NCBI GenBank assembly: GCA_016218715.1
Contig: JACRDG010000089.1
Location: forward strand, 1 to 64,000
Origin: Desulfomonile tiedjei
GTDB taxonomy: Bacteria; Desulfobacterota; Desulfomonilia; Desulfomonilales; Desulfomonilaceae
Reading direction: 5' to 3'
Length of the DNA: 64,000 bases
Shown: positions 1-64,000 of the stretch, piece after piece
How positions within the stretch are numbered: position 1 is the first letter of the stretch
Layout of the letters: every line of letters begins with the position of its first letter
The notes under the pieces: generated by a model
What the model saw: only the letters and a program-made list of their open reading frames with translations
Database searches by the model: none
Told to the model about the DNA's origin: nothing
Program-made: the position numbers and the translations under genes

Positions 1-49
1 CAAGAGGAGAGGCGGACAGCCGGGGGCAATAGAGTTTCTTGAAGGGGGC

Positions 50-125
50 TTGGGGGAAACTTCTTTGCACAAAGAAGTTTCCCCCAAAGTTGCTTCTTGG
101 GTTGCGAGTCGGTGTCAATCGCGCT
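50..125 (-). repeat. Hairpin repeat C, copy 1, at the end of the ferredoxin-subunit gene
   Basis: A perfect 17-bp inverted repeat (arms 50-66 and 71-87, loop GCAC) lies just past the delta-subunit stop on the minus strand. The arms read TTGGGGGAAACTTCTTT and its complement. Bases 88-125, which reach into the last codons of the gene, match the copy at 1424-1500. There is no clear T tract, so it is either a strong 3' stabilising hairpin or an atypical terminator. I see no gene in bases 1-49. Confidence 0.75.
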
Positions 126-402
126 GGGGCGACCGGCCGTCGACCATGGTAATGGCTTTGCGGGGACACTCTTCCGCGCAGATGCCGCAACCCTTGCAGT
201 ATTCGAGGTTGACCTCTATCGGAAACGTGCGCGATACCAAGCCGTCCGGGCAATAGAGCCAGCAGAGCAAACACGATTCCTTCTTGGAACATTTTTCCTG
301 GTCGACAGAAGGGGTCTGGGATCTCCAATCACCGGTTCTTCCGGCTTCTCCGGCCGCAGGAGTGGACGCTGCAAGGAGCGTGTCACTGATCTTTTCTGCC
401 AT
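115..402 (-). CDS. porD: 2-oxoacid:ferredoxin oxidoreductase delta subunit (2x[4Fe-4S])
   Basis: A 95-residue ferredoxin-like protein with two 4Fe-4S motifs: C-x5-C-x2-C-x3-CP at about residues 38-52 and CKGCGICAEECP at about 69-80. This is the delta-subunit pattern of pyruvate/2-oxoacid:ferredoxin oxidoreductases, which carries electrons from the thiamine diphosphate site to external ferredoxin. The ATG at 402 is preceded by AGAGGAAG, a good ribosome site. It follows the gamma-subunit gene by about 110 nt on the same strand. The alpha and beta subunits are not in the window and could lie past the left edge. Membership of the por/vor/kor superfamily is clear; the exact oxoacid substrate cannot be read here. 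Confidence 0.85.
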   Translation of the reverse strand: MAEKISDTLLAASTPAAGEAGRTGDWRSQTPSVDQEKCSKKESCLLCWLYCPDGLVSRTFPIEVNLEYCKGCGICAEECPRKAITMVDGRSPQRD

Positions 403-513
403 AACTTCCTCTAATTAGCTTTCGACACTCGAAAACAGTTTGTGCGCAGCGGGCGAGACTGTCAAGCACAGCGCCTGACGGACAACGCTTTCTGGAGCGC
501 AAGGACACCGGCT

Positions 514-1113
514 TCAGGCGCGGGCCGAAAGTGCCGCGGGTTCCTGCCGAAAGATTCGTGTCCCCTTGTACGCCAGATCGAGTGCCTTCAGATTGCGTTC
601 CAGGGCCTTGCCTTTGAAGCTCTTTCCGATTGCGGCGCGAATGTTGTCCAGACTGACCAGCTCCGATGCAGCGGCGACCGGACCGAGGATGGATGTGGAA
701 ATGAGCACGTTCCCCTCGACGATGAGTCCCGCTTCCTCGGAAGAATGAAACGCATCCGCGACTGCCACTGAAAAGCCGCCCACGATCCCCAGTTGCTTGG
801 GGTCAAGGGCCGAATTCAGCACGAGCAGCCCATTGGGCTTCAGGTTCGCGGTCACGTTCACCATTTCCAGGAGGTTGTCGTCCAAGACCACACAAATATC
901 CGGCGCCATAACGTTGGAAAAGGTCCGGATCGGATCGACGGATACCCGGGTGTGCACGCTGACCGGAGCACCTCGCCGTTCGGAGAAGTACGTCGGCTTT
1001 GCGCTTACTCCTCTGAATCCCTGGTAATATGCGGCTGCAGTAAAAATCTTGGCTGCAGTAACGGCTCCCTGGCCTCCGCGGCCGTGCCAGATAATCTCAT
1101 AGGTCAGACTCAT
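514..1113 (-). CDS. porG: 2-oxoacid:ferredoxin oxidoreductase gamma subunit
   Basis: 199 residues, the usual size for the gamma domain. The N-terminus has the family hallmark WHGRGGQGAVTAAKIF (about residues 9-24), followed by the SERRGAPV segment typical of this subunit. In the family this subunit binds near the CoA site and completes the alpha-beta-gamma-delta enzyme that interconverts acyl-CoA plus CO2 with 2-oxoacids using ferredoxin. It lies directly upstream of the delta subunit on the minus strand, so the two are probably cotranscribed. The start at 1113 gives the complete family N-terminus, although the ribosome site is weak. Confidence 0.88.
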   Translation of the reverse strand: MSLTYEIIWHGRGGQGAVTAAKIFTAAAYYQGFRGVSAKPTYFSERRGAPVSVHTRVSVDPIRTFSNVMAPDICVVLDDNLLEMVNVTANLKPNGLLVLNSALDPKQLGIVGGFSVAVADAFHSSEEAGLIVEGNVLISTSILGPVAAASELVSLDNIRAAIGKSFKGKALERNLKALDLAYKGTRIFRQEPAALSARA

Positions 1114-1146
1114 GGTTGTCTCGAATCCTCATTCCAAATTCACTAT

Positions 1147-1176
1147 AGTCTAGTCCGAAATAGGCCTGTTCGTCAA
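1147..1176 (-). promoter_or_regulatory. Possible sigma-70 promoter for the gamma/delta pair
   Basis: Read on the minus strand, TTGACG (1176-1171) and TAGACT (1152-1147) are separated by 18 bp. They lie about 35 bp upstream of the gamma-subunit ATG at 1113. The -35 box is good and the -10 box is moderate. Confidence 0.4.
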
Positions 1177-1423
1177 CTGATGCGGAGGAAACTTCGCCAC
1201 TGCGTGCGTCACTGAGCGATGTTGTGCCGGTGGATTGGCTCAGTAAACCGATTCGGCCGGAGGTCAAGGCGATGAGGGCAGAGGAATCCACGTGGGAAAT
1301 CGTCCGACCGGAAGCGCTAGGCCAGCGACACGGTTCATCATAGTGAACGCAGTCACCAACGAGGCCCGGCCATTCCGAGACGAGGCCTCGCACGAAGCCT
1401 GCATCTCGAGTCGCTTTCACCGC
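1177..1423. other. Intergenic, no gene recognised
   Basis: Open frames cross this stretch, but none has a ribosome site or recognisable protein character. It separates the methyltransferase 3' repeat from the promoter region of the oxidoreductase genes. Confidence 0.5.
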
Positions 1424-1500
1424 AGTAATTTGGGGAGAACTTCTTTGCATGAAGAAGTTCCCTCCAAAATTACTCGTTGGATTGTGACTTGGTATCAGGC
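1424..1500 (-). repeat. Hairpin repeat C, copy 2, at the end of the methyltransferase gene
   Basis: An imperfect inverted repeat centred on GCAT at 1447-1450 shares the ACTTCTTTGCA core with the copy at 50-125. The similarity continues through the flank to the gene end. In both copies the upstream minus-strand gene stops inside the repeat at the equivalent position (TGA at 1497-1495 here, 117-115 in copy 1). Confidence 0.7.
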
Positions 1501-2376
1501 GGAAAGGGAGCGGCGGCCCTGTTGCGAAACGCGTTCCATACAGAGTGCGACATAGTGGGGATCGATTTCATACCCTACGAAGCGGCGTCCGGAGGAGACC
1601 GCGGCCACGGCCGTGGAACCACTCCCCATGAAGGGGTCGAGCACGACGTCTCCTTCAAAGGTGTAGAGATGGATCACCCGTTCCACGAGCGCGACCGGGA
1701 AAGGTGCAGGATGGCCGACCCGACGGGCGGATTCCGCGGGGATGTGCCAGACACTGGTCGTTGCGGCCATGAACTCGTCACGGCCGATAGTGGAGCGGCC
1801 CCTGCTGGGCCTGTCGAAACGCTGCTTGGAGAAGATCAGGACATACTCGTGCAGGTCCCTCAAAGTTGGGTTGGCAGCGGACATCCACGACCCCCACGCG
1901 CATGAGCTGGTGTTCCCCTTACCCTTGACCCAGATAATCTCGCCCCGCATGAGGAGGCCGACTTCTGCGGCCAGGGCAGCGATGTGGCTGTTGAGCGGAA
2001 TATATGGCTTCCTGCCGAGGTTCGCCACGTTGAAGGCGATCCGGCCTCCGGGCATCAACACCCGGTGCGTTTCGGCCAGGACACTCTTCAGAAAGGCCAA
2101 GTATTCTTCCATGCTGAGGTCGGGGTCGTATTCCTTCCCCACATTGTAAGGAGGGGATGTCACCATGAGAGCAACCGAATTGTCCGGTAATTCGGTCATC
2201 TGCTCGGACGAATGATCGAACACGCAATCGAGGAATTCAGGCGGGACCGTATTGACGCAGTCGGCTCCGTTTTCGCAAAGAGGGGTCTCGTAGAGCCTAC
2301 GACCGTAAAATGATGATGCGTCATGAGCTTCTCGTTTTCCCGTACCGAACGATCGGGTACTCGTGCGCTGTTTCAA
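1495..2376 (-). CDS. Site-specific DNA methyltransferase, beta class (N4-cytosine or N6-adenine)
   Basis: An amino-methyltransferase with the catalytic TSPPYN motif (about residues 73-78) before the SAM-binding DPFMGSGST motif (about 247-255). That order defines the beta class, acting on N4-cytosine or N6-adenine. The frame is open to an ATG at 2484, but that N-terminus looks non-coding and has no ribosome site. A TTG at 2376 preceded by AGGAG with 6-nt spacing gives a 293-residue protein and is preferred. No restriction endonuclease gene is adjacent, so it appears solitary. The specificity loop cannot be interpreted from sequence alone. Its 3' end lies inside hairpin repeat C. Confidence 0.85.
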   Translation of the reverse strand: MKQRTSTRSFGTGKREAHDASSFYGRRLYETPLCENGADCVNTVPPEFLDCVFDHSSEQMTELPDNSVALMVTSPPYNVGKEYDPDLSMEEYLAFLKSVLAETHRVLMPGGRIAFNVANLGRKPYIPLNSHIAALAAEVGLLMRGEIIWVKGKGNTSSCAWGSWMSAANPTLRDLHEYVLIFSKQRFDRPSRGRSTIGRDEFMAATTSVWHIPAESARRVGHPAPFPVALVERVIHLYTFEGDVVLDPFMGSGSTAVAAVSSGRRFVGYEIDPHYVALCMERVSQQGRRSLSA

Positions 2377-2884
2377 GACAGACTCCTGGTTACCGTTGTT
2401 ATTTCGGCAAGGTGTGCCGTACGTCGCGGGTGGGGGCTTATCACCGGCCCACGGGTCTGTCAATAAAAAAACATTAAAAATCATAATGTAAGACTATTTT
2501 TCTAAAGTAAATACGTAGACAAAGTGATAACATATCAGAATAATGATGTTATAATCTCAACGATGTCGAAAGTGGTGCTCCCGGGACAGCACCCGAACCC
2601 ACCCCCGCACGTCTCGCCATGCCCTTCAGACCTTGCAAAAGGCGTGAACTATGTGGTAATTTTGCAAATTCAAGGTATCGTGAGATGCCGACCCCTGACG
2701 CCCTCCCGTGTCGCACGTCAGACCTTCGCTCGTGCTGCAAAGGTCCGGGGCCGCGGTGGCCCTCCATTGCGGAGATCGCGCGGAACCTCGAACCGATCAT
2801 CTTCACGTGCATTCGGGCATGTGGGCGAGAAGAAGACGAAGTGCTAAGTCTATGTTTCATCTGTACGGTAGCGGATCCCGGTAC
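2377..2884. other. Intergenic between divergent methyltransferase and alaS
   Basis: Bases about 2465-2570 are clearly AT-richer than the surroundings and probably hold the promoter region of the methyltransferase. The rest contains only short frames without ribosome sites. No RNA gene or leader structure is recognisable. Confidence 0.5.
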
Positions 2885-2943
2885 GTCACCCCGGCGAAGG
2901 CGGGGTCCAGAAATCCTGGATTCCGGCCCCTGCCGGAATGACG
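2885..2943. repeat. Intergenic repeat B, copy 1
   Basis: A palindromic block starting CACCCCGGCGAAGGCGGGG and ending in the pair ATTCCGG...CCGGAATGAC. Related but diverged pieces occur at 16735-16776 and 22277-22345. This style of short dispersed repeat is common in bacterial intergenic DNA. Confidence 0.65.
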
Positions 2944-3034
2944 AAGGATGATTCCGACGAGTAATACATCCGTGACCGAACTTGCGAAAACGAGTAATAA
3001 GTGTGCCGAAGGCGCACTCAAGACCGGAGGAAAT

Positions 3035-5668
3035 ATGACCGGTGCGGAGATACGTGAGAAGTTCCTTCAATACTTTGAAGAGAAGGGCCATACCAGGCTG
3101 CCGAGTTCTTCCCTGGTCCCTTCCCGAGAGGACGCGACGCTTCTCTTTACCAACGCGGGGATGGTACAATTCAAGAACGTCTTTACCGGAAGGGAAAAAC
3201 GGTCCGTCCCCCGAGCGACGACGGTGCAGAAGTGCCTCAGAGTGAGCGGGAAACACAACGACCTGGAGAACGTGGGGTACACCCCGCGGCATCACACCTT
3301 CTTCGAGATGTTGGGGAATTTCTCTTTCGGTGACTACTTCAAGAAAGACGCCATCGCCTTTGCCTGGGAATTACTCACCGAGGTCTGCGACCTTCCCAAA
3401 GAACACCTCTGGGTAACGATCTACAAGGACGATGACGAGGCCGGCGAGATCTGGAGAAAACTTCTCGGAGCGGGGGCAAATCCGATCGTAAAGCTGGGGG
3501 AGAAGGACAACTTCTGGAGTATGGGTGAGACGGGACCTTGCGGTCCGTGTTCGGAGATCCATATCGATCAAGGAGAAGAGGTCGGATGCGGCCGGCCGGA
3601 TTGCGCGCCCGGCTGCGATTGCGACCGATTCCTGGAGCTGTGGAACCTCGTTTTCATGCAGTACGACCGAGACGCGTCCGGTAACATGACGCCTCTCCCC
3701 AGGCCGTGCATCGATACGGGCTTGGGGCTGGAGCGTCTTGCCGCGGTCAAGCAAGGGGTCAAGAGCAACTGGGAATCCGACCTTTTCCAACCGATCATCC
3801 AGTGGGTGGAAGAGCTTTCCGGCAGAAATGCGCGCGGGAGCGGACTCGACCTGGTCGCTCTGCGCGTGATAGCGGATCACAGCCGAGCGGCTGCGTTCCT
3901 GATTGCTGACGGGGTGTTGCCTTCCAATGAAGGGCGGGGATACGTACTGCGGCGCCTTCTGCGACGTGCGCTTCGGTACGGCAAATACATCGGCCTGAAC
4001 GAGCCATTTCTCTACCAGAGCGTTGCGGTGGTCGTCGAGAGCATGTCATCTGCCTATCCGGAGCTTCTGGCTCATGCAGGTCTTCTGCAAAAGGTCGTGC
4101 GTCACGAAGAGGAGCGTTTCCTCGAGACGCTTGCTCGCGGGCTGGTCCTTTTCGAGGAGGAGGCTGCTCGCGTCACCCGGAGCGGCGGAACGGTCTTTCC
4201 AGGACAGATCGCGTTTCGCTTGTACGACACGTACGGTTTTCCAGCGGATCTCACTGCCGACCTCGCGAAAGAGGCGGGGCTCGTTATGGACCAGGGCGGG
4301 TTCGACTCGGAGATGGCCCGGCAACGGGAAATGGCTCGGCAGTCCTGGGAAGGGATGCAGGGTGACGACGTCGAAGTGTTGCGCAAGATCCTCGAGACCG
4401 GGATCAGCAGCGAGTTCACCGGGTACGAAACGCTGGAAGACGCTGGCGCCATCGCTGCGATCGTCAAAGACGGAGTGGAAGTCGAGGAGACTCAAGCCGG
4501 CGACCGGGTCGAGATCGTGACCGACCGCACCCCGTTCTACGGAGAATCCGGAGGGCAGGTGGGGGACCACGGGATCATCGGTCGAAACGGCGACGAAATC
4601 GAGGTGGAGGATACTCTCAGACCGTTTCCGGGCCTGATCGCACACAAGGGCCTGGTGAAACGCGGGAGCTTTCGTAAAGGGGATCGGGTCGAGCTGAAAG
4701 TGCACCGAGCCCTGCGCCGTGCGACCATGGCAAATCATTCCGCGACGCACCTTCTGCAATGGGGGCTCCGGGATGTGCTCGGAGACCATGTCAAGCAGAG
4801 TGGGTCCCTGGTGGAACCGAATCGTCTGAGGTTCGATTTTACGCACTTCTCGCCGATAACCGATGAGGAACTTGCGCGGGTGGAAGACCTGGTGAACGAG
4901 AAAATCCGGGAGAATCTTCCGGTTACCGCGACCATCATGTCCTTCGACGAGGCGCAAAAGCGCGGAGCTATGGCCCTTTTCGGCGAAAAATACGGCCACA
5001 CGGTGCGGATGATCTCTATCGGGGATTTCAGCCGTGAGCTGTGCGGCGGGACCCACGTGAGTCGCACGGGCGATATCGCCCTGTTCAAGATCGTCAGCGA
5101 GGGGGGTATCGCGGCGGGGGTGCGCCGTATCGAGGCGGTCACCGGCAAAGGCGCGGCCGATTACGTGCGGTCTCTCGAAAGGGAGCTGCACGAGGTGGGA
5201 GAGCTGCTCCGTGGCTCCAGAGGCGAACTGGTTCGCAAGCTGGAAAAGCTCATCGAGGAGAAGAAGCTGAGGGAGCGGGAGGTCGAAGCACTCAAGGGCA
5301 AGCTGGCCTCAGGACAGACTACCGACCTTCTGGAAGGGGTCCGCGAGGTCGACGGCGTGCGCCTGTTGACGCGGATCATCGATGACGTGTCCAACCCCAA
5401 AGACCTCAGAGACTATGCCGATCGAGTGCGGGACAAGTTGGGTTCCGGGGTTGCGGTGCTCGGAGCGAAGGCCGAAGACAAGGCTTTCCTCATCGCGGTG
5501 GTGACCAAGGACCTGACCAAGCGATTTCACGCCGGTGAGATTGCCAAGAAGGCTGCCGTGGAACTCGGAGGCTCCGGCGGAGGACGACCGGATATGGCCC
5601 AGGCAGGAGGCCCGGACATCGCGGGTCTTGACAGGGCCTTGCAGTCGATAGAGACTTTCTTTAAATAG
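3035..5668 (+). CDS. alaS: Alanine-tRNA ligase
   Basis: An 877-residue class II synthetase that charges tRNA-Ala and edits Ser/Gly mischarging. Visible marks in order: the N-terminal EIREKFLQYFEEKGH and FTNAGMVQFK, motif GNFSFGDYFK, GPCGPCSEIH, the editing-domain zinc motif HSATH (about residue 568), the matching CGGTH (about 670), and the C-terminal GGGRPDMAQAGG. The frame extends to an ATG at 2948, but ATG 3035 with GGAGG 5-6 nt upstream matches the family start and is preferred. The length is standard. A 56-codon gene follows 97 nt downstream. Confidence 0.97.
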   Translation: MTGAEIREKFLQYFEEKGHTRLPSSSLVPSREDATLLFTNAGMVQFKNVFTGREKRSVPRATTVQKCLRVSGKHNDLENVGYTPRHHTFFEMLGNFSFGDYFKKDAIAFAWELLTEVCDLPKEHLWVTIYKDDDEAGEIWRKLLGAGANPIVKLGEKDNFWSMGETGPCGPCSEIHIDQGEEVGCGRPDCAPGCDCDRFLELWNLVFMQYDRDASGNMTPLPRPCIDTGLGLERLAAVKQGVKSNWESDLFQPIIQWVEELSGRNARGSGLDLVALRVIADHSRAAAFLIADGVLPSNEGRGYVLRRLLRRALRYGKYIGLNEPFLYQSVAVVVESMSSAYPELLAHAGLLQKVVRHEEERFLETLARGLVLFEEEAARVTRSGGTVFPGQIAFRLYDTYGFPADLTADLAKEAGLVMDQGGFDSEMARQREMARQSWEGMQGDDVEVLRKILETGISSEFTGYETLEDAGAIAAIVKDGVEVEETQAGDRVEIVTDRTPFYGESGGQVGDHGIIGRNGDEIEVEDTLRPFPGLIAHKGLVKRGSFRKGDRVELKVHRALRRATMANHSATHLLQWGLRDVLGDHVKQSGSLVEPNRLRFDFTHFSPITDEELARVEDLVNEKIRENLPVTATIMSFDEAQKRGAMALFGEKYGHTVRMISIGDFSRELCGGTHVSRTGDIALFKIVSEGGIAAGVRRIEAVTGKGAADYVRSLERELHEVGELLRGSRGELVRKLEKLIEEKKLREREVEALKGKLASGQTTDLLEGVREVDGVRLLTRIIDDVSNPKDLRDYADRVRDKLGSGVAVLGAKAEDKAFLIAVVTKDLTKRFHAGEIAKKAAVELGGSGGGRPDMAQAGGPDIAGLDRALQSIETFFK

Positions 5669-5765
5669 GGCGAGGCTGGTTCTGCCGCGACGCACGTTAC
5701 CGGAGTGGCCGATACTGAGTGACCGTCCCGTCGTGCAGACCGATCCTCTAGCGGGAGACTGAGAC

Positions 5766-5936
5766 ATGGATATTAATGAGAGCAACGAGGTTTACGGCAG
5801 AATCACCCGGGTCATCAACGAATTGAAGATGGCTCGACAATCGGTGACCATTTTCAAAGTGGTCGAGCTGACCGGTATCGATCAATTCGTGGTCTTTCAG
5901 TACTTTTACGAGAAGGGTCTGCTCAAAGGGAAGTGA
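5766..5936 (+). CDS. Small 56-residue protein, possible helix-turn-helix fold
   Basis: An intact 56-codon frame beginning MDINESNEVYG and ending EKGLLKGK, preceded by GGGAGACTGAGAC, which offers a modest ribosome site. The segment from about residue 26 to 52 (VTIFKVVELTG through FYEKGLL) has the amphipathic pattern of a small winged-helix or helix-turn-helix unit, but no family was recognised. It lies 97 nt after alaS on the same strand and may be cotranscribed. Codon use and amino-acid composition look genuine. The function is unknown. Confidence 0.6.
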   Translation: MDINESNEVYGRITRVINELKMARQSVTIFKVVELTGIDQFVVFQYFYEKGLLKGK

Positions 5937-6078
5937 CGGGACGCGCGGAAGAAACCTCGCCTCCAGTATCGATCCAGCCTGGATCTACGACTTCAAAGCA
6001 TCGACCACGAGGGTTTTCCACGCACCGTGGGGAGTGCGAGTGCCGCCCCGTGTCTGAGACGCGGCACCCTTCCACTTC

Positions 6079-6255
6079 TTACCAGTACCAGAACCCCCAA
6101 TGCGGGTCATGGTCGTTGGAGAGGCTGGCCGGGAACGCATAGTTTTCCGGCATGTTCGAGTACCAGGGGTTCCACCAGCCTGTATAGTACGAAACCCATC
6201 CGAAAAAGAACACGGTCAACACCAGGGGTGCGATACGGCGGAATAGAGCCGACAT
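6079..6255 (-). CDS. Small 58-residue membrane protein, aromatic-rich tail
   Basis: Begins MSALFRRIAPLVLTVFFFGW, a basic start followed by one hydrophobic segment, then a short Trp/Tyr-rich tail ending PHWGFWYW. A longer frame opens at 6333, but that start would lie on the -35 box of the promoter at 6305-6333. ATG 6255 has GGAGG with 7-nt spacing and a complete sigma-70 promoter upstream. The tail is probably exposed outside the cytoplasmic membrane. No homologous family is recognised and the role is unknown. Confidence 0.65.
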   Translation of the reverse strand: MSALFRRIAPLVLTVFFFGWVSYYTGWWNPWYSNMPENYAFPASLSNDHDPHWGFWYW

Positions 6256-6304
6256 GATTGATCCTCCGCGGCGACTCGCGTCGAGGTATTCTAAAATCCA
6301 TAAT

Positions 6305-6333
6305 ATTTTATCAAGGATAATTTGATAAGTCAA
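6305..6333 (-). promoter_or_regulatory. Sigma-70 promoter for the small membrane protein
   Basis: Minus-strand TTGACT (6333-6328), exactly 17 bp spacer, TAAAAT (6310-6305). The start site is expected near 6298, giving a leader of about 40 nt before ATG 6255. The surrounding 6290-6400 is strongly AT-rich. Confidence 0.75.
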
Positions 6334-6469
6334 CTCATCTATAATGTGGATTAGTACTTAATTATTATAACTATATGATATCTTGTTAATATTGTCTAGG
6401 TATCGTTAAGGAAGGAGGGCCGTCGGGTGAGGGGAGACTACCGGGCCGGATTGCCCGAATCGTCGTGGT

Positions 6470-8806
6470 TCAACCGGATTTCCTGATGCCTAGTCTTTCC
6501 AGCAGACCTTTGTTCCGGGGTGGGGGTACCTGTGAAGCCTTCGAGTAATCGGCAAGGTCCTTCCTGAGCTCCTCCAGCGCTGCGAGAACCTCCTGCGAGT
6601 TCTGATAGCGCTCTTCCGGTTTCTTGCAGGTCATTCTGTTGAGCACGGTGAAGACGGCTTCTCCAAGCGGGATGTCGGTGTCTTTGAAGGGGGGGAGGGG
6701 GTCGTGAACGTGCTTCTGAAAAATCACGTACGCTGACTCGCCCGTGAAAGGGGGAGTTCCGGCAAGGAGATGGTAGAGGGTGATACCCAGGGAGTAAATG
6801 TCCGATCGAATGTCGAGGTTCTGGAAGCCCTTGGCTTGCTCAGGGGAGAAATAGAGGGGAGTTCCGCAGGTTATCCCGGTTTGCGTTATCCCCGTCTCCT
6901 GAGCGTCGACATACTGTTTTGCAAGCCCTAAGTCTGCCAACAGGGCCTCACCTCTGGAATTGAAAAGAATGTTTGCGGGTTTAATGTCTCGATGCAACAT
7001 TTTGTGCTCTTCCGCGACCGTAAGTGCCCGCGCGATTTCTAGGCCGATCTGTAGGACTTTCGCCAGCGGGAGTTTTCCGATCTTGGCCAGCAGCAACGCT
7101 GCGCTCCCGCCGGTGACGTACGGCATGACGAGGAAATGCACCCCTTTTTCGATTCCCACATTCATGACAGTGACGATGTTCGGGTGCTGCAACTTTGCCG
7201 CAGCCCGGGCCTCGCGAATGAACCGTCTGATGAATATCGGATCCTTTTCCGCGAGGTGAGCATGAAGAACCTTGACGGCCACGGGGATGTCCAGTGCCGC
7301 GTGGTGCCCTTTGAAAACGCCACCCATACCACCGCCTCCGATGCGGTGTAGGAGCCGGCACCCGCCGACCATCTGGCCGATCATCTGCTCGGCGAGGCTG
7401 TCAGGCCGCGCGTCGACCTGAGGGACCGTTATGGTTCGGTCACATCCCGTGCACGTGCCCTGACGTCCTACATGGTGCGCGGGGATATCGTGCACTTGGC
7501 CGCACTGGCACGCGAACCGGACGCGAGGCCCGGTCCTGGTGGGCTTGATTGCTCCCCTCACGGCCTTCGCCAGTCTCTCGGTGGTGGATGCAGCCTCCTG
7601 GAGCTCCTCTGCCGTGGCCGGGCGATGTGCCTCCTCCAGGAATTGTGTCTCCAGAGCACGTACGGCCTCGGTTTGCAGCGTACTGAAGAGTTCTCCGTTC
7701 AACTGTTCGCGCTTTCGCCGTCGCGTCGTCCGGGGAACGGGTTGCTCCGCGGTGATGGAAGGGTCTTTCACTACTGCGTCAATGAAGGCTTTGAGCAGGG
7801 TCTCTCCTCCAGGCAGGAAGGAGGTAAATTCAGCTCTTGCCGAAGTCTGAAATGCCTTCTGATCGCTCGGTCCCGACTCGGCGATGCGTGAGATGATCCA
7901 TACCGGTTCGCCGCTGGCCGCTCCTGGCAAATGAATCTTCAGGACAAGGGTATCTCCGACGCGCGCGTCCTCGGTCATGTGGAGCTGTGCCCATCCGGCA
8001 GCGATCTGCGAGACTCGGCCTTCTCTCCAATTCTTGTTGTCTCGAGAATAGGCAACGTGCGCGGTTACCGGAATCGCGGCCTCATAGCTGGCAAATGGAG
8101 GTGCAGCACCCGGTTCCGGCTCAGGCGGGGCAGACATTTCCGTACCGGTGTCGTAGACTGCGCCGGTCCTGGTGTCTTCGACGAAGATGGCAAACTCGGT
8201 CTCCTTTGCAGGACCTGCCGAGGAAACCTCCTTTACCACCACGTCATAGTCGCTGATGAACCGCTTCAATTCCTCCGGGACTTTGAGCAAAAGGTCTCGG
8301 GCATGAGCCATCAGGCCCTCTTCGATACAGGCCCCCACCATCTCTTCGATGAACTCACCCTTTTGGCGGGAGTCCAGAGAAGAGTCTCTCAGGACCTCCG
8401 TGAGATTTGCCAGTGCTTCGTTGAATTTCTTGAGGTGCAATAGGCAACTGGTCTGGTAGGCCATTGCCTCGGCACGGTAGGAGGAAAACGCGGGATCGAG
8501 AACCTTGCGGAATTCCTCGATCGCTTCCGCGTACAGTTTCATCCCCATGTATGCGAGTCCCAGATCGAATGCCACTTGGGGTGAGAATTCCGTCGAATCG
8601 GAGCGTGGAGCCACCGATGGGTCATGAAGCCGCTGGGTGAGCTGTATCTGCACGATCTTGGCCTGGGCTCGTCGGTGGTGTGGTTCCTTGTTCAGAATAT
8701 TCTGGCACACCGAAATCGCCTGATCGTACAAGCCCTGGCTTTCGTAGACCTCCGCCTCTTGCCACATGCGTTCGATTTGATCTTTGAATGCAGCGGAATC
8801 GCTCAT
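6470..8806 (-). CDS. Serine/threonine protein kinase with N-terminal TPRs and PilZ-like domain
   Basis: A 778-residue cytoplasmic protein. Residues about 10-200 are TPR-like helices. About 240-350 (starting IPVTAHVAYSRD) resembles a PilZ domain. About 432-461 is a CxC...CxxC zinc-ribbon-like element. About 480-750 is a eukaryotic-type kinase with GGGGMGG glycine loop, VAVK lysine (about 512), HRDIKPANIL catalytic loop, and DLG in place of DFG (about 625). The kinase is C-terminal, the reverse of the common N-terminal arrangement, and there is no transmembrane segment. A PP2C phosphatase (13294) and a double-FHA protein (14171) lie within 8 kb and are plausible partners. ATG 8806 has a GGAG about 11 nt upstream. 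Confidence 0.9.
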   Translation of the reverse strand: MSDSAAFKDQIERMWQEAEVYESQGLYDQAISVCQNILNKEPHHRRAQAKIVQIQLTQRLHDPSVAPRSDSTEFSPQVAFDLGLAYMGMKLYAEAIEEFRKVLDPAFSSYRAEAMAYQTSCLLHLKKFNEALANLTEVLRDSSLDSRQKGEFIEEMVGACIEEGLMAHARDLLLKVPEELKRFISDYDVVVKEVSSAGPAKETEFAIFVEDTRTGAVYDTGTEMSAPPEPEPGAAPPFASYEAAIPVTAHVAYSRDNKNWREGRVSQIAAGWAQLHMTEDARVGDTLVLKIHLPGAASGEPVWIISRIAESGPSDQKAFQTSARAEFTSFLPGGETLLKAFIDAVVKDPSITAEQPVPRTTRRRKREQLNGELFSTLQTEAVRALETQFLEEAHRPATAEELQEAASTTERLAKAVRGAIKPTRTGPRVRFACQCGQVHDIPAHHVGRQGTCTGCDRTITVPQVDARPDSLAEQMIGQMVGGCRLLHRIGGGGMGGVFKGHHAALDIPVAVKVLHAHLAEKDPIFIRRFIREARAAAKLQHPNIVTVMNVGIEKGVHFLVMPYVTGGSAALLLAKIGKLPLAKVLQIGLEIARALTVAEEHKMLHRDIKPANILFNSRGEALLADLGLAKQYVDAQETGITQTGITCGTPLYFSPEQAKGFQNLDIRSDIYSLGITLYHLLAGTPPFTGESAYVIFQKHVHDPLPPFKDTDIPLGEAVFTVLNRMTCKKPEERYQNSQEVLAALEELRKDLADYSKASQVPPPRNKGLLERLGIRKSG

Positions 8807-8937
8807 GAAATTTTCGGCTCCGATCGAACTATGCGCGAACTGTGTAACAAGTCCACTCCCCCACCGAACGCGCCCTGCGGGCCGGCGAAAGCGTTGCCGG
8901 ACGCAAATATATCAGATTCCACAAACAATGTCAGTGG

Positions 8938-10629
8938 CTATTTCAGAATGATTCCCGGAGGCAACCCCGTGCCCGATGCCGGCGATCCCTGTCTCCCGGG
9001 GCCCTCGGCAGGAGCCGAATCCGGCGCGTCGAAGGTGCCGGGTGCTAGTCCACCCGGGCCGGTTTCCTTGATCTTGAAGACGAAACCGTACTCGCGCGAT
9101 TTCTCTACATATGAACCTCGATTCAGGCGTATTTCTCCCGCGATGCCGACGCGGATCGCGGAGGTCCCTTCCACGGGGCACTTACACTCGCACCAGCCGC
9201 AGCCAGTGCATTTTGTGCCGGTAACAAAAGGAACCGCATTCATTTTTCCCTCAACGGGGCGAAAAGCAACGGCTCCGTACGGGCATACTTCGTCGCATAC
9301 GAGGCATTTCTTGTCCTGCTCCCACACCAGGCACGTCTCTCTCGCGATCCACGCGGTGCCGACTTTAGCATGCCTCTTCTCGATGAGAGGAAGATTCCGG
9401 ATCGCACCCGTAGGGCACACCTGGCCGCACACGTTACACCCCACCGCGCAGGGACCCAGCCTCGGTAACATGATCGGACTGAAGATCCCCTCCAGTCCCG
9501 CCTTCAGCCAGATGGGCTGCAATGTGTTGGTGGGGCAGGCCTTCATGCATTCACCGCACCGGATGCATCTCTCGAGAAAGGCCGCTTCAGGGAGTGCTCC
9601 TGGAGGGCGAATCAGCTCGCCGTCTCTGAGGGGCCGGTCGCGGATCTTCGGTACCGGTTGGTGGATGCCCGTCCGGATGAGCCCGGCAGTTGCGAGACCT
9701 GAGCCCATTGCCAGGAACAAGCGTCTCCGCGAGAGGTCGATCTTGGCCGCAGGCTTTGCAGCCGCGCCGCGTATTGTACCGAAGGATACAGCGGCCTCCG
9801 GGCAGACGCTGACGCAGCGCAGACAGACGATGCACTCCGCGTGGTCGGTTTGGGTCGGGTCCTCCGATATGGCAGCGGTCGGGCATCCTCGTATGCAACG
9901 GCCGCAACCGGTGCATGAATCATTCACCTTGCGGCGCACCCGAGGCGAGCGAGAACAGAGGCCGAATAATGCGCCGGTCGGGCAGAGGTTCCTGCACCAG
10001 AAACGGGGCTGTACGTATGCGAGCGCGGTCATCGCGACAAAGAACGCGGCAACGAACGCACCCGTCGCGAAGACCCTCTGGTCGACCTGCACGTGCGCCA
10101 GCTCCGCGAACCGCGTGTGGCTTGCCAGCGGGGAAACAAGTGCGAGGGCCGCGTCCAGGAGCGCCAACGCAACGGGATGGACGACCAAGGCGTAGAACCG
10201 CGTGACCAGTGACAACGGCGATCCGACGAATACCAGGGACACTCCTCCCGCAGCGCCTGCCAGGATCACGAGCAGACACAGGTACTTCCATGCCCGATAG
10301 TCTCCCGCGGCTTCACGCGAATTCGTTTTGGTCGGGCTCTTTCGCGAGGTTTTTGCCGTCCGCTCAAGGACGTCCAATGTGGTTCCCATCGGGCAGATGT
10401 GGCCGCAGAACACCCGCCCGAACAGGAAAGCCGAAGCCAGGAGGATAAAACCAGGCAACAGAAAGACCTGGAAATCTCTCGCGGCCACAACTGTGCCGAG
10501 GTCCACCAGCGGGTCGAGGCGCAGAAAGAGGTCCACGCCCAACCCGTCCGGAAACGGGGAAGCGGCGAGGAGGAACAGGCCCAGGAACAGTATCAGGGTA
10601 ACAGTCTGGGTAATTCTCTGGAAACGCAT
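8938..10629 (-). CDS. NapH/NapG-like membrane and polyferredoxin fusion protein
   Basis: 563 residues. The N-terminal half has about four membrane helices with the NapH-type motifs CGHICPMGT and CRNLCPTGA, then a cytoplasmic pair of 4Fe-4S motifs (CTGCGRCIRGCP, CIVCLRCVSVCP). The second half begins with an arginine pair and hydrophobic segment (SRRRLFLAMGSG, about residue 305), resembling a Tat signal, followed by NapG-type clusters (CIRCGECMKACP, CNVCGQVCP, CLVCDEVCP, CTGCGWCECKCP). It looks like NapH and NapG joined in one chain, suited to passing electrons from quinol towards a periplasmic acceptor. The start codon overlaps the stop of the upstream DUF362 gene by one base, so the two are translationally coupled. 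Confidence 0.85.
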   Translation of the reverse strand: MRFQRITQTVTLILFLGLFLLAASPFPDGLGVDLFLRLDPLVDLGTVVAARDFQVFLLPGFILLASAFLFGRVFCGHICPMGTTLDVLERTAKTSRKSPTKTNSREAAGDYRAWKYLCLLVILAGAAGGVSLVFVGSPLSLVTRFYALVVHPVALALLDAALALVSPLASHTRFAELAHVQVDQRVFATGAFVAAFFVAMTALAYVQPRFWCRNLCPTGALFGLCSRSPRVRRKVNDSCTGCGRCIRGCPTAAISEDPTQTDHAECIVCLRCVSVCPEAAVSFGTIRGAAAKPAAKIDLSRRRLFLAMGSGLATAGLIRTGIHQPVPKIRDRPLRDGELIRPPGALPEAAFLERCIRCGECMKACPTNTLQPIWLKAGLEGIFSPIMLPRLGPCAVGCNVCGQVCPTGAIRNLPLIEKRHAKVGTAWIARETCLVWEQDKKCLVCDEVCPYGAVAFRPVEGKMNAVPFVTGTKCTGCGWCECKCPVEGTSAIRVGIAGEIRLNRGSYVEKSREYGFVFKIKETGPGGLAPGTFDAPDSAPAEGPGRQGSPASGTGLPPGIILK

Positions 10630-11567
10630 CAGAGTTCGATTTTCTTGATACTCATATTTTGAAGATCCGATCGACCGAGCTTCCGCTCCGCGGCATTTCG
10701 AATGTGTCGCACCTGGTGGGGCTCAAGTTTGCGGTCGTACCACGTGCCCAGGGCGACCATTTGCGCATCTGCCGCTACCATGTCCGGCGACGCGATAACG
10801 AGATTCAGGGGGATGACTTTGCCCGGTCCGCCCGGTCCGCCGGAGCTGAGGATACGGGTTCCATCGACCACGACGAGCGCCGGTTTGAGTACGAAACACA
10901 TGTCCACGATGGCATCGTGGAGGTCGTAGCGAGAGTGGAAGGAGCGGCGATCGTAGATGAGCCCCATCATCCCTTTCATCGAGAGACTCACGCCCGACGA
11001 GGAGTGTGACTTGCCGACCGGTACCGCGATCAGCACGTCCGCATCCAGGACTTCCGTCATGATCTCCATCGACCTGAGCTGCTTTCCGTTGGGCACCGGC
11101 GTCTCTTTGAACATCCGCTTGGCTTGAACGTTGTGCACTGTCGTGTTGGGGACGCGGCTGCAATATTCTGGGATTTTGGAGAGGGACAGGCACTCGTTGG
11201 GAGCGTGGAGAACATTGTCCAGCACCGAGATTCGCGAAGCTCCTGCCTCGAGGGCCATCCGAGCGACTTCTTCCACGACCGCCGGCTCGGTATTGGAGGC
11301 TGCTTTGGGTCCGCTGGCAAAACTCATGTTCGGCTTTATGACAACTTTGTTGCCGGCCTTGACAAATCTTTTCATGCCGCCGACGGCTTCCACGGCCGCC
11401 CGGGCCATCTTCGCAGGATCGCGACCGTACGCTACGGCAAGGTCCGGGAGTTCCTCTGCTCGGGCATCCAGGGCACCGAGCAACGTTGCCGGTCCCGCGG
11501 ACAGCATTGCTGCCGAGGCGATCAGGCCGGTCTTCAGGAATTCTCGACGATCGGGCTTGTGCGACAT
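10629..11567 (-). CDS. Tat-exported DUF362 protein
   Basis: 312 residues with a Tat signal (DRREFLKTGLIASAAML, residues about 6-22) and an AxA-type cleavage site after about residue 37. The body has the DUF362 pattern VVIKPNMSF, VLIAVPVGKSH and SLSMKGMMGLIYDR. DUF362 proteins often accompany ferredoxins and are suspected to take part in redox or Fe-S chemistry, but no reaction is established. The stop overlaps the start of the Fe-S membrane protein by one base, so the pair probably works together at the membrane. The upstream promoter is listed separately. Confidence 0.88.
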   Translation of the reverse strand: MSHKPDRREFLKTGLIASAAMLSAGPATLLGALDARAEELPDLAVAYGRDPAKMARAAVEAVGGMKRFVKAGNKVVIKPNMSFASGPKAASNTEPAVVEEVARMALEAGASRISVLDNVLHAPNECLSLSKIPEYCSRVPNTTVHNVQAKRMFKETPVPNGKQLRSMEIMTEVLDADVLIAVPVGKSHSSSGVSLSMKGMMGLIYDRRSFHSRYDLHDAIVDMCFVLKPALVVVDGTRILSSGGPGGPGKVIPLNLVIASPDMVAADAQMVALGTWYDRKLEPHQVRHIRNAAERKLGRSDLQNMSIKKIEL

Positions 11568-11609
11568 AAAGGGGTCCTTCCAGTATTAAGGTGTGAACAC
11601 GATGTCTTA

Positions 11610-11638
11610 ATACAAATCACTCTGCTCGCAAAAGTCAA
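11610..11638 (-). promoter_or_regulatory. Possible sigma-70 promoter for the DUF362 operon
   Basis: Minus-strand TTGACT (11638-11633), 17-bp spacer, TTGTAT (11615-11610). It lies about 40 bp upstream of ATG 11567. The -35 is strong and the -10 weak. Confidence 0.45.
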
Positions 11639-11723
11639 CATCTCGCGAAATTGCGCGGCCGGATGACCCACAAAGGGAATCCTACGTCCGACCGCGAGGT
11701 TTCATGGCAGTGGTTCCGCAGGC

Positions 11724-11806
11724 GTAGGATGCGGTAACCAACGGGAACCGCATCGTTCGAGGTTTTCTCCCAACAGATACGGTTCGCTTTGCTCACCACA
11801 TCCTAC
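11724..11806. repeat. Large inverted repeat D between convergent-side gene ends
   Basis: Two imperfect 26-nt arms, GTAGGATGCGGTAACC... (11724-11749) and ...TCACCACATCCTAC (11781-11806), face each other across 31 nt. A piece of the right arm (GGTTCGCTTCGCTCACTACAT) recurs at about 16634-16655. Just downstream, 11923-11943 carries the GACCGTACTTAGGAAATGG motif that also marks the ends of repeat family A. Confidence 0.6.
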
Positions 11807-11944
11807 GGGACCTGTCCCCCTGGGGAAGTGCCGCCGTGAACGAAAACAAGCACTTCCTGGGGATAACCCTCGCCCGGTCGAAGAGGCTTCCAGAGTGGGG
11901 AGAATCCGGCAGCAATACCTGACCGTACTTAGGAAATGGAGCAC

Positions 11945-13060
11945 TCAGTGCATGGGTGCCCGGTCGGGTATCTCTTCTTCGCTCACCTTCTTGATCCGTC
12001 CCTGCGAAAAGACAAAGCTCGTCAGAACCAGCTTGTCTTTGTGTGACGGATGGAGAGATCGAACGCTAAAACCCGGTTTGCCTTCAAACTGATAATCGGT
12101 GATCGGGAGGACACCCGTGATGCGTAATTGCCATCCTACCATGGGTCTCTTCATTTTCACGTGCCAGTTCACAAAATAGAGCCTCGTGTAATCGCACCCG
12201 GCATCCTTTCCCAAGGGAGCGTACGCGACAATGTAGTTGTTCTTGGCCCCTCGATCCGGGTCGTCCTTGGTGTTGACCGTTCGCCAGGCCATCATTCGCA
12301 TGAATGGAACGACTCGGGCTATGTCTTCGGGGGGACTCAGTCGCATGTTGTGTGTGTACAGAAACCCCACCCGCCCGTCTTCGATCTTGACCTTGTACCA
12401 CACATCCTTCTTGGCTCCGTCGCCGGCCAGATCGTCGCTGGGTGATACCTCCTCGAGGCGTGCCGTTGGGTCGGAGGTCTTGCCTCTGGTAGCGCGTTCC
12501 TTATCACTCGGATTGCTTTCCCTGGCTGTGACCACCCGTTCGTAGACTTCGAACTTCTTGCCGGCCGGCAAGACTTCTATGATCTCCTGATTTCTCCCTG
12601 GATCGAGTCGAAAATTGGCCCGGCTCTTGGTGACTCCCTCGGCTTGCGGTGGCACCCCTTCGATGGAGCGTCTCAGTTCATTGGTCTTTTCAATAATATC
12701 CTGGCCGCCGACCACTTTCTGTGCCAGATACCCGTCGCGACCGTCGCGGGTCCTCACGCGATACCATTCACCGATCGAGTCGACGAGATGAACCTGGGTC
12801 TCGGCCGGGAGCTCCCTGAGCACCGGGGAGTTCCAGTTCGCCGTCTGATACAGGGAACTGGGGCGTACCGTTATCCCGTCTCTCGGCGTGAAGGGAGTCT
12901 TTTTTGGCTTCAGGATCGAGGGACCGAACTTCTTGAACAGTTCATTCTTGATCGTGTCCGCTTCCTGGCACCCTGTAGTGTACAGAGCAAAGCTGGAGCA
13001 AAGCACGACCAAGAGGATATGCGGACCTGACCAGGACCGGACTTTTTGCGCATGACCCAT
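11945..13060 (-). CDS. Exported SH3-domain protein, probable lipoprotein
   Basis: 371 residues from ATG 13060, which has GGAGG about 9 nt upstream (the frame is open to 13126). The N-terminus has a hydrophobic signal ending YTTGC. The cysteine suggests lipid attachment, but the -3 residue is Thr rather than Leu, so the lipobox is imperfect. Two bacterial SH3-like segments follow: ITVRPSSLYQT...WYRVRTRDGRDGYL and a second with ANFRLDP...VWYKVKIEDGRVGFL. A C-terminal domain of unknown type is rich in basic residues. SH3b domains usually bind peptidoglycan or cell-surface ligands. The gene is divergent from the PP2C gene. Confidence 0.75.
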   Translation of the reverse strand: MGHAQKVRSWSGPHILLVVLCSSFALYTTGCQEADTIKNELFKKFGPSILKPKKTPFTPRDGITVRPSSLYQTANWNSPVLRELPAETQVHLVDSIGEWYRVRTRDGRDGYLAQKVVGGQDIIEKTNELRRSIEGVPPQAEGVTKSRANFRLDPGRNQEIIEVLPAGKKFEVYERVVTARESNPSDKERATRGKTSDPTARLEEVSPSDDLAGDGAKKDVWYKVKIEDGRVGFLYTHNMRLSPPEDIARVVPFMRMMAWRTVNTKDDPDRGAKNNYIVAYAPLGKDAGCDYTRLYFVNWHVKMKRPMVGWQLRITGVLPITDYQFEGKPGFSVRSLHPSHKDKLVLTSFVFSQGRIKKVSEEEIPDRAPMH

Positions 13061-13157
13061 TCGTGTGGCCTCCCGGGACCCTTCTCGGAGGATCACCATA
13101 TATCCGATGATCCTAGAAATCAACACCCGGAATCACGGGAACTTCTCATGATAATTC

Positions 13158-13186
13158 TTGATTTACTTGTCGAAATCGGTTACATT
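13158..13186 (+). promoter_or_regulatory. Possible sigma-70 promoter for the PP2C gene
   Basis: TTGATT (13158-13163), 17 bp, TACATT (13181-13186), each 4 of 6 matches to consensus. It sits in an AT-rich stretch about 105 bp upstream of the PP2C start. Confidence 0.4.
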
Positions 13187-13293
13187 TTCGACTGACTGAA
13201 AAAAAGTGGGTTGCCGGATGCCGGCAGAAATGATTTCTGCGCGTCGAGAAGCTCGGGGACCTGGCCAAGCCGCTTTGTCTCGGAGAAGAATAC

Positions 13294-14061
13294 GTGAAGG
13301 TTGAATCTTGGGTTATTACGGACGTGGGAAAACAACGCTCCGTGAACGAGGACTGCCATTACGTGGATGCCGAAACAGGGCTGTTCTTGGTCCTGGATGG
13401 CATGGGTGGGCACCGGGCCGGTGAAGTCGCGTCGCGCCTCGCCACGGAAACCATTACTTCCTTTTACAAAGAGCATGTCGCCGATTCCAATAACCGCCGC
13501 GATATTTTCGAGAATTACGATTCGAGTTTCACCTATCATGCCAACCTCCTGCGTCAGGCCGCGTTCATTGCAAACCGTGTGGTGCTGGAAAAGTCGCTGG
13601 AAAACGAAGAAATGCTGGGAATGGGGAGCACCGTGGCCGGCATGGCCGTCAATGGATTCACCGTTTCCATGATCAACGTAGGAGATAGCAGAGTGTACTT
13701 GATCCGCAACGGGCTGATCGAACAGATCTCTCGGGATCACACCCTCGCGGAAGATCAGGTGGAACGCGGGCTGATGACCCGCGAAGAAGCTCGTGAATCT
13801 CAGTTGAGACACATCCTTTCCTCGGTCGTCGGCGTCGATTCCCGGATACGGGTTCATATGGATGAACTCGTGGTCTTCCCAGGAGACGTGTTTATTCTCT
13901 GCACGGACGGACTGACCGCGGTCATGGGCGATGAAGAGATCCTGAGCAACATCACGGAGCGGGGTCCCACCCCGGAGACGCTCCAGCACCTTGTGGAGGA
14001 AGCGAACGAACGGGGCGGTCCCGACAATGTAACGGTGGCGATTATGAAGTTCTCTCAATAA
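13294..14061 (+). CDS. PP2C-family serine/threonine protein phosphatase
   Basis: 255 residues from a GTG start with GGAGAAG upstream. Metal-binding motifs of the PPM/PP2C fold are intact: VNEDC near residue 18, LVLDGMGGH (about 32-40), GDSRVYLI (about 129-136), CTDGLT (about 207) and GGPDNVTV near the C-terminus. It should remove phosphate from Ser/Thr using Mn/Mg. There is no signal or membrane segment, so it is cytoplasmic. The FHA gene follows 109 nt downstream, and the TPR-kinase is 5 kb away. Reversal of that kinase's phosphorylation is a reasonable inference. Confidence 0.93.
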   Translation: MKVESWVITDVGKQRSVNEDCHYVDAETGLFLVLDGMGGHRAGEVASRLATETITSFYKEHVADSNNRRDIFENYDSSFTYHANLLRQAAFIANRVVLEKSLENEEMLGMGSTVAGMAVNGFTVSMINVGDSRVYLIRNGLIEQISRDHTLAEDQVERGLMTREEARESQLRHILSSVVGVDSRIRVHMDELVVFPGDVFILCTDGLTAVMGDEEILSNITERGPTPETLQHLVEEANERGGPDNVTVAIMKFSQ

Positions 14062-14170
14062 CCTGAATCAATGGCAGGAAGGGATGCCCCTCGGCGGTCG
14101 CTCGAAACGTTCCGCCGGGCGCGGGGTTGGGGAGGCCAGATCAGTAGACTAAGTCTCGTGGAGGATATCG

Positions 14171-14941
14171 ATGTTCAAGCTGATCCTGAAGTTTCAGGAT
14201 ACGGTTGTCGAGGAGTATACATTCGATAAGACTCCGGTCACCCTGGGTCGACGCGAAGACAACGACGTCGTCATTGATAACCAGGCTGTTTCAGGACATC
14301 ACGCAAGGATTGAGGCTGAAGAGCCCAATTACTACGTTCTGTTGGACCTGGATTCTCTCAATGGTACATTTCTCAACGAAAAGAAGGTCACCCGCGAACG
14401 GGTCTTTGACGGGGACTTCTTCATCGTGGGAAAGCACGTGCTCAGTTTCCTGGACTTACGCCCGGAAGCGGAACGGCCTCGGAGAGACTCGGACGAACCG
14501 GAAAAGCCTCCGGTGAAAGAAGCCGTCGAAACGGTCCTCCTCGATCCGAAAGAGCAAGAAGCGCTTCTGGCGAAAGAAGCGGCAGAAAGGGCCGAGAGCG
14601 GCGAGCCACTCCCTCCCAAGCCGAAGAAGATCGAGCTGCACGGTGCCGTGACGGTCATCTCGGGCGGAGTGCCGCAGATTGTCGAGTTGAGCAAGCGGCT
14701 CACGACGCTCGGCAAGGCAGACGACGCGGACATCAAGTGTTCCGGACTGCTCGTGGGAAAAACAGCCGCGGTCATCAGCAAGAGGCCCAACGGGTTCTTC
14801 CTGTCATACTCGGAAGGGACGCGCAAACCCAAGGTGAACGGCCAGGAGGTTTCGACTCAAGTGCAATTGCAAGACGGAGACGAGATCGCCATCGCGAACA
14901 CCCATATGACCTTCAGCCTGCGCGAAATAATCCTCTCTTGA
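14171..14941 (+). CDS. Double FHA-domain phosphothreonine-binding protein
   Basis: 256 residues. The N-terminal FHA domain is canonical: TLGRREDNDVVIDN, SGHHARI, and SLNGTFLN (residues about 22-75). After a charged Pro/Glu linker, a second FHA-like fold (about 160-255; RLTTLGKADDADI, PKVNGQEV) lacks the SxxH and NG(T) signature residues and is probably degenerate. FHA domains read phosphothreonine. The position right after the PP2C gene suggests a reader in the same signalling set as the kinase at 6470-8806. The start has GGAGG about 7 nt upstream. Confidence 0.9.
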   Translation: MFKLILKFQDTVVEEYTFDKTPVTLGRREDNDVVIDNQAVSGHHARIEAEEPNYYVLLDLDSLNGTFLNEKKVTRERVFDGDFFIVGKHVLSFLDLRPEAERPRRDSDEPEKPPVKEAVETVLLDPKEQEALLAKEAAERAESGEPLPPKPKKIELHGAVTVISGGVPQIVELSKRLTTLGKADDADIKCSGLLVGKTAAVISKRPNGFFLSYSEGTRKPKVNGQEVSTQVQLQDGDEIAIANTHMTFSLREIILS

Positions 14942-15007
14942 TTGAGCGCCGGGTTGTGTGCGCCACGTAACCCGGTTCGCGACGGCGTCGGTTACGCCCG
15001 AATTGGC

Positions 15008-16381
15008 TCACAGCTTGGTCCGTATCACCCGTGCATTGCGGCCTCGCCCGGTTCGTCGTGCCGACCGGGCCCGCAGCATCGCTCCGAAAAGCATCAACAG
15101 ACCCACCAATAACATCCCCGCCCCAATCGTTTTCCAGAGCGCCGTCGGTGCGGTCCGTTCCGAAGGTCGCGCGCGCCTGATCGGAGAGGCGGCAGCATCG
15201 TTTTTCTGTTCGTGCCCCAGACCGATCCCGCTGGAAGCGGCGAAGACCCGGCTCACGTTGATCGACGATCCTGGAGCTGCGGGTGCCGCGGGTTTCGCTT
15301 TGGGGTTGTCGTAGAGCAAACGGTAGGTTTCTCCTGCTCTTCGCTCGAAAATCACCAGCCTGACCCCTGCATGAGCCTCCAGAGCGCTCACTTCGACGGA
15401 GCTGCCTCCGCCGGTCAGTTCCGCCATAATGAACCGATGCAGCTGTGGGGCAAACTTCACGGCCAACTGTTCCTTGGACGCGTCGTTGCGGCGCAAGCGA
15501 AACACGGTGCCTTCGAAGAACGGCTGCCACGAGTCCGCAGTGTCCGAAGCGCTCCCGAGCAGCCTGATCTTTTTCACGAACTCGGGCGTACGGGTGGATA
15601 GGCTCAATCCGGCAATGGGGAACCGTCTCTCGCCCAAATCCACGATTAACACCGTGGAACCATCGGAATTGTTCTTCCGGTTCTCCAGGACACGCAGGTC
15701 CAGGGGCCTCGTCAGCGAAACCGCCGGATGGGGCGGCAAGCATTGAACGCCCTCCACGGTGAGAGGCGCCTTGTCGCCGTCGAGAATCCGGATGTGTAGG
15801 TAACGGAAATTGTTGGGCGGATGAGAGAGATCCAGGCTTGTGGCAGGGACCGGCCCGCGTAAATCGAAAATGAGGCCATCCATCCGAATGACATAGGATT
15901 CCTGGGTGTTGTCTGACCCTCGCAGCTCCACCACACGGGAGAAGTTCTTGGAGCTGGTCTGGATCGAGAGTCCCGTGGTGACGATCTTCCCTTTCTTGTC
16001 GATCCACAGGTCGGTCCATTTCCCGGGGGTGCGGGACACCTTGTACAGGAGCGAGTCAAACGGCGGCGGATCGACACTGCCGAGCAGTTCGGTAATGGTG
16101 ATCGGAATTGCGTCTCCGAGAGAGTCAACGACACGCAGGTCGCTCAGGTCCGGCTTGCTGTTGGCGATCACCGCGGATTCCAACGCGAAGCCGGCGACAC
16201 CTTCCGGTGCGGTTGGTCCCGTGTGGATCTCCCGGAATTTGCTCCAGCCCGAGGAGTCGAACGATGCAGAGAGCCCAGGCAGAGGCAGCGTCAGTGCCAG
16301 GAACGCCACCATTGTCAGGGCGCCCAAACCCTTGAGCCTGCCAGGCAGACCAATCTGTGCATGAGGGAGGCATCTCGGCAT
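15008..16381 (-). CDS. Exported membrane-anchored protein, DUF3999-like
   Basis: 457 residues. A hydrophobic export segment (LGALTMVAFLALTLPLPGLSA, about residues 19-39) precedes a long beta-rich extracytoplasmic region. One transmembrane helix lies near the C-terminus (about 415-435), followed by a short basic cytoplasmic tail (RSARRTGRGRNAR). The region VIANSKPDLSDLRVVDSLGDAIP and repeated discoidin-like segments resemble the DUF3999 family, whose role is unknown. The gene is convergent with the FHA gene. Family assignment is moderate; topology is well supported. Confidence 0.65.
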   Translation of the reverse strand: MPRCLPHAQIGLPGRLKGLGALTMVAFLALTLPLPGLSASFDSSGWSKFREIHTGPTAPEGVAGFALESAVIANSKPDLSDLRVVDSLGDAIPITITELLGSVDPPPFDSLLYKVSRTPGKWTDLWIDKKGKIVTTGLSIQTSSKNFSRVVELRGSDNTQESYVIRMDGLIFDLRGPVPATSLDLSHPPNNFRYLHIRILDGDKAPLTVEGVQCLPPHPAVSLTRPLDLRVLENRKNNSDGSTVLIVDLGERRFPIAGLSLSTRTPEFVKKIRLLGSASDTADSWQPFFEGTVFRLRRNDASKEQLAVKFAPQLHRFIMAELTGGGSSVEVSALEAHAGVRLVIFERRAGETYRLLYDNPKAKPAAPAAPGSSINVSRVFAASSGIGLGHEQKNDAAASPIRRARPSERTAPTALWKTIGAGMLLVGLLMLFGAMLRARSARRTGRGRNARVIRTKL

Positions 16382-16628
16382 GGGCGTGGATTATACGCGC
16401 GGGCCGCCCGGGGATCAAGGCATGTTATGGAGAAAATGTCCTCATTCAGTTATCCGAGGTGGCAGCGCAACGCAGTTGACCTGAGTGCAAATTGGGTCAC
16501 ATGCGGCGCGGTATTGAGAAGTAACCTGGGCCGCGGTCGTAGGGTGCCGGTGAGCACGGCAGTGGCGTGCGAACCGCACCGCTCAGTGTTAATGCAGCTC
16601 AGTGGTCTGCAGTCAATACCGCAAGCGG

Positions 16629-16776
16629 TGGGGTTCGCTTCGCTCACTACATACACCCTTGACGGTGGCTCTTGGCGGTTCAGTGGGGCCGGCATCCTGC
16701 CGGTCGTTGTTCCGGAGCCAGTCTCGCTGGTCGCAGGCTCGAAAAATCCGGATTCCGGCCTCCGACGGAATGACGG
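16629..16776. repeat. Cluster of intergenic repeat fragments (families D, A and B)
   Basis: Three repeat pieces lie side by side. A right-arm-like piece of repeat D (GGTTCGCTTCGCTCACTACAT) comes first, then a single arm of family A (GGCCGGCATCCTGCCGGTC, about 16687-16705), then a repeat B fragment (GGATTCCGGCCTCCGACGGAA, 16749-16769 region). The rest of 16382-16988 shows no gene. Confidence 0.55.
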
Positions 16777-16988
16777 ATAAGAGCTCTTTGGCTTTGATAG
16801 CCTGGTTAGTGAACTAAAGCGCCCCCAACGTGACCACTGGATGCCGCATAGGGAAGCACTTATATCGCAGCCGGAAAGTGCCCTTGTTGTCCGGAATCAC
16901 CTGCATTATTGTATGAGAGACGTGTTGAGCCGCATGCGCCCTCGGCACGGTGAAGACGGTCCCAATTGCCAACTCATCGGGTGACACA

Positions 16989-17561
16989 ATGTCCGAGAAT
17001 AATACTCCTGCTCAAACCTCTGATGCCACCTCTCGGGGAGATGTGGCTCGGGATGAGGCCGAAGCCAAGAAACCCAACCAACTCGTGGTGATTCTCAGCG
17101 TGGCGCTCTGCCTTGCCATCGGCGCTGCGTTCCTCTACTGGGCCTCGACCGGCTCCGAATTCGCACCCACGACCGGAAGCACGCCTGCAACCGATGCGCA
17201 AGGGTTGAAACGGATCACGCTCGGCAACTTCCAAGAAGAGGTCGTTGCCCCTTCGGAGGCCGGACCGGTGGTGATCGAGTTCTATTCCCACCTTTGACCG
17301 ACCTGCAGACGGATGGAGTCCGTCTTGGTAGAGATCGGCAAGGAAATTCCGGGGCAGGTCACGGTAGGGAAGGTGACTCAGGACGAGCGCAAGTTGTTCC
17401 GAAGCTTCGAGGTGACGGCAATCCCCGCGGTCATGGTCATCCGGAACGCGCAGGTGAAGAAATCGTACATCGGGATGGTTCCCAAAGAGGTACTCCTCCA
17501 GGACATCCGCGAGTTCGGCCCGACCGACGCGAAGAAGGCGGAGGAACAGCCCCGCGGATGA
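16989..17561 (+). CDS. Membrane-anchored selenocysteine-containing thioredoxin (TGA read through as Sec)
   Basis: One continuous frame of 190 codons interrupted only by TGA at 17295-17297. Before it: a charged N-terminus, a transmembrane helix (about residues 31-51) and a thioredoxin strand VVIEFYSHL. After it, in the same frame: PTCRRMESVLVEIGKE, then VTVGKV, then the cis-proline loop TAIPAVMVI and a normal C-terminus. Residue 103 (TGA) aligns exactly with the first Cys of the CxxC active site, and Cys106 with the second, giving U-P-T-C. A 7-bp hairpin follows at SECIS distance. The protein should sit in the membrane with the redox domain outside. Conventional gene calling would split it into two pieces at the TGA. 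ATG 16989 is preferred over GTG 16950. Confidence 0.88.
17295..17330 (+). promoter_or_regulatory. Candidate bacterial SECIS element in the thioredoxin mRNA
   Basis: The TGA (17295-17297) is followed by a perfect 7-bp stem AGACGGA/TCCGTCT (17307-17313 and 17319-17325) closing a 5-nt loop TGGAG that contains guanines. An ACC/GGT pairing below it is possible across a small internal loop. The loop begins 16 nt after the TGA, within the spacing usual for SelB-dependent bacterial SECIS elements. Confidence 0.75.
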
Positions 17562-17585
17562 AATGAGGAGGGAGTCCCCAGAGTC

Positions 17586-18098
17586 TCACGACGAAACCGA
17601 GAACGGTCCTGAAAAGTGCTTATATGTGGCTCCAGATTTTGTGTGCGCGAAAATCGTCCCCGCGGCCACCACGTCGGCAAGCTCACAGAGGGAGCCCGTC
17701 CTGCCACTTCGCTGTCCTGCCTTGATTGGCGTCCACAGCGCGTCTCCGGTCTCTTCTTGGCCGCGCAGCCACAAATGTAATCGGCTTTTTGGGGCTTTCC
17801 CTGCCCATTCGTACCCGTTCGCGGTCTGGGCGATGTTTACGTGCTCTCGTCCCGCCATGAATTCAAGAGCATGTCCACAAAGATGTCTGATATTCACAAC
17901 AACTGCGAACAGGTTCTCCAGGAAAGGCGAAGCGTCCCTCGTCAAATGGAGCTGGTTTCCGACACGGATGAGGAAGCCGTCGAAACCATATCCACGCAAG
18001 AGCTGCTGCAAGACGCGATCTTTGCCGAATGCCGTACCGCTGAGATCACCAGGATAGCCGTGAAGATGCCAGGTCGAGAACGGTAACTTCAGGCGCAT
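17586..18098 (-). CDS. Hypothetical protein, 170 residues
   Basis: A frame beginning MRLKLPFSTWHLHGYPGDLSG with an excellent ribosome site, AAAGGAG five bases before ATG 18098. The sequence contains a plausible folded core (FGKDRVLQQLLRGYGFDGF) and a Gly/Ser-rich end. There is no signal peptide, membrane segment or known motif. It converges on the selenothioredoxin gene, with only 24 nt between the stops. An overlapping plus-strand frame (17841-18086) has no comparable start. No family is recognised, and a function cannot be given. Confidence 0.5.
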   Translation of the reverse strand: MRLKLPFSTWHLHGYPGDLSGTAFGKDRVLQQLLRGYGFDGFLIRVGNQLHLTRDASPFLENLFAVVVNIRHLCGHALEFMAGREHVNIAQTANGYEWAGKAPKSRLHLWLRGQEETGDALWTPIKAGQRSGRTGSLCELADVVAAGTIFAHTKSGATYKHFSGPFSVSS

Positions 18099-18376
18099 AC
18101 CGACTCCTTTGAAGTGTCATCTGAGAGCTTTTCGCTCTGATCCCGGCAGAGGTACCGTACTTGAGAAATAAAGTCAAGAAACTTGTTGTCCGGTTCTTGA
18201 CCACATGACGCCCAGAGGAGAAGTGAAGCCAGGGCACCCAGACAGAAGAACACTCACGGACCTGGGGACACCATACCTGATTCGGTTGCGAACCGCGCAT
18301 TCGGTAAGGTTTTCCCACGTGCCCACGCTGCCGTGTGACTAGCGAACCCCAATCGCAGAACGGCAGGTTGTCACGA

Positions 18377-20125
18377 TCACTTCATCTTAGATGGGTCTGT
18401 GACTCGCCCCATGAACAAGATGCAGCCTGAAGGCTTGTGGTAGATGATGAACATGAACGGGTGATCCGCTCGAAAGACTTTGGGCTTTGCGTCCATGCCC
18501 ATGGTGTAGGCTGTAGCCGTTGCGGCCGCAGCCTCTGTCCCCTCTTCCGTCACATCGATGCACGCTTCGTGGATGACCGCCCCCATGAATAGCCCCGGTT
18601 CAGGGACTCCCGGTGTTTTCTTGTGCAACATCCCGCCGAAATCCGCTCCAGACGCGAAGGCACCTTTCATGCCCATAGCCTTCAGCGTTGAGAGCAAGTC
18701 AAGGCGAGACCTCATGGCAAACCGGGGAAGGCTGACCTCAATACCGAACTCCCATGGTGACAGAGCGCTAACAAGCCCATTTAGCTTGGCCGCTGTGAGG
18801 GATTTCTCTACTGTCGTTAATCCGTCAGTTTTCCGAGGGAGCAAAACCACCATTGCCAGCTCATCGCTCTCGTAGGGGATCTCCAAGACTTGAAGCTCCG
18901 GTTCCTCGAAGTAACGGTAATGGTGAGCCAGATCCCGCATCATCGGAACTTTAATTCGGGAAGCATCCAGGAGAGCAAAATCCTCTAAGAGAGTCTGTTC
19001 TCTCTTGAACGGGACTTCCCACATGGAGTTGAAATAGATTGCGTTCAAGACTGCTAGTACCCACCGTTGGTTTCGAACCTGCTGGGAATCGACAATATTG
19101 GTGATCTTTCCGTTCGTGACCGAGCCCACCCATTCATTCATATCACGCGCCGCTTCCTCCGCGGCATTCAGCAGATCGGCGTCCCGAACAACAGCACCGT
19201 AGTGGTTGACGACAATTTCTTCGAACTCCTTCCCGACTTCATATCCCTCAAATCTGTGCAGCCAGAGGCCATTTCCTATTTGAAGTTCGCCGCCCCTGGA
19301 TTGCGCCGAATGGGTCAGTCCACCAGTCAGATTGCCAAGATTACGCTCCAACGCACTTTGGGTGCCATCAATTCGCATGACTTGGGCAATCTCAAGCCGG
19401 GTCTTGCCTCTGGCTCCCGCATAGGCAATGGCGAGAGGGCAGAAGACGCTCAACGGTGAAAAGACCAGGTTATTCTCTTTTCGTGCCACCCTGCTGTAGA
19501 TGTCCACTCCAAACATATTGATTGATGTCCGAGCCAACGCTTTGAGGTTGTTGAGCTCATCGGTGGTTAGGTCTCGCCCAAAGCGTTGCGGGTCCTGCCT
19601 TTCTCGATAGGCGGTCAGCAGTGGGATGATGTGAATCATGGGCATAGGCCCCCGCCGGGCCAACTGCAGGGGGGTCACACCGTCACGGTCTCTTGCGTTC
19701 ACGTTCGCTCCTGCGGCTATTAGAATCTGCACTTTCTGTGCGTCCTCTCTTCCTGGTGCGGCCACAGCCCAGCCCAAGGGGGTCGCGCCGCGGTTGGTCG
19801 TGTCATCAACCTTGGCTCCTGCATCCAGAAGAACCCTCACCGTTTCTCCGGTTGCCCATCGGGCAGCATAGTGTAGCGGAGTGGCGCCTTCGGAGTCCTT
19901 TGCATTCACATCCGCTCCCGCATCAAGAAGCGTCTTCACTGTTTCGGCATTTCGGTGCAGGTCGGCGCCATCGGCAACAAGACGCTTCAGTGTCGACAAG
20001 TCGCCTTTGCGGGCTGCGGTCTCCAGTTGTCGGTCGATCTCGGCCATGGCAATGGTTCGCAATATAAGAACGACTGCTATTGCCACGATTGCGATTATTC
20101 GCCCGCGCCCCACCCTCTTCAACAT
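18377..20125 (-). CDS. Exported serpin with N-terminal ankyrin repeats
   Basis: 582 residues from ATG 20125 with GAGGAGAG just upstream. A signal peptide (about residues 8-28, ending AMA) is followed by about four ankyrin repeats (about 30-170; GADVNAKDSEGATPLHYAA is typical) and then a full serpin domain (about 205-582). The reactive-loop hinge EEGTEAAAAT (527-536) has the small residues needed for loop insertion, so an inhibitory serpin is predicted. The scissile bond falls near Met542-Gly543. The NAIYFNSMWEVPF and ADHPFMFII serpin signatures are present. Serpins trap serine or cysteine proteases by suicide inhibition. The ankyrin-serpin architecture is unusual, and the natural target is unknown. 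Confidence 0.93.
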   Translation of the reverse strand: MLKRVGRGRIIAIVAIAVVLILRTIAMAEIDRQLETAARKGDLSTLKRLVADGADLHRNAETVKTLLDAGADVNAKDSEGATPLHYAARWATGETVRVLLDAGAKVDDTTNRGATPLGWAVAAPGREDAQKVQILIAAGANVNARDRDGVTPLQLARRGPMPMIHIIPLLTAYRERQDPQRFGRDLTTDELNNLKALARTSINMFGVDIYSRVARKENNLVFSPLSVFCPLAIAYAGARGKTRLEIAQVMRIDGTQSALERNLGNLTGGLTHSAQSRGGELQIGNGLWLHRFEGYEVGKEFEEIVVNHYGAVVRDADLLNAAEEAARDMNEWVGSVTNGKITNIVDSQQVRNQRWVLAVLNAIYFNSMWEVPFKREQTLLEDFALLDASRIKVPMMRDLAHHYRYFEEPELQVLEIPYESDELAMVVLLPRKTDGLTTVEKSLTAAKLNGLVSALSPWEFGIEVSLPRFAMRSRLDLLSTLKAMGMKGAFASGADFGGMLHKKTPGVPEPGLFMGAVIHEACIDVTEEGTEAAAATATAYTMGMDAKPKVFRADHPFMFIIYHKPSGCILFMGRVTDPSKMK

Positions 20126-20278
20126 GACTCTCCTCGCCGTTCTCGAGATGTACCTGACGATCGCTTGCGAGCATCTGAACTCTGAGTCGTCCGCGTGAAC
20201 GAGCGTTGGCTTACCCTGACCGCTCCGAGCGCTATGACTGACTCGTACTTGGTTTCTTCCTCCCCAGGCAAGCCATCA

Positions 20279-20722
20279 TCAGGGATGCTCGTTGCCCTGA
20301 GGCATTGTGAGGGGTGCTGGTTCCAGCGCGACCTTGAGCGCGTTCGCCACGAGGTTCGCTGTTTCATGTTTCTCTTCAGGGAGCCCTCCCAGGTACGCGA
20401 CCACATCGTCACCGGTTAACCGGGCAGCGTCGGCAACGGTGAGCCCCTGGGCGAGGCAGGTCAGCGCGCTGGCGCACGCCACGGCCGTGCCGCAGCCGTC
20501 GGTCACGAAGCTGATGGCCGCGATCCGGTCGTCTTCAATCTTGATGAATATCCCTATGGTATCGCCGCACATCCCGCTGAGCTGCACGCTGCGATCCGCG
20601 TCTTCCATGGGGTGGAAGTTCCGTGGATGTATCCAGTGATCGAGGACCGTCTCGGAAAAGGTCTTGAGCAGATCCGAGATGATGAGTTCTTCGATTTCCG
20701 TGAAAGGGTCTCTTCCGTTCAC
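20279..20722 (-). CDS. IscU/NifU-like iron-sulfur cluster scaffold
   Basis: 147 residues from a GTG start with AGGAAG upstream. The N-terminal FSETVLDHWIHPRNFHPME, the MCGDTIGIFIKI segment (Cys52) and SFVTDGCGTAVACASALT (Cys77) match NifU N-terminal/IscU scaffolds, which assemble 2Fe-2S clusters for transfer. At the place of the third ligand cysteine (usually HC) it has His119-Glu120, so one of the three cluster cysteines is missing. No iscS is adjacent; the class V desulfurase at 26571 is 6 kb away. It may be a variant scaffold found in anaerobes. Confidence 0.85.
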   Translation of the reverse strand: MNGRDPFTEIEELIISDLLKTFSETVLDHWIHPRNFHPMEDADRSVQLSGMCGDTIGIFIKIEDDRIAAISFVTDGCGTAVACASALTCLAQGLTVADAARLTGDDVVAYLGGLPEEKHETANLVANALKVALEPAPLTMPQGNEHP

Positions 20723-20876
20723 GTTCGGCTTCCTGTTTCGTCATGGCAGTGGTTTCCCGGTATTGTGCACCAGTCAGGGGAATAAGACAATGAGCCTTTG
20801 ATTTCTGCGGAAAAAAGGGTAGTCTCTTCCCTCGTCCCGAAGACGGGAACGCTTCGATCCCCTCTGGAGAATGGAT

Positions 20877-21854
20877 ATGCCGCAGCCAAAAGGCTCAAGA
20901 ACGATACTGGTAACCGGCGGCGCCGGATTCATCGGCAGCCATCTCGTGGAAGCCCTGCTGGAACGCGGAGATCGTGTCAGGGTCCTCGACAACTTCAGCA
21001 CCGGCAAGAGAGAAAACCTCGAAAGCCTCGGGAATGGCCGATGGATACCCGGCCGGGACTTCGCCGTCATCGAGGGGGACCTGCGAGATCCACAGGCAGT
21101 GCGGGACGCGATTGCAGGAACGGATGGCGTGCTCCATCAGGCCGCGCTGGGGAGCGTCCCACGCTCGGTGGTCGATCCGGTGACCACCCATCAGGTCAAC
21201 GCGGATGGAACGCTCAACGTGTTCCTCGCCGCGCGAGATTGCCAGGTGCCCCGCGTCGTGTACGCGTCGTCGTCTTCGGTATACGGAGACAGCGCGACGT
21301 TGCCGAAACAGGAGGGGACCGAAGGTTTTCCCCTCTCACCGTACGCGTTGAGCAAACAGATCGACGAGTCGTACGGACGGCTCTTCAGGGACCTGTACGG
21401 GTTCGAGACCGTCGGGTTGCGCTATTTCAACGTGTACGGCGCACGGCAGGACCCGTTGTCCCAGTACGCCGCGGTTATTCCGCGGTTTGTCACGGCATTG
21501 CTGTCGGGAAAAGCGCCGACCGTATACGGCACCGGGCTGCAGAGCCGCGACTTCACCTTCGTGGGGGACGTGGTGGACGTGAACTTTCTGGCACTTGACG
21601 CTCCGGCCGACGCGTGCGGCGCGGCATACAACGTGGGACGAGGCGATCAGGCCACACTCCTGGAGCTGCTGGCAATCCTGCAGGACTTGCTGGGAACGGC
21701 CATCACCCCGTGCCATGAGCCGCCCCGGGCCGGCGACGTGATGCACTCGCGGGCAGACACGTCTCGTGCGCAACAAGTGTTGGGGTTCTCCGCTAAATTG
21801 GATCTGCGCCAGGGACTCGAGCAGTGCATCGAATGGTATCGGAACAATCTGTGA
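20877..21854 (+). CDS. NAD-dependent nucleotide-sugar 4-epimerase (UDP-GlcNAc/Glc type)
   Basis: A 325-residue extended SDR enzyme. The nucleotide-binding GGAGFIGSH is near the N-terminus, VYASSSSVYGD holds the catalytic Ser, and SPYALSKQ gives the YxxxK dyad. The segments QAALGSVPRSVVDP and LRYFNVYGARQDP...YAAVIPRF strongly recall WbpP/TviC-type UDP-N-acetylglucosamine 4-epimerases used for surface polysaccharides. The second ATG (20877) is chosen because GGAG then lies 7 nt upstream; ATG 20871 abuts it. No other sugar genes are adjacent, and a terminator follows. Confidence 0.9.
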   Translation: MPQPKGSRTILVTGGAGFIGSHLVEALLERGDRVRVLDNFSTGKRENLESLGNGRWIPGRDFAVIEGDLRDPQAVRDAIAGTDGVLHQAALGSVPRSVVDPVTTHQVNADGTLNVFLAARDCQVPRVVYASSSSVYGDSATLPKQEGTEGFPLSPYALSKQIDESYGRLFRDLYGFETVGLRYFNVYGARQDPLSQYAAVIPRFVTALLSGKAPTVYGTGLQSRDFTFVGDVVDVNFLALDAPADACGAAYNVGRGDQATLLELLAILQDLLGTAITPCHEPPRAGDVMHSRADTSRAQQVLGFSAKLDLRQGLEQCIEWYRNNL

Positions 21855-21880
21855 AACGAATTGGGGGACGAAAGAAAAAC

Positions 21881-21920
21881 GAAAACCCGGAGCGGGGTCA
21901 GGTAGGGGCGCCGGGTTTTC
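21881..21920 (+). terminator. Rho-independent-like terminator after the epimerase
   Basis: A 10-bp inverted repeat GAAAACCCGG (21881-21890) and CCGGGTTTTC (21911-21920), with a 20-nt loop and a short T run inside the right arm. It starts 26 nt after the epimerase stop. The symmetric A/T tails would allow function on both strands. Confidence 0.6.
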
Positions 21921-21945
21921 TCTACCGCTAGTTCAGCGACTACCG

Positions 21946-21961
21946 GTTATTGTACAATAAC
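21946..21961. promoter_or_regulatory. Perfect 16-bp palindrome, possible operator
   Basis: GTTATTGTACAATAAC is a perfect dyad in an otherwise unremarkable intergenic region 92 bp after the epimerase stop. No promoter pair is evident around it. The surrounding 21962-22276 shows no gene. Confidence 0.35.
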
Positions 21962-22276
21962 ATGGAGATAGCGCCAGTGTCAAGAATATGTTGGAGGAAT
22001 TAATGGATTGCGGTGATGGTAGGAAAAAAACAGATAGAGTCCGACCCTAACCCCTATACCCTCAGTCGGACTCAAACCAATCCGAGATAGGAGATCTCGG
22101 TAGCCACAATGTAGCGATTGAATGGGGCTAACTTACACGGGTGCGCGGCCGTTGTCAAACTCGAAAATACTTGAATACCGTTAGTTCAATCATTCCCAAG
22201 AGCAGGTCAGGACAGTTAAACTCGTTTCTCCCCCCTGGCTCCGGTCAGGTCGCTTCCGATCGCGAACAATCTCGAT

Positions 22277-22345
22277 GGATTCAAAAGCCTGGATCCCGGC
22301 CCTTGCCCTGGACTGCGATCCAGGGTCTGCCGGAATGGCGGACAA
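22277..22345. repeat. Intergenic repeat B, copy 3, with internal hairpin
   Basis: This matches the GGAT-CCGGC ... TGCCGGAATG pattern of the copy at 2885. It contains a perfect hairpin CCCTGGA/TCCAGGG (22306-22312 and 22319-22325). It lies about 180 bp upstream of the molybdenum hydroxylase operon. Confidence 0.55.
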
Positions 22346-22521
22346 GGAACGTCTCCCTTTAATGATCTTCTTTGTTCACCCTAGTGATCCCGAGCACCTG
22401 AATGAATGCCTGCGGCCCGCTTCTTTTTGAAATAGCCGCCGAGTCGTGGTATAGAAGAACTTCGAATCGTCCCCACCTTCACTGCCACTCAGCCCTCAAC
22501 GACCTCTGGGAGGATGCTTTC

Positions 22522-23388
22522 GTGAGAACGTTTGAATACCTGAAGCCCACCTCGATCGGAGAAACGCGCCAGTTCCTCGAACAGTACGGAGAGCAGGCAA
22601 AGGTCATCGCCGGCGGAACCGACCTGATGGTCCAGTGGAAGAAGAAACTTGTCTCTCCCGGATATTTCGTCTCCTTGAGGAACGTCCCTGAGCTGAACTT
22701 TATCGATCTCGACCACGGCCTCCGGATCGGCAGTGCGACCACTCACCGGAAACTGGAGCTGTCAAGCGAGATCGGGCAAGCCTTCCCCGTGATCTCGGAC
22801 GCGGTCAAGAACCTCGGGTCGGTGCAGGTGAGGAATTCCGCGACCATTGGCGGAAACATCTGCAACGCGGCCCCATCTGCGGACACGGCACCGCCTCTGC
22901 TGGTCCTGGATACCCAGGTCAAGATCGTCGGGCCCGCGGGTGAGCGATCGGTCCCGATTACGGAATTCTTCAGAGGACCGGGGAGGACAGTGCTTCAGCC
23001 CGGTGAACTCGTGACTGAGTTCTCGATTCCCGCGCCACTGGCGCGTACCGGCATGGCTTACTGGAAGCAGACCCGGCGAAAAGCAATGGATCTGCCGATT
23101 CTCGGCGTTGCCGCACTGCTCTCGTTCGAGGAAGACCTCAAGACCTGCAAGGTCGCGAGGATCGGTCTCGGTGTGGCAGGGCCGGTACCGCGACGAGCGC
23201 TTGAGGCAGAGTCGTTTCTTCAGGGGAAAACCGTCGACGAGAAGGTGTTGGATGAAGCCGGCCGTATCGCCTCGGAAGAGGCAAGCCCCAGGACTACGAT
23301 ACGAGGGTCCGAATGGTACCGCAGGCACATGATCCGCGTCCTGGTCAAGCGGGTCGGTCTGACCTGTCTCGCGCGAGCGCAAGCATAG
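22522..23388 (+). CDS. Molybdenum hydroxylase FAD-binding subunit (CoxM/XdhB type)
   Basis: 288 residues from GTG 22522, preceded by GGGAGG with 8-nt spacing. The frame is open to 22402 but the extra 40 residues look non-coding. The FAD-binding motifs AGGTDLMVQ (about residues 31-39) and NSATIGGNICNAAPSADTAP (two patches around the flavin) are intact, and the length is normal for the family. The subunit passes electrons from the 2Fe-2S subunit to an external acceptor. It is followed by the iron-sulfur and molybdopterin subunits, the usual order for an aerobic-type xanthine dehydrogenase or aromatic-CoA reductase relative. Confidence 0.92.
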   Translation: MRTFEYLKPTSIGETRQFLEQYGEQAKVIAGGTDLMVQWKKKLVSPGYFVSLRNVPELNFIDLDHGLRIGSATTHRKLELSSEIGQAFPVISDAVKNLGSVQVRNSATIGGNICNAAPSADTAPPLLVLDTQVKIVGPAGERSVPITEFFRGPGRTVLQPGELVTEFSIPAPLARTGMAYWKQTRRKAMDLPILGVAALLSFEEDLKTCKVARIGLGVAGPVPRRALEAESFLQGKTVDEKVLDEAGRIASEEASPRTTIRGSEWYRRHMIRVLVKRVGLTCLARAQA

Positions 23389-23538
23389 AGAGCGCCTCAA
23401 CATCGGGAGGGAAGGCAATCGTGGCACGATTTCTCCCCTCACCCTGTCCCTCTCTCATAGGGAGATGGGATTGGCAGTGGCACCGGCATCTGGCCGGTGA
23501 TTTTCCTCTCCATCAGGGCTGAAAGGAGTTACGAATTA

Positions 23539-24018
23539 ATGAAGCGGTCCGTTCAATTCACGGTAAACGGAGATTCGGTCGCAGTTGAGGTGGAGCCCCA
23601 CTGGACCCTGCTGCGCGTGCTCCGCGAGGAACTGGAGCTTAACGGCGCCAAACAGGGGTGCGGGGAAGGGGAATGCGGCGCGTGCACCGTCCTGGTCGGC
23701 GGTGTGCCGGTGAACAGTTGCATCTTTCCCGTGATGGAGGTCGAAGGGAAGGAAGTCCTTACCATCGAAGGGCTCATGGGGAAGAACGAAGAACTGCACC
23801 CGATCCAGCACGCGTTTCTCGAGAAAGCGGGCGTTCAATGCGGATTCTGCACGCCGGGAATGATTATGTCTACCAAGGCCCTTCTGGATGCGAACCCGAA
23901 CCCCACGGAGGGAGAGATTCGCCACGCGATCGCGGGAAATATGTGCCGGTGCACGGGGTACATTCAAATTGTGGAATCCGTTCAGTATGCAGCCGAAATC
24001 ATGGCCCGCGGGAAATAG
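23539..24018 (+). CDS. Molybdenum hydroxylase 2Fe-2S subunit (CoxS/XdhC-type small subunit)
   Basis: 159 residues from ATG 23539 with AAGGAG upstream. Plant-type 2Fe-2S motif GCGEGECGACTVLVGG (about residues 39-54) and the second cluster motifs QCGFCTPGM and NMCRCTGYIQIV (about 100-145) are complete. It carries electrons between the molybdopterin and FAD subunits. The gap from the FAD gene is about 150 nt and includes a single arm of repeat family A (near 23475-23497). Only 24 nt separate it from the catalytic subunit. Confidence 0.95.
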   Translation: MKRSVQFTVNGDSVAVEVEPHWTLLRVLREELELNGAKQGCGEGECGACTVLVGGVPVNSCIFPVMEVEGKEVLTIEGLMGKNEELHPIQHAFLEKAGVQCGFCTPGMIMSTKALLDANPNPTEGEIRHAIAGNMCRCTGYIQIVESVQYAAEIMARGK

Positions 24019-24042
24019 TGACCGCACGGCAAGGAGCATGAG

Positions 24043-26421
24043 ATGGAAGAGCTGTTCGTAGGCAAGTCCTACCCGAGAGTCGACAGGGAAAAGGTAACCG
24101 GCAGGGCCGAGTTCATAAACGACTTGAAGCTCCCCCGTATGCTGTACGGCAAGATACTCTACAGCTCCCGGCCCCACGCGAGGATCGTAAGCGTCGATAC
24201 GTCGAAGGCGGAGGAGCTCAGAGGCGTGAGGGCGGTCCTGACCGGTGCCAACACCAAAGAAGTCCGGGTCGGATTCCTCGGAGATCAGACGCCGCTCAAG
24301 AAAGACAAGGTGCGGCAGTTCAGAGACGAGGTGGCCGCGGTCGCTGCCATTGATGAAGAAATCGCCGAGGAAGCCATCAGCCTCATCAAGGTCGAGTACG
24401 AGGACTTGCCGACCGTTTTCGATCCTCTGGAAGCCATGCAGAAGGACGCGCCGCTTATTCACGAGTTTGACGCGCGAGGAAAGCCGAGACGCAACAACAT
24501 CCTCCCCTTGCCGTGGAAGCTGTCGGTGGGGGACGTCGACCGGGCACGGGAGAAATCCGCGCACGTCGTGACCGACACCTATCGGACGCAATGGGTGCAT
24601 CAGACGTGCATGGGGACCAGCGGCGGTATTGCCGAGTTCGACGTGAGCAACAATCTGATCTTCAGGAGTGTGACCAACGTTCCTTTCGGCGGGAAGGACC
24701 GGCTCGACATGTTCCTGAAGAGCTACGGGATCAAGGGGAATACCCGTGTGCTGACGCCGTACGTCGGAGGGAGCTTCGGCAGCAAGCTCGACACCGATAT
24801 CTACGAGTACATCCTCGTCTTATTGGCCTGGGTGACCAAGCGCCCGGTGAAGATCATGTTCAGCCGGCACGAGGAGTTCACGGCCAGCCCGCCACGACAG
24901 CCCGCCATCGCGACGGTTGAGCAGGGGTGCGATCGAGAGGGGCGTCTGACCTTCAGAAAGGTGGATATGATCCTCGACAACGGAGCTTATACCTCGTGGG
25001 GAGCAACCACCCCGTCTGTGATGATGATTCCCATCTCGTCCCTGTACCGGGTGCCGAACGTTTCCTTCCAAGCGACCTGCGTGTACACGAACAACATCTA
25101 CGCTCAGGCAATGAGAGGGTACGGAAACCCGCAGGCCACGTACGTGGTCGAGCACTCGATGGACCAATTGGCAGAAGCCGCGGGAATCGACACCCTGGAA
25201 TTCCGTCGGATCAATGCCAATAACCCGGACGAATCGACACCAATGGGATTGAAGATCACCACATGCCCCATGAAAGAGTGTCTGGACGAGGTCAAGACCA
25301 GGCTCGATTGGGACAACAAGCGCGGGAAGAGAAACGGCCGCGGCGTGGGAGTGGCCTCATTCCTGCACGTGGGCGGAGGAGCGAGGGTTTACCTGTCCGA
25401 CGCCCAGGGGATGGTCCTCAAAGTCGATGACGACGGGAAGCTCGTGGCCATAACCGGTGGCACCGATCAGGGGCAAGGTTCAGAAACCATAGTCAGGCAG
25501 ATGGTCGCAGACGCTTCGGGGTTCAACTTTGAAGATGTGTCCATCATCCTTGGAGACACCGAGGTGTGTCCGTGGGATGTGGGGACTCATGCAAGCCGTC
25601 ACGCGTTCATGGCCGGCCACGCGGCATTGATGGCCGGTGCCAAAGTCAAGACTAGGATACGCAACTTAGCCTCCCGGCTGATGGCAGGGCTCATTCAGCA
25701 GGAGATAAGCAGGCAGCAGCGCAAGGACCCGAATTTCCAGCCCCCTGACTTGGACTACAGCCTGCTCGCCGATCCGGACAATCTCGACCTGTGCAACAGC
25801 GAGGTCTTTCTGAAGAGCGATCCGGAGAATTCCTACTACCGGATGCGTGTCGATCGCATATTGAGAAAGGCCCACATGGTCGGCACAGGAAAAGGCGAGA
25901 TGGTCATGGCGGGAGCGTTCTACGACCCCCCGAACGAGATGCTCGACCGGGAAGGGAAGGGCAACCTATCGTGCTGCTACACCTTCGGGGCGCACGGCGT
26001 CGAGGTCGAGGTGGACCGGGAGACCGGCGAAGTTAAGATTCTGAACTACGTGGCCGCACACGATGTCGGTCGAGCGATCAACCCGATGCTGGTCAAAGGG
26101 CAGATCTACGGAGCGACGGTGATGGGGTTGGGGTATGCGCTCAGCGAAGAGATGCAGGTGAATCACGGTCGGGTGATGAACCCCAATCTGCTCGACTACA
26201 AGATCTTCACCGCCAAGGACAAGGTCCCGATCGAGCCCGTCATCATCGAGCCGTACGAACCGACCGGACCGTTCGGACTAAAGGGGATCGGGGAACCCGC
26301 GTGCGTGCCGACCGCTCCTGCAGTGGCGAACGCTGTGTACGACGCGATCGGCGTGCGGATAAAAGATCTGCCTCTCACCCCTGAGAAAATCCTTGCCGCT
26401 CTGAAGGAGCCGAAGGAATGA
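24043..26421 (+). CDS. Molybdenum hydroxylase catalytic (molybdopterin) subunit
   Basis: 792 residues, start with AAGGAG 6 nt upstream. The N-terminal domain begins SYPRVDREKVTGRAEFINDL. The pterin-binding segments include VGGSFGSKLD, AMRGYGNPQATYVVE and TDQGQGSETIVRQM. The C-terminal GIGEPACVPTAPAVANAV contains the catalytic glutamate. The protein resembles xanthine dehydrogenase/4-hydroxybenzoyl-CoA reductase alpha subunits; the substrate is not readable from sequence. Together with the two upstream genes it forms a complete alpha-beta-gamma enzyme. A class V aminotransferase-like gene follows 149 nt downstream, which may bear on cofactor sulfur or selenium insertion. Confidence 0.93.
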   Translation: MEELFVGKSYPRVDREKVTGRAEFINDLKLPRMLYGKILYSSRPHARIVSVDTSKAEELRGVRAVLTGANTKEVRVGFLGDQTPLKKDKVRQFRDEVAAVAAIDEEIAEEAISLIKVEYEDLPTVFDPLEAMQKDAPLIHEFDARGKPRRNNILPLPWKLSVGDVDRAREKSAHVVTDTYRTQWVHQTCMGTSGGIAEFDVSNNLIFRSVTNVPFGGKDRLDMFLKSYGIKGNTRVLTPYVGGSFGSKLDTDIYEYILVLLAWVTKRPVKIMFSRHEEFTASPPRQPAIATVEQGCDREGRLTFRKVDMILDNGAYTSWGATTPSVMMIPISSLYRVPNVSFQATCVYTNNIYAQAMRGYGNPQATYVVEHSMDQLAEAAGIDTLEFRRINANNPDESTPMGLKITTCPMKECLDEVKTRLDWDNKRGKRNGRGVGVASFLHVGGGARVYLSDAQGMVLKVDDDGKLVAITGGTDQGQGSETIVRQMVADASGFNFEDVSIILGDTEVCPWDVGTHASRHAFMAGHAALMAGAKVKTRIRNLASRLMAGLIQQEISRQQRKDPNFQPPDLDYSLLADPDNLDLCNSEVFLKSDPENSYYRMRVDRILRKAHMVGTGKGEMVMAGAFYDPPNEMLDREGKGNLSCCYTFGAHGVEVEVDRETGEVKILNYVAAHDVGRAINPMLVKGQIYGATVMGLGYALSEEMQVNHGRVMNPNLLDYKIFTAKDKVPIEPVIIEPYEPTGPFGLKGIGEPACVPTAPAVANAVYDAIGVRIKDLPLTPEKILAALKEPKE

Positions 26422-26570
26422 GCGTGCCGGTAAGCCTTTGATAGTCACCGCGCTTGACGGACGGGAGGAAAGTCGGGGCGACACCTTGCTGGAAGTGAAG
26501 GCCACAATTGCTCAGAGCCAGCCCGAACGGAAGATCGGCTTGAGGGCCGGTCGCGATCCTGCGATTTGAC

Positions 26571-27809
26571 ATGAAACGACAGATCTATATGGACAACGCC
26601 GCAACGTCGTTCCCCAAGCCGCCTGGCGTCGTTGAGGCGATGGTGCATTTCATGACCGATATCGGGGCCAACCCGGGTCGGTCGCGCCATGACCGATCCC
26701 TGGAAGCCTCAGAGATGGTGGAGGCCGCACGGGCCGACCTCGCCGCGCTCTTCAATGCCCCTGATCCCACCCGGATCGTCTTTACCCTGAACGCTACGGA
26801 ATCGTTGAATACGGTGATCTACGGAGTGCTCAACCGCGGCGACCACGTGATTATCACGCAAATGGAGCACAATTCCGTGATTCGACCGGTTCGTCATCTG
26901 GAAGGGGCCGGTACGATCTCCGTCTCGGTCGCGCCGTGCGACCGGATGGGCCTCCTGGACGTTGATGCCCTGAAGAAGCTGATTCGCAAGGACACGGCTC
27001 TCGTAGCGCTCAACCACGCCTCCAACGTGTGCGGCACAGTCCAGGACGTTGCCGCGGTGAGGGAAGCCACGCAAGGGATTCCGCTTCTCGTAGACGCGGC
27101 CCAGACAGCCGGAGTGCTCCCCATCGACGTGCAGGCGCTCGGAATTGACTTTCTTGCGTTTACCGGCCACAAAGCCCTGTACGGGCCGCAGGGAACCGGT
27201 GGGTTGTACGTGCGGCAAGGAATACCAATCCGGCCGCTCAAGCGGGGTGGCACGGGAAGCGTCTCCGAACGGGAAGAACAGCCGGACTTCTATCCGGACT
27301 ACCTGGAGAGCGGCACCAGGAATAACGTCGGTATTGCCGGGTTGGCGGCAGGTGTCCGGTTTGTGCTCGACACGGGCGTGGAGACGATCAGGCAGCACGA
27401 AATGGAGCTTTTCTCCACGCTCATAGACGGTTTGATCGACCTGCCGGGCATGACGCTCTATGGGCCGCTCAAGCCGGAGACGCAGGTGGCTATCCTCTCG
27501 GTCACCTTCGATGCGGCCCTGCCGGAGGGGCTGCGCGTCTCTTTCGGCGGATGCGGCGGACGAGCGGTCCCCGCGACCTTTGAGAGCGTCCACCCGCAAG
27601 AGGCGGGGATCATCCTGCAGGAGCAATACGAGATATGCGTTCGCGTCGGTCTGCACTGCGCTCCGCTCGCTCACCGAGCGCTCGGCACCTTCCCGGACGG
27701 CACCGTCCGCTTCAGCCTCGGATACTTCAATACGATGGAAGAAGTGCAGATCGCTATCCGCGCCATACGCAAGATTGCCGAGAAGATCGAGACATCCAAT
27801 GATAAATAG
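26571..27809 (+). CDS. Class V aminotransferase, cysteine desulfurase/selenocysteine lyase-like
   Basis: 412 residues. It begins directly with MKRQIYMDNAATSFPKPPGV, the short N-terminus of the EF2568-like subfamily. PLP lysine is in FTGHKALYGPQG (about residue 200), and the reactive cysteine is in VGLHCAPLAHRALGT (about 365). The family releases sulfur from cysteine or selenium from selenocysteine as an enzyme-bound persulfide. Some members are linked to selenium-dependent molybdenum hydroxylases, and here it follows exactly such an enzyme. An unusual stretch FGGCGGRAVPATFE (about 322-335) replaces the expected strand before the active-site cysteine. It also lies 10 kb from a probable selenoprotein. 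The precise sulfur or selenium role is inference. Confidence 0.88.
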   Translation: MKRQIYMDNAATSFPKPPGVVEAMVHFMTDIGANPGRSRHDRSLEASEMVEAARADLAALFNAPDPTRIVFTLNATESLNTVIYGVLNRGDHVIITQMEHNSVIRPVRHLEGAGTISVSVAPCDRMGLLDVDALKKLIRKDTALVALNHASNVCGTVQDVAAVREATQGIPLLVDAAQTAGVLPIDVQALGIDFLAFTGHKALYGPQGTGGLYVRQGIPIRPLKRGGTGSVSEREEQPDFYPDYLESGTRNNVGIAGLAAGVRFVLDTGVETIRQHEMELFSTLIDGLIDLPGMTLYGPLKPETQVAILSVTFDAALPEGLRVSFGGCGGRAVPATFESVHPQEAGIILQEQYEICVRVGLHCAPLAHRALGTFPDGTVRFSLGYFNTMEEVQIAIRAIRKIAEKIETSNDK

Positions 27810-27910
27810 CACCAACGCAGAGGAATGGGGAACCGGGGCGTGGCATGGCCAGACGGTTCGGCGTCGATCCCCGGAGTTTGCATTCCAGCCCGAGCGACCG
27901 TGCCGGCACA

Positions 27911-27946
27911 TCAAACAAGAAAGGCCACAGATCAGATCCGTGGCCT
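27911..27946 (-). terminator. Terminator of the tRNA-Leu gene
   Basis: On the minus strand, stem AGGCCAC/GTGGCCT (27946-27940 with 27928-27922) is followed by TTCTTGTTT. It begins 12 nt past the encoded CCA end of the tRNA. Confidence 0.8.
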
Positions 27947-27957
27947 GCTGTGGTCTT

Positions 27958-28044
27958 TGGTGCTCGGAGCGAGAGTCGAACTCGCACGGCCTTGCGACCG
28001 GTGGATTTTGAGTCCACTGCGTCTACCGGTTCCGCCATCCGAGC
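27958..28044 (-). tRNA. tRNA-Leu (anticodon CAA)
   Basis: The minus strand gives an 87-nt class II tRNA with a perfect 7-bp acceptor stem GCTCGGA/TCCGAGC, discriminator A, and an encoded CCA end. The anticodon stem GTGGA/TCCAC holds the loop CTCAAAA, so the anticodon is CAA, reading UUG. The long variable arm (CGGTCGCAAGGCCG region) and T arm GTTCGACTC are as expected for leucine tRNA. Confidence 0.96.
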
Positions 28045-28623
28045 ACGTGATGCACACTGGGCGATCCGACCTGTCGGCGCCCCGTCAAGTGAACTATAAC
28101 CGGAATTCTATCGGTACGCAATCTCGAAATATTCAAGCCTGTGGCAGCCTCTCAGTTTTCAGTTGCCATCCTCGGACTGATCGGGTAACGTGAGATTCGG
28201 TTCCGTTTCCCTGCCACCTTTCATCAGGTTGGCGCTTCAGTCCATCCGGAGAAGCGGACAGATTCTTTTACCAAAGTGGCAAGAATAGCGTGCCTTATCA
28301 AGACGACGCTTGGACGGTACTGGACTCCGATGATCTTCCGGTCGGACGGACATCGACGTAGCAGGTGACCTTTGTCCGGCATGACAGAGGCCGCGGTCCG
28401 CAGTTCACCGGTGGTCGGTCAGGCGGCAAGAAGAGTTACAGGTTCCACTCCCCGTATGAGATACTGCCGAAGTCAGTCTCCTCATCGGATGGCCCTGTAG
28501 CACAGTGGTGTAGAGTCCCTGGCGCATCTCCGCGCGCAGGGGAACCCTTTCGAGAGGGTTTGCTCGCGGACCCGTACGACAGCCAGGTCGTCAAAACGAT
28601 TGCCAAGACAAGGGGGTACGTGC
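28045..28623. other. Intergenic, no gene recognised
   Basis: 579 nt between the tRNA and the substrate-binding protein gene. Short frames exist but none has a ribosome site and sensible protein. Presumably it contains promoters for the tRNA and for the transporter operon, but no clear boxes stand out. Confidence 0.5.
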
Positions 28624-29817
28624 ATGACAGCGAGGAACATGGCTTTGGTGTTGGCTCTTGTGGTGTTGCTGGTTCCCGGAATATGCTTCTCGGCGGACGT
28701 TCCGGGTGTCACCGACAAGGAGGTCGTCATCGGCGTGACCACTCCGGTTTCGGGTCCGGCGGCCCTGTGGGGAGTCACGGCCGTGGGCATGAAAGCGTGG
28801 GCTGAGCATGTAAACGCTCAGGGAGGGGTTCACGGTCGCAAGATCAAAGTGCTCATCCAGGACGACGCGTACAATCCGACGAGAGCGCTCGCCAACCTCC
28901 AGGAAATGAAGGGAAACGTATTCGCCGTGTCCGGCCTCCTCGGCACAGCGATCCTCAACGCATCCAAGGACTTTTTCCCTGACAACAAGGTGCCGCTCGT
29001 CACCCCGTACGGCGACGTGCGCATATGGACCAAGCAGCCGAAAGACAAGCTGACGTACGTCTTCGTGGCGTATCCCGATTACGAGGATGAAGCCGAGTAC
29101 ATTACCAAGTATGCGGTGAACAAGCTCAATGCCAAGAAGATCGCCCTCTTCTACCAGAATGACGATTACGGCAAGATGGCTATGTCAGGGGTCAAGAAGG
29201 CCCTGGGAGAACTAGGCGACAAAGCGAAGTTGGTCGAGGCGGTTCCTTATGAGGTTACCGACCGGGCGCTCAACACGCACGCGTTGAAGCTCAAGGAAAG
29301 CGGCGCGGACACCTTGATCATCTACACGACTCCGACTCACGGGGCACTGATCACCAAGGAGACGGCCAAGATCGACTATCGCCCGAATCGCCTCACCACA
29401 TTTACGCTGGGCGACCCCATCATGTTCAAGTTGGCGGGCGAGCCGTGGGAAGGGACCTATGTCGCGTTGCCCGGGAATTCCGGTGTGCCCGGATCCGATC
29501 CGCCGGCAGACAAGGTGGTGAGCGTCCTTTCCAACCTTGACCCCTCGATCAAGGGGAAAGAGTACCTCGCACTCTTCGGCGCCATGTCCATGATTCACGT
29601 TGTGGAAGGGCTGAAGAACGCGGGCCGAGATCTGACCCCGGAAGCCTTCGTCAAAGGCATGGAGAAGATCAAGGACTGGAAGCCCGAGGGGATCGGGGCG
29701 CCGGTGACCTACCTTCCCGACCGCCATCATGGCGTGAACGCCTCCCGGATGGGCGTGGCGAAGGAAGGGAAAGTGGTTCCGCTGGAAGAATTCACGATGT
29801 TCAAGCCCCATTTCTAG
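28624..29817 (+). CDS. livK: ABC transporter periplasmic substrate-binding protein (LivK family)
   Basis: 397 residues from ATG 28624, with AAGGGGG about 8 nt upstream (an ATG at 28600 lacks a site). Signal peptide MTARNMALVLALVVLLVPG, cleaved near FSA. The mature protein starts VPGVTDKEVVIGVTTPVSGPAA, the type I periplasmic binding fold of the branched-chain amino acid/amide/aromatic acid uptake family. It captures the ligand outside the membrane for LivH/LivM. The ligand is unknown. The acyl-CoA synthetase in the same cluster argues for a carboxylic acid substrate rather than an amino acid, as inference. Confidence 0.92.
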   Translation: MTARNMALVLALVVLLVPGICFSADVPGVTDKEVVIGVTTPVSGPAALWGVTAVGMKAWAEHVNAQGGVHGRKIKVLIQDDAYNPTRALANLQEMKGNVFAVSGLLGTAILNASKDFFPDNKVPLVTPYGDVRIWTKQPKDKLTYVFVAYPDYEDEAEYITKYAVNKLNAKKIALFYQNDDYGKMAMSGVKKALGELGDKAKLVEAVPYEVTDRALNTHALKLKESGADTLIIYTTPTHGALITKETAKIDYRPNRLTTFTLGDPIMFKLAGEPWEGTYVALPGNSGVPGSDPPADKVVSVLSNLDPSIKGKEYLALFGAMSMIHVVEGLKNAGRDLTPEAFVKGMEKIKDWKPEGIGAPVTYLPDRHHGVNASRMGVAKEGKVVPLEEFTMFKPHF

Positions 29818-29983
29818 GCATCTCGTAGCTCGTTTCAAGCCCGCCGGCTGTAACTCGTGCCCGCTCGGGTGGCGTGGCTGTCGGCGGGTGATCGTCCCAA
29901 GCGGTTCATCATCCCTCGCGAACGCGGGAGCCTCGAACCAAGGATCCCTTATCGCAAGTTCGCTTGCGCATTTCTGGGATCAT

Positions 29984-30042
29984 GGTGAGACAGGCATCTT
30001 GCCTGTCCAGCGGGAAATGACAGGCAAGATGCCTGTCCCACC
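29984..30042. repeat. Palindromic repeat family A, copy 1
   Basis: Two 24-nt arms (29984-30007 and 30019-30042), complementary at all but one position, flank an 11-nt spacer. Each arm itself contains the smaller palindrome GACAGGCATCTTGCCTGTC. Flanking sequence on the right (to about 30112) carries the CCGTATTTATGAAATGG end motif seen in other copies. It lies between livK and livG and is not followed by a T tract. The rest of 29818-30150 holds no gene. Confidence 0.85.
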
Positions 30043-30150
30043 AATACACCCCGTGGGGCCGCGATGGTTGACAGAAACCGCGTCCCACAGGAATGCGCGG
30101 CCGTATTTATGAAATGGCGCATTAAGTAGTCCGGCACGGTTTGGAGAAGA

Positions 30151-30906
30151 ATGGACCTCTTGAACGTCACACGGCTCTTCATCAGGTTCGGGGGCATACA
30201 AGCCCTCGCAGGGGTGGATTTCCGGGTGGAGGAGAACGAGATCCTCTCGGTGATCGGGCCCAACGGGTCCGGGAAGACCACCCTGTTCAACTGTATTTCC
30301 GGGGTCTATCGCCCCACTGCCGGAGAGATCGTCTTCCGGGGTGAGAGCCTCTTGGGGCTCTCGCCTGACGCCGTAGCCGTGCGCGGGATCGCCCGAACTT
30401 TTCAAAACCTCAGGCTTTTCATGCACATGACGGTAATGGATAACCTCCTCCTCGGGCGGCATATCAAGTTTCGCAAGAATCCACTTCATGCGGTATTTCG
30501 GATCAGGACCGAAGAAGTTCCTCATCGAGGGGCAGTGGAGGAGATCATAGATTTCCTCGATCTTCAGGCCTACCGCAACTCCCTTGTCGCGGACTGCCCC
30601 TACGGTGTTCAGAAACGAGTGGAACTGGGGCGAGCCCTCGCAGTCGAGCCGAAGCTGCTGCTCCTGGACGAACCTATCGCTGGCTTGACCTCGGAGGAGA
30701 AACAGGAATTCGCGTACCAGATCATGGAGATCCGCGGACGGTTCAAGACGGCGATCCTCCTGGTGGAACACGACCTGAGGGTTGCGTCAAAGCTGGCCGA
30801 CCGTATGGTAGCCTTTGAATCCGGTCTTGAAATCGCTCAGGGAACGCCGGAGGAGGTCCAGCGCCACCCGAAGGTGATTCGGGCGTACCTGGGCGAGGAT
30901 GTGTAG
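30151..30906 (+). CDS. livG: ABC transporter ATP-binding protein LivG
   Basis: 251 residues. Walker A GPNGSGKT (about residues 37-44), signature region YGVQKRVELGRALA (about 150), Walker B LLLLDEPIAGL and the H-loop LVEHDLR are all intact. The sequence ARTFQNLRLFMHMTVMDNL is typical of LivG. With LivF it powers the LivH/LivM permease by ATP hydrolysis at the inner membrane face. ATG 30151 has GGAGAAG just upstream. Confidence 0.93.
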   Translation: MDLLNVTRLFIRFGGIQALAGVDFRVEENEILSVIGPNGSGKTTLFNCISGVYRPTAGEIVFRGESLLGLSPDAVAVRGIARTFQNLRLFMHMTVMDNLLLGRHIKFRKNPLHAVFRIRTEEVPHRGAVEEIIDFLDLQAYRNSLVADCPYGVQKRVELGRALAVEPKLLLLDEPIAGLTSEEKQEFAYQIMEIRGRFKTAILLVEHDLRVASKLADRMVAFESGLEIAQGTPEEVQRHPKVIRAYLGEDV

Positions 30907-31157
30907 TCCCCGATGGCGCAGGTACGGGAGCCTATCGGCCGTCCTCGTCGCGGGATCGTCCCTCGGGGAGCACTGCCGGACAAGCCAGCAGTGGCACCCA
31001 CGCAAGGCACCTGGGTTTGGCTACCGGAATGCCGCTGATTCAGAGGAGTGGCAGGCAATCCCGCCAGGTGCGGGACTGGCCCCACAGAACAGCGAATAGC
31101 GCGGGTTTCAGGTCAGACCCCGGGGTTGAGAAACGGAGTGCTGAGAGCTTGGTTTGG

Positions 31158-31325
31158 CAAATGCGGTCACGCATCTCGGGGAGCATGGTGGGACAGGCAT
31201 CTTGCCTGTCCATCGAGCAATGACAGGCGGGACGCCTGGCCCACCGAACAGCCGGTCAGGCCACGGCCATAAACGAAAACCGTGTCCTACAAGGATACGT
31301 GACCGTATTTGTGCAAAGGAGTACT
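31158..31325. repeat. Palindromic repeat family A, copy 2, with conserved flanks
   Basis: Core arms 31187-31210 and 31222-31245 (right arm diverged at a few positions). The left flank GCAAATGCGGTCACGCATCT and the right flank GTGACCGTATTTGTGCAAAG match the flanks of other copies, so the true element is about 170 bp. It lies between livG and livF; the remaining bases 30907-31421 contain no gene. Confidence 0.8.
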
Positions 31326-31421
31326 TGGTGACGACCCACGGCACTATTGTTGTTTATTGATCCACGACCTGTCGAACCAGCCAAGATCGCTTGGCCCTAA
31401 CCTGGAAGACGATTGGACGCC

Positions 31422-32198
31422 ATGCCCCCCCTTCTTAAGATCGCAAACATCGAGACGCTGTACTTCGACCGCATCTACGCACTCCACGGCCTTTCTCTGG
31501 AGGTCAAAGAGAAGGAGATCTTCGCTGTGCTGGGTCCGAACGGCGCGGGAAAGACCACGCTTCTCAAGACCATCGCGGGGCTCATCAAAGACCAGCCCAA
31601 GAAGGGAATCATCGAATTCGCGGGTCAGCGCATACATCGGTTGCCTCCCGAGCGGGTATCCTCGTTGGGGATTGTCTACGTCCCTGAGGACCGGGGTCTC
31701 TTTCGGGAGCTGACGGTACGAGAAAACCTCGAACTCGGCTGCTGGGGTCGAAGAGGCAAAGGCGTCCAGGAGGATCTGGAGGAGACATACGAACTCTTCC
31801 CGATCCTCAAGGCTCGCGGCGACCAGCAGGCCGAGACTCTCTCAGGCGGCGAACAGCAGATGCTGGCCATGGCCCGCGCCCTCCTCAGGAAGCCGAGACT
31901 CCTCATGCTGGACGAGCCCTCCCTGGGACTCGCGCCGATGATCGCGCGGCTAGTCTACGATGCCCTGCTCAAGATCAGCCGGGCGGGAACCACTATCCTC
32001 CTGGTCGAACAGAATGCTCGCCTGGCCTTGAGCATCGCCCACTACGGGTACATCATGGAAGCGGGCCGTACCGTGTTGGAAGGGACGTCCGAACAACTCA
32101 AAGAGAACGAGGACGTCCAGGAGCTGTACCTCGGACTGGGAGGTGAGGCGGCTTCACCCAAAGGCTGGCGGCTGTATAAGAAAAGAAGGAGATGGTGA
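31422..32198 (+). CDS. livF: ABC transporter ATP-binding protein LivF
   Basis: 258 residues. Walker A GPNGAGKTT (about residues 38-46), signature LSGGEQQMLAMARAL (about 143), Walker B LLMLDEPSLGL and H-loop-region LLVEQNARLAL. The order and motifs match LivF. An unusual basic tail (GWRLYKKRRRW) follows the normal end. Its stop TGA overlaps the ATG of the acyl-CoA synthetase by one base, so the two are translationally coupled. ATG 31422 is chosen over TTG 31413; the ribosome site is weak, perhaps because repeat A separates it from livG. Confidence 0.92.
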   Translation: MPPLLKIANIETLYFDRIYALHGLSLEVKEKEIFAVLGPNGAGKTTLLKTIAGLIKDQPKKGIIEFAGQRIHRLPPERVSSLGIVYVPEDRGLFRELTVRENLELGCWGRRGKGVQEDLEETYELFPILKARGDQQAETLSGGEQQMLAMARALLRKPRLLMLDEPSLGLAPMIARLVYDALLKISRAGTTILLVEQNARLALSIAHYGYIMEAGRTVLEGTSEQLKENEDVQELYLGLGGEAASPKGWRLYKKRRRW

Positions 32199-33994
32199 TG
32201 CAAGACCGGGTTACTAACCTGCCTGAACTGTTCTTTACCCAGGTGGCCCGCCTGCATGACCGCGTTGCGCTGCGGCACAAAGAGTACGGCATCTGGAAAC
32301 GCGTCTCCTGGACGGAGTACGGCGAGAACGTCGAGAAGGTCGCGGCAGGCCTGATATCTCTGGGCTTGGCCCGAGGCGAACGCGTCGCCATACTCGGGGA
32401 CAATCGGCCCGAATGGCTGTATTGCGATCTCGGTACGATGTCCGCCGGCGGCGTCACCTGCGGCGTATACCCCACGTCTGCTCCCGAACAGATTGCCTAC
32501 GTCGTCGGCCATTCCGAAACGAGAATCCTCTTTGTCGAGAATGAAGAGCAGGTGGACAAGGTGCTCCAGATCCTCCCCGATGTGGAGCTGCGCCAGGTGA
32601 TCGTCTGGGACCCCAAAGGCCTGTGGGGTTTTACCCACGAGAAGATCATCTTCTTCGAGGAATTTCTTCGGATCGGTGAAGCATACCTGAAAGAAAACCC
32701 GGAGATCGTTCGCAATTCCATCAAGGCAATCGATGAGGATGACACTGCCCTGATCATCTACACCTCAGGCACGACCGGTAGGCCCAAAGGAGCGATGATC
32801 ACCCACAAGAATGTTCTCAGCATCACCGAATCTTTCCTCGCCGCGTCCCCCACCGCCGAGGCCGACGAAGTGCTGTCTTACCTGCCGTTGGCCCATATCT
32901 ATGAAAATCTCATGTCGCTCTTCCAGGCGGTGATGGCCGGAGGGACCGTGAACTTCGTGGAGAGCATGGGGACTCTCGGTCAGAATCTCCGTGAGGTCTC
33001 GCCGACCGTTTTCGCCAGTGTTCCGCGGATCTGGGAGAAGTTCGCGTCCATGATTCAGATACGCATGTCCGATTCCACGATCCTGAAGAAGCTGCTCTAT
33101 GGGGCAGCGGTCAAAGTCGGCATGAAGTACGTGCGCTCTCCGGAAGGGAGCCCGGACCGAAGGAAATGGGGATTGCTCTACTGGCCCTTGTATTGGACGG
33201 TGCTCTACCACCTTAAGCGGCAGCTCGGCCTGGAACGGGTTCGTTGGGCTGTTTGCGCGGCCGCTCCGGCTTCTCCCGAGCTGTTCGAGTACTACAACGC
33301 GCTCGGGGTCCCGCTCCGGGAAGGATACGGCCAGACCGAGTCCACCGGTGTGATCGCCATCCAGCGGATCGACCGGCCGCGATGGGGGTACGTAGGGGAA
33401 CCGGTACCCGGAATGGAAGTCAAGATCGCGGAGGACGGCGAGATCCTCACGCGGGGCGGTGGGGTCTTCAAGGGTTACTTCAAGGACCTGGAGCTTACTG
33501 CGGAAACGATCAAGGACGGCTGGCTCCATACCGGCGACGTGGGGGTACTGGAAGACGGATTCCTCAAGATCCTGGATCGCAAGAAGGATATCCTCATCAC
33601 TGCCGGCGGGAAGAATATCACCCCTGCGTTCATCGAGAATAAACTCAAATTCAGCCCGTACATCCAGGATGCGGTTGTCATCGGAGATGGGAAGAAATAT
33701 CTGGTCGCCCTGATTCTCATTGATGAGGACAACGTCACCAAGTACGCCCAGGACAACCGGGTACCGTTCACCACCTTTGCGGACCTCACCAAGAATCCGG
33801 AAATCTACAAGCTCGTCGAACGCGAAATGGCGACGGTGAACAAGACGCTGTCGCAGGTTGAGAGTATCAAGAAGTTCGCGTTGTTGCCGAGACGATTCTA
33901 CGAGGAAGACGGCGACGTCACCCCGACCAAGAAAGTGAAACGCCGCTTCCTGGAAGAGCGCTACCGCGACCTGATCGAATCCCTGTACCGATAG
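32198..33994 (+). CDS. AMP-forming long-chain-type acyl-CoA synthetase
   Basis: 598 residues from ATG 32198 (GAAGGAG 6 nt upstream; ATG 32192 abuts the site). The adenylate-forming motif YTSGTTGRPKGAMITHKNV (about residues 189-207), REGYGQTEST, WLHTGDVG and the C-terminal KKVKRRFLEERY region, whose lysine is usually catalytic, are present. It activates a carboxylic acid with ATP and CoA. Embedded between livF and livM, it suggests uptake coupled to CoA activation of a fatty or aromatic acid. Family length and motifs match FadD15/long-chain ligases, but the chain specificity is unknown. Confidence 0.93.
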   Translation: MQDRVTNLPELFFTQVARLHDRVALRHKEYGIWKRVSWTEYGENVEKVAAGLISLGLARGERVAILGDNRPEWLYCDLGTMSAGGVTCGVYPTSAPEQIAYVVGHSETRILFVENEEQVDKVLQILPDVELRQVIVWDPKGLWGFTHEKIIFFEEFLRIGEAYLKENPEIVRNSIKAIDEDDTALIIYTSGTTGRPKGAMITHKNVLSITESFLAASPTAEADEVLSYLPLAHIYENLMSLFQAVMAGGTVNFVESMGTLGQNLREVSPTVFASVPRIWEKFASMIQIRMSDSTILKKLLYGAAVKVGMKYVRSPEGSPDRRKWGLLYWPLYWTVLYHLKRQLGLERVRWAVCAAAPASPELFEYYNALGVPLREGYGQTESTGVIAIQRIDRPRWGYVGEPVPGMEVKIAEDGEILTRGGGVFKGYFKDLELTAETIKDGWLHTGDVGVLEDGFLKILDRKKDILITAGGKNITPAFIENKLKFSPYIQDAVVIGDGKKYLVALILIDEDNVTKYAQDNRVPFTTFADLTKNPEIYKLVEREMATVNKTLSQVESIKKFALLPRRFYEEDGDVTPTKKVKRRFLEERYRDLIESLYR

Positions 33995-34006
33995 AGAGCC
34001 GAACGT

Positions 34007-34987
34007 ATGGACCTTGTAGAAAGCTACCGGGAAGAACTGCAGCTCATCAGAAAACCGTGGACCCGCGTGTGGGTTTCAGCGATTGTGGTGGGATTGTTCC
34101 TTCTGCCGTTGTATGCGCCCCAGCACATTGTGTACGTCGCCACGAGCATATGCATCTATTCCATCGGCGTCATGGGCCAAAACCTGCTGATCGGTTACAC
34201 CGGGCAGATTTCGCTGGGCCAGGCGGGATTCCTCGCCATAGGAGCGTACACGTTCGGCCATCTGGTCCGCTTGGGGGTCCCGTGGCCGGTGGCGCTGTTT
34301 GGGGCGGGCGTCATGGCAGGCCTGGCAGGAGTGATCGTCGGCTTCCCGTCGCTCCGTCTGAAAGGGCCGTACCTGGCCATCGCCACTATGGGATTCGGCA
34401 TAGCCGTTTACCAGGTGTTCGTCAACTCCGAGTGGCTCTCGGGCGGGCGCATGGGGTTGACCATTACGAAGCTCGCAGTGCCCTTCGGACTCCACGCGAT
34501 CACGTTCAATTACGTGTTCAATTTCCTGTTTGCCCTGGCCTTCGCATTGATCTCGTACAATATTGTCTCCTCGTACATGGGGAGGGCTTTCATCGCTATC
34601 CGCGACAACGATATTGCCGCGGAGGTGATCGGAGTCAATCTCGCCCGGTACAAACTGCTCGCGTTTGCAATCAGCTCATTCTACACGGGGATACAGGGAG
34701 CGCTCTTCGCTCTCTTCCTGGGGTACCTCGATCCGGAACTGTTCAGGTTCACCGAGTCGATCACGCTCTTCGTCGCGGTGATCATCGGAGGCCTGGCATC
34801 GGTGGAAGGGTCGATTATGGGGGCCGCGTTCGTGGTTCTTGTGCCGCAGGTCTTCAGCTCGTACAGGGAGTTTGTGCCGGTCGTCTTCGGCGTGACCATT
34901 CTCATTGTCCTGATATTCGAGCCGCTGGGGCTGTCCGGGAGATGGATGAAGACGCGGCTGTATCTTCGCAACTGGCCGTTCCGGTAA
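34007..34987 (+). CDS. livM: ABC transporter permease LivM
   Basis: 326 residues with about eight to nine membrane helices. The hallmark GYTGQISLGQAGFLAIGAYT (about residues 63-82) and the EAA-like AIRDNDIAAEVIGVNLARYKLLAFAIS loop (about 199-225) identify LivM. The gene starts 12 nt after the synthetase and is followed 22 nt later by livH. With LivH it forms the inner-membrane channel. Confidence 0.94.
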   Translation: MDLVESYREELQLIRKPWTRVWVSAIVVGLFLLPLYAPQHIVYVATSICIYSIGVMGQNLLIGYTGQISLGQAGFLAIGAYTFGHLVRLGVPWPVALFGAGVMAGLAGVIVGFPSLRLKGPYLAIATMGFGIAVYQVFVNSEWLSGGRMGLTITKLAVPFGLHAITFNYVFNFLFALAFALISYNIVSSYMGRAFIAIRDNDIAAEVIGVNLARYKLLAFAISSFYTGIQGALFALFLGYLDPELFRFTESITLFVAVIIGGLASVEGSIMGAAFVVLVPQVFSSYREFVPVVFGVTILIVLIFEPLGLSGRWMKTRLYLRNWPFR

Positions 34988-35009
34988 CGGGTGCGGGGTC
35001 GGGAGCACT

Positions 35010-35891
35010 ATGGATAAGTTCTTGCAGTATACGGTAACCGGACTGGCCACGGGCGGCGTCTACGCGCTGGTGGCTATCGGACTGGCGTTGATCTACCGGT
35101 CGACGCGGATTCTCCATTTCGCTCATGGAGACGTAACGACAGCGGGGACGTTCATGACGTTTGCCGTCCTGGGCTACGGCGCTCCCTTTGCAGGGGCCGC
35201 GGTGGCTGGGCTGCTGTTCGGCGCCGTCATTGCCATGCTGTTCTATTTCGTCATCCTGGTCCCCGCGCAACGCCGCGAAGCAACCCAACTGGGGCAGATC
35301 ATATTGACACTCGGCCTCGGGCTGATCATCCAAGGGCTCGTCAGCTACTTCGGCGGGACCGAGCCTCACGCGTTTCCCTTTCCGCTTTCGGAGTTCAAAG
35401 TCTATCGGCTCGGGCCGGTTGCCATCAGCCAGTTGAGCCTGGGAACTCTCGGGATAAGCCTTCTGGCTTGCGGTCTGTTCTACGCGCTCGTGCAGAAGAC
35501 GCGGCTCGGGCTCGCGATGAGGGCGGTTTCGGAGAATCTTCCCGCGGCCCAGACCCTGGGGATCCCAACCCGGCGTGTGCTGGCCCTGTCCTGGGGGATG
35601 GCGGCGTTCCTGGGCGTGCTGGCAGGTCTGTTTCTGGCTCCCGCTGCGATCCTGGACCCGTTCTTCATGCTCGACCCGTTCCTCAAAGGATTTGCGGCAG
35701 CGATCCTGGGTGGTCTCAACAGCCTCCCGGGAGCCATTGTGGGTGGGCTCATCCTCGGCGTTACCGAGGCCTGGGCCGGCGGTTTCGTGTCCATCGCGTT
35801 CAAGAACACGTTCGCATTCATCATAATTGTGGTTGTTCTGCTCGTTCGACCGGAAGGACTTCTGGGCGAGGAGTTCAAGGAGAGGGTCTAG
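35010..35891 (+). CDS. livH: ABC transporter permease LivH
   Basis: 293 residues with about eight membrane helices. The N-terminal GLATGGVYALVAIGLALIYR and HFAHGDVTTAGTF are typical of LivH, as is the cytoplasmic loop AMRAVSENLPAAQTLGIPTRRV (about residue 170) that contacts the ATPases. The start has GGGAG about 5 nt upstream. It is the last gene of the livK-G-F-ligase-M-H cluster; a copy of repeat A follows immediately. Confidence 0.94.
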   Translation: MDKFLQYTVTGLATGGVYALVAIGLALIYRSTRILHFAHGDVTTAGTFMTFAVLGYGAPFAGAAVAGLLFGAVIAMLFYFVILVPAQRREATQLGQIILTLGLGLIIQGLVSYFGGTEPHAFPFPLSEFKVYRLGPVAISQLSLGTLGISLLACGLFYALVQKTRLGLAMRAVSENLPAAQTLGIPTRRVLALSWGMAAFLGVLAGLFLAPAAILDPFFMLDPFLKGFAAAILGGLNSLPGAIVGGLILGVTEAWAGGFVSIAFKNTFAFIIIVVVLLVRPEGLLGEEFKERV

Positions 35892-35902
35892 GAGGCTGTT
35901 GC

Positions 35903-36045
35903 CAGGTACTTTATGGCGCAAATACCCTGACGCATCTCGGGGATTACGGTGGGACAGGCATCTTGCCTGTCCATTAAGAAGTGACAGGCAAGATGCCTGT
36001 CCCACCAACAAACCTAAAATCCGCGACCGTATTTAGGAAACGGTG
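35903..36045. repeat. Palindromic repeat family A, copy 3 (perfect arms)
   Basis: Perfect 24-bp inverted repeat 35948-35971/35983-36006 around an 11-nt spacer. The left flank GCAAATACCCTGACGCATCT and right flank CGCGACCGTATTTAGGAAA match the flanks of other copies. It sits between the convergent ends of livH and the CheB-like gene. Confidence 0.85.
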
Positions 36046-36064
36046 AACCTAGATTCCGACCCGA

Positions 36065-37510
36065 TCATTCCTCGGACCTGATGATTCGCGGCAATTCCTG
36101 AGTTTTCGTGCGGGCCGCCTCCATGAGTGCCAACGCGCCGAGCTTGTCAACCGTCGATTCTGCCGGTTCTTCCCACGGCCGATCCGACAGTGTCGCGGCC
36201 TTGAAACTCAGACAACGGCGAAGCGCGTGCAGCCCCTGAAGGTCGCCGCACACCGCATGTACCACGTTCCCACCACGGACAAAGATCTCCGCCACGGTTC
36301 CTGACTCCGACCGCACCTCGAGAACCTTCGCCTGCCTGCTCGTCAGCAAGAACCGCAGGTGTTCGAGGAGATCGACGCTCTGGAACGGCACCGCTGCCGA
36401 CGAGTCGGCCTGGGATTCAGGAGCCCCTGCGTCGGCCGTCTCCACGTCCGGCTCTCTCACCAGGAAGTCGGACATCCGGTAATCGGGAAGCAGTTCCACT
36501 GCAGCGTCAGTTCCAAGTAATGCCCGAGACCGCGAAGGGTCCATACAGTTCGCTGGATCCTGGGCTGCCAGGAGCCCACCCACGCGCTCGATCTCCAGCA
36601 TTCCCTTGACCCCATCCTCGCCTGGACCGGACATCATCACCCCCGCCGAGCAATTGCCCGCAGCGGCAGCCAGGGAGATCAGGAAAGCATCCAACGGAGA
36701 CGATGGCTGCAAGTCCGCGGCCGTCGAGGAGCCCCGCAATTCCAGTTCGTTGGGAAAGTGCCCGGCGAGTGCGGGCCGATCGGCGAACGTTGCCACGTAA
36801 CACACCCCGCGTTCGACAATCGTCGATCGCTCGAACCGGACCACAGGAATCAAGCTGTACCGTTGCAGATGAGTAGCGAACGGTCCGGCTAGGCGCGGGG
36901 ATACATCCAATAGAATCATAAGCACGTCCTGGAAGTACTCGGGGAGCGCGGTTACCACGCGAAAGACCGAGAAGAACTCGCCGCCCCCGGCCCCGACACC
37001 TATGAATCGTGTTGCGGAGCCGGCCGGTCCCTTTCCGAATTTCCCCCAGGGTCGTTTTGTCGCAGCGAGCCTGCGGTAGTGGCACTTCTCGATGTCAGCG
37101 GCTGCAGCCCGCCGTACACCCCGAATAAGATCTCGTTTCTGAAATTCGAGACTTTCCGGAGAACTCGGCGAAGGTTTTGCGAGCACGTCCACCGCTCCGT
37201 ATCGGATGGCATCGAAGACCTCCGAGGAGGCATCGCCGTCCAATGCGCTCAGCAGGACTGTGGGGACCGGATGCTTGACCATAAGGCGTTTCAGGATGGC
37301 GAAAGCGGCCATGTCGGGCATTTCCGCGTCGAGCGTCACGACCTTCGGGCACAGCTCCGAGACCATGGCGAGCGCTTCCGCGCCGGTCCGTACCCGCCCC
37401 AGTACCTCGATGGCCTCGTCTTCAGCGAGCATTCGGGCGATTTGCATCCCCATGACCGGGGAATGGTCCGCAATGACGACCGTGATTCTGTCGTTCTCAG
37501 CCCGATTCAC
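36065..37510 (-). CDS. Receiver + degenerate CheB domain + DUF4388/PATAN regulatory protein
   Basis: 481 residues. Residues about 8-125 are an intact receiver (DHSPVMG, TLDAEMPD with the phospho-acceptor Asp, LLSAL, AKPS). About 165-335 has CheB methylesterase layout, ending SGPGEDGVKGML, but the nucleophile motif GASTGG reads GVGAGG and the catalytic histidine motif HMP reads DVS, so Ser and His are lost. About 380-475 is a DUF4388 (PATAN)-like domain (LEHLRFLLTSRQAKVLEV...GTVAEIFVRGGNVVHA). It is probably a signalling adaptor rather than an esterase. The upstream neighbour is the degenerate hybrid kinase, with 77 nt between. Confidence 0.8.
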   Translation of the reverse strand: MNRAENDRITVVIADHSPVMGMQIARMLAEDEAIEVLGRVRTGAEALAMVSELCPKVVTLDAEMPDMAAFAILKRLMVKHPVPTVLLSALDGDASSEVFDAIRYGAVDVLAKPSPSSPESLEFQKRDLIRGVRRAAAADIEKCHYRRLAATKRPWGKFGKGPAGSATRFIGVGAGGGEFFSVFRVVTALPEYFQDVLMILLDVSPRLAGPFATHLQRYSLIPVVRFERSTIVERGVCYVATFADRPALAGHFPNELELRGSSTAADLQPSSPLDAFLISLAAAAGNCSAGVMMSGPGEDGVKGMLEIERVGGLLAAQDPANCMDPSRSRALLGTDAAVELLPDYRMSDFLVREPDVETADAGAPESQADSSAAVPFQSVDLLEHLRFLLTSRQAKVLEVRSESGTVAEIFVRGGNVVHAVCGDLQGLHALRRCLSFKAATLSDRPWEEPAESTVDKLGALALMEAARTKTQELPRIIRSEE

Positions 37511-37587
37511 GCAGTCCCTCGTCCGCGGCGAAAACAGTTCCCGATCCGAGAACTATGTTTCTATAACGGATGTTGCACGGATACAGA

Positions 37588-40236
37588 TCAAAGCAGGGGA
37601 TTCTCGCTCAATACCTTGCAGACCGTCTTTCCCAGGAGGCTCGGGTGAAACGGTTTCGTCAAGAGCGCCTTGATGCCGAATTGCTCGGCCTCTGACGGCG
37701 CAGGTCCTTCACACGCCCCGCAACAGAGAATGACCGGTATTCCCGGACGGATCGCCATCAGTTGTGTGGCCAGCTCGAGGCCATTGGTCGTCGGCATGGA
37801 AAAATCAGTGATGACGAGGTCGAACTCGGCATGTCGATTGATGAAGGTTCTGAGAACCTCCGAGACATTGGAGTACGCCTCGACTTTGAATCCCAAACCG
37901 GTCAAGACACGTGTCCCCATCTGGGCGACCTGTGCGTCGCTGTCCACGAGCAGGATCCGCTCCACTTCTCCTTCAGCGGTCTCATCCCCGGCGCTTTCCA
38001 GCTCCGCGGTGCTGCTGTACACGGGCAGTCGGACGGTGAACGTCGTTCCCTTTCCCGGGTCACTCTGAACGGTGATCTCTCCCCCGTGGACTCTCGCGAT
38101 GCCGCGCGCGACCGCGAGTCGCAGATCGGCGCCCATGCCGGCCGGCGTTGGGGCGGAGTACGGCTCGAAGATGCGATCCAAGGTTTCCGGGTCAATCACG
38201 CGGTCGTTGTCAGAGATCGTGAGCTTCAGCCACCCGTCCGATTGTTCGTCGTGCTGGGCCAGGAAGGCATCGCCGTTGAAGAATTCTTCCCAAGTGAGGC
38301 TCACGCTTACCAGGCCGCGGTCGCCGCCTATCGCTTCGCCGATATCGATGCACAGGTTCACGATCATTCGTCGCAGTTGAGCGGGGTCGGCCAGCACCGA
38401 TCCCGCGACGTCGTCGAAACGCTCCCGGATCTCGATGGATCCGGGGAGCGAGGCCCTCACTATCCCGAGCGCTTCCTTGACCACCGTCCCAAAGTCGACG
38501 GCTCGGCGCTGCCGCGCGAGGTCTCCGGCCAGCGCGCGGATGTCTTCGACCAGGTCTTGTCCGCGTCTGCCCGCCTTTATTACTTCTTCCAGAAAGGTTC
38601 GCTCTTCGCCTGTCTCGGAGAGCGTTTGTGCTGCAAGGTAGGTGTAGCCCAGCATCGGCATGAGGACGTTGCCGAAATCTCGCGCAATGCCTCCCGCGAG
38701 CCCCTCGACTGATTGACCTTGCTCTTCCGGCTGCGAGCTGGTCGACGAGGGAGCCTCACTGCTCGGGACCCGGTCCACCACGACGAAATCGGTCGTCCGA
38801 TCGGATTGGCCCCGTACAGGGGTGATGGTCGTCTCCACTGCGTACGAAGAGTTGTCCTTCCTTCGGTTGAGCAGGCGTCCTTTCCACGGAAGACCGTCTC
38901 TCACTCTCGAGTTGGCCTCAGCCAAAGCCGGCAGTTCATTTTCCCGGCTCCTGAAGAACCCCACGTTCTTGCCCACGACCTCCTCATGAGTGAAGCCGCT
39001 CACCGCCTCGAAAGAGGGATTGACGTACTTGATGGCGCCACGGGAATCCGCGATTACCACCGAATCGGTCACGTGGTCCAGAGCTGCGGTGAGACGCCGA
39101 TGATGCCTCTCTGCACGCTTACTCTCCGTAATATCGGTCGTGACGAGCAGGACATGAGGCTCGTCGTCGAGATCGATGATCTCCGCGGCAACGCTTCCCA
39201 CCCGCATTTTGCCGTCCTTGGAACGGAACACGGCCTCGAAATCGTGGACCGCGCCGGCTTCGGACAAGCACTGGTGAAGCTGCTCCAGATACGCGGGACG
39301 AGCCCAATGCCGTAATTCGTCATCGGTTCGCCCGATGATCTCCTCCCGTTGGTATCCGCTCGCCTTGCAGAAACTGTCGTTGACCTCGACGTACTGCCCG
39401 TCGCTGAGCGAGACGATGGAGACCTCGCCGGGGTACGCTCGAAAAGCCGCCATGACACGGCGCTCGGAAGAACTCAGGGAATTCTCAGCCTTCTTGCGGT
39501 CCTTGACTTCCTGCTTGAGCCTTTTGACGGTTTCACGCAGTTCGGTGGTGCGCTCGATGACCAGCTCTTCAAGCTGGTGGCGGTGCTTGCGCAATTCCTC
39601 TTCCGCTCGGCTTCGCTCACCTATTTCTTCCTGAAGGCGGACGTTGATTCGTTCGAGGTCCGCGGTCCGTTCTTCGACGCGCCTCTTGAGTTCCTGGCCG
39701 AGTTTCCTCTGGAGGGCGAGCTGCTTCTTCTCGATGGTCAAATCCTCGATCAGGATGAGCAACCACGGGTCTCCGCCCCATCGGAGCGACCGGATGTGAA
39801 CGCGGCCCCAAATCGGACGGTCCGAAATCTTTACCACCGCCTCGAGAATCTGCGTCTGCCGGATGGAGAATACCTTTTCCACGAGGGTTTGGACCTGGTC
39901 TGCCGCCACCGCGTCGGGGAAGAGCGCACTGAACGGGCGGCCTTCAACGCCCTTGTAATCCGGGCTGATCTTTTCACATGCCTGGTTTATGAAGATCACG
40001 TTGTGCTGTCGATCGACCATCAGAGCAGGAAGCGGCAACGCGTCCAACAACTTACCGAAAGCAGTGGATTGGACTCCGAGATTGTCGGACTCTTCACACG
40101 CTGTGTCGAGTTCCCGGACCATATCCTGCAGGTCAATGGTCTCGGTTGCCGCGTGAAGCCCGCGATTGATAAAGGTCGCGTCTTCCTCGTCCTCGAGGTA
40201 TTCGACTATGATTTCAACATTCTTCTGGTCGTCCAT
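37588..40236 (-). CDS. Hybrid PAS sensor kinase with degenerate catalytic core and C-terminal receiver
   Basis: 882 residues from ATG 40236 (the frame is open to a TTG at 40308; no strong ribosome site for either). PAS domains lie near 65-170, 265-380 and 385-490, with a coiled coil (KRRVEERTADLERI and on) near 180-260. The H-box reads GGIARDFGNVL, with Arg where the phospho-acceptor His belongs (about 519). The N-box reads NLCIDIGEAI without its Asn, and the G1 box DxGxG reads DNDRV. The C-terminal receiver is intact (LLVDSD, VITDFSMP, TKPFH). It is therefore probably a pseudokinase whose receiver takes phosphate from elsewhere, paired with the downstream CheB/PATAN protein. Confidence 0.85.
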   Translation of the reverse strand: MDDQKNVEIIVEYLEDEEDATFINRGLHAATETIDLQDMVRELDTACEESDNLGVQSTAFGKLLDALPLPALMVDRQHNVIFINQACEKISPDYKGVEGRPFSALFPDAVAADQVQTLVEKVFSIRQTQILEAVVKISDRPIWGRVHIRSLRWGGDPWLLILIEDLTIEKKQLALQRKLGQELKRRVEERTADLERINVRLQEEIGERSRAEEELRKHRHQLEELVIERTTELRETVKRLKQEVKDRKKAENSLSSSERRVMAAFRAYPGEVSIVSLSDGQYVEVNDSFCKASGYQREEIIGRTDDELRHWARPAYLEQLHQCLSEAGAVHDFEAVFRSKDGKMRVGSVAAEIIDLDDEPHVLLVTTDITESKRAERHHRRLTAALDHVTDSVVIADSRGAIKYVNPSFEAVSGFTHEEVVGKNVGFFRSRENELPALAEANSRVRDGLPWKGRLLNRRKDNSSYAVETTITPVRGQSDRTTDFVVVDRVPSSEAPSSTSSQPEEQGQSVEGLAGGIARDFGNVLMPMLGYTYLAAQTLSETGEERTFLEEVIKAGRRGQDLVEDIRALAGDLARQRRAVDFGTVVKEALGIVRASLPGSIEIRERFDDVAGSVLADPAQLRRMIVNLCIDIGEAIGGDRGLVSVSLTWEEFFNGDAFLAQHDEQSDGWLKLTISDNDRVIDPETLDRIFEPYSAPTPAGMGADLRLAVARGIARVHGGEITVQSDPGKGTTFTVRLPVYSSTAELESAGDETAEGEVERILLVDSDAQVAQMGTRVLTGLGFKVEAYSNVSEVLRTFINRHAEFDLVITDFSMPTTNGLELATQLMAIRPGIPVILCCGACEGPAPSEAEQFGIKALLTKPFHPSLLGKTVCKVLSENPLL

Positions 40237-40406
40237 GATGGTCCGAATTGCGGCTGAGAGATGAGGCCGAGTTCGCTGTGCCCATGCTGCAGACGATCGC
40301 GGCAACAAGTATGGTTCCGCCGGTCCGCTCTCGCCAGCGCGACTGCGCCTGCGTGGAACACGTTCTCGGGGCGGTTGGCTGGCCTGCTGCAGATCCAGTA
40401 GTAACT

Positions 40407-40436
40407 AGTGTACACAAAAACGGCAGGACCAGTCAA
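40407..40436 (-). promoter_or_regulatory. Possible sigma-70 promoter for the hybrid kinase operon
   Basis: Minus-strand TTGACT (40436-40431), 18 bp, TACACT (40412-40407). It is about 170 bp upstream of ATG 40236. A small palindrome GTGTACAC overlaps the -10 box. The rest of 40237-40625 shows no gene. Confidence 0.4.
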
Positions 40437-40625
40437 TCATTCTGGTGGCTCTCCTCGACGATGTCAGGAGATTGTGCGTACCTCGCGGCGATCGTGACGC
40501 GCCTGAAGAATTTCTGTCAGGTTTTCATGCCACCTCCGAATTATCCAGTGAACCGATTGGAAACGGTTCGGAGAGAACGGCCGAGAGCGCTGTTCCGTAA
40601 CACGAAAATGTCGAGGAGGCTTATT

Positions 40626-40856
40626 ATGAAACACTTGATCAATTTGCTGATGGTGGCGGCTTTCCTGGTGGCAACTACAATGGCGTTCGCCGCTGACCCC
40701 GGCCAGCCCGGTGCTCCCGGCCAGAAGGGGAGTGCTCCCGAACCCGGAAAGACCGTCAATTGCTGCGTGAACAAAGAGTGTAAGAAGGTCGGTACGGAAG
40801 CGGACTGCACCAAGGCCGGCGGCAAGGTTGTCAAGGACTGCAAAGACTGCAAGTAG
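40626..40856 (+). CDS. Small exported cysteine-rich protein
   Basis: 76 residues from ATG 40626 with GAGGAGG about 8 nt upstream. Signal peptide MKHLINLLMVAAFLVATTMA, cleaved near FAA. The mature part has a Pro/Gly linker (DPGQPGAPGQKG), then six cysteines in the last 32 residues (NCCVNKEC...ADC...KDCKDCK). It could be a metal-binding or disulfide-stabilised periplasmic peptide. No family is recognised. A strong hairpin follows the stop, so it is probably a monocistronic unit. Confidence 0.75.
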   Translation: MKHLINLLMVAAFLVATTMAFAADPGQPGAPGQKGSAPEPGKTVNCCVNKECKKVGTEADCTKAGGKVVKDCKDCK

Positions 40857-40880
40857 ATCTCTCTGACCGCCATCCGGTCC

Positions 40881-40908
40881 ACGGGGGTCTCCCAGCGGAG
40901 GCCCCCGT
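40881..40908 (+). terminator. Strong hairpin after the Cys-rich peptide gene
   Basis: A 12-bp stem ACGGGGGTCTCC/GGAGGCCCCCGT (40881-40892 and 40897-40908, one G-T pair) closes a CAGC loop 24 nt after the stop. There is no T tract, so it may stabilise the 3' end or terminate imperfectly. Confidence 0.6.
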
Positions 40909-41014
40909 CACTGCCGAGAGCCGGCGGTACAGGTTTTAGTGGACAAGTTGAGCGCAGTCATTATGATGCACGGTGGTCAGCCTTGACAAACCAACCACCG
41001 GAGCCTCTTGGCGT

Positions 41015-41623
41015 ATGGAGAAAAGAACGCAGAGCGACGACCGACTCCTGGTCCAGGAATGCCTCGCTGGATCTGAAGAGGCGTGGCGCGAATTCTATTG
41101 CAGGTTTATCGGCCTCATGAAGTCCGTCGTCAAGAAGCGCGGCCTTCTCAGGCCCGAAGATGTCGAAGACATCACGCAATCCGCTTTTCTTTCGCTCACC
41201 GCAGCGCTGCGCACCTACGATCCCCAACAGTCCTTGCCCAGATTCGTCTGCCTGGTCACCGAAAGAGTATTGATCGACGAGTACCGCAAAGGAAGGGCCG
41301 TCAAGAGAGGAGCGGAGACAGACGCTGTGGGAAACACGGAGCGGGTTACGCAAGATCCGCTCGCAACGGATGCTGACAGCGAGCTCCAGGATCAGCGTCT
41401 GGAAAAAGCCGAGCAGGTTTCCCGCCTCCGGACTTCGCTCCAGCTACTGAATTCCAGGTGCCGGGAACTGATCGCACTGAGATACTTCAACGAACTCTCT
41501 TTCAAAGAGATTGCCGATAAGCTCGGAGCCACGGAAAACACCGTGACCGTTCAGACAAGGCGCTGCCTCGAATCGCTGCGGGCGAAGTTTACGGGCAGCC
41601 GAGAGAGAGGGCCGAGGCCGTGA
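41015..41623 (+). CDS. ECF-type RNA polymerase sigma factor
   Basis: About 202 residues from ATG 41015; GTG 40973 is a longer alternative and neither has an ideal ribosome site. Region 2 (EEAWREFYCRFIGLMKSVV...EDVEDITQSAFLSL...VTERVLIDEYRK) and region 4 (RELIALRYFNELSFKEIADKLGATENTVTVQTRRCLESLR) are clear, without region 3, as in ECF sigma factors. It should direct RNA polymerase to a small regulon. Its stop overlaps the GTG of the anti-sigma gene (GTGA), the usual coupling for such pairs. Confidence 0.93.
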   Translation: MEKRTQSDDRLLVQECLAGSEEAWREFYCRFIGLMKSVVKKRGLLRPEDVEDITQSAFLSLTAALRTYDPQQSLPRFVCLVTERVLIDEYRKGRAVKRGAETDAVGNTERVTQDPLATDADSELQDQRLEKAEQVSRLRTSLQLLNSRCRELIALRYFNELSFKEIADKLGATENTVTVQTRRCLESLRAKFTGSRERGPRP

Positions 41624-42627
41624 CGACACCAACCCCACCCAGCTCCGGACGACATCCGGACGACCTCCTGTTGCCGTACCTCGAGGGCCGACTCGCCCCG
41701 GATGAGACGACAATGGTCGAAGAACACTTGCGTACATGCGATGAATGCCGCACGCTGAAGGAGCAGTTGGCCGAGACCGTGGCTGTCCTGACAGCCAACC
41801 GAGAGGCGTTGTGTCCGGAGCCCTGGCAATTGTACGAGCTGGTCAATTACGGCCAGGACCCGGACGGAAGCGTAGCGACACATCTGGAGCAGTGCAGCGC
41901 GTGCAAGGAGATTGCTCGAAGCGTAACGGAAAAGCTGCCATCCGACCGGATTCCGGCACAAGTGAGCCATGCGTTGAAAGCGCACGTCGCGCAGATCGCG
42001 ACTCCGCCAAGCCGGCAAGAAGAGCCTCGCGAAAGTTTGCTGGAGCGTCTCTATCGACGATACCGGCTTCCCGCATTTTCCGTGGGCCTGGCAGCGGCCA
42101 TCCTGGCTTTGGTAATTCTCCTTCCTTCCCCCGCGTTTCGGAGCGGCTTTCTCCCGAGTTCGGTCACCTGGGAAAACGTGCCCAAACCGAAGTCCTTCGG
42201 CCAGGGGATGAAACGCGCCGCAATGGTCCTGTTCGTAAAGGATTCCGGGCGGACATTGCCCCAGAAAGAGGTCGATGCGCTCTACGAAGCGCTCGCGCCC
42301 ACGATGGAATTGTACCAGCGGTTCCAGATCGTTTCCCCCGCGCAAATTGCAGACTTGATCGCAAAACGACGCTACCGGAATGACACCGTGAGCGAGATGG
42401 TGGCTCGACTGCACAGCGACCTGGACGTCTCCGTTGCGGCGTTGATCGCCTTACAACCGGAGGAGAAAGGGACTGCCGTGGCAGTCGAAATCGTGGACGC
42501 GGCTTCCGGCGCAATCGAAGCGAAGAAGTCAGAGAGAGCCGTTCCGGACAGCGAACTGGCCAGAACCGTCAGTGCGACCGTGCATTCACTCCTGCTCTCG
42601 GTCGGCCCGCCCGAGAAGAAACCATGA
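41620..42627 (+). CDS. Membrane-bound zinc-finger anti-sigma factor
   Basis: 335 residues from a GTG overlapping the sigma-factor stop. The cytoplasmic part carries two HxxxCxxC zinc motifs: H36-C40-C43 (HLRTCDEC) and H88-C92-C95 (HLEQCSAC), as in ZAS-type anti-sigma domains. One transmembrane helix (about 152-168) is followed by a periplasmic domain of about 165 residues of unknown type. It should hold the sigma factor inactive at the membrane. The exported caspase-like protein encoded 257 nt downstream could act on the periplasmic part. The tandem zinc motifs are unusual. Confidence 0.9.
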   Translation: MTTPTPPSSGRHPDDLLLPYLEGRLAPDETTMVEEHLRTCDECRTLKEQLAETVAVLTANREALCPEPWQLYELVNYGQDPDGSVATHLEQCSACKEIARSVTEKLPSDRIPAQVSHALKAHVAQIATPPSRQEEPRESLLERLYRRYRLPAFSVGLAAAILALVILLPSPAFRSGFLPSSVTWENVPKPKSFGQGMKRAAMVLFVKDSGRTLPQKEVDALYEALAPTMELYQRFQIVSPAQIADLIAKRRYRNDTVSEMVARLHSDLDVSVAALIALQPEEKGTAVAVEIVDAASGAIEAKKSERAVPDSELARTVSATVHSLLLSVGPPEKKP

Positions 42628-42884
42628 CGGGAACCATGTCGGAAGCCTTGTCGCGACCACTCGAGAAACGGACCGATACGGCTTCCGATAACGGAACATA
42701 GGTGGAGCAATGGTGTCGAACAGGGAAACATGAATCCGCTTGGGCGGCCTCCGCGACGGCCTCGGTCCATCGAGAAGCCACGGTCGGGGAAGCGGACCGC
42801 CTGCAACACACGAGTTGAAGAACTGCGGAGGTTCCCATGCTGCGAGATGCAGTGCTGCCCTGCTCGGATCCTGGGGGAGTCGCC

Positions 42885-45170
42885 ATGAAGGCGACGATCC
42901 CGTCGAAAATACGTTCTCTCCTTGGGTACGCTCTCATCCTTTCGTTCGTATTCTCTGCGCTCTCCTCGACCTGCTCGGCCGCGCCCGAACCGGCTCCTCC
43001 CGCGAATCTCAAGCTGCAAACGGGCGAGCTGCACGCTCTGGTCGTCGGGGTGGCTCGATACCAGGATGCCAAGATCCCGACACTGGGGCTTGCGGACAAG
43101 GACGCCAAGGCGTTCGGCGAATTCCTCGAATCTCAAAAGAAGGTGTTCAAAGCGATCAAAGTCAAGCTCCTTATGAACGAGCAGGCCACTAAAGCCGCGG
43201 TGGAGAAGCACCTCTATTACACGCTGCACAAAACCGGGAAACAAGACTCCGTCGTTCTGTTCTTCAGCGGTCACGGAGCGTACGATCCGTTACGGCCAAA
43301 GGATTTTCTCTTCCTCACGTATGATGCGGAACCGGACTACCTGGGAGCCACCGCAGTCAAGATGAGCGGGCTGGAATTCCTGAAGGGGATCGAAGCCGAG
43401 CGCGTGCTCATCATCGCGGATGCGTGCTACGCTGGCGGCTTCTCCAAGATGAAGCCGAAAGGCTTAGCCCCCGCGGTGGACCGTTTTCTCAAGGAGGTGC
43501 GCAGCTCTTCCGGCACCGCGATAATCACTTCCGGCAATGAAGGGGAACTCTCCTGGGAAGTGCCGAACCTAAGGAACAGTATCTTCACCCACACCCTCAT
43601 CGAAGGCCTCAACGGCAAGGCCGATGTCGACCGCGACGGCGTGGTCACACTTACCGAAGCCTATCAGTACGCGTACAACCTGACCAAAGAAGGGACCGAA
43701 GGGCGCCAGCATCCCCAGCTGGAAGGGAAGATTAGCAGTCCTTTCCCTCTATCGTACGTCGGCCCGCCCGTGCCGCGGTCGGAGGTGATTCAGGAGCTTC
43801 TCGCCAAGGCCAAGACCAGCGACCCGGGTGAAATGGAACGGCTCTTGACCCTGGGCGCGGACGTCAATACCCGCAACGACGAGAACGACACCCCGCTGAT
43901 CGTCGCCGCGAGGAGCGGAAAGGCAGAACTGGTGAAGCTTTTCCTGGAGAAGGGAGCGGACCTGGAGGCCAAGAACCACGCCCGTTTCACCGCACTTGCG
44001 GAAGCGGCCAGGAATGGCCACACGGACTCGGTGAAGCTCTTGCTCGCCGCTGGGGCCAAGGTCAATTCCAAGACAGCCGACGGCTCGACTCCGCTATCGC
44101 TCGCGAGCGGCCAAGGACACGATGAGGTTGTCCGGCTTCTCCTCTCACACCACGCAGACATCAAGTCCCGCACGAGCGCGGGAAAGACTGCCCTGATTCT
44201 GGCCGCGTCGCAGGGACGCTTGAAGGTGGTGACGCTCCTCGCGGAACGCGGCGCGGACATCAACGCGAGCGACCTCGAAGGCGCAACCCCTTGGACGGAA
44301 GCCGCTCGCAACGGGCATGCCTCTGTAGTGAAATTCCTCATGCAGAAGGGAGCGGAGATTACCGCTCGGAAGAAGACTTTTCTCGACAACCAGTTGATAC
44401 TGGCCGCGCTCGCGAATGACGTCCCGCGCACCGGAGAATTGGTCGGGCTGGGAGCCAACGTGAATGCTCAGACCGAATCGGGAGACACCCCGCTCGCTCT
44501 GGCCGCGGGGCTCGGGCACCTGAAGCTGATCGAGACCCTCGTGGAAAAGGGTGCCGAAGTCAACCTCAGGACTCGCGGAGAGACCACGCCCTTACTCCTG
44601 GCCTCCCAGAGCGGCCGCAAGGAGGTTGCAGAACTGCTCCTTGCTCGCGGCGCGTACGTCGATGCCATAGATAAGGACGGGAATACTGCGCTTCTTCTCG
44701 CCGCCCGGCACGGACGACCGGATATGGTCAAGCTTCTGTTGAACGCGAAAGCGGATGTCGGCCACCGCAACGAGCTGCAGAGCACCCCGCTCCTTCTGGC
44801 CGCGGAGAGCGGCAACGTTGCTGTTGTGCGGTCGCTCCTCACTGCTCGCCCGGACGTCAACGCCAGGAATGTGGACGGAGACACAGCCTTGATTGCAGCG
44901 GCTGCGAGAGGCCACGTGGATATCGTCAAAGTGCTGTGCGACAGCCACGCGGACGCGAATGCCCGGAACAAGAAGAAGGGTACCGCTCTCATCGCGGCGG
45001 CCAGAGAAGGTCATGCCGCGGTAGTCAAGGTTCTGTTGGCGAGAGGTGCGGACCCTGGCATACAGGACTGGGAAGGGAAGACAGCCCGAACAGTTGCCGC
45101 GGAGCTCGGCCGCACGGAGGTCTCGGAAGCGCTGACGTCCAAGGGCTCCGGCGCTTCGAAGGCTCAGTGA
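42885..45170 (+). CDS. Exported caspase-like (C14) protease with ankyrin-repeat array
   Basis: 761 residues from ATG 42885 with GGGGGAG 5 nt upstream. Signal peptide about 1-33. A prokaryotic caspase domain (about 45-290) has the catalytic dyad His130 in FFSGHGAYD and Cys181 in IADACYAGG. From about 320 to 755 there are about 12 ankyrin repeats (for example GADVNTRNDENDTPLIVAA). The protein is predicted to be extracytoplasmic. The adjacent sigma/anti-sigma genes and the DUF4337 gene are on the same strand, so an envelope stress or surveillance role is possible. The substrate is unknown. Confidence 0.92.
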   Translation: MKATIPSKIRSLLGYALILSFVFSALSSTCSAAPEPAPPANLKLQTGELHALVVGVARYQDAKIPTLGLADKDAKAFGEFLESQKKVFKAIKVKLLMNEQATKAAVEKHLYYTLHKTGKQDSVVLFFSGHGAYDPLRPKDFLFLTYDAEPDYLGATAVKMSGLEFLKGIEAERVLIIADACYAGGFSKMKPKGLAPAVDRFLKEVRSSSGTAIITSGNEGELSWEVPNLRNSIFTHTLIEGLNGKADVDRDGVVTLTEAYQYAYNLTKEGTEGRQHPQLEGKISSPFPLSYVGPPVPRSEVIQELLAKAKTSDPGEMERLLTLGADVNTRNDENDTPLIVAARSGKAELVKLFLEKGADLEAKNHARFTALAEAARNGHTDSVKLLLAAGAKVNSKTADGSTPLSLASGQGHDEVVRLLLSHHADIKSRTSAGKTALILAASQGRLKVVTLLAERGADINASDLEGATPWTEAARNGHASVVKFLMQKGAEITARKKTFLDNQLILAALANDVPRTGELVGLGANVNAQTESGDTPLALAAGLGHLKLIETLVEKGAEVNLRTRGETTPLLLASQSGRKEVAELLLARGAYVDAIDKDGNTALLLAARHGRPDMVKLLLNAKADVGHRNELQSTPLLLAAESGNVAVVRSLLTARPDVNARNVDGDTALIAAAARGHVDIVKVLCDSHADANARNKKKGTALIAAAREGHAAVVKVLLARGADPGIQDWEGKTARTVAAELGRTEVSEALTSKGSGASKAQ

Positions 45171-45203
45171 TCGATCTATTCCAGAAAAATCCTTGGAGGA
45201 CTC

Positions 45204-45749
45204 ATGGCAGAAGAGAAGAAGGACCAATCGAAGGAGAACTGGCTGAGCTGGCTTGCATTGACAACGGTTGTGCTTGCGGTGGCGGCCACGCTTTCGACGT
45301 TCAGGGGTGCGAGTTACTCCACGAAATCGGTGCTTAATGAGATTAAGGCCTCTAACCAGTGGAACTACTTCCAGGCCAAAAAGATCCGCGGGTATCTGTT
45401 CGATCTCCAAAAAGAAACCATGGAGAACGAGCTGAAATTCAGACCGCCGTCCTCACCCGAGGCCGAGGCTGAAATGAAGAAAGGGATCGAGGCCTACACC
45501 AAGAAGACAGCCAAATGGAACGCGGACCGGGATGAAATAGAAGCCCGTGCCAGGGGCCATGAAAAAACCCGGGACGAAGCGCTCCGGCATTCCCAGGCCT
45601 TTGGAATGGCAGTGATATTTCTCCAGATGGCTATCCTCCTTTCGTCCATTGCCGCCCTGATGAAGAGGAAACCGCTGTGGATAATCGGTCTAGGGTTGGG
45701 CGTTATCGGGCTGGTGTACTTTGCGGACGGCTTTCTCGTGTTCATGTGA
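45204..45749 (+). CDS. DUF4337 membrane protein
   Basis: 181 residues with GGAGG just before the ATG. An N-terminal helix (LSWLALTTVVLAVAATLSTF), a charged alpha-helical middle (about 60-125), then two membrane helices near the C-terminus. This is the DUF4337 layout, a family without known function. It starts 33 nt after the caspase-ankyrin gene and is probably cotranscribed, so it may provide a membrane anchor or sensor for that protein. That link is inferred from position only. Confidence 0.85.
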   Translation: MAEEKKDQSKENWLSWLALTTVVLAVAATLSTFRGASYSTKSVLNEIKASNQWNYFQAKKIRGYLFDLQKETMENELKFRPPSSPEAEAEMKKGIEAYTKKTAKWNADRDEIEARARGHEKTRDEALRHSQAFGMAVIFLQMAILLSSIAALMKRKPLWIIGLGLGVIGLVYFADGFLVFM

Positions 45750-45951
45750 GACTACCTCGCTTTCCTCTTTACCGACGTGACCCCGTGGACTATCATTCAC
45801 GTAACCAAAATATTAGTAAGCCTCAGGCAACACATGGGTTATACGCGCCCCACGTCTCGACTTCCGATTCGCACCGGAAGAACCTATGAACAATACCGAC
45901 AGATGCAGTGACTGACCTTTTGAGACTTCATCTGCACCAGGTATGCGGAAC

Positions 45952-48900
45952 ATGAACGTCGCCGAATCCTCGGTTCGCTTCCCCATCACAGTCATTGTGC
46001 GCGTGCTGCTGGTCCTTGTCTTCGGGTACGTCGGCGCGACGTTCCTCGTTGTAGAATTGAAACCTGAGACCCAGCAACCGGTGCTCGTGGTAGCCACGCG
46101 GTTCCCCGGCGCGGCTCCCGAAGAGATGGAAGGGGAGATCGTCAACCGGTTCGAGGAGAACATCAGCGGCGTTTCCAATATGCTCTACACGATGAGTTTC
46201 TCACCGTACGGGCAGTCGTATATCGTGGTGTTCTACAAACCGGGTACCAACCTCGATCTCGCCGCGGCGGAACTGCAACGCAACATCGACCGGATTACCG
46301 ACTTGCCTCAAGGGGTTGAGAAACCCCAGATCTTCAAGGCGAGCGAACGCGTGAATCTGCCGGTGTACCAGTTCGCGGTCACCGGCGACGTGGACATCGT
46401 GACCATGTCCACGTGGGCCGACCGGGACATCGCCCCGCGTATGAAGCGGATCGAAGGTGTGGGTGATTGCCAGTTCGACGGCAACCGCAACCGGGAAATG
46501 AGGATCACCTTCGACGCGGAGCGCCTGAAGGCGCGGCGACTGAGCGTCAACGACATCAAGGGATTTATCGACCGTACCAACATCAACCGCAGCGGCGGCT
46601 ATTTCGTCGAAGCGACCCGCGAATGGACCGTTCGAATCGTTGGGGAACTGCTCAGCGCGGAAGCGTTTCGCAGGGTGGTGATCTCGAAACCGGGCGACCC
46701 GGTGGTGTACCTCTCCGACGTCGCAGTGGTTGAGGACAAGTACGAGCGACCCGACTCGTATTGCACCATCAATGGAAAACCGGGGATCGTCTTCAACGTG
46801 TTCAACCAGGTGGGTGCGAACATCGTCCAGACGATCGATCTTCTCGATCAGGAGCTCGCAAAGGTTCGGAAAGAATACGAACCGTTGGGAGCCAAGTTTG
46901 AGAAGATTTACGATCAGAGCACGTACATCCGAGACGCGGTCAATATCGTACGAGAATGCCTGATAGAAGCCATTGCCCTGGTCTTGCTCGTTCTGTTCCT
47001 GTTCCTGAAAAACTGGCGGAGCATCGTCATTGTCGCGACGTCGATCCCCGTGTCGATTGTGGGAACATTCATCGGGATGTATTTGGGCGGATACTCGATC
47101 AATGTCCTCTCTCTCGCGGGGCTTGCTCTCTCCATCGGCCTCGTGGTGGACGATGCAATCGTCGTGTTGGAAAACATATACCGGCATCGTTTTGAGGAAG
47201 GGAAAAGTATCGTCAGAGCTTGCGTGGACGGAACGCGAGAGGTGGGGATGGCTGCGTTCATGTGCACCCTCACCACCGCCGCGGTCTTTGCTCCTGTCCT
47301 GATGTTGCGCGGCGAAGTCGGAACCCTCTTCAGTCCTGTGGCGTTCATCATCTCAGTCGCGATCTTCCTCTCTCTGTTCGACGCGTTCACCGTAGTGCCG
47401 ATGCTCGCTTCCCGCTGGATGAGAAAAGAGAAAGCATTCACGGGTGTAGTGAAGACAATCATGACGCCGCTGACCTGGTTGGACAGCGTGGGCGCTCGAG
47501 TTGCCGGCTGGATCATCGACTCCCTGCGGTTCTTCCTGCGGGGCCTTGTGCCAAAGATGGGTCTGATCCTCGGCGTCTTGGGGCTCTTCGCTGCGTCCAT
47601 GGCGGTATTGCCGGGCATGGGGTACCTCCCCACAGGAGGGACACACCTCGTGAGGATGCAGGTCGAGACCTTCGAAGGGACCAGTCTCGATGAAAACAAC
47701 CGACTCATGGGTATCCTGGAAGAGCGATGGAGAGAGATAAAGGGGATCCATCACATCGTCTGCGTACCCAACAGGAACACGTTCCGGCAGGTCATCTACC
47801 TGGTGTGTGAACGGGAAGAAGATAGCGGCGTCACGGTGGATGCCATCATGAAGCAAGCCTATGACATGTCCAGGGACCTTCCGTTCAAGGCCGTCACCCC
47901 GATCCGATTCCCGCTCTTCGGCAACGTCTATTCGAGATCCAATGTCGCAGACTTCAGGGTCATGGGAAAGAGCTTTGAGGCCGTCGCGGATGTCTGTAAC
48001 CAGATCATGGAGATCGGCAAGAACACCAGGGGCGTGGTCTATCGCTATACCGACCAGGCTCTTCGAAAGCCCCAGGTGGAAGTGCGTGTAGACCACGAGC
48101 GTGCCGCTCATCTCGGGTTCCAGGTGACGGATGTGGCCAACGCGGTGGAGGCGGCCATCGGCGGCCAGAAGACCGTGACCCAGTACGATGTGGAGAGTCG
48201 GTACTTCTACATCCGGGTCATGGGAGCGGAACAAGACTTGAACAGCGTCGCCGACGTAGGGAACATCATTCTTACGTCTCCTGGTGACCCGAACGTTCAG
48301 GTCCCGTTGACCAGTGTGGCCCGCGTGGAAGCGACTTTTGGGCCTCTGCAGATCACGCATTTTAATTCCAAGAGGAGCGGCCGGGTGCAACTTACCCTCC
48401 TGGACCGACCCTTGGCCGAGGTTTCCCAAGAGATTCTGCACAAGATCCGCTCGACCGTGCCGATGCCTCTCGGTTACGCTGTGGTCCCTTTCGGTGCGAT
48501 CAACGAACTGGAGGCGCTCAAGAAGGCGGTGGCCTTCGTCTTCCCGCTGTCCATAGTCGTGGTGTACTTACTGCTGGTCATGCAGTTTCAATCATTCCTG
48601 CGGCCGTTGTCGATCCTCTTGAGCGTGCCGCTGTCGGTGATCGGGGCGAACTTCCTGGTTTTTCTCACGGGAGTGCATTTCGACTCGTTCACCATGCTGG
48701 GGTACATCATGATGGTAGGCCTGGTGGTAAAGAACGCGATCCTGCTCATCACGTACGCTGTCCAACTAATTGAAGGGGAAGGGGTCGAACGCGACAAGGC
48801 GTTGATTCTTGCCAGCCAGAGGCGGATGCGGCCCATTTTCATGACGTCCATCGCGATGGTCCTGGGGATGCTCCCACTGGCCATCAAGGATGGGGCCGGC

Positions 48901-49077
48901 GCGGAGATTTACAACGGGCTGGCAACGGCAGTGGTGGGCGGACTGGCTGTGTCCTCGCTCTTTACGTTGATCTTCATCCCCGTAGTGTACACCTTGCTTG
49001 ACGATTTGAAAGGACGCTTCTGGAAAGTCCGGCCCATCTCCCTGGACGAGATGGAGACACCAGAGAAAATCAACTGA
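45952..49077 (+). CDS. RND-family multidrug/efflux transporter, inner-membrane subunit
   Basis: 1041 residues beginning MNVAESSVRFPITVIV, the typical HAE1/AcrB N-terminus (an ATG at 45943 is too close to the AGG site). Twelve membrane helices are expected, with two large periplasmic loops after helices 1 and 7. The helix 4 segment GLALSIGLVVDDAIVVLENIYRH carries the Asp pair used for proton relay, and helix 10 has GYIMMVGLVVKNAILL. It exports substrates by proton antiport through a tripartite complex. The adaptor gene follows 200-odd nt downstream; no outer-membrane channel gene is adjacent. Confidence 0.94.
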   Translation: MNVAESSVRFPITVIVRVLLVLVFGYVGATFLVVELKPETQQPVLVVATRFPGAAPEEMEGEIVNRFEENISGVSNMLYTMSFSPYGQSYIVVFYKPGTNLDLAAAELQRNIDRITDLPQGVEKPQIFKASERVNLPVYQFAVTGDVDIVTMSTWADRDIAPRMKRIEGVGDCQFDGNRNREMRITFDAERLKARRLSVNDIKGFIDRTNINRSGGYFVEATREWTVRIVGELLSAEAFRRVVISKPGDPVVYLSDVAVVEDKYERPDSYCTINGKPGIVFNVFNQVGANIVQTIDLLDQELAKVRKEYEPLGAKFEKIYDQSTYIRDAVNIVRECLIEAIALVLLVLFLFLKNWRSIVIVATSIPVSIVGTFIGMYLGGYSINVLSLAGLALSIGLVVDDAIVVLENIYRHRFEEGKSIVRACVDGTREVGMAAFMCTLTTAAVFAPVLMLRGEVGTLFSPVAFIISVAIFLSLFDAFTVVPMLASRWMRKEKAFTGVVKTIMTPLTWLDSVGARVAGWIIDSLRFFLRGLVPKMGLILGVLGLFAASMAVLPGMGYLPTGGTHLVRMQVETFEGTSLDENNRLMGILEERWREIKGIHHIVCVPNRNTFRQVIYLVCEREEDSGVTVDAIMKQAYDMSRDLPFKAVTPIRFPLFGNVYSRSNVADFRVMGKSFEAVADVCNQIMEIGKNTRGVVYRYTDQALRKPQVEVRVDHERAAHLGFQVTDVANAVEAAIGGQKTVTQYDVESRYFYIRVMGAEQDLNSVADVGNIILTSPGDPNVQVPLTSVARVEATFGPLQITHFNSKRSGRVQLTLLDRPLAEVSQEILHKIRSTVPMPLGYAVVPFGAINELEALKKAVAFVFPLSIVVVYLLLVMQFQSFLRPLSILLSVPLSVIGANFLVFLTGVHFDSFTMLGYIMMVGLVVKNAILLITYAVQLIEGEGVERDKALILASQRRMRPIFMTSIAMVLGMLPLAIKDGAGAEIYNGLATAVVGGLAVSSLFTLIFIPVVYTLLDDLKGRFWKVRPISLDEMETPEKIN

Positions 49078-49293
49078 TTCGTCGCTCTCGCGATAGGCGC
49101 GACCCGCCGCGGGCGGGCGGAGTTTTTGAACATGGCGGAAAGGTACACACGGCGCGACGGCCCGGCATGCATCGAGCCAGAGCTTCGGTCGGCAACTGCT
49201 TCACGATACGGATCGATCGATGCGTCAGCCCCCCGCCCTGACAACGCGAGGCGCGGCCCAGGACAAATCCGGCCCCCTGGAGGCATCCCTCGA

Positions 49294-50436
49294 TTGTCCG
49301 GGGGCCTGTTTCGGCTGATGAGCCTGTTAGCAATCCTGATTCTCGGTCTTTCCGGGTGCGCCGAGAAGCGGGACCGGAAGCCGCCCATGCCGCCAATGAA
49401 AGTCGGCGTCTCGACGGTAGAACAAGGTGACTTCGACAGGAGCCTTCACGTTTCAGGGACCGTACAGTTCATCGCCAACACCACGGTGTCCGCGGAAGTC
49501 TCGGCTCAGATCAAATCCATCGAAGTCTCTGACGGTCAAGCGGTCGAGCGCGGCCAAGTGCTCCTCGTATTCGATGATACGAAGATCAAAGAGACCGCCA
49601 ACCATGCGTCCTCCGCGCTCAAGAAGGATGAGGCGACCCTGGCGTTCAATCGGGCCGAGTGGGAAAAGAACGTGATGCTGCTCCAGAGCCAATCCATCAG
49701 CCAACTTGTGTTCGATCAGAAACTGGCAAATTATCAGAATGCCCTTGCGCAAGTGGAAGCGGACAAGGCGCTCCTGGCCAAGGCTATGGAAGACCTGAAC
49801 AAGACTCAGGTAACCTCTCCCATCAAAGGACGCCTCTCCAAGCGATACGTGGAAAAAGGGGACTGGGTGTCGGAAGGGGGTAAGCTCTTTCAGGTCAGCG
49901 ATTACACCAAGAGCTACCTGGAGGCGTACCTTTCGGATCTGGATCTGGCAAAGCTGGATGTGCGGAAGGCACTCAGCGAAGGGCTGGACGCAGAGGTCGG
50001 AGTCGATTCGTATCCCGGCAAAGTCTTCAAAGGGTCGTTGAAATATATAGAGCCCGTGGCGAATCAGAGTCGCTTGTTCCAGATTCGCATCTACGTGGAC
50101 AATCCCGACATGGCGATCCTTCAGGGGATGTTCGCCCGCGGTCGTATCGTGTACGAGTCGATACCGGGCACGGTCATGGTCCCGGTCACCGCGCTCCTGG
50201 GGCAGCTCCGCAACAATCAATACAACACCGTGTTCCTGGTGGACAACGAGAAGAAAGCCGCACTGACACGGGTCAAGGTTGGTGCGAACAACAGGCGGTA
50301 CGCCCAAGTGCTCGAAGGCTTGAACCCGGGAGACGCAGTGGTGGTGCAAGGAAAAGAGATCCTCAACACCGGACAGCTCCTGAGCATCACTGAAGTGCCG
50401 AAACCCGCTCCAGGCATCTTGGCTACGCAGCAGTGA
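49294..50436 (+). CDS. RND efflux periplasmic adaptor (membrane fusion protein), lipoprotein
   Basis: Typical adaptor: lipoyl/barrel-sandwich halves (VSAEVSAQIKSIEVSDGQAVERGQVLLVFDD and KTQVTSPIKGRLSKRYVEKGDWV), a helical hairpin between them and a beta-barrel/membrane-proximal end. The lipobox ILGLSGC places the lipid on Cys near the N-terminus. The frame is open to ATG 49132, but that adds about 50 Arg/Pro-rich residues before the signal. TTG 49294 with GGAGG 10 nt upstream yields a neat lipoprotein signal and is preferred, with moderate certainty. It partners the RND pump encoded immediately upstream. Confidence 0.88.
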   Translation: MSGGLFRLMSLLAILILGLSGCAEKRDRKPPMPPMKVGVSTVEQGDFDRSLHVSGTVQFIANTTVSAEVSAQIKSIEVSDGQAVERGQVLLVFDDTKIKETANHASSALKKDEATLAFNRAEWEKNVMLLQSQSISQLVFDQKLANYQNALAQVEADKALLAKAMEDLNKTQVTSPIKGRLSKRYVEKGDWVSEGGKLFQVSDYTKSYLEAYLSDLDLAKLDVRKALSEGLDAEVGVDSYPGKVFKGSLKYIEPVANQSRLFQIRIYVDNPDMAILQGMFARGRIVYESIPGTVMVPVTALLGQLRNNQYNTVFLVDNEKKAALTRVKVGANNRRYAQVLEGLNPGDAVVVQGKEILNTGQLLSITEVPKPAPGILATQQ

Positions 50437-50584
50437 TCGCTCCGCTGGGAACATTCGGACCCGATGTCCATCAGTACGGGAATGCTTGCCGGCCGCGGAT
50501 CTTTTCGGTTCTAACCGCCTCTTGCCTGTGTTATCGTACCATCGTACCCTCGGGAGAAGCTACGAAGTGGGGAGGACTTTCATC

Positions 50585-51028
50585 GTGAGAATCAGAGGCG
50601 AAGCTCTCGGTCTGTTGGTGGCCCTTGCGCTCCTGACTCTTCCCGGATCGGCTGCCGCACAGTGGCAGACAGGCGCATCGGTTGACCCTAACACCGTAAC
50701 GCTCTCGACATTGTCGGCCGATCAGCTCAGGAGAGTCCTGCCTGCGCTCAAGAGAATCGAGGACAGGGCCGCGGTCAAATACGTGAACGGCAACATGGAG
50801 CATCCGGAGGAGTTCGAACAGGCTTATCTCAGGAGAGTTGAGGCCGAGGGACTTCTCTTCGATCATGTAGCACCCGCGTGGTTCAAGTGGATCAGCATCT
50901 ACGGATCACAGGGGAGCGGTTCTGTCGCTCGACCTCCCAATCGGAGGTCAGGCCCCACCGGATTGCAGCGTTCGCCACGGGATCCGGACAGGAACGAAAA
51001 GGCCGTGACCGGAAAAATGAGAGGCTGA
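50585..51028 (+). CDS. Small exported protein, unknown function
   Basis: About 147 residues from GTG 50585 with GGGGAGG about 9 nt upstream; the upstream part of the frame (from 50486) looks non-coding. Signal peptide MRIRGEALGLLVALALLTLPG, cleaved near SAAAQ. The mature part begins WQTGASVDPNTVTL and has a helix-rich middle (LSADQLRRVLPALKRIED...FEQAYLRRVEAEGLLF), then a basic disordered tail. No family is recognised. It lies about 150 nt after the efflux adaptor and could be the end of that unit. Confidence 0.6.
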   Translation: MRIRGEALGLLVALALLTLPGSAAAQWQTGASVDPNTVTLSTLSADQLRRVLPALKRIEDRAAVKYVNGNMEHPEEFEQAYLRRVEAEGLLFDHVAPAWFKWISIYGSQGSGSVARPPNRRSGPTGLQRSPRDPDRNEKAVTGKMRG

Positions 51029-51049
51029 CCCCCGTAAGCGCTAACCTAA

Positions 51050-51207
51050 GTGCACCATTTCCTAAATACGGTCGCGGATTTTAGGTCTGTTGGTGGGAGA
51101 GGCATCTTGCCTGTCACTTCTTAATGGACCGGCAAGATGCCGGCCCCACTGAACAGCCAAGGGCAGAGCCTCCAAGCGAGACCGTATTCATGAAAATGAG
51201 TACTAAT
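51050..51207. repeat. Palindromic repeat family A, copy 4
   Basis: Arms 51092-51115 and 51127-51150 (diverged, with GACCGGC instead of GACAGGC on the right). The left flank CCTAAATACGGTCGCGGATT is the reverse complement of the end motif of copy 3, and the right flank GAGACCGTATTCATGAAAA is the same motif in forward orientation. Confidence 0.75.
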
Positions 51208-51285
51208 TACTGCATTTCATGATTACGATCGCGGATACATGTTGTACGCTGTCTCCGTTTATCGCCGCGGCCTCGCCGGCTGCTG

Positions 51286-51385
51286 GGTGGGACGGGCGTC
51301 CCGCCTGTCATTTTCGGATGGACAGGCAAGATGCCTGTCCATCCATATTCCCTGAGATGCGTCACCGCATGTGCGCCATCGAGCA
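51286..51385. repeat. Palindromic repeat family A, copy 5, inverted relative to the others
   Basis: Arms 51286-51309 and 51321-51344 with changes in the left arm (GACGGGCGTCCCGCCTGTC). The flank at 51351-51377 (CTGAGATGCGTCACCGCATG) is the reverse complement of the left flank of copy 2, showing the opposite orientation. Copies 4 and 5 fill most of the 51029-51395 gap. Confidence 0.75.
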
Positions 51386-51395
51386 ATTAAGGGGA

Positions 51396-51425
51396 CCGGG
51401 GGACTGCTCCCCGGCGTTTTTTCTT
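51396..51425 (+). terminator. Rho-independent terminator
   Basis: CCGGGG/CCCCGG stem (51396-51401 and 51409-51414), 7-nt loop, then CG and six T residues followed by CTT. It ends exactly where the next promoter begins, insulating the barrel gene from upstream transcription. Confidence 0.8.
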
Positions 51426-51453
51426 GACGTAATTGCACAAAATATGATAAATT
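51424..51453 (+). promoter_or_regulatory. Sigma-70 promoter for the beta-barrel gene
   Basis: TTGACG (51424-51429), 18 bp, TAAATT (51448-51453), in an AT-rich stretch about 45 bp before ATG 51497. Confidence 0.55.
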
Positions 51454-51496
51454 TCCTAAAGCGTTATGTTTAAAAGTTAATGTAACACTTTAAGAA

Positions 51497-52564
51497 ATGA
51501 ATCATCGCCAGCCCCAATCCCTACTCTGTACCCGGCCTCGATGCTCCTCGTCAACGGCGGCATCGCTTTGGGGGGAGCGTCTTCGAGGGTTGATTGCCAC
51601 AGGCAACCCGCGCGGAAGCATAGCTTCATGGTGGTTCATACTCCTTTTCGCGACGCTGCTCGTCCACGTCCCAAGCACTCCGTCGTGGTCGCAGGTCTTC
51701 ATGCAGCCATATTCCTACGGGTACGAGGTGCCCCGGCCGGACCCGTACGCATGGCTCGACACTACCCCATCGGATCCGCTCTCTCCACCGGGACTGCGTC
51801 ATGACGGGCCGCAGGAACTCCATTCGATGTGCCTCTCCAACGCGAACTTTGCGGGGATCCTGCCGCAGATACCGAATTTCCAACTGGGTTACTCGTACAC
51901 GTGGGCGGGGTCCGACACGACACAAGGCTTGCTGAATCTCGATTACCTCATTCCGAAAACGGTGAACCGGAAAGACGTCCTTTTCGGCCAGGTACACGGT
52001 CAGTTCGAGGACGTGTCATCCCTCCTCGGCGGATCGCGTGACCCGAATATGCAGATGCTCGTTGGAGGCGGGTACCGCAAGAGGCTGGGAGCGAACGCGA
52101 TGATCGGCCTGAATGGCTTTTATACCACCGCGCGGCTCTCGCGGGACTGGTATTCCAGCGGCATTGCGGGGTTGGAGATGGCCTGGGTAAGCTTGCGGGA
52201 CGCTGTGTTCATGCTGAATTGCAACTACTACGGCAACATCTTTGCCGATGCCACTGGGATTTTGACGAGTTATCGAGGCCAGACCGGCGACTACAAGATC
52301 GAGGCGTCGTACGAGCAGCCGATCCTGAGGCGGTCCGTGGACTTCAAAGTCAGGGGCAGCTCCTACAGGCTCGACCGCGGCGGAGACGCGTACGGTTGGA
52401 CCGCGGGTGCAGAACTTACGACGCGAGACCGGGTCCTCAACCTCAGATATGAGGTCGGTCACGACCGGATCACCGACACGTATCAGAGCGTAGGAGTCTA
52501 TGTGACGGTGGGCCTCCGTCTGGAAAGGCTGTTTCGCTTCGGTAGTCCATTTAGCGCGCTCTAG
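51497..52564 (+). CDS. Inverse-autotransporter-type outer-membrane beta-barrel protein without passenger
   Basis: 355 residues. A long basic N-region precedes the hydrophobic signal (SWWFILLFATLLVHVPSTPSW, about 45-65). From about 145 to the end, alternating strands resemble the intimin/invasin inverse autotransporter barrel: LNLDYLIPKTVNRKDVLFGQV, MLVGGGYRKRLGANAMIGLNGFY, SGIAGLEMAWVSLRDAVFMLNCNYYGN. In the family a passenger follows the barrel. Here the chain ends right after the last strand (GLRLERLFRFGSPFSAL), so it is barrel-only. A coiled-coil exported protein is encoded next. The start is uncertain; a later one may shorten the signal. Confidence 0.75.
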   Translation: MNHRQPQSLLCTRPRCSSSTAASLWGERLRGLIATGNPRGSIASWWFILLFATLLVHVPSTPSWSQVFMQPYSYGYEVPRPDPYAWLDTTPSDPLSPPGLRHDGPQELHSMCLSNANFAGILPQIPNFQLGYSYTWAGSDTTQGLLNLDYLIPKTVNRKDVLFGQVHGQFEDVSSLLGGSRDPNMQMLVGGGYRKRLGANAMIGLNGFYTTARLSRDWYSSGIAGLEMAWVSLRDAVFMLNCNYYGNIFADATGILTSYRGQTGDYKIEASYEQPILRRSVDFKVRGSSYRLDRGGDAYGWTAGAELTTRDRVLNLRYEVGHDRITDTYQSVGVYVTVGLRLERLFRFGSPFSAL

Positions 52565-52719
52565 AGCGCTGCAGTTCGCGAGGCTGTCGGTGAGGCGCTT
52601 AGCAATAGCGGTGCAACGCAACAAGGTCTCTAAACCATGCCGAGGCTGGTTCTCCTTCCCCGGGCACATGCCCTGGCGGGAGCGTCGGCACGAAACGCGA
52701 CACTGAGAGGAGACCGGTC

Positions 52720-53841
52720 ATGGGTCCTCGGGCGAAAGCTGGACATGAACAAATATTATTGAGAACGGTCTCGTGCCTTGCTTTTCTTCTCTGGCTGGGC
52801 TGGGCTAGCCTCCCCGACGTGGTAGAAGCTCAGGCAAGGGGGCGGACGTTCCAGATCGGACAGGGCGATTCCCGGACTGAACGGTTTCGGCAGCAACGGG
52901 AGGACCTGGACCGGCAGCACAAGGAACAGGAGCAGCGTCAGCGGCAGCTTTCCGAAAAGAATGAAGAATTGCTCAGGCAGCAGACACAGGTTCAGAGGAC
53001 CATTCCGCTCGTGGAGCAGGAACTGAAAAGACCGCTCTCACCGGCAGACTATACGGCCAAGAAGTGCGAACTTCAGGAACTCACCGAGAAACAGCAACAG
53101 ATAGAGCAGCAGTTCAAGGCGAATCAAGGAGAGCTTGCACGAATCGAGCAGAATCGTATGCGTCTCCAGGAACAGCTTGAACGAATTCAGCAAGACGTCG
53201 CCAGGGTTCGAGAACAGCCGGTCCCGACGACACGACCCGCCCGGCGTGTCCCGCGACAACCGCAGCAGGAGCCTGCGTGGGAACAAGCCTGGCAGCAGCA
53301 AATGGCCCAAGCCTGGCAACAACAGGCTCAAGCCCGGGCCGAAGCCCAAAGAGTTCCGGATCGGTTGACCCGGATCATGAATAGCCAGGCCAACCCTTTC
53401 ACGGGGATACCGTCGGACCTGCTCCAGGCCCGCCGACTGACCTGGTCTGCCGCGCCCCCTTTCGCAACGCTCAGAGTGTCCTCCCCGGTCACCTACGTGG
53501 CAACGGACGCGCAGCTTTTCTTTGAAATACCCATCGGCGCGCAGCTTACGGCCGCCGAGGCCAATAGTGCGAGGCGAATCCTCGTGACCTTTGCCGTCTC
53601 GGGCGACACGCTGGATCAGGGCTTCCGATTCGGCCTCAAGGGTTCACCGCCGGTGACGCGCTATTTCTCGGGCTCGCCCACGTTTCCTGCCGGCTCGGCT
53701 GCCAATGGGTTGCATACGTTTCAATTGACGACTGGTCAATTCACCACTTCGGTCACCGACTTCGTGCTGGGTTTCTCCAACACCCCTTCGATAGGAACGG
53801 AGATCACGGTTTCACAGATGCGCGTGGACTTCTACCGCTGA
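52720..53841 (+). CDS. Exported coiled-coil protein with C-terminal beta domain
   Basis: 373 residues from ATG 52720 with AGGAG upstream. Signal sequence about 13-38 (TVSCLAFLLWLGWASLPDVVEA). Residues about 50-175 form a Gln/Glu-rich coiled coil (EDLDRQHKEQEQRQRQLSEK). A Pro/Gln/Trp-rich linker (WEQAWQQQMAQAWQQQAQ) follows, then a beta-rich domain of about 140 residues with no recognised family. It begins 155 nt after the barrel gene and could be its surface or periplasmic partner. That is inferred from position. Confidence 0.7.
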   Translation: MGPRAKAGHEQILLRTVSCLAFLLWLGWASLPDVVEAQARGRTFQIGQGDSRTERFRQQREDLDRQHKEQEQRQRQLSEKNEELLRQQTQVQRTIPLVEQELKRPLSPADYTAKKCELQELTEKQQQIEQQFKANQGELARIEQNRMRLQEQLERIQQDVARVREQPVPTTRPARRVPRQPQQEPAWEQAWQQQMAQAWQQQAQARAEAQRVPDRLTRIMNSQANPFTGIPSDLLQARRLTWSAAPPFATLRVSSPVTYVATDAQLFFEIPIGAQLTAAEANSARRILVTFAVSGDTLDQGFRFGLKGSPPVTRYFSGSPTFPAGSAANGLHTFQLTTGQFTTSVTDFVLGFSNTPSIGTEITVSQMRVDFYR

Positions 53842-53899
53842 TCGCCGATTCACCCCGCCCGCCGAGCGCCATCGCCTTGGCGCATTTCGTGTCGTAATG

Positions 53900-53908
53900 T
53901 GATATAAT
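53900..53908 (+). promoter_or_regulatory. Extended -10 promoter for the TPR-CHAT gene
   Basis: TGATATAAT combines a consensus TATAAT (53903-53908) with the TGN extension. No matching -35 box sits at the usual distance. It lies about 170 bp upstream of GTG 54078, with nothing else recognised between. Confidence 0.5.
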
Positions 53909-54077
53909 TATCAAATTCGCTCAGTATCGACGAGAACATCGGTTGGGAAGACATCCGCGGTGAACGGCTCCGTGCGCCGGAGCCCTCCGGCGTTTCCAGA
54001 AAGTTCGCGCGGGGTGACACCGCTCCTTTGAATCTTGGCGTGGTGCTGCCCGAACCGCGGTGGAGAAGGGGGAACTC

Positions 54078-57044
54078 GTGAAGAATCGGACGGCTGTGTG
54101 TGCGGTCTGTTTCGTGCTGTCGCTATTCCTTGTCAGCTCGGGGACGGCACGATCCAACGACGAAGCATACGGAGTTTTCAAGGAGGCACAGGAGCTTCAC
54201 GGCAAGGCCTTCACCGACGACGACATGGAGAAAGCCGCGGCTAAGTACCGTGAGTCCCTGGCGATAAACGAGAAGTCCGGTGACCTCAAAGGCCAGTTCC
54301 AGGTTTTGAGGGCCCTTGGCTCCCTGTACGAAGCGAGAGGCCGGTTGGCAGAGGCGGGGGAATACTGGAACAGAGCTTTTGGCGTGGCCGGAAAGATTGC
54401 CGACGGAGCTCTTGAAGCGCAGGCGCTGGACGCGGTGGGGGAACTCTCGTCGAAGCGGGGCCTCCATCAGGAGGCGACTGACAAGTTCCATGCGTCTCTG
54501 GCAATCAAGGGCAAGCTCGGCGACGCCAAAGGCGAGGCCGCGACGTTAGACAGGCTCGGTGCGGTCTATAGGGACTGGGGCCGCTATGACGATGCGGTTC
54601 AGGCGTACGAGAAACTGCTGGGCATCGCGCGGAAACTCAAGAGCCCCGCGCTCGAAGCAACGGCACTGGCCAGATTGGGCCTGGTGAGTCTCTTCCAGGG
54701 TGATTACGGCACAGCGAAGGATTACCTGGCGAAGTCCCTCGAACAATGCAGCGGGGAGTGCGATCGGGAAATCCGCGAGACGGTGCTGATCAATCTGGGG
54801 TATCTGCATAGAGACCGCGGCGACTTCGCCCAGGCTCTGGATTGCTTCGGGAAGGCCCTGGAGTCGGTGCGAGAGTCCAAAGACCAGGGGAACGAGCTGC
54901 TGCTTCTGAACAATCTGGGCGAGCTGCATGCGGCATGGGGCGAGCACCTTCGATCGGCCGAGCTGTACCAGGAAGCTCTGGACCTGGCGCGACAGACCCG
55001 CGATAGAAAGGCCGAGGCCCAGACCCTGACCCGAATTGGGCGACTCTTCGTGCAGACCGGACAGGACCGCAAGGCTCTGGAAGCATTACGGCAAGCCGAT
55101 GCCATTGCGCGGGACCTGCAGATTGTCTCTCCGGGTGCGGAAGAACTCATGGGGAATCTGTATCTCTCCCTTGGTGAGATCGACCAAGCCAAGCCTCTTC
55201 TGGAAAGGGTCGGGTCCGATGCTTCTCTGGGCCGCCTGCGCCTCGCGGAGGGGGACTATAGAAGTGCCCGAAAGCATTACGAAAGCCTGCTAAGAGCCGC
55301 GGACGCCAACAAACGATCTGATGGCTCTTTCACCGCGTACACGGGCATCGGCCAGGCGTCGGAAGCCCTGAAGGACTACGCGAGAGCCGAAGATGCATAC
55401 GGAAAGGCGCTGCAATTCGTCGAGGACCTCCGGTCGAGCCTGCCTCCGGCCGCGCGGAGAGCTTTCTTCGCGGGCAGGGTGAACGGTTTCTCTCGTGCCG
55501 AGCCCGCGCGCGGGTTTATCCGAGTGAAATTCAAACAGGGCACGGGAGCGGAAACCGTTGCGGTGAGCGAACTCACCCGGGCTCGGGCTTTTGCCGACAG
55601 ACTCGCCGTACCGCCCGCCAACGGGTACGCAGGTGTCCCGAAAGAGGTGCAGGACAATGAGAACGCCCTGGTCACGAGGCTGGCAGGCCTCAAGCAGATC
55701 AGGAACTGCTGTTCCCGAAGAGTCGACCCCACTCGGTACGAGAATTTGACCAGGCAGATCGACTCGGTAGAAAAAGAGCTGAACTCGTACATCGACCTGC
55801 TCTGGAAGGACTATCCGCACTATGCGGCGGTCAAGTACCCGCGATCCGCGGCACTGGAACAACTGAAGCTGGACGCGACCGGGTACGTGCTGATCTTCGA
55901 CCTTTTGGGCGAAGGTGTCGGGATCAAGCTCCTCAAGGGAAAGCAGGTTGTTGCCACGCACTACGAGCCTTGGAATACCCAGGACGTGGAAAAGGGGGTC
56001 GCTGGGTTCCGCTCTCCGTTCGAGCAACTCCGATTAGTTGATTTCAACTCCGAACTGGGCCACGCGCTCTATAAACGACTGGTGGCTCCGCTTCTGGCGA
56101 AGGTGCCTGAAGGGAGCCCGCTGCTGATCATTCCGGACGGGATGCTCGCACTGCTCCCCTTCGAGGCGCTGGTGGTAAAGGGGCAACCCGAATGGAAAGA
56201 CGGCCCGTGGGGCCTCTATCCCACTGGACTCACGTATCTGGGGGACCTCTACCCGATCGCGTATCAGCCATCTCTGGCCGCATTGAGCCTGCGACGCGCG
56301 GCATCGCAGGAATGGAAAGGCAGAGAGCGGATCCTCGTCATTGCCGATCCGGTCTTCGAACCCACCGATGAGCGAGTCAGAAAGACCTCGGCCGCGGAAA
56401 CCGGCGGGGTGAAAAAAGAGTTTCAGATCAACTTGATGGCCGCGGTCAGGAAAGAAACAGGCGGGAATCTCGTGCTGCCGAGACTTCCCGAGACGAGCAA
56501 GCTGGCGGAGGATCTCGAGAGACTGTATGGCAAGAACATCACGGTCTATTCTGGACTGAAAGCAGCGAAAGACGTGGTCTTTGCGGAACTGGCACCGGGT
56601 CCGGCCCAGTATTCGGATGTCGTCTTTGCCACCCACGGGATCTATGGCATGCAACTCCCTGGAATCATGGAACCCGCGTTGGCTCTCTCGCTCGTCCCCG
56701 TGGGAACTGACGGGTTTCTCCGCATGACCGAAGTCATGTCGCTCGAAGTAAAATCGGACACAGTCGTCCTGACGGCCTGCGAAACCGCGGTGGGCGAGCA
56801 GGTCAGCGGCGAAGGCGTGATGAGCATGGGCCGGGCGTTTCAATACGCGGGGGCTCGCGATGTGCTGATGACCCTGTGGAGCGTCGCGGAATCGGCATCG
56901 GTCGAACTGGTCGAGCGATTCTTCAAACATCGGAAAGAGGGGAAAGGCGATGCCGAGGCGCTGTCACTCGCCAGGAGAGACATCCGCAGTCACGGGTACG
57001 AGCATCCTTTCTTCTGGGCACCGTTCGTCCTCCTCGGCGAATAG
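54078..57044 (+). CDS. Exported TPR-CHAT protease
   Basis: 988 residues from GTG 54078 with AAGGGGG 5 nt upstream. Signal peptide about 1-25 (MKNRTAVCAVCFVLSLFLV). Residues about 30-445 are tandem TPRs. The C-terminal CHAT domain (about 655-988) has the caspase-like dyad His853 in ATHGIYG and Cys901 in LTACETAVG, plus the family ending HPFFWAPFVLLGE. CHAT proteins are caspase relatives, some activated by ligand or protein binding through their repeats. Export is unusual for characterised CHAT effectors. The substrate is unknown. Two sigma-54 promoters lie downstream, for other genes. Confidence 0.92.
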   Translation: MKNRTAVCAVCFVLSLFLVSSGTARSNDEAYGVFKEAQELHGKAFTDDDMEKAAAKYRESLAINEKSGDLKGQFQVLRALGSLYEARGRLAEAGEYWNRAFGVAGKIADGALEAQALDAVGELSSKRGLHQEATDKFHASLAIKGKLGDAKGEAATLDRLGAVYRDWGRYDDAVQAYEKLLGIARKLKSPALEATALARLGLVSLFQGDYGTAKDYLAKSLEQCSGECDREIRETVLINLGYLHRDRGDFAQALDCFGKALESVRESKDQGNELLLLNNLGELHAAWGEHLRSAELYQEALDLARQTRDRKAEAQTLTRIGRLFVQTGQDRKALEALRQADAIARDLQIVSPGAEELMGNLYLSLGEIDQAKPLLERVGSDASLGRLRLAEGDYRSARKHYESLLRAADANKRSDGSFTAYTGIGQASEALKDYARAEDAYGKALQFVEDLRSSLPPAARRAFFAGRVNGFSRAEPARGFIRVKFKQGTGAETVAVSELTRARAFADRLAVPPANGYAGVPKEVQDNENALVTRLAGLKQIRNCCSRRVDPTRYENLTRQIDSVEKELNSYIDLLWKDYPHYAAVKYPRSAALEQLKLDATGYVLIFDLLGEGVGIKLLKGKQVVATHYEPWNTQDVEKGVAGFRSPFEQLRLVDFNSELGHALYKRLVAPLLAKVPEGSPLLIIPDGMLALLPFEALVVKGQPEWKDGPWGLYPTGLTYLGDLYPIAYQPSLAALSLRRAASQEWKGRERILVIADPVFEPTDERVRKTSAAETGGVKKEFQINLMAAVRKETGGNLVLPRLPETSKLAEDLERLYGKNITVYSGLKAAKDVVFAELAPGPAQYSDVVFATHGIYGMQLPGIMEPALALSLVPVGTDGFLRMTEVMSLEVKSDTVVLTACETAVGEQVSGEGVMSMGRAFQYAGARDVLMTLWSVAESASVELVERFFKHRKEGKGDAEALSLARRDIRSHGYEHPFFWAPFVLLGE

Positions 57045-57161
57045 GATGTTCTTGTTTCGTCGCTCCAGGGGGAGGAGCCGCTGCAAATGGCGGAGCCCAC
57101 CAGAGACCACAATTACCGATCTCCGGGGCGGACTCCACTCTCATCTGAGATCGGGACAATA

Positions 57162-57177
57162 TGGCACGAAAAATGCT
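57162..57177 (+). promoter_or_regulatory. Sigma-54 promoter 1
   Basis: TGGCACGAAAAATGCT has the invariant GG (57163-57164) and GC (57175-57176) separated by 10 nt, matching the -24/-12 consensus. The transcript would start near 57188 and contain the perfect hairpin at 57234-57260. Confidence 0.75.
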
Positions 57178-57233
57178 TTACGCTATATGTGCTGGCATCC
57201 CCCGACGCCGGCTATAACGCTCCTTTCTGGACA

Positions 57234-57260
57234 GGCTACCCCGGTTTTCTCGGGGTAGCC
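57234..57260 (+). other. Perfect 10-bp hairpin downstream of sigma-54 promoter 1
   Basis: GGCTACCCCG/CGGGGTAGCC with a 7-nt loop GTTTTCT, 46 nt after the predicted start site. There is no T tract and no coding frame, so it may be a structured leader or part of a small RNA. Confidence 0.5.
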
Positions 57261-57305
57261 AACTCGCCCCTCGACATGATCTTTCAGCAAACTAGCCCCG
57301 GAACC

Positions 57306-57320
57306 TTTACAAATTGTAAA
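57306..57320. promoter_or_regulatory. Dyad TTTACAAATTGTAAA, possible activator site
   Basis: 7-bp arms around one base, 118 bp upstream of the -24 box of sigma-54 promoter 2. That is a normal distance for an enhancer-binding protein site. Confidence 0.45.
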
Positions 57321-57437
57321 AGAATCTGACGGGTGCCAGAGCTTCTCATCCGAAAGCGAGGTACCCGCTCCTTGGATCCGGTTCACGTCCCTCCGCTGGA
57401 CCGCGAGACCGCGGCGGGTCACTCGGGGTCCTGCGTT

Positions 57438-57453
57438 TGGCACGGAAAATGCT
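57438..57453 (+). promoter_or_regulatory. Sigma-54 promoter 2, upstream of the PhoU-like gene
   Basis: TGGCACGGAAAATGCT with GG (57439-57440) and GC (57451-57452) 10 nt apart. The leader to ATG 57689 would be about 225 nt. A frame is open across it but looks non-coding (Arg/Pro-rich). Confidence 0.8.
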
Positions 57454-57688
57454 TTCTAATGAGATGTTCACTGGGCCAATGGGCCGGATCCCTGAACAGG
57501 TTCCTCTGGCTCCGTGTGGGTCCGCATACCGGTCGTACGATCCGCCTGTGACCCGATGTCGCCGCGGCCCGGCTGTTGCGAGAGCGATCTGCCCTGCAGG
57601 GGTTCCGGCCCTCAGAAACTTCCTACGGTGCCTGACAGCCTCGTGCCGTCTCGGCAAGATGAACCGTTCCACCCAGGAGGTCCTGACC

Positions 57689-58435
57689 ATGAATACGGCC
57701 GAAAGATTCTTCGATCCCTTCAGCGTGTTCGGCCCGCCCCTTGACACGCGCACGCTGCAAGTGGACACGCTCCACGACCGACCCGTCTCTGAGTCGGTTA
57801 CCCTTCAAGAAGGCTTGCTGATCATGATCGGCAAGTTGATGGAGATAACGCGGCTCATCGCGGGGCCGGGCGTGAAGGGAGGGGTAGCGGAGCTTGAGTG
57901 GTGCCAGGAGCTGGCTCGGGAGGTGCATCGTCTGGAGAAGATACTCACCGGGAACTTCCTGGCGTCCGGATGGAGAGGGGACGTGTTCAAAGGGCTTCTC
58001 AGGCTTCCGGTCAGGCTCGAGCGAATCGGAGACATGCTGGAGAGCATCCTCAATTGCTGCCGCATCAAGGCGGAAGACGGGATACCCTTCTGCGACAGGT
58101 CTCTCGAGGAGCTGGATCAACTTTTTGGCTTGCTTCGGGAGATATTGGGGAATCTCGGGGCCGCTGTTCTCGCCCCTGACCGAAAGCTCCTGGAACGCAT
58201 ACTTTCCCTGAACAAACGCCTGAGCGATACGCTTCTGGATTATCGCCTTGCTCACTGGGATCGCGTGGAGGCCGGCTTGACTGTGTTTCAGGCAAGTTCC
58301 CTCTATTTGGACATCCTCGACTCGGTCACCTCAGCGAACGAGTATGTGAAGAGAATGTCCACAACGCTCCTGGAATTGGGGAAGACGGACGCGACGACTT
58401 CAGCAACGCGGGAAGGCCAACCTGTACGCCTTTGA
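57689..58435 (+). CDS. PhoU-like helical regulatory protein
   Basis: 248 residues from ATG 57689 with AGGAGG 9 nt upstream; longer starts in the frame are rejected. The protein is all-helical, with two repeated units rich in charged and Leu residues (GLLIMIGKLMEITRLI..., LLRLPVRLERIGDMLESILNCCRIK, LLEILSL-type and YLDILDSVTSANEYVKRM). The LERIGD motif and three-helix pattern are as in PhoU and the C-terminal domain of Na/phosphate cotransporters. PhoU modulates phosphate transport and signalling. No phosphate transporter is adjacent, and the apparent sigma-54 control is unusual for the family. Confidence 0.65.
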   Translation: MNTAERFFDPFSVFGPPLDTRTLQVDTLHDRPVSESVTLQEGLLIMIGKLMEITRLIAGPGVKGGVAELEWCQELAREVHRLEKILTGNFLASGWRGDVFKGLLRLPVRLERIGDMLESILNCCRIKAEDGIPFCDRSLEELDQLFGLLREILGNLGAAVLAPDRKLLERILSLNKRLSDTLLDYRLAHWDRVEAGLTVFQASSLYLDILDSVTSANEYVKRMSTTLLELGKTDATTSATREGQPVRL

Positions 58436-58574
58436 GGGAGCAACCCTGCGACTGAACGGAGCAAGAGACACAGGCGGCGCGCGAACACACAGTGACTGTA
58501 CGGTCCTGACCGCCTGAGTGAAGCGGTCGCAAAACTTGGCTTACGCCAAAAAGCCACCAGTCCCGGAGGAACAC

Positions 58575-59120
58575 ATGAACCGAGCAAAGATGACCGCGAA
58601 GGTTCTTGTTTTGGTTGCGCTCGGACTCTTTCTGGTCCGAATGGACGCTGCCGAAGCCGATCTCAATTTCGACCTGCTGGTGGCAGCGTTAAAGGGGGAT
58701 GTGGCCGCGGTGAAGGAACTGACTGCGAAAGGCGCGGCCATCAATCAATCCTGCGGCGGGTTGACCCCTCTGATCGCTGCAGCAGCGAACGGTCATCTTG
58801 AGATGACGAAGCATCTCCTCGCAAGCGGAGCGAAAGTCAATGAGAAATCCGAGCAGGGTCCTACGGCTCTCATGCAGGCCGCAGTGAAAGGAAACGTGGA
58901 GCTGGTGCGCCTGCTGATTGAGCATGGTGCGGACGTCAACGCCAAGGCAACTTACGTCTGGACAGAACTGCCGCTTACCGGAGAAGACTGCGTGGATCTG
59001 GAGCGACTCAGCGCGATTGAAGAGCTGTGTGCGCGGGAGAAGTGCTGTATGACCGCCCTGTGCGTGGCCGCGAACCCGAAAATTGCAGAGCTGTTGAAAC
59101 AACACGGGGCCACGGAATAG
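58575..59120 (+). CDS. Small exported ankyrin-repeat protein with Cys-rich end
   Basis: 181 residues from ATG 58575 with GGAGG 8 nt upstream. Signal peptide (MTAKVLVLVALGLFLVRMDAAEA region). Three ankyrin repeats follow (LLVAALKGDVAAVKEL, GLTPLIAAAANGHLEM, GPTALMQAAVKGNVEL with HGADVNAKA). The C-terminal part has a cysteine cluster (EDCVDL, ELCAREKCCMTALC) and a final ankyrin-like turn. The protein probably mediates binding outside the cytoplasm. Its ankyrins are of the same style as those of the caspase and serpin proteins in this window. Confidence 0.85.
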   Translation: MNRAKMTAKVLVLVALGLFLVRMDAAEADLNFDLLVAALKGDVAAVKELTAKGAAINQSCGGLTPLIAAAANGHLEMTKHLLASGAKVNEKSEQGPTALMQAAVKGNVELVRLLIEHGADVNAKATYVWTELPLTGEDCVDLERLSAIEELCAREKCCMTALCVAANPKIAELLKQHGATE

Positions 59121-59413
59121 GTGACCGAGCAGAGTACTTGCCACTGAGCCCACTTTTCAGGCTAATTGCTCGCAGAGTCAAGCCTTGCGCAGACAAGAGA
59201 ACCACTTGGGCCGGCCGACTCAAACGTTGTTCCGTCTCATGGCCATCCACATATTCAAAGTGGCTCGCTCCTCCTCCGTCAAATCAATACTCACGCTTCT
59301 CGTGGCCACTGGGGGGACCCTCAATGACCACAGAGTATACATGCCTTACTTCAGGAATGCACCACTAGCCAAATCCGGGTATGTGTTCAGGAGGGTTTCA
59401 CGTTTCACAGTGG

Positions 59414-59443
59414 TTGACCGCGGTACGTGCTGTCATGTATCAT
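59414..59443 (+). promoter_or_regulatory. Sigma-70 promoter for the hybrid sensor kinase
   Basis: TTGACC (59414-59419), 18 bp, TATCAT (59438-59443); both boxes match 5 of 6. It is about 70 bp upstream of ATG 59516. The rest of the 59121-59515 gap holds no recognisable gene. Confidence 0.65.
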
Positions 59444-59515
59444 TAATTAATAGAAAAAGAGGCTTCTTGGGCAACGCAGCGATGGTCTTGCGTTGGTGCG
59501 GTCTTCTGAGCTGAT

Positions 59516-62500
59516 ATGGCAACACCTTCGGATTCAGAGGAACGATCCAGCGTCTGTTGGCAATTCCAAAGACTGTTACGTGCAATGACCGCCCTCAACT
59601 CTGCGTCACGGGGAATGCCAGTGAACGTACGCAAGATATTGGCCGTCCTGGCGTTGTTTTCGCTTCTGTCCACGGCGACCGGAGGCTATCTTTTTTACCG
59701 CACCGCAAGGGATGCAGCAGCCAGAGAGGCTGAAGGAGAACTGGTTGCCAAGACCCAGTTGGTCAAGGACCGCATTGAGCGCCTGATTTCAGGCGATATC
59801 ATGGCGGTTCGCACTCTAGCCCTGTTCGAAGAGCTTCAAGCAGCTTTACTGAACACCAACCCGGACACTGTCTCTCGAGCTAATCGGATCTTGGACCATT
59901 TCGTAGAAGGACTTAGCGAAGACGTCTGCTATCTGGTGGACAGGACGGGGAACACAATAGCTTCGAGCAACCGGCATAATCCGGATAGCTTTGTTGGGAA
60001 CAACTATTCTTTTCGTCCTTATTTCCACGAGGCCCTTGCGGGTAAGCCAATCATTTACCTTGCTCTAGGGAAGACATCAGGCGTTCGAGGTATCTATTCC
60101 AGTCATCCGGTGTATCAGGCAGGCAACGACGACCCTGTAGGGGTTGTGGTGATTAAGGCTCCAGCAAACGATCTTGAGAGCGCCCTTTCTAAAGTGAACG
60201 GCGGGATATGGCTTCTCGTCCACAAGAGCGGCCTGATATTTCTTTCCACCAAACCTGATTGGCTCCTCCACTTCTTATGGCAGCCGACGCCTGAGGAGTC
60301 GTCCCGCATCGAAGAAACGAAACAGTTCGGCAAGGGTCCGTGGAACTGGACCGGACTCAAAAAGAAGACCGACAACCAAGTTGTCGATAGGGCCGGGCAG
60401 ACCTACGTAGTTGAGGAGAGCGATGTTGAGAGCTGCCCCGGGTGGAGGCTCGTTTACTTGTTCAACAGCGAGTCCATGTCCCGCAAGCTTGTCGATCCCT
60501 TGGTAGGACTCACACGCTACCTAGCTCTGGTTTTGTGTGTCCTCGTGTTTGTGGCAGTCATTGTCCTCTACAAGATGGGACGGGACGATCTCAGCAGCAG
60601 AAAGCTCGCCGAGAATGCCCTGAGACAAAGCGAAAACAAGCTGAGAGCCATCGTTGAGCACAGTACGAATCTTTTCTACAGTCACGGCATAAATCACAAA
60701 CTTACCTACTTGAGTCCTCAGACGAGGCAGTTCATTGATTGTGAGCCAGAAGAGGGCCTGGTACGATGGACCGAGTTTGCGACGGACAATCCGATAAATC
60801 TCTGTGGAGTCGAGTCCACCCAGAAGGCGATAGACACTGGTCAGCGTCAACCTCCTTACTTGCTCGAGTTGCAGGGCAAGAAGGGACGCAAGATCTTGGT
60901 GGAAGTGAACGAGAGCCCGGTAGTGGTGGATGGAAAGACTGAAGCAATAGTCGGTTCCCTGACTGACGTCACGGAACGAAGGATCTCCGAGGAGGCCTTA
61001 CGGCTCAGTGAACAACGGTATCGAGCATTGTTCGAGGCAGCCGCGGACGCCATCTATGTCCTGGACGCTGAAGGTGAGAGGGCGGGTCAAATAGTGTCGG
61101 CGAATTCTGCGGCCGCGGAGATGCACGGGTATACGGTTGACGAAATCCTGACCCTAAAGATCTCCGATCTGGACGCGCCAGAATCGGCAGCAAAAGCGCC
61201 GGAACGATTTCAGAGAATCCTGAGGGGAGAGGTGGTCAGAGAGGAAGTGACGCATCGGAAGAAAGATGGCACGGTCTTCCCGCTTGAGATCAACGCTCGC
61301 CTGCTCGAACTCGATGGCCGAAAATTGGCGCTAGCCGTCGACAGGAACATTACCGAGCGCAAACGAGCTGAAGAGGCTCTGCGCAAGAGTGAGAACCGCT
61401 TCCAACAACTGATGGAGCATTCTCCGATGGCTATGGCGGTGACCGACATGAACGGTGAAGTGGAATACCTGAACAAGAAGTTTATTGAATTGTTCGGTTA
61501 CACTATAGAGGACATTCCGACGCTAGAGCATTGGTGGCACCTAGCCTATCCCGATCCGCAAATTGCAGAACGAGTCAGGTCTGAATGGCTCAGTGCGACC
61601 AGAGAGGCAGGAGAAAAGGGTTCGGAGGCTGAACCAAAAGAGCGAGCAGTGAGACGCAAGGATGGAACAATCCTCATTATCGACTTCAGAAAGACCGTGA
61701 TAGATAGATGGGTCATACACACCTTTCACGACGTCACGGAGAGCAAACGTCAAAAAGAGGCGTTGCGTGAAAGCGAACAGATGTTTCGGCTTCTTTCAGA
61801 GCAGTCTTTGATGTCGGTGGCCATCTTGCAAGACGGGGTCTACAAGTACACGAATCAAGCTATGTCCGACTTATGCGAGTACTCTGCTGAAGAGATCGCA
61901 GCCTGGGGGCCTGAGGAATTTCTGGCAGTAGCACACCCCGAAGATCGATCGTTGGTCATGGAGCAAGCCAGGATGAAACAGGCCGGTGACCCCCGTCAAA
62001 AGACAAACTACTCCTTTCGGATAATCACTAAGTCAGGCCAGACCAAGTGGGTTGAGATCTACTCGAAGACCATTCAGTTCCAGGACCGGAGCGCTAACCT
62101 TCTGACTATGATTGACATTACTGGACGTAAACAGGCTGAGGAGCGGCTTCTCCAATCTCAAAAGATGGAAGCCATCGGTACCTTGGCCGGTGGTATAGCA
62201 CACGATGTCAACAACCTCCTGCAAATAGTCCTCGGACATGCAGATATGCTTCTCCTGAGAGAAGGAATGGACGAGAAGTCCAGCAGATCAATGGAAGCTA
62301 TCCGAAGGGCTGCGCGCAATGGCGCGGATTTGGTGAGCAGGATTCTCACTTTTAGCCGGAAATCTGAGCCCGAGATGAGGGCGATAAACGTCAGCGAGGA
62401 GGTACGCAGAGTTGATGAGCTGCTTCGGCGCACTATTCCCAGAATGATCAGCCTTGAAATGTCTCTGGAAGACAACCTGCGGATGATAAATGGTGATCCT

Positions 62501-63277
62501 TCTCAGATCGAGCAAATTCTGTTGAACCTCGCTGCTAATGCCAGAGATGCCATGCCGGAAGGAGGGAGGCTTGTCTTCGAAACGTCGAATGCCACGATTC
62601 GCGAGGAATACTGCCGGACCCACCCTGAAGTCAAACCTGGAAAGTATGTGTTGTTGACCGTTTCCGATACCGGCCAAGGAATGGCGAGAGGGATCCTGGA
62701 TCGAATATTCGAGCCTTTTTTCACAACGAAACAGCCTGGAGAAGGAACCGGTCTTGGACTGTCAATGGTATTCGGAGTCGTGAAGAGCCACGGCGGACAT
62801 ATCACCTGCTATAGCGAGGCCGGTGTAGGTTCGACCTTCAAGATTTACTTCCCTGTCTTGGAAGAGGGTCTTCAACCCGAACAGGCAACGACCATCGAGA
62901 TGCCCGCAGGTGGAACCGAGACGATTCTGCTCGTGGACGACGAAGATGCCGTAAGGACTCTCGGGGCGGAAATGCTGGAATTGGCAGGTTACACAGTGCT
63001 TACCGCGGCGAACGGACGAGAAGCATTGGAAGTCTTTCGCAACAACCGGGAGTCGATAGCCCTGGTGATTTTGGATCTGGTCATGCCTGAGATGAGTGGC
63101 AGGAGGTGCCTTGAAGAGTTGCTCAAGATGAATCCCAGGGCTAAGGTGCTGATTGCGAGCGGGTATGCAGCCAACGGGCCTGCCAAGGAAGCTCGTGAGA
63201 GCGGGGCGGCGGGCTTTGTGAGTAAGCCGTTCGATTTGAAACAGTTTTTGATGGCAATCAGGAGGATTTTGGGGTGA
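59516..63277 (+). CDS. Membrane hybrid histidine kinase (Cache-type sensor, four PAS, receiver)
   Basis: 1253 residues. Two membrane helices (about 38-60 and 335-357) flank a periplasmic double-Cache-like sensor (SDVCYLVDRTGN, GNNYSFRPYFHEAL). Four PAS domains lie between about 375 and 870. The HisKA box GTLAGGIAHDVNNLLQIVLGH (about 890) keeps its histidine. HATPase motifs NLAANARDAM, DTGQGM and GTGLGLSMV are intact. A C-terminal receiver (LLVDDED, ILDLVMPEMSG, SKPFD) completes a hybrid kinase. The ligand is unknown. The start could also be ATG 59615. This one is catalytically complete, unlike the hybrid kinase at 37588. Confidence 0.93.
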   Translation: MATPSDSEERSSVCWQFQRLLRAMTALNSASRGMPVNVRKILAVLALFSLLSTATGGYLFYRTARDAAAREAEGELVAKTQLVKDRIERLISGDIMAVRTLALFEELQAALLNTNPDTVSRANRILDHFVEGLSEDVCYLVDRTGNTIASSNRHNPDSFVGNNYSFRPYFHEALAGKPIIYLALGKTSGVRGIYSSHPVYQAGNDDPVGVVVIKAPANDLESALSKVNGGIWLLVHKSGLIFLSTKPDWLLHFLWQPTPEESSRIEETKQFGKGPWNWTGLKKKTDNQVVDRAGQTYVVEESDVESCPGWRLVYLFNSESMSRKLVDPLVGLTRYLALVLCVLVFVAVIVLYKMGRDDLSSRKLAENALRQSENKLRAIVEHSTNLFYSHGINHKLTYLSPQTRQFIDCEPEEGLVRWTEFATDNPINLCGVESTQKAIDTGQRQPPYLLELQGKKGRKILVEVNESPVVVDGKTEAIVGSLTDVTERRISEEALRLSEQRYRALFEAAADAIYVLDAEGERAGQIVSANSAAAEMHGYTVDEILTLKISDLDAPESAAKAPERFQRILRGEVVREEVTHRKKDGTVFPLEINARLLELDGRKLALAVDRNITERKRAEEALRKSENRFQQLMEHSPMAMAVTDMNGEVEYLNKKFIELFGYTIEDIPTLEHWWHLAYPDPQIAERVRSEWLSATREAGEKGSEAEPKERAVRRKDGTILIIDFRKTVIDRWVIHTFHDVTESKRQKEALRESEQMFRLLSEQSLMSVAILQDGVYKYTNQAMSDLCEYSAEEIAAWGPEEFLAVAHPEDRSLVMEQARMKQAGDPRQKTNYSFRIITKSGQTKWVEIYSKTIQFQDRSANLLTMIDITGRKQAEERLLQSQKMEAIGTLAGGIAHDVNNLLQIVLGHADMLLLREGMDEKSSRSMEAIRRAARNGADLVSRILTFSRKSEPEMRAINVSEEVRRVDELLRRTIPRMISLEMSLEDNLRMINGDPSQIEQILLNLAANARDAMPEGGRLVFETSNATIREEYCRTHPEVKPGKYVLLTVSDTGQGMARGILDRIFEPFFTTKQPGEGTGLGLSMVFGVVKSHGGHITCYSEAGVGSTFKIYFPVLEEGLQPEQATTIEMPAGGTETILLVDDEDAVRTLGAEMLELAGYTVLTAANGREALEVFRNNRESIALVILDLVMPEMSGRRCLEELLKMNPRAKVLIASGYAANGPAKEARESGAAGFVSKPFDLKQFLMAIRRILG

Positions 63278-63440
63278 ACTCTCGTGACCCAGAAGCCGAC
63301 AGGACAGATCTTTTTCACGCGACCTTCGGGAAAGAGACGATGAATTGTTTCTTGGGGGGCAGGAATGAGTCACATAAAATCGGCAGGTGCCGATGTTTCC
63401 TCTGAGACAGGCTCTTCGGGTCAATCTGCGTGGTACGGTC

Positions 63441-64000
63441 TCACGATCCCTTGCCGAATCGTGCCGTAATCACCAGCCACAGACCCAGCGCAGCCGCAAA
63501 CCCGAAACCCGCGATCCCCAGGACGGGTACCCCCAGCACACGGGGTTCCAGAGCAGAGACCGCGACCACAGCGGATGCGAGAATCAAAGCCGCCATGATT
63601 ATACTGGTGGAAAGCCGGTTGGTGGCCCTTTCCACCTCTCTCAGCGATTCGTTCAGGCCGCTATGGTCCAGGACAATTTTGAAACGGCTCTCCCTCAACT
63701 GATGGGACAGCTCTCGCAGATCTGAAGGGAGATCCCTCAGGAACCGTGCCAGGTCGTAAGCTCCCTGCATGAGCCGCCGAGCGAGAAAGATGGGGCTGTA
63801 CGTGGTGACAACGATTTCGCGCACAAAGGGTTTCGCTACCGCGACCGCCTGGAAGTTGGGGTCCAGCGTCCTGCCCACCCCCTCCAGCGTGACGAGCGCT
63901 TTTCCCACGAGGAGCAGATCCGACGGCACCTGGATGCCGAAGGTGCGAACGAGCCGGACAAGGTCGTTGACGAGCAAATCGAGCTTGATCCGCTTCAGCG
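63441..64000 (-). CDS. ABC1/UbiB-family protein kinase-like protein, C-terminal part (cut by window edge)
   Basis: The frame is open from base 64000 leftwards without a convincing start; TTG 63977 is internal (upstream codons read LKRIKLD in frame). The visible 186 residues show the C-terminal UbiB/AarF pattern: LLVNDLVRLVRTFGIQVPSDL, LVGKALVTLEGVGRTLDP, then two membrane helices (about the last 50 residues). The kinase-like catalytic core would lie outside the window. Family members support ubiquinone or lipid metabolism in membranes. It converges on the sensor kinase gene. Confidence 0.85.
   Translation of the reverse strand, partial: LKRIKLDLLVNDLVRLVRTFGIQVPSDLLLVGKALVTLEGVGRTLDPNFQAVAVAKPFVREIVVTTYSPIFLARRLMQGAYDLARFLRDLPSDLRELSHQLRESRFKIVLDHSGLNESLREVERATNRLSTSIIMAALILASAVVAVSALEPRVLGVPVLGIAGFGFAAALGLWLVITARFGKGS

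Follow-up and report, generated by a model that had tools for sequence, protein, structure and literature searches.

Thioredoxins that carry selenocysteine (Sec) in a UxxC motif (PF00085) are a listed selenoprotein family (PMC13188914, PMC9312934, PMC1088965), and they have been described in Geobacter, Anaeromyxobacter (two), Carboxydothermus and Treponema denticola (PMC1794560). Our literature search found no paper linking selenoproteins with Desulfomonile. In the window, i.e., the whole stretch of 64,000 nucleotides analysed here, we found a gene that is best explained as a further selenoprotein of this kind (Table 1). We put the probability at about 0.93 that SelB and a downstream hairpin drive Sec insertion at UGA103, and that the product is an anchored protein of 190 residues with a U-P-T-C thioredoxin domain outside the membrane, probably supplied with electrons by a DsbD/CcdA-type route. 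The reading as an anchored Sec thioredoxin, already made in the original prediction, is directly supported by the frame, the homology, the Sec machinery genes in the genome, and the TGA codon and hairpin that five other genes share; the actual insertion of Sec at codon 103 is what these comparisons point to.

Table 1. Coordinates of the putative selenoprotein gene and its predicted features in the window
Feature	Position	Strand	Details
Putative membrane-anchored selenocysteine thioredoxin gene	16989..17561	+	190 residues, stop TGA 17559-17561
Predicted single transmembrane helix, residues 32-50	17082..17138	+	Hydropathy and K/R counts; N-terminus predicted inside
Thioredoxin domain PF00085, residues 76-174	17214..17510	+	Pfam, AlphaFold, Foldseek
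U-P-T-C redox motif	17295..17306	+	TGA 17295-17297 as putative Sec103; resolving Cys 106
Putative bacterial SECIS hairpin	17308..17324	+	7-bp stem 17308-17314/17318-17324, apical loop region UGGAG

The gene comprises 191 codons, the last of which is TGA, and a possible ribosome site (GGTGA, 16980-16984) lies four bases 5' of the ATG. The only internal TGA of the frame is codon 103, at the start of the CxxC position (U103-P-T-C106), and the IPA loop with P146 is intact, as is the C-terminal part. These results agree with the original prediction, which had described the TGA as the sole interruption and the frame, cis-proline loop and C-terminus as running on normally. It had also expected gene callers to split the gene falsely, and a plain ORF caller indeed returned two pieces, 16950-17297 (115 aa) and 17313-17561 (82 aa). 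The Pfam thioredoxin match scores 62.6 bits (cut-off 23.5, E 3.7e-17) and spans the TGA. The AlphaFold model of the protein showed a thioredoxin fold behind one helix (residues 31-54), with a block of pLDDT 95-97 at residues 71-170; the best Foldseek matches of this model were thioredoxins (TMt mostly 0.79-0.92, maximum 0.92), as were the closest solved structures by sequence to the read-through protein. U103, C106 and the cis-proline P146 of IPA are invariant columns of the homologue alignment; in the column of the TGA, 14 aligned homologues have Cys and five others TGA. Identity as a classical TrxA was ruled out, as the protein scored 57.3 bits on the TrxA equivalog TIGR01068, under the cut-off of 96.8, and its motif is L-UPTC instead of W-CGPC.

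The original prediction depended on selA, selB, selC and selD, and the source genome was found to encode selA (510.7 bits), selB (384.1 bits), tRNA-Sec (71.3 bits, anticodon TCA by ARAGORN) and selD (370.1 bits). Within the GTDB family, selA was also found in 17/17 further genomes. The selD gene (L061, G000:C85:75991-76908) is itself a selenoprotein gene, with an in-frame TGA in the motif LSKTAGU and a hairpin of -21.8 kcal/mol, which is independent evidence that the genome decodes UGA as Sec.

The hydrophobic segment at about residues 32-50 has a mean hydropathy of 2.66, with three K/R on its N side and none on its C side, and is preceded by an N-terminus of only 31 residues; the membrane helix claimed earlier was thus borne out at the level of prediction. 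One helix and the positive-inside rule fit an N-in/C-out protein, whose thioredoxin domain would lie outside the cytoplasmic membrane, on the periplasmic side. The original prediction had called this an uncommon setting for a UxxC thioredoxin; the exported placement is indeed predicted, but the claim of rarity carries less weight than it seems to. Proteins of the DsbA-like, DsbG-like and thiol:disulfide interchange types are usually exported. UxxC selenoproteins of all three types are listed in reviews (PMC13188914, PMC9312934), so a UxxC centre beyond the cytoplasm has precedent. In the mechanism proposed here, SelB with Sec-tRNA(Sec) would bind the hairpin 10 bases downstream of the UGA, and the ribosome would insert selenocysteine at UGA103 instead of stopping, giving the protein of 190 residues. 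The helix would hold this protein in the cytoplasmic membrane, leaving the N-terminus on the inner side and the thioredoxin domain in the periplasm. Sec103 would be the attacking nucleophile on substrate disulfides or other oxidised groups, Cys106 would resolve the mixed selenenyl-sulfide, and electrons would probably arrive via a DsbD/CcdA-type membrane conduit, one of the four DsbD_TM proteins encoded in the genome.

Homologues were collected by a protein search of 60 related genomes, after which the loci were read individually. A scan of the genome contigs with the single protein gave no relative, but an alignment-based scan did find relatives. Five further UxxC thioredoxins have a TGA at the same codon, namely L057 of the source genome (contig C78) and L033, L036, L053 and L058 from four more genomes in the GTDB family of the source (apparently Desulfomonilaceae), so that the six TGA genes come from five separate assemblies. 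They form one clade in the tree (support 99/95) beside a Cys group, and the closest homologues outside this clade have Cys at the position of codon 103. Because the six TGA genes group together beside the Cys group, we infer one Cys-to-Sec change followed by duplication. TGA or Cys is kept at codon 103 with intact downstream sequence, and a stop followed by decayed sequence, which the original prediction had named as the sign against it, was found in none of the homologues. In an alignment search of 198 genomes of the phylum no TGA was found outside the GTDB family among the matches listed; the anchored UxxC clade was seen only in one family among the phylum genomes sampled. The canonical FWAxUGPC DNA pattern occurred in 0/395 phylum genomes, and the YS-type UxxC motif pattern gave seven matches in these 395 genomes. 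Two of them, G000:C78 and G006:C16, are real and belong to the same GTDB family; the other five were rejected as chance.

The hairpin consists of seven pairs round the loop GGA (-20.6 kcal/mol, z -3.3 against shuffles), starts 10 bases 3' of the UGA and places the UGGAG loop 16 bases from it, which confirms the perfect 7-bp stem, G-containing loop and SECIS distance originally described. The published bSECIS model asks for G at the first two loop positions, a distance of 16-37 nt from the UGA, a stem of 4-16 bp and an MFE of -7.5 or lower (PMC13188914); UGGAG fits its N1-G-G-N-N2, the spacing is 16 nt and the MFE is well under -7.5. An Rfam search of 17200-17700 gave no match. In a control scan of both strands of the window, 28 of the 1996 TGA triplets (~1.4%) had a SECIS-pattern stem of at least eight pairs, the score of the hairpin itself when A17307-U17325 is counted, so the hairpin by itself is weak evidence and becomes good evidence only because it is kept in the sister genes. 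The six TGA genes align without gaps from the TGA onward with identical hairpin spacing, all seven stem pairs are formed in 6/6 genes, and the apical loop is UGGCA in the sister genes versus UGGAG in the window gene, with the N1-N2 pairing retained. Stem changes among the six genes are one compensatory G-C to A-U change and two pairs altered on one side; covariation is modest, since only one pair is doubly changed and its score was reached by 80/500 shuffles. Codon choice is a better test of the RNA element than covariation. Where two of the six genes share the amino acid, the codon is identical in 64/80 cases in codons +3 to +9 versus 265/691 elsewhere, and wherever the residue is shared Arg CGG (+5, 15/15), Ala GCA (+7, 10/10) and Ser TCC (+8, 15/15) are invariant. 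A SECIS-type hairpin is not formed in the same stretch of the Cys homologues. The strong evidence is comparative, and the position of the TGA in the frame and its conservation, rather than the hairpin alone, would decide in favour of Sec.

The window gene is solitary, its branch in the tree is long (1.29), and a search of the 17 related genomes gave no short-form orthologue. The long branch and the missing short-form orthologue mean that it could be under relaxed constraint, and all three observations would suit a decaying paralogue of a long UxxC or a CxxC thioredoxin in which a nonsense mutation has made the UGA a plain stop. Against this, there is no second interruption across 190 codons, five other genes have the same-codon TGA and the same hairpin, the Sec machinery is complete and includes a Sec-type selD, and the hairpin codons are near-frozen, the window gene having the same codon as the other five in 19/24 comparisons inside the hairpin and 66/168 outside, which makes decay very unlikely. 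The window locus itself comes from a single draft genome, as an error of sequencing or assembly turning TGC or TGT into TGA would require; but the same TGA is present in all six genes and their separate assemblies, and the TGA genes carry a hairpin absent from the Cys homologues, so that the chance of such an error is negligible.

UGA read-through exists in bacteria, and the codon might be decoded as another amino acid (e.g., Trp) via general recoding or leaky read-through. We consider this extremely unlikely, as TGA terminates the window gene itself and 4/5 of the long homologues, the aligned residue elsewhere is the catalytic Cys, whose known functional substitute is Sec, and the genome has a dedicated tRNA-Sec and selB. 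Insertion of Sec at codon 103 remains the preferred reading.

The neighbours of the window gene encode a DUF3999 protein, FHA and PP2C proteins and an ankyrin-serpin fusion; no redox partner gene adjoining it was found, and the neighbourhoods of two long paralogues that were inspected have no partner in common. The fusion gene (18377-20125, minus strand) joins a bacterial serpin (Serpin E 1.6e-97) to N-terminal ankyrin repeats (Ank_2 E 5.5e-26), an unusual combination.

L057 (L057:2897-4012, minus strand) is a second, longer Sec thioredoxin of the source genome, with U at residue 297 of 372. In it and the other four long genes, a UxxC thioredoxin predicted to lie outside follows an N-terminal HTH-like domain, a zinc-ribbon-like region and a single helix, an arrangement resembling that of a transmembrane redox sensor. 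The N-terminal part of L057 (L057:3653-4012, minus strand) matched 68 times in the source genome, in most cases over its first ~60 residues, and appears to be an abundant HTH-like domain; a Pfam search with full-length L057 gave no match over this part, and the CxxC...CxxC region of the long genes gave weak zinc-ribbon matches.

The annotation is corrected here for the window gene, which the ORF caller had split, and for at least five sister genes. The Sec and Cys paralogues of similar layout in the same genomes are a natural set useful for studying what selenium gains an exported thioredoxin. Within the GTDB family, the membrane-anchored CxxC thioredoxins (L056 at G000:C67 in the source genome, and L024-L055) are alike in layout, with a short N-terminus, one helix and a thioredoxin domain, are about 28-35% identical and form the sister group in the tree; they differ in having Cys for Sec and no SECIS-type hairpin. 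The long UxxC thioredoxins have the same-codon TGA and hairpin and belong to one clade with the window gene, but they are 343-372 residues long and carry the HTH-like domain and the zinc-ribbon-like CxxC...CxxC before the helix, both of which the window gene lacks. Among other thioredoxin-like selenoproteins, TsoB (NF045694) matched the window protein weakly (17.2 bits versus a cut-off of 805), and the HUIPC-motif family NF047660 did not match it. It is possible, but rather doubtful, that the family-restricted anchored Sec thioredoxins are a transmembrane selenium-based redox sensor or relay, 5/6 known members joining the outside UxxC thioredoxin via one helix to the cytoplasmic HTH-like domain and zinc ribbon and the window gene being a reduced form that lacks the inside domain. 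What looks new from the sequences is the membrane-anchored, family-restricted UxxC clade whose other members have the cytoplasmic HTH-like domain and zinc ribbon. The published UxxC thioredoxins are alike in the thioredoxin domain and in Sec for the first Cys of CxxC; against these listed members, the clade of the source genome's GTDB family appears to be distinguished by a predicted N-terminal anchor, to which 5/6 genes are predicted to add the cytoplasmic HTH-like and zinc-ribbon parts.
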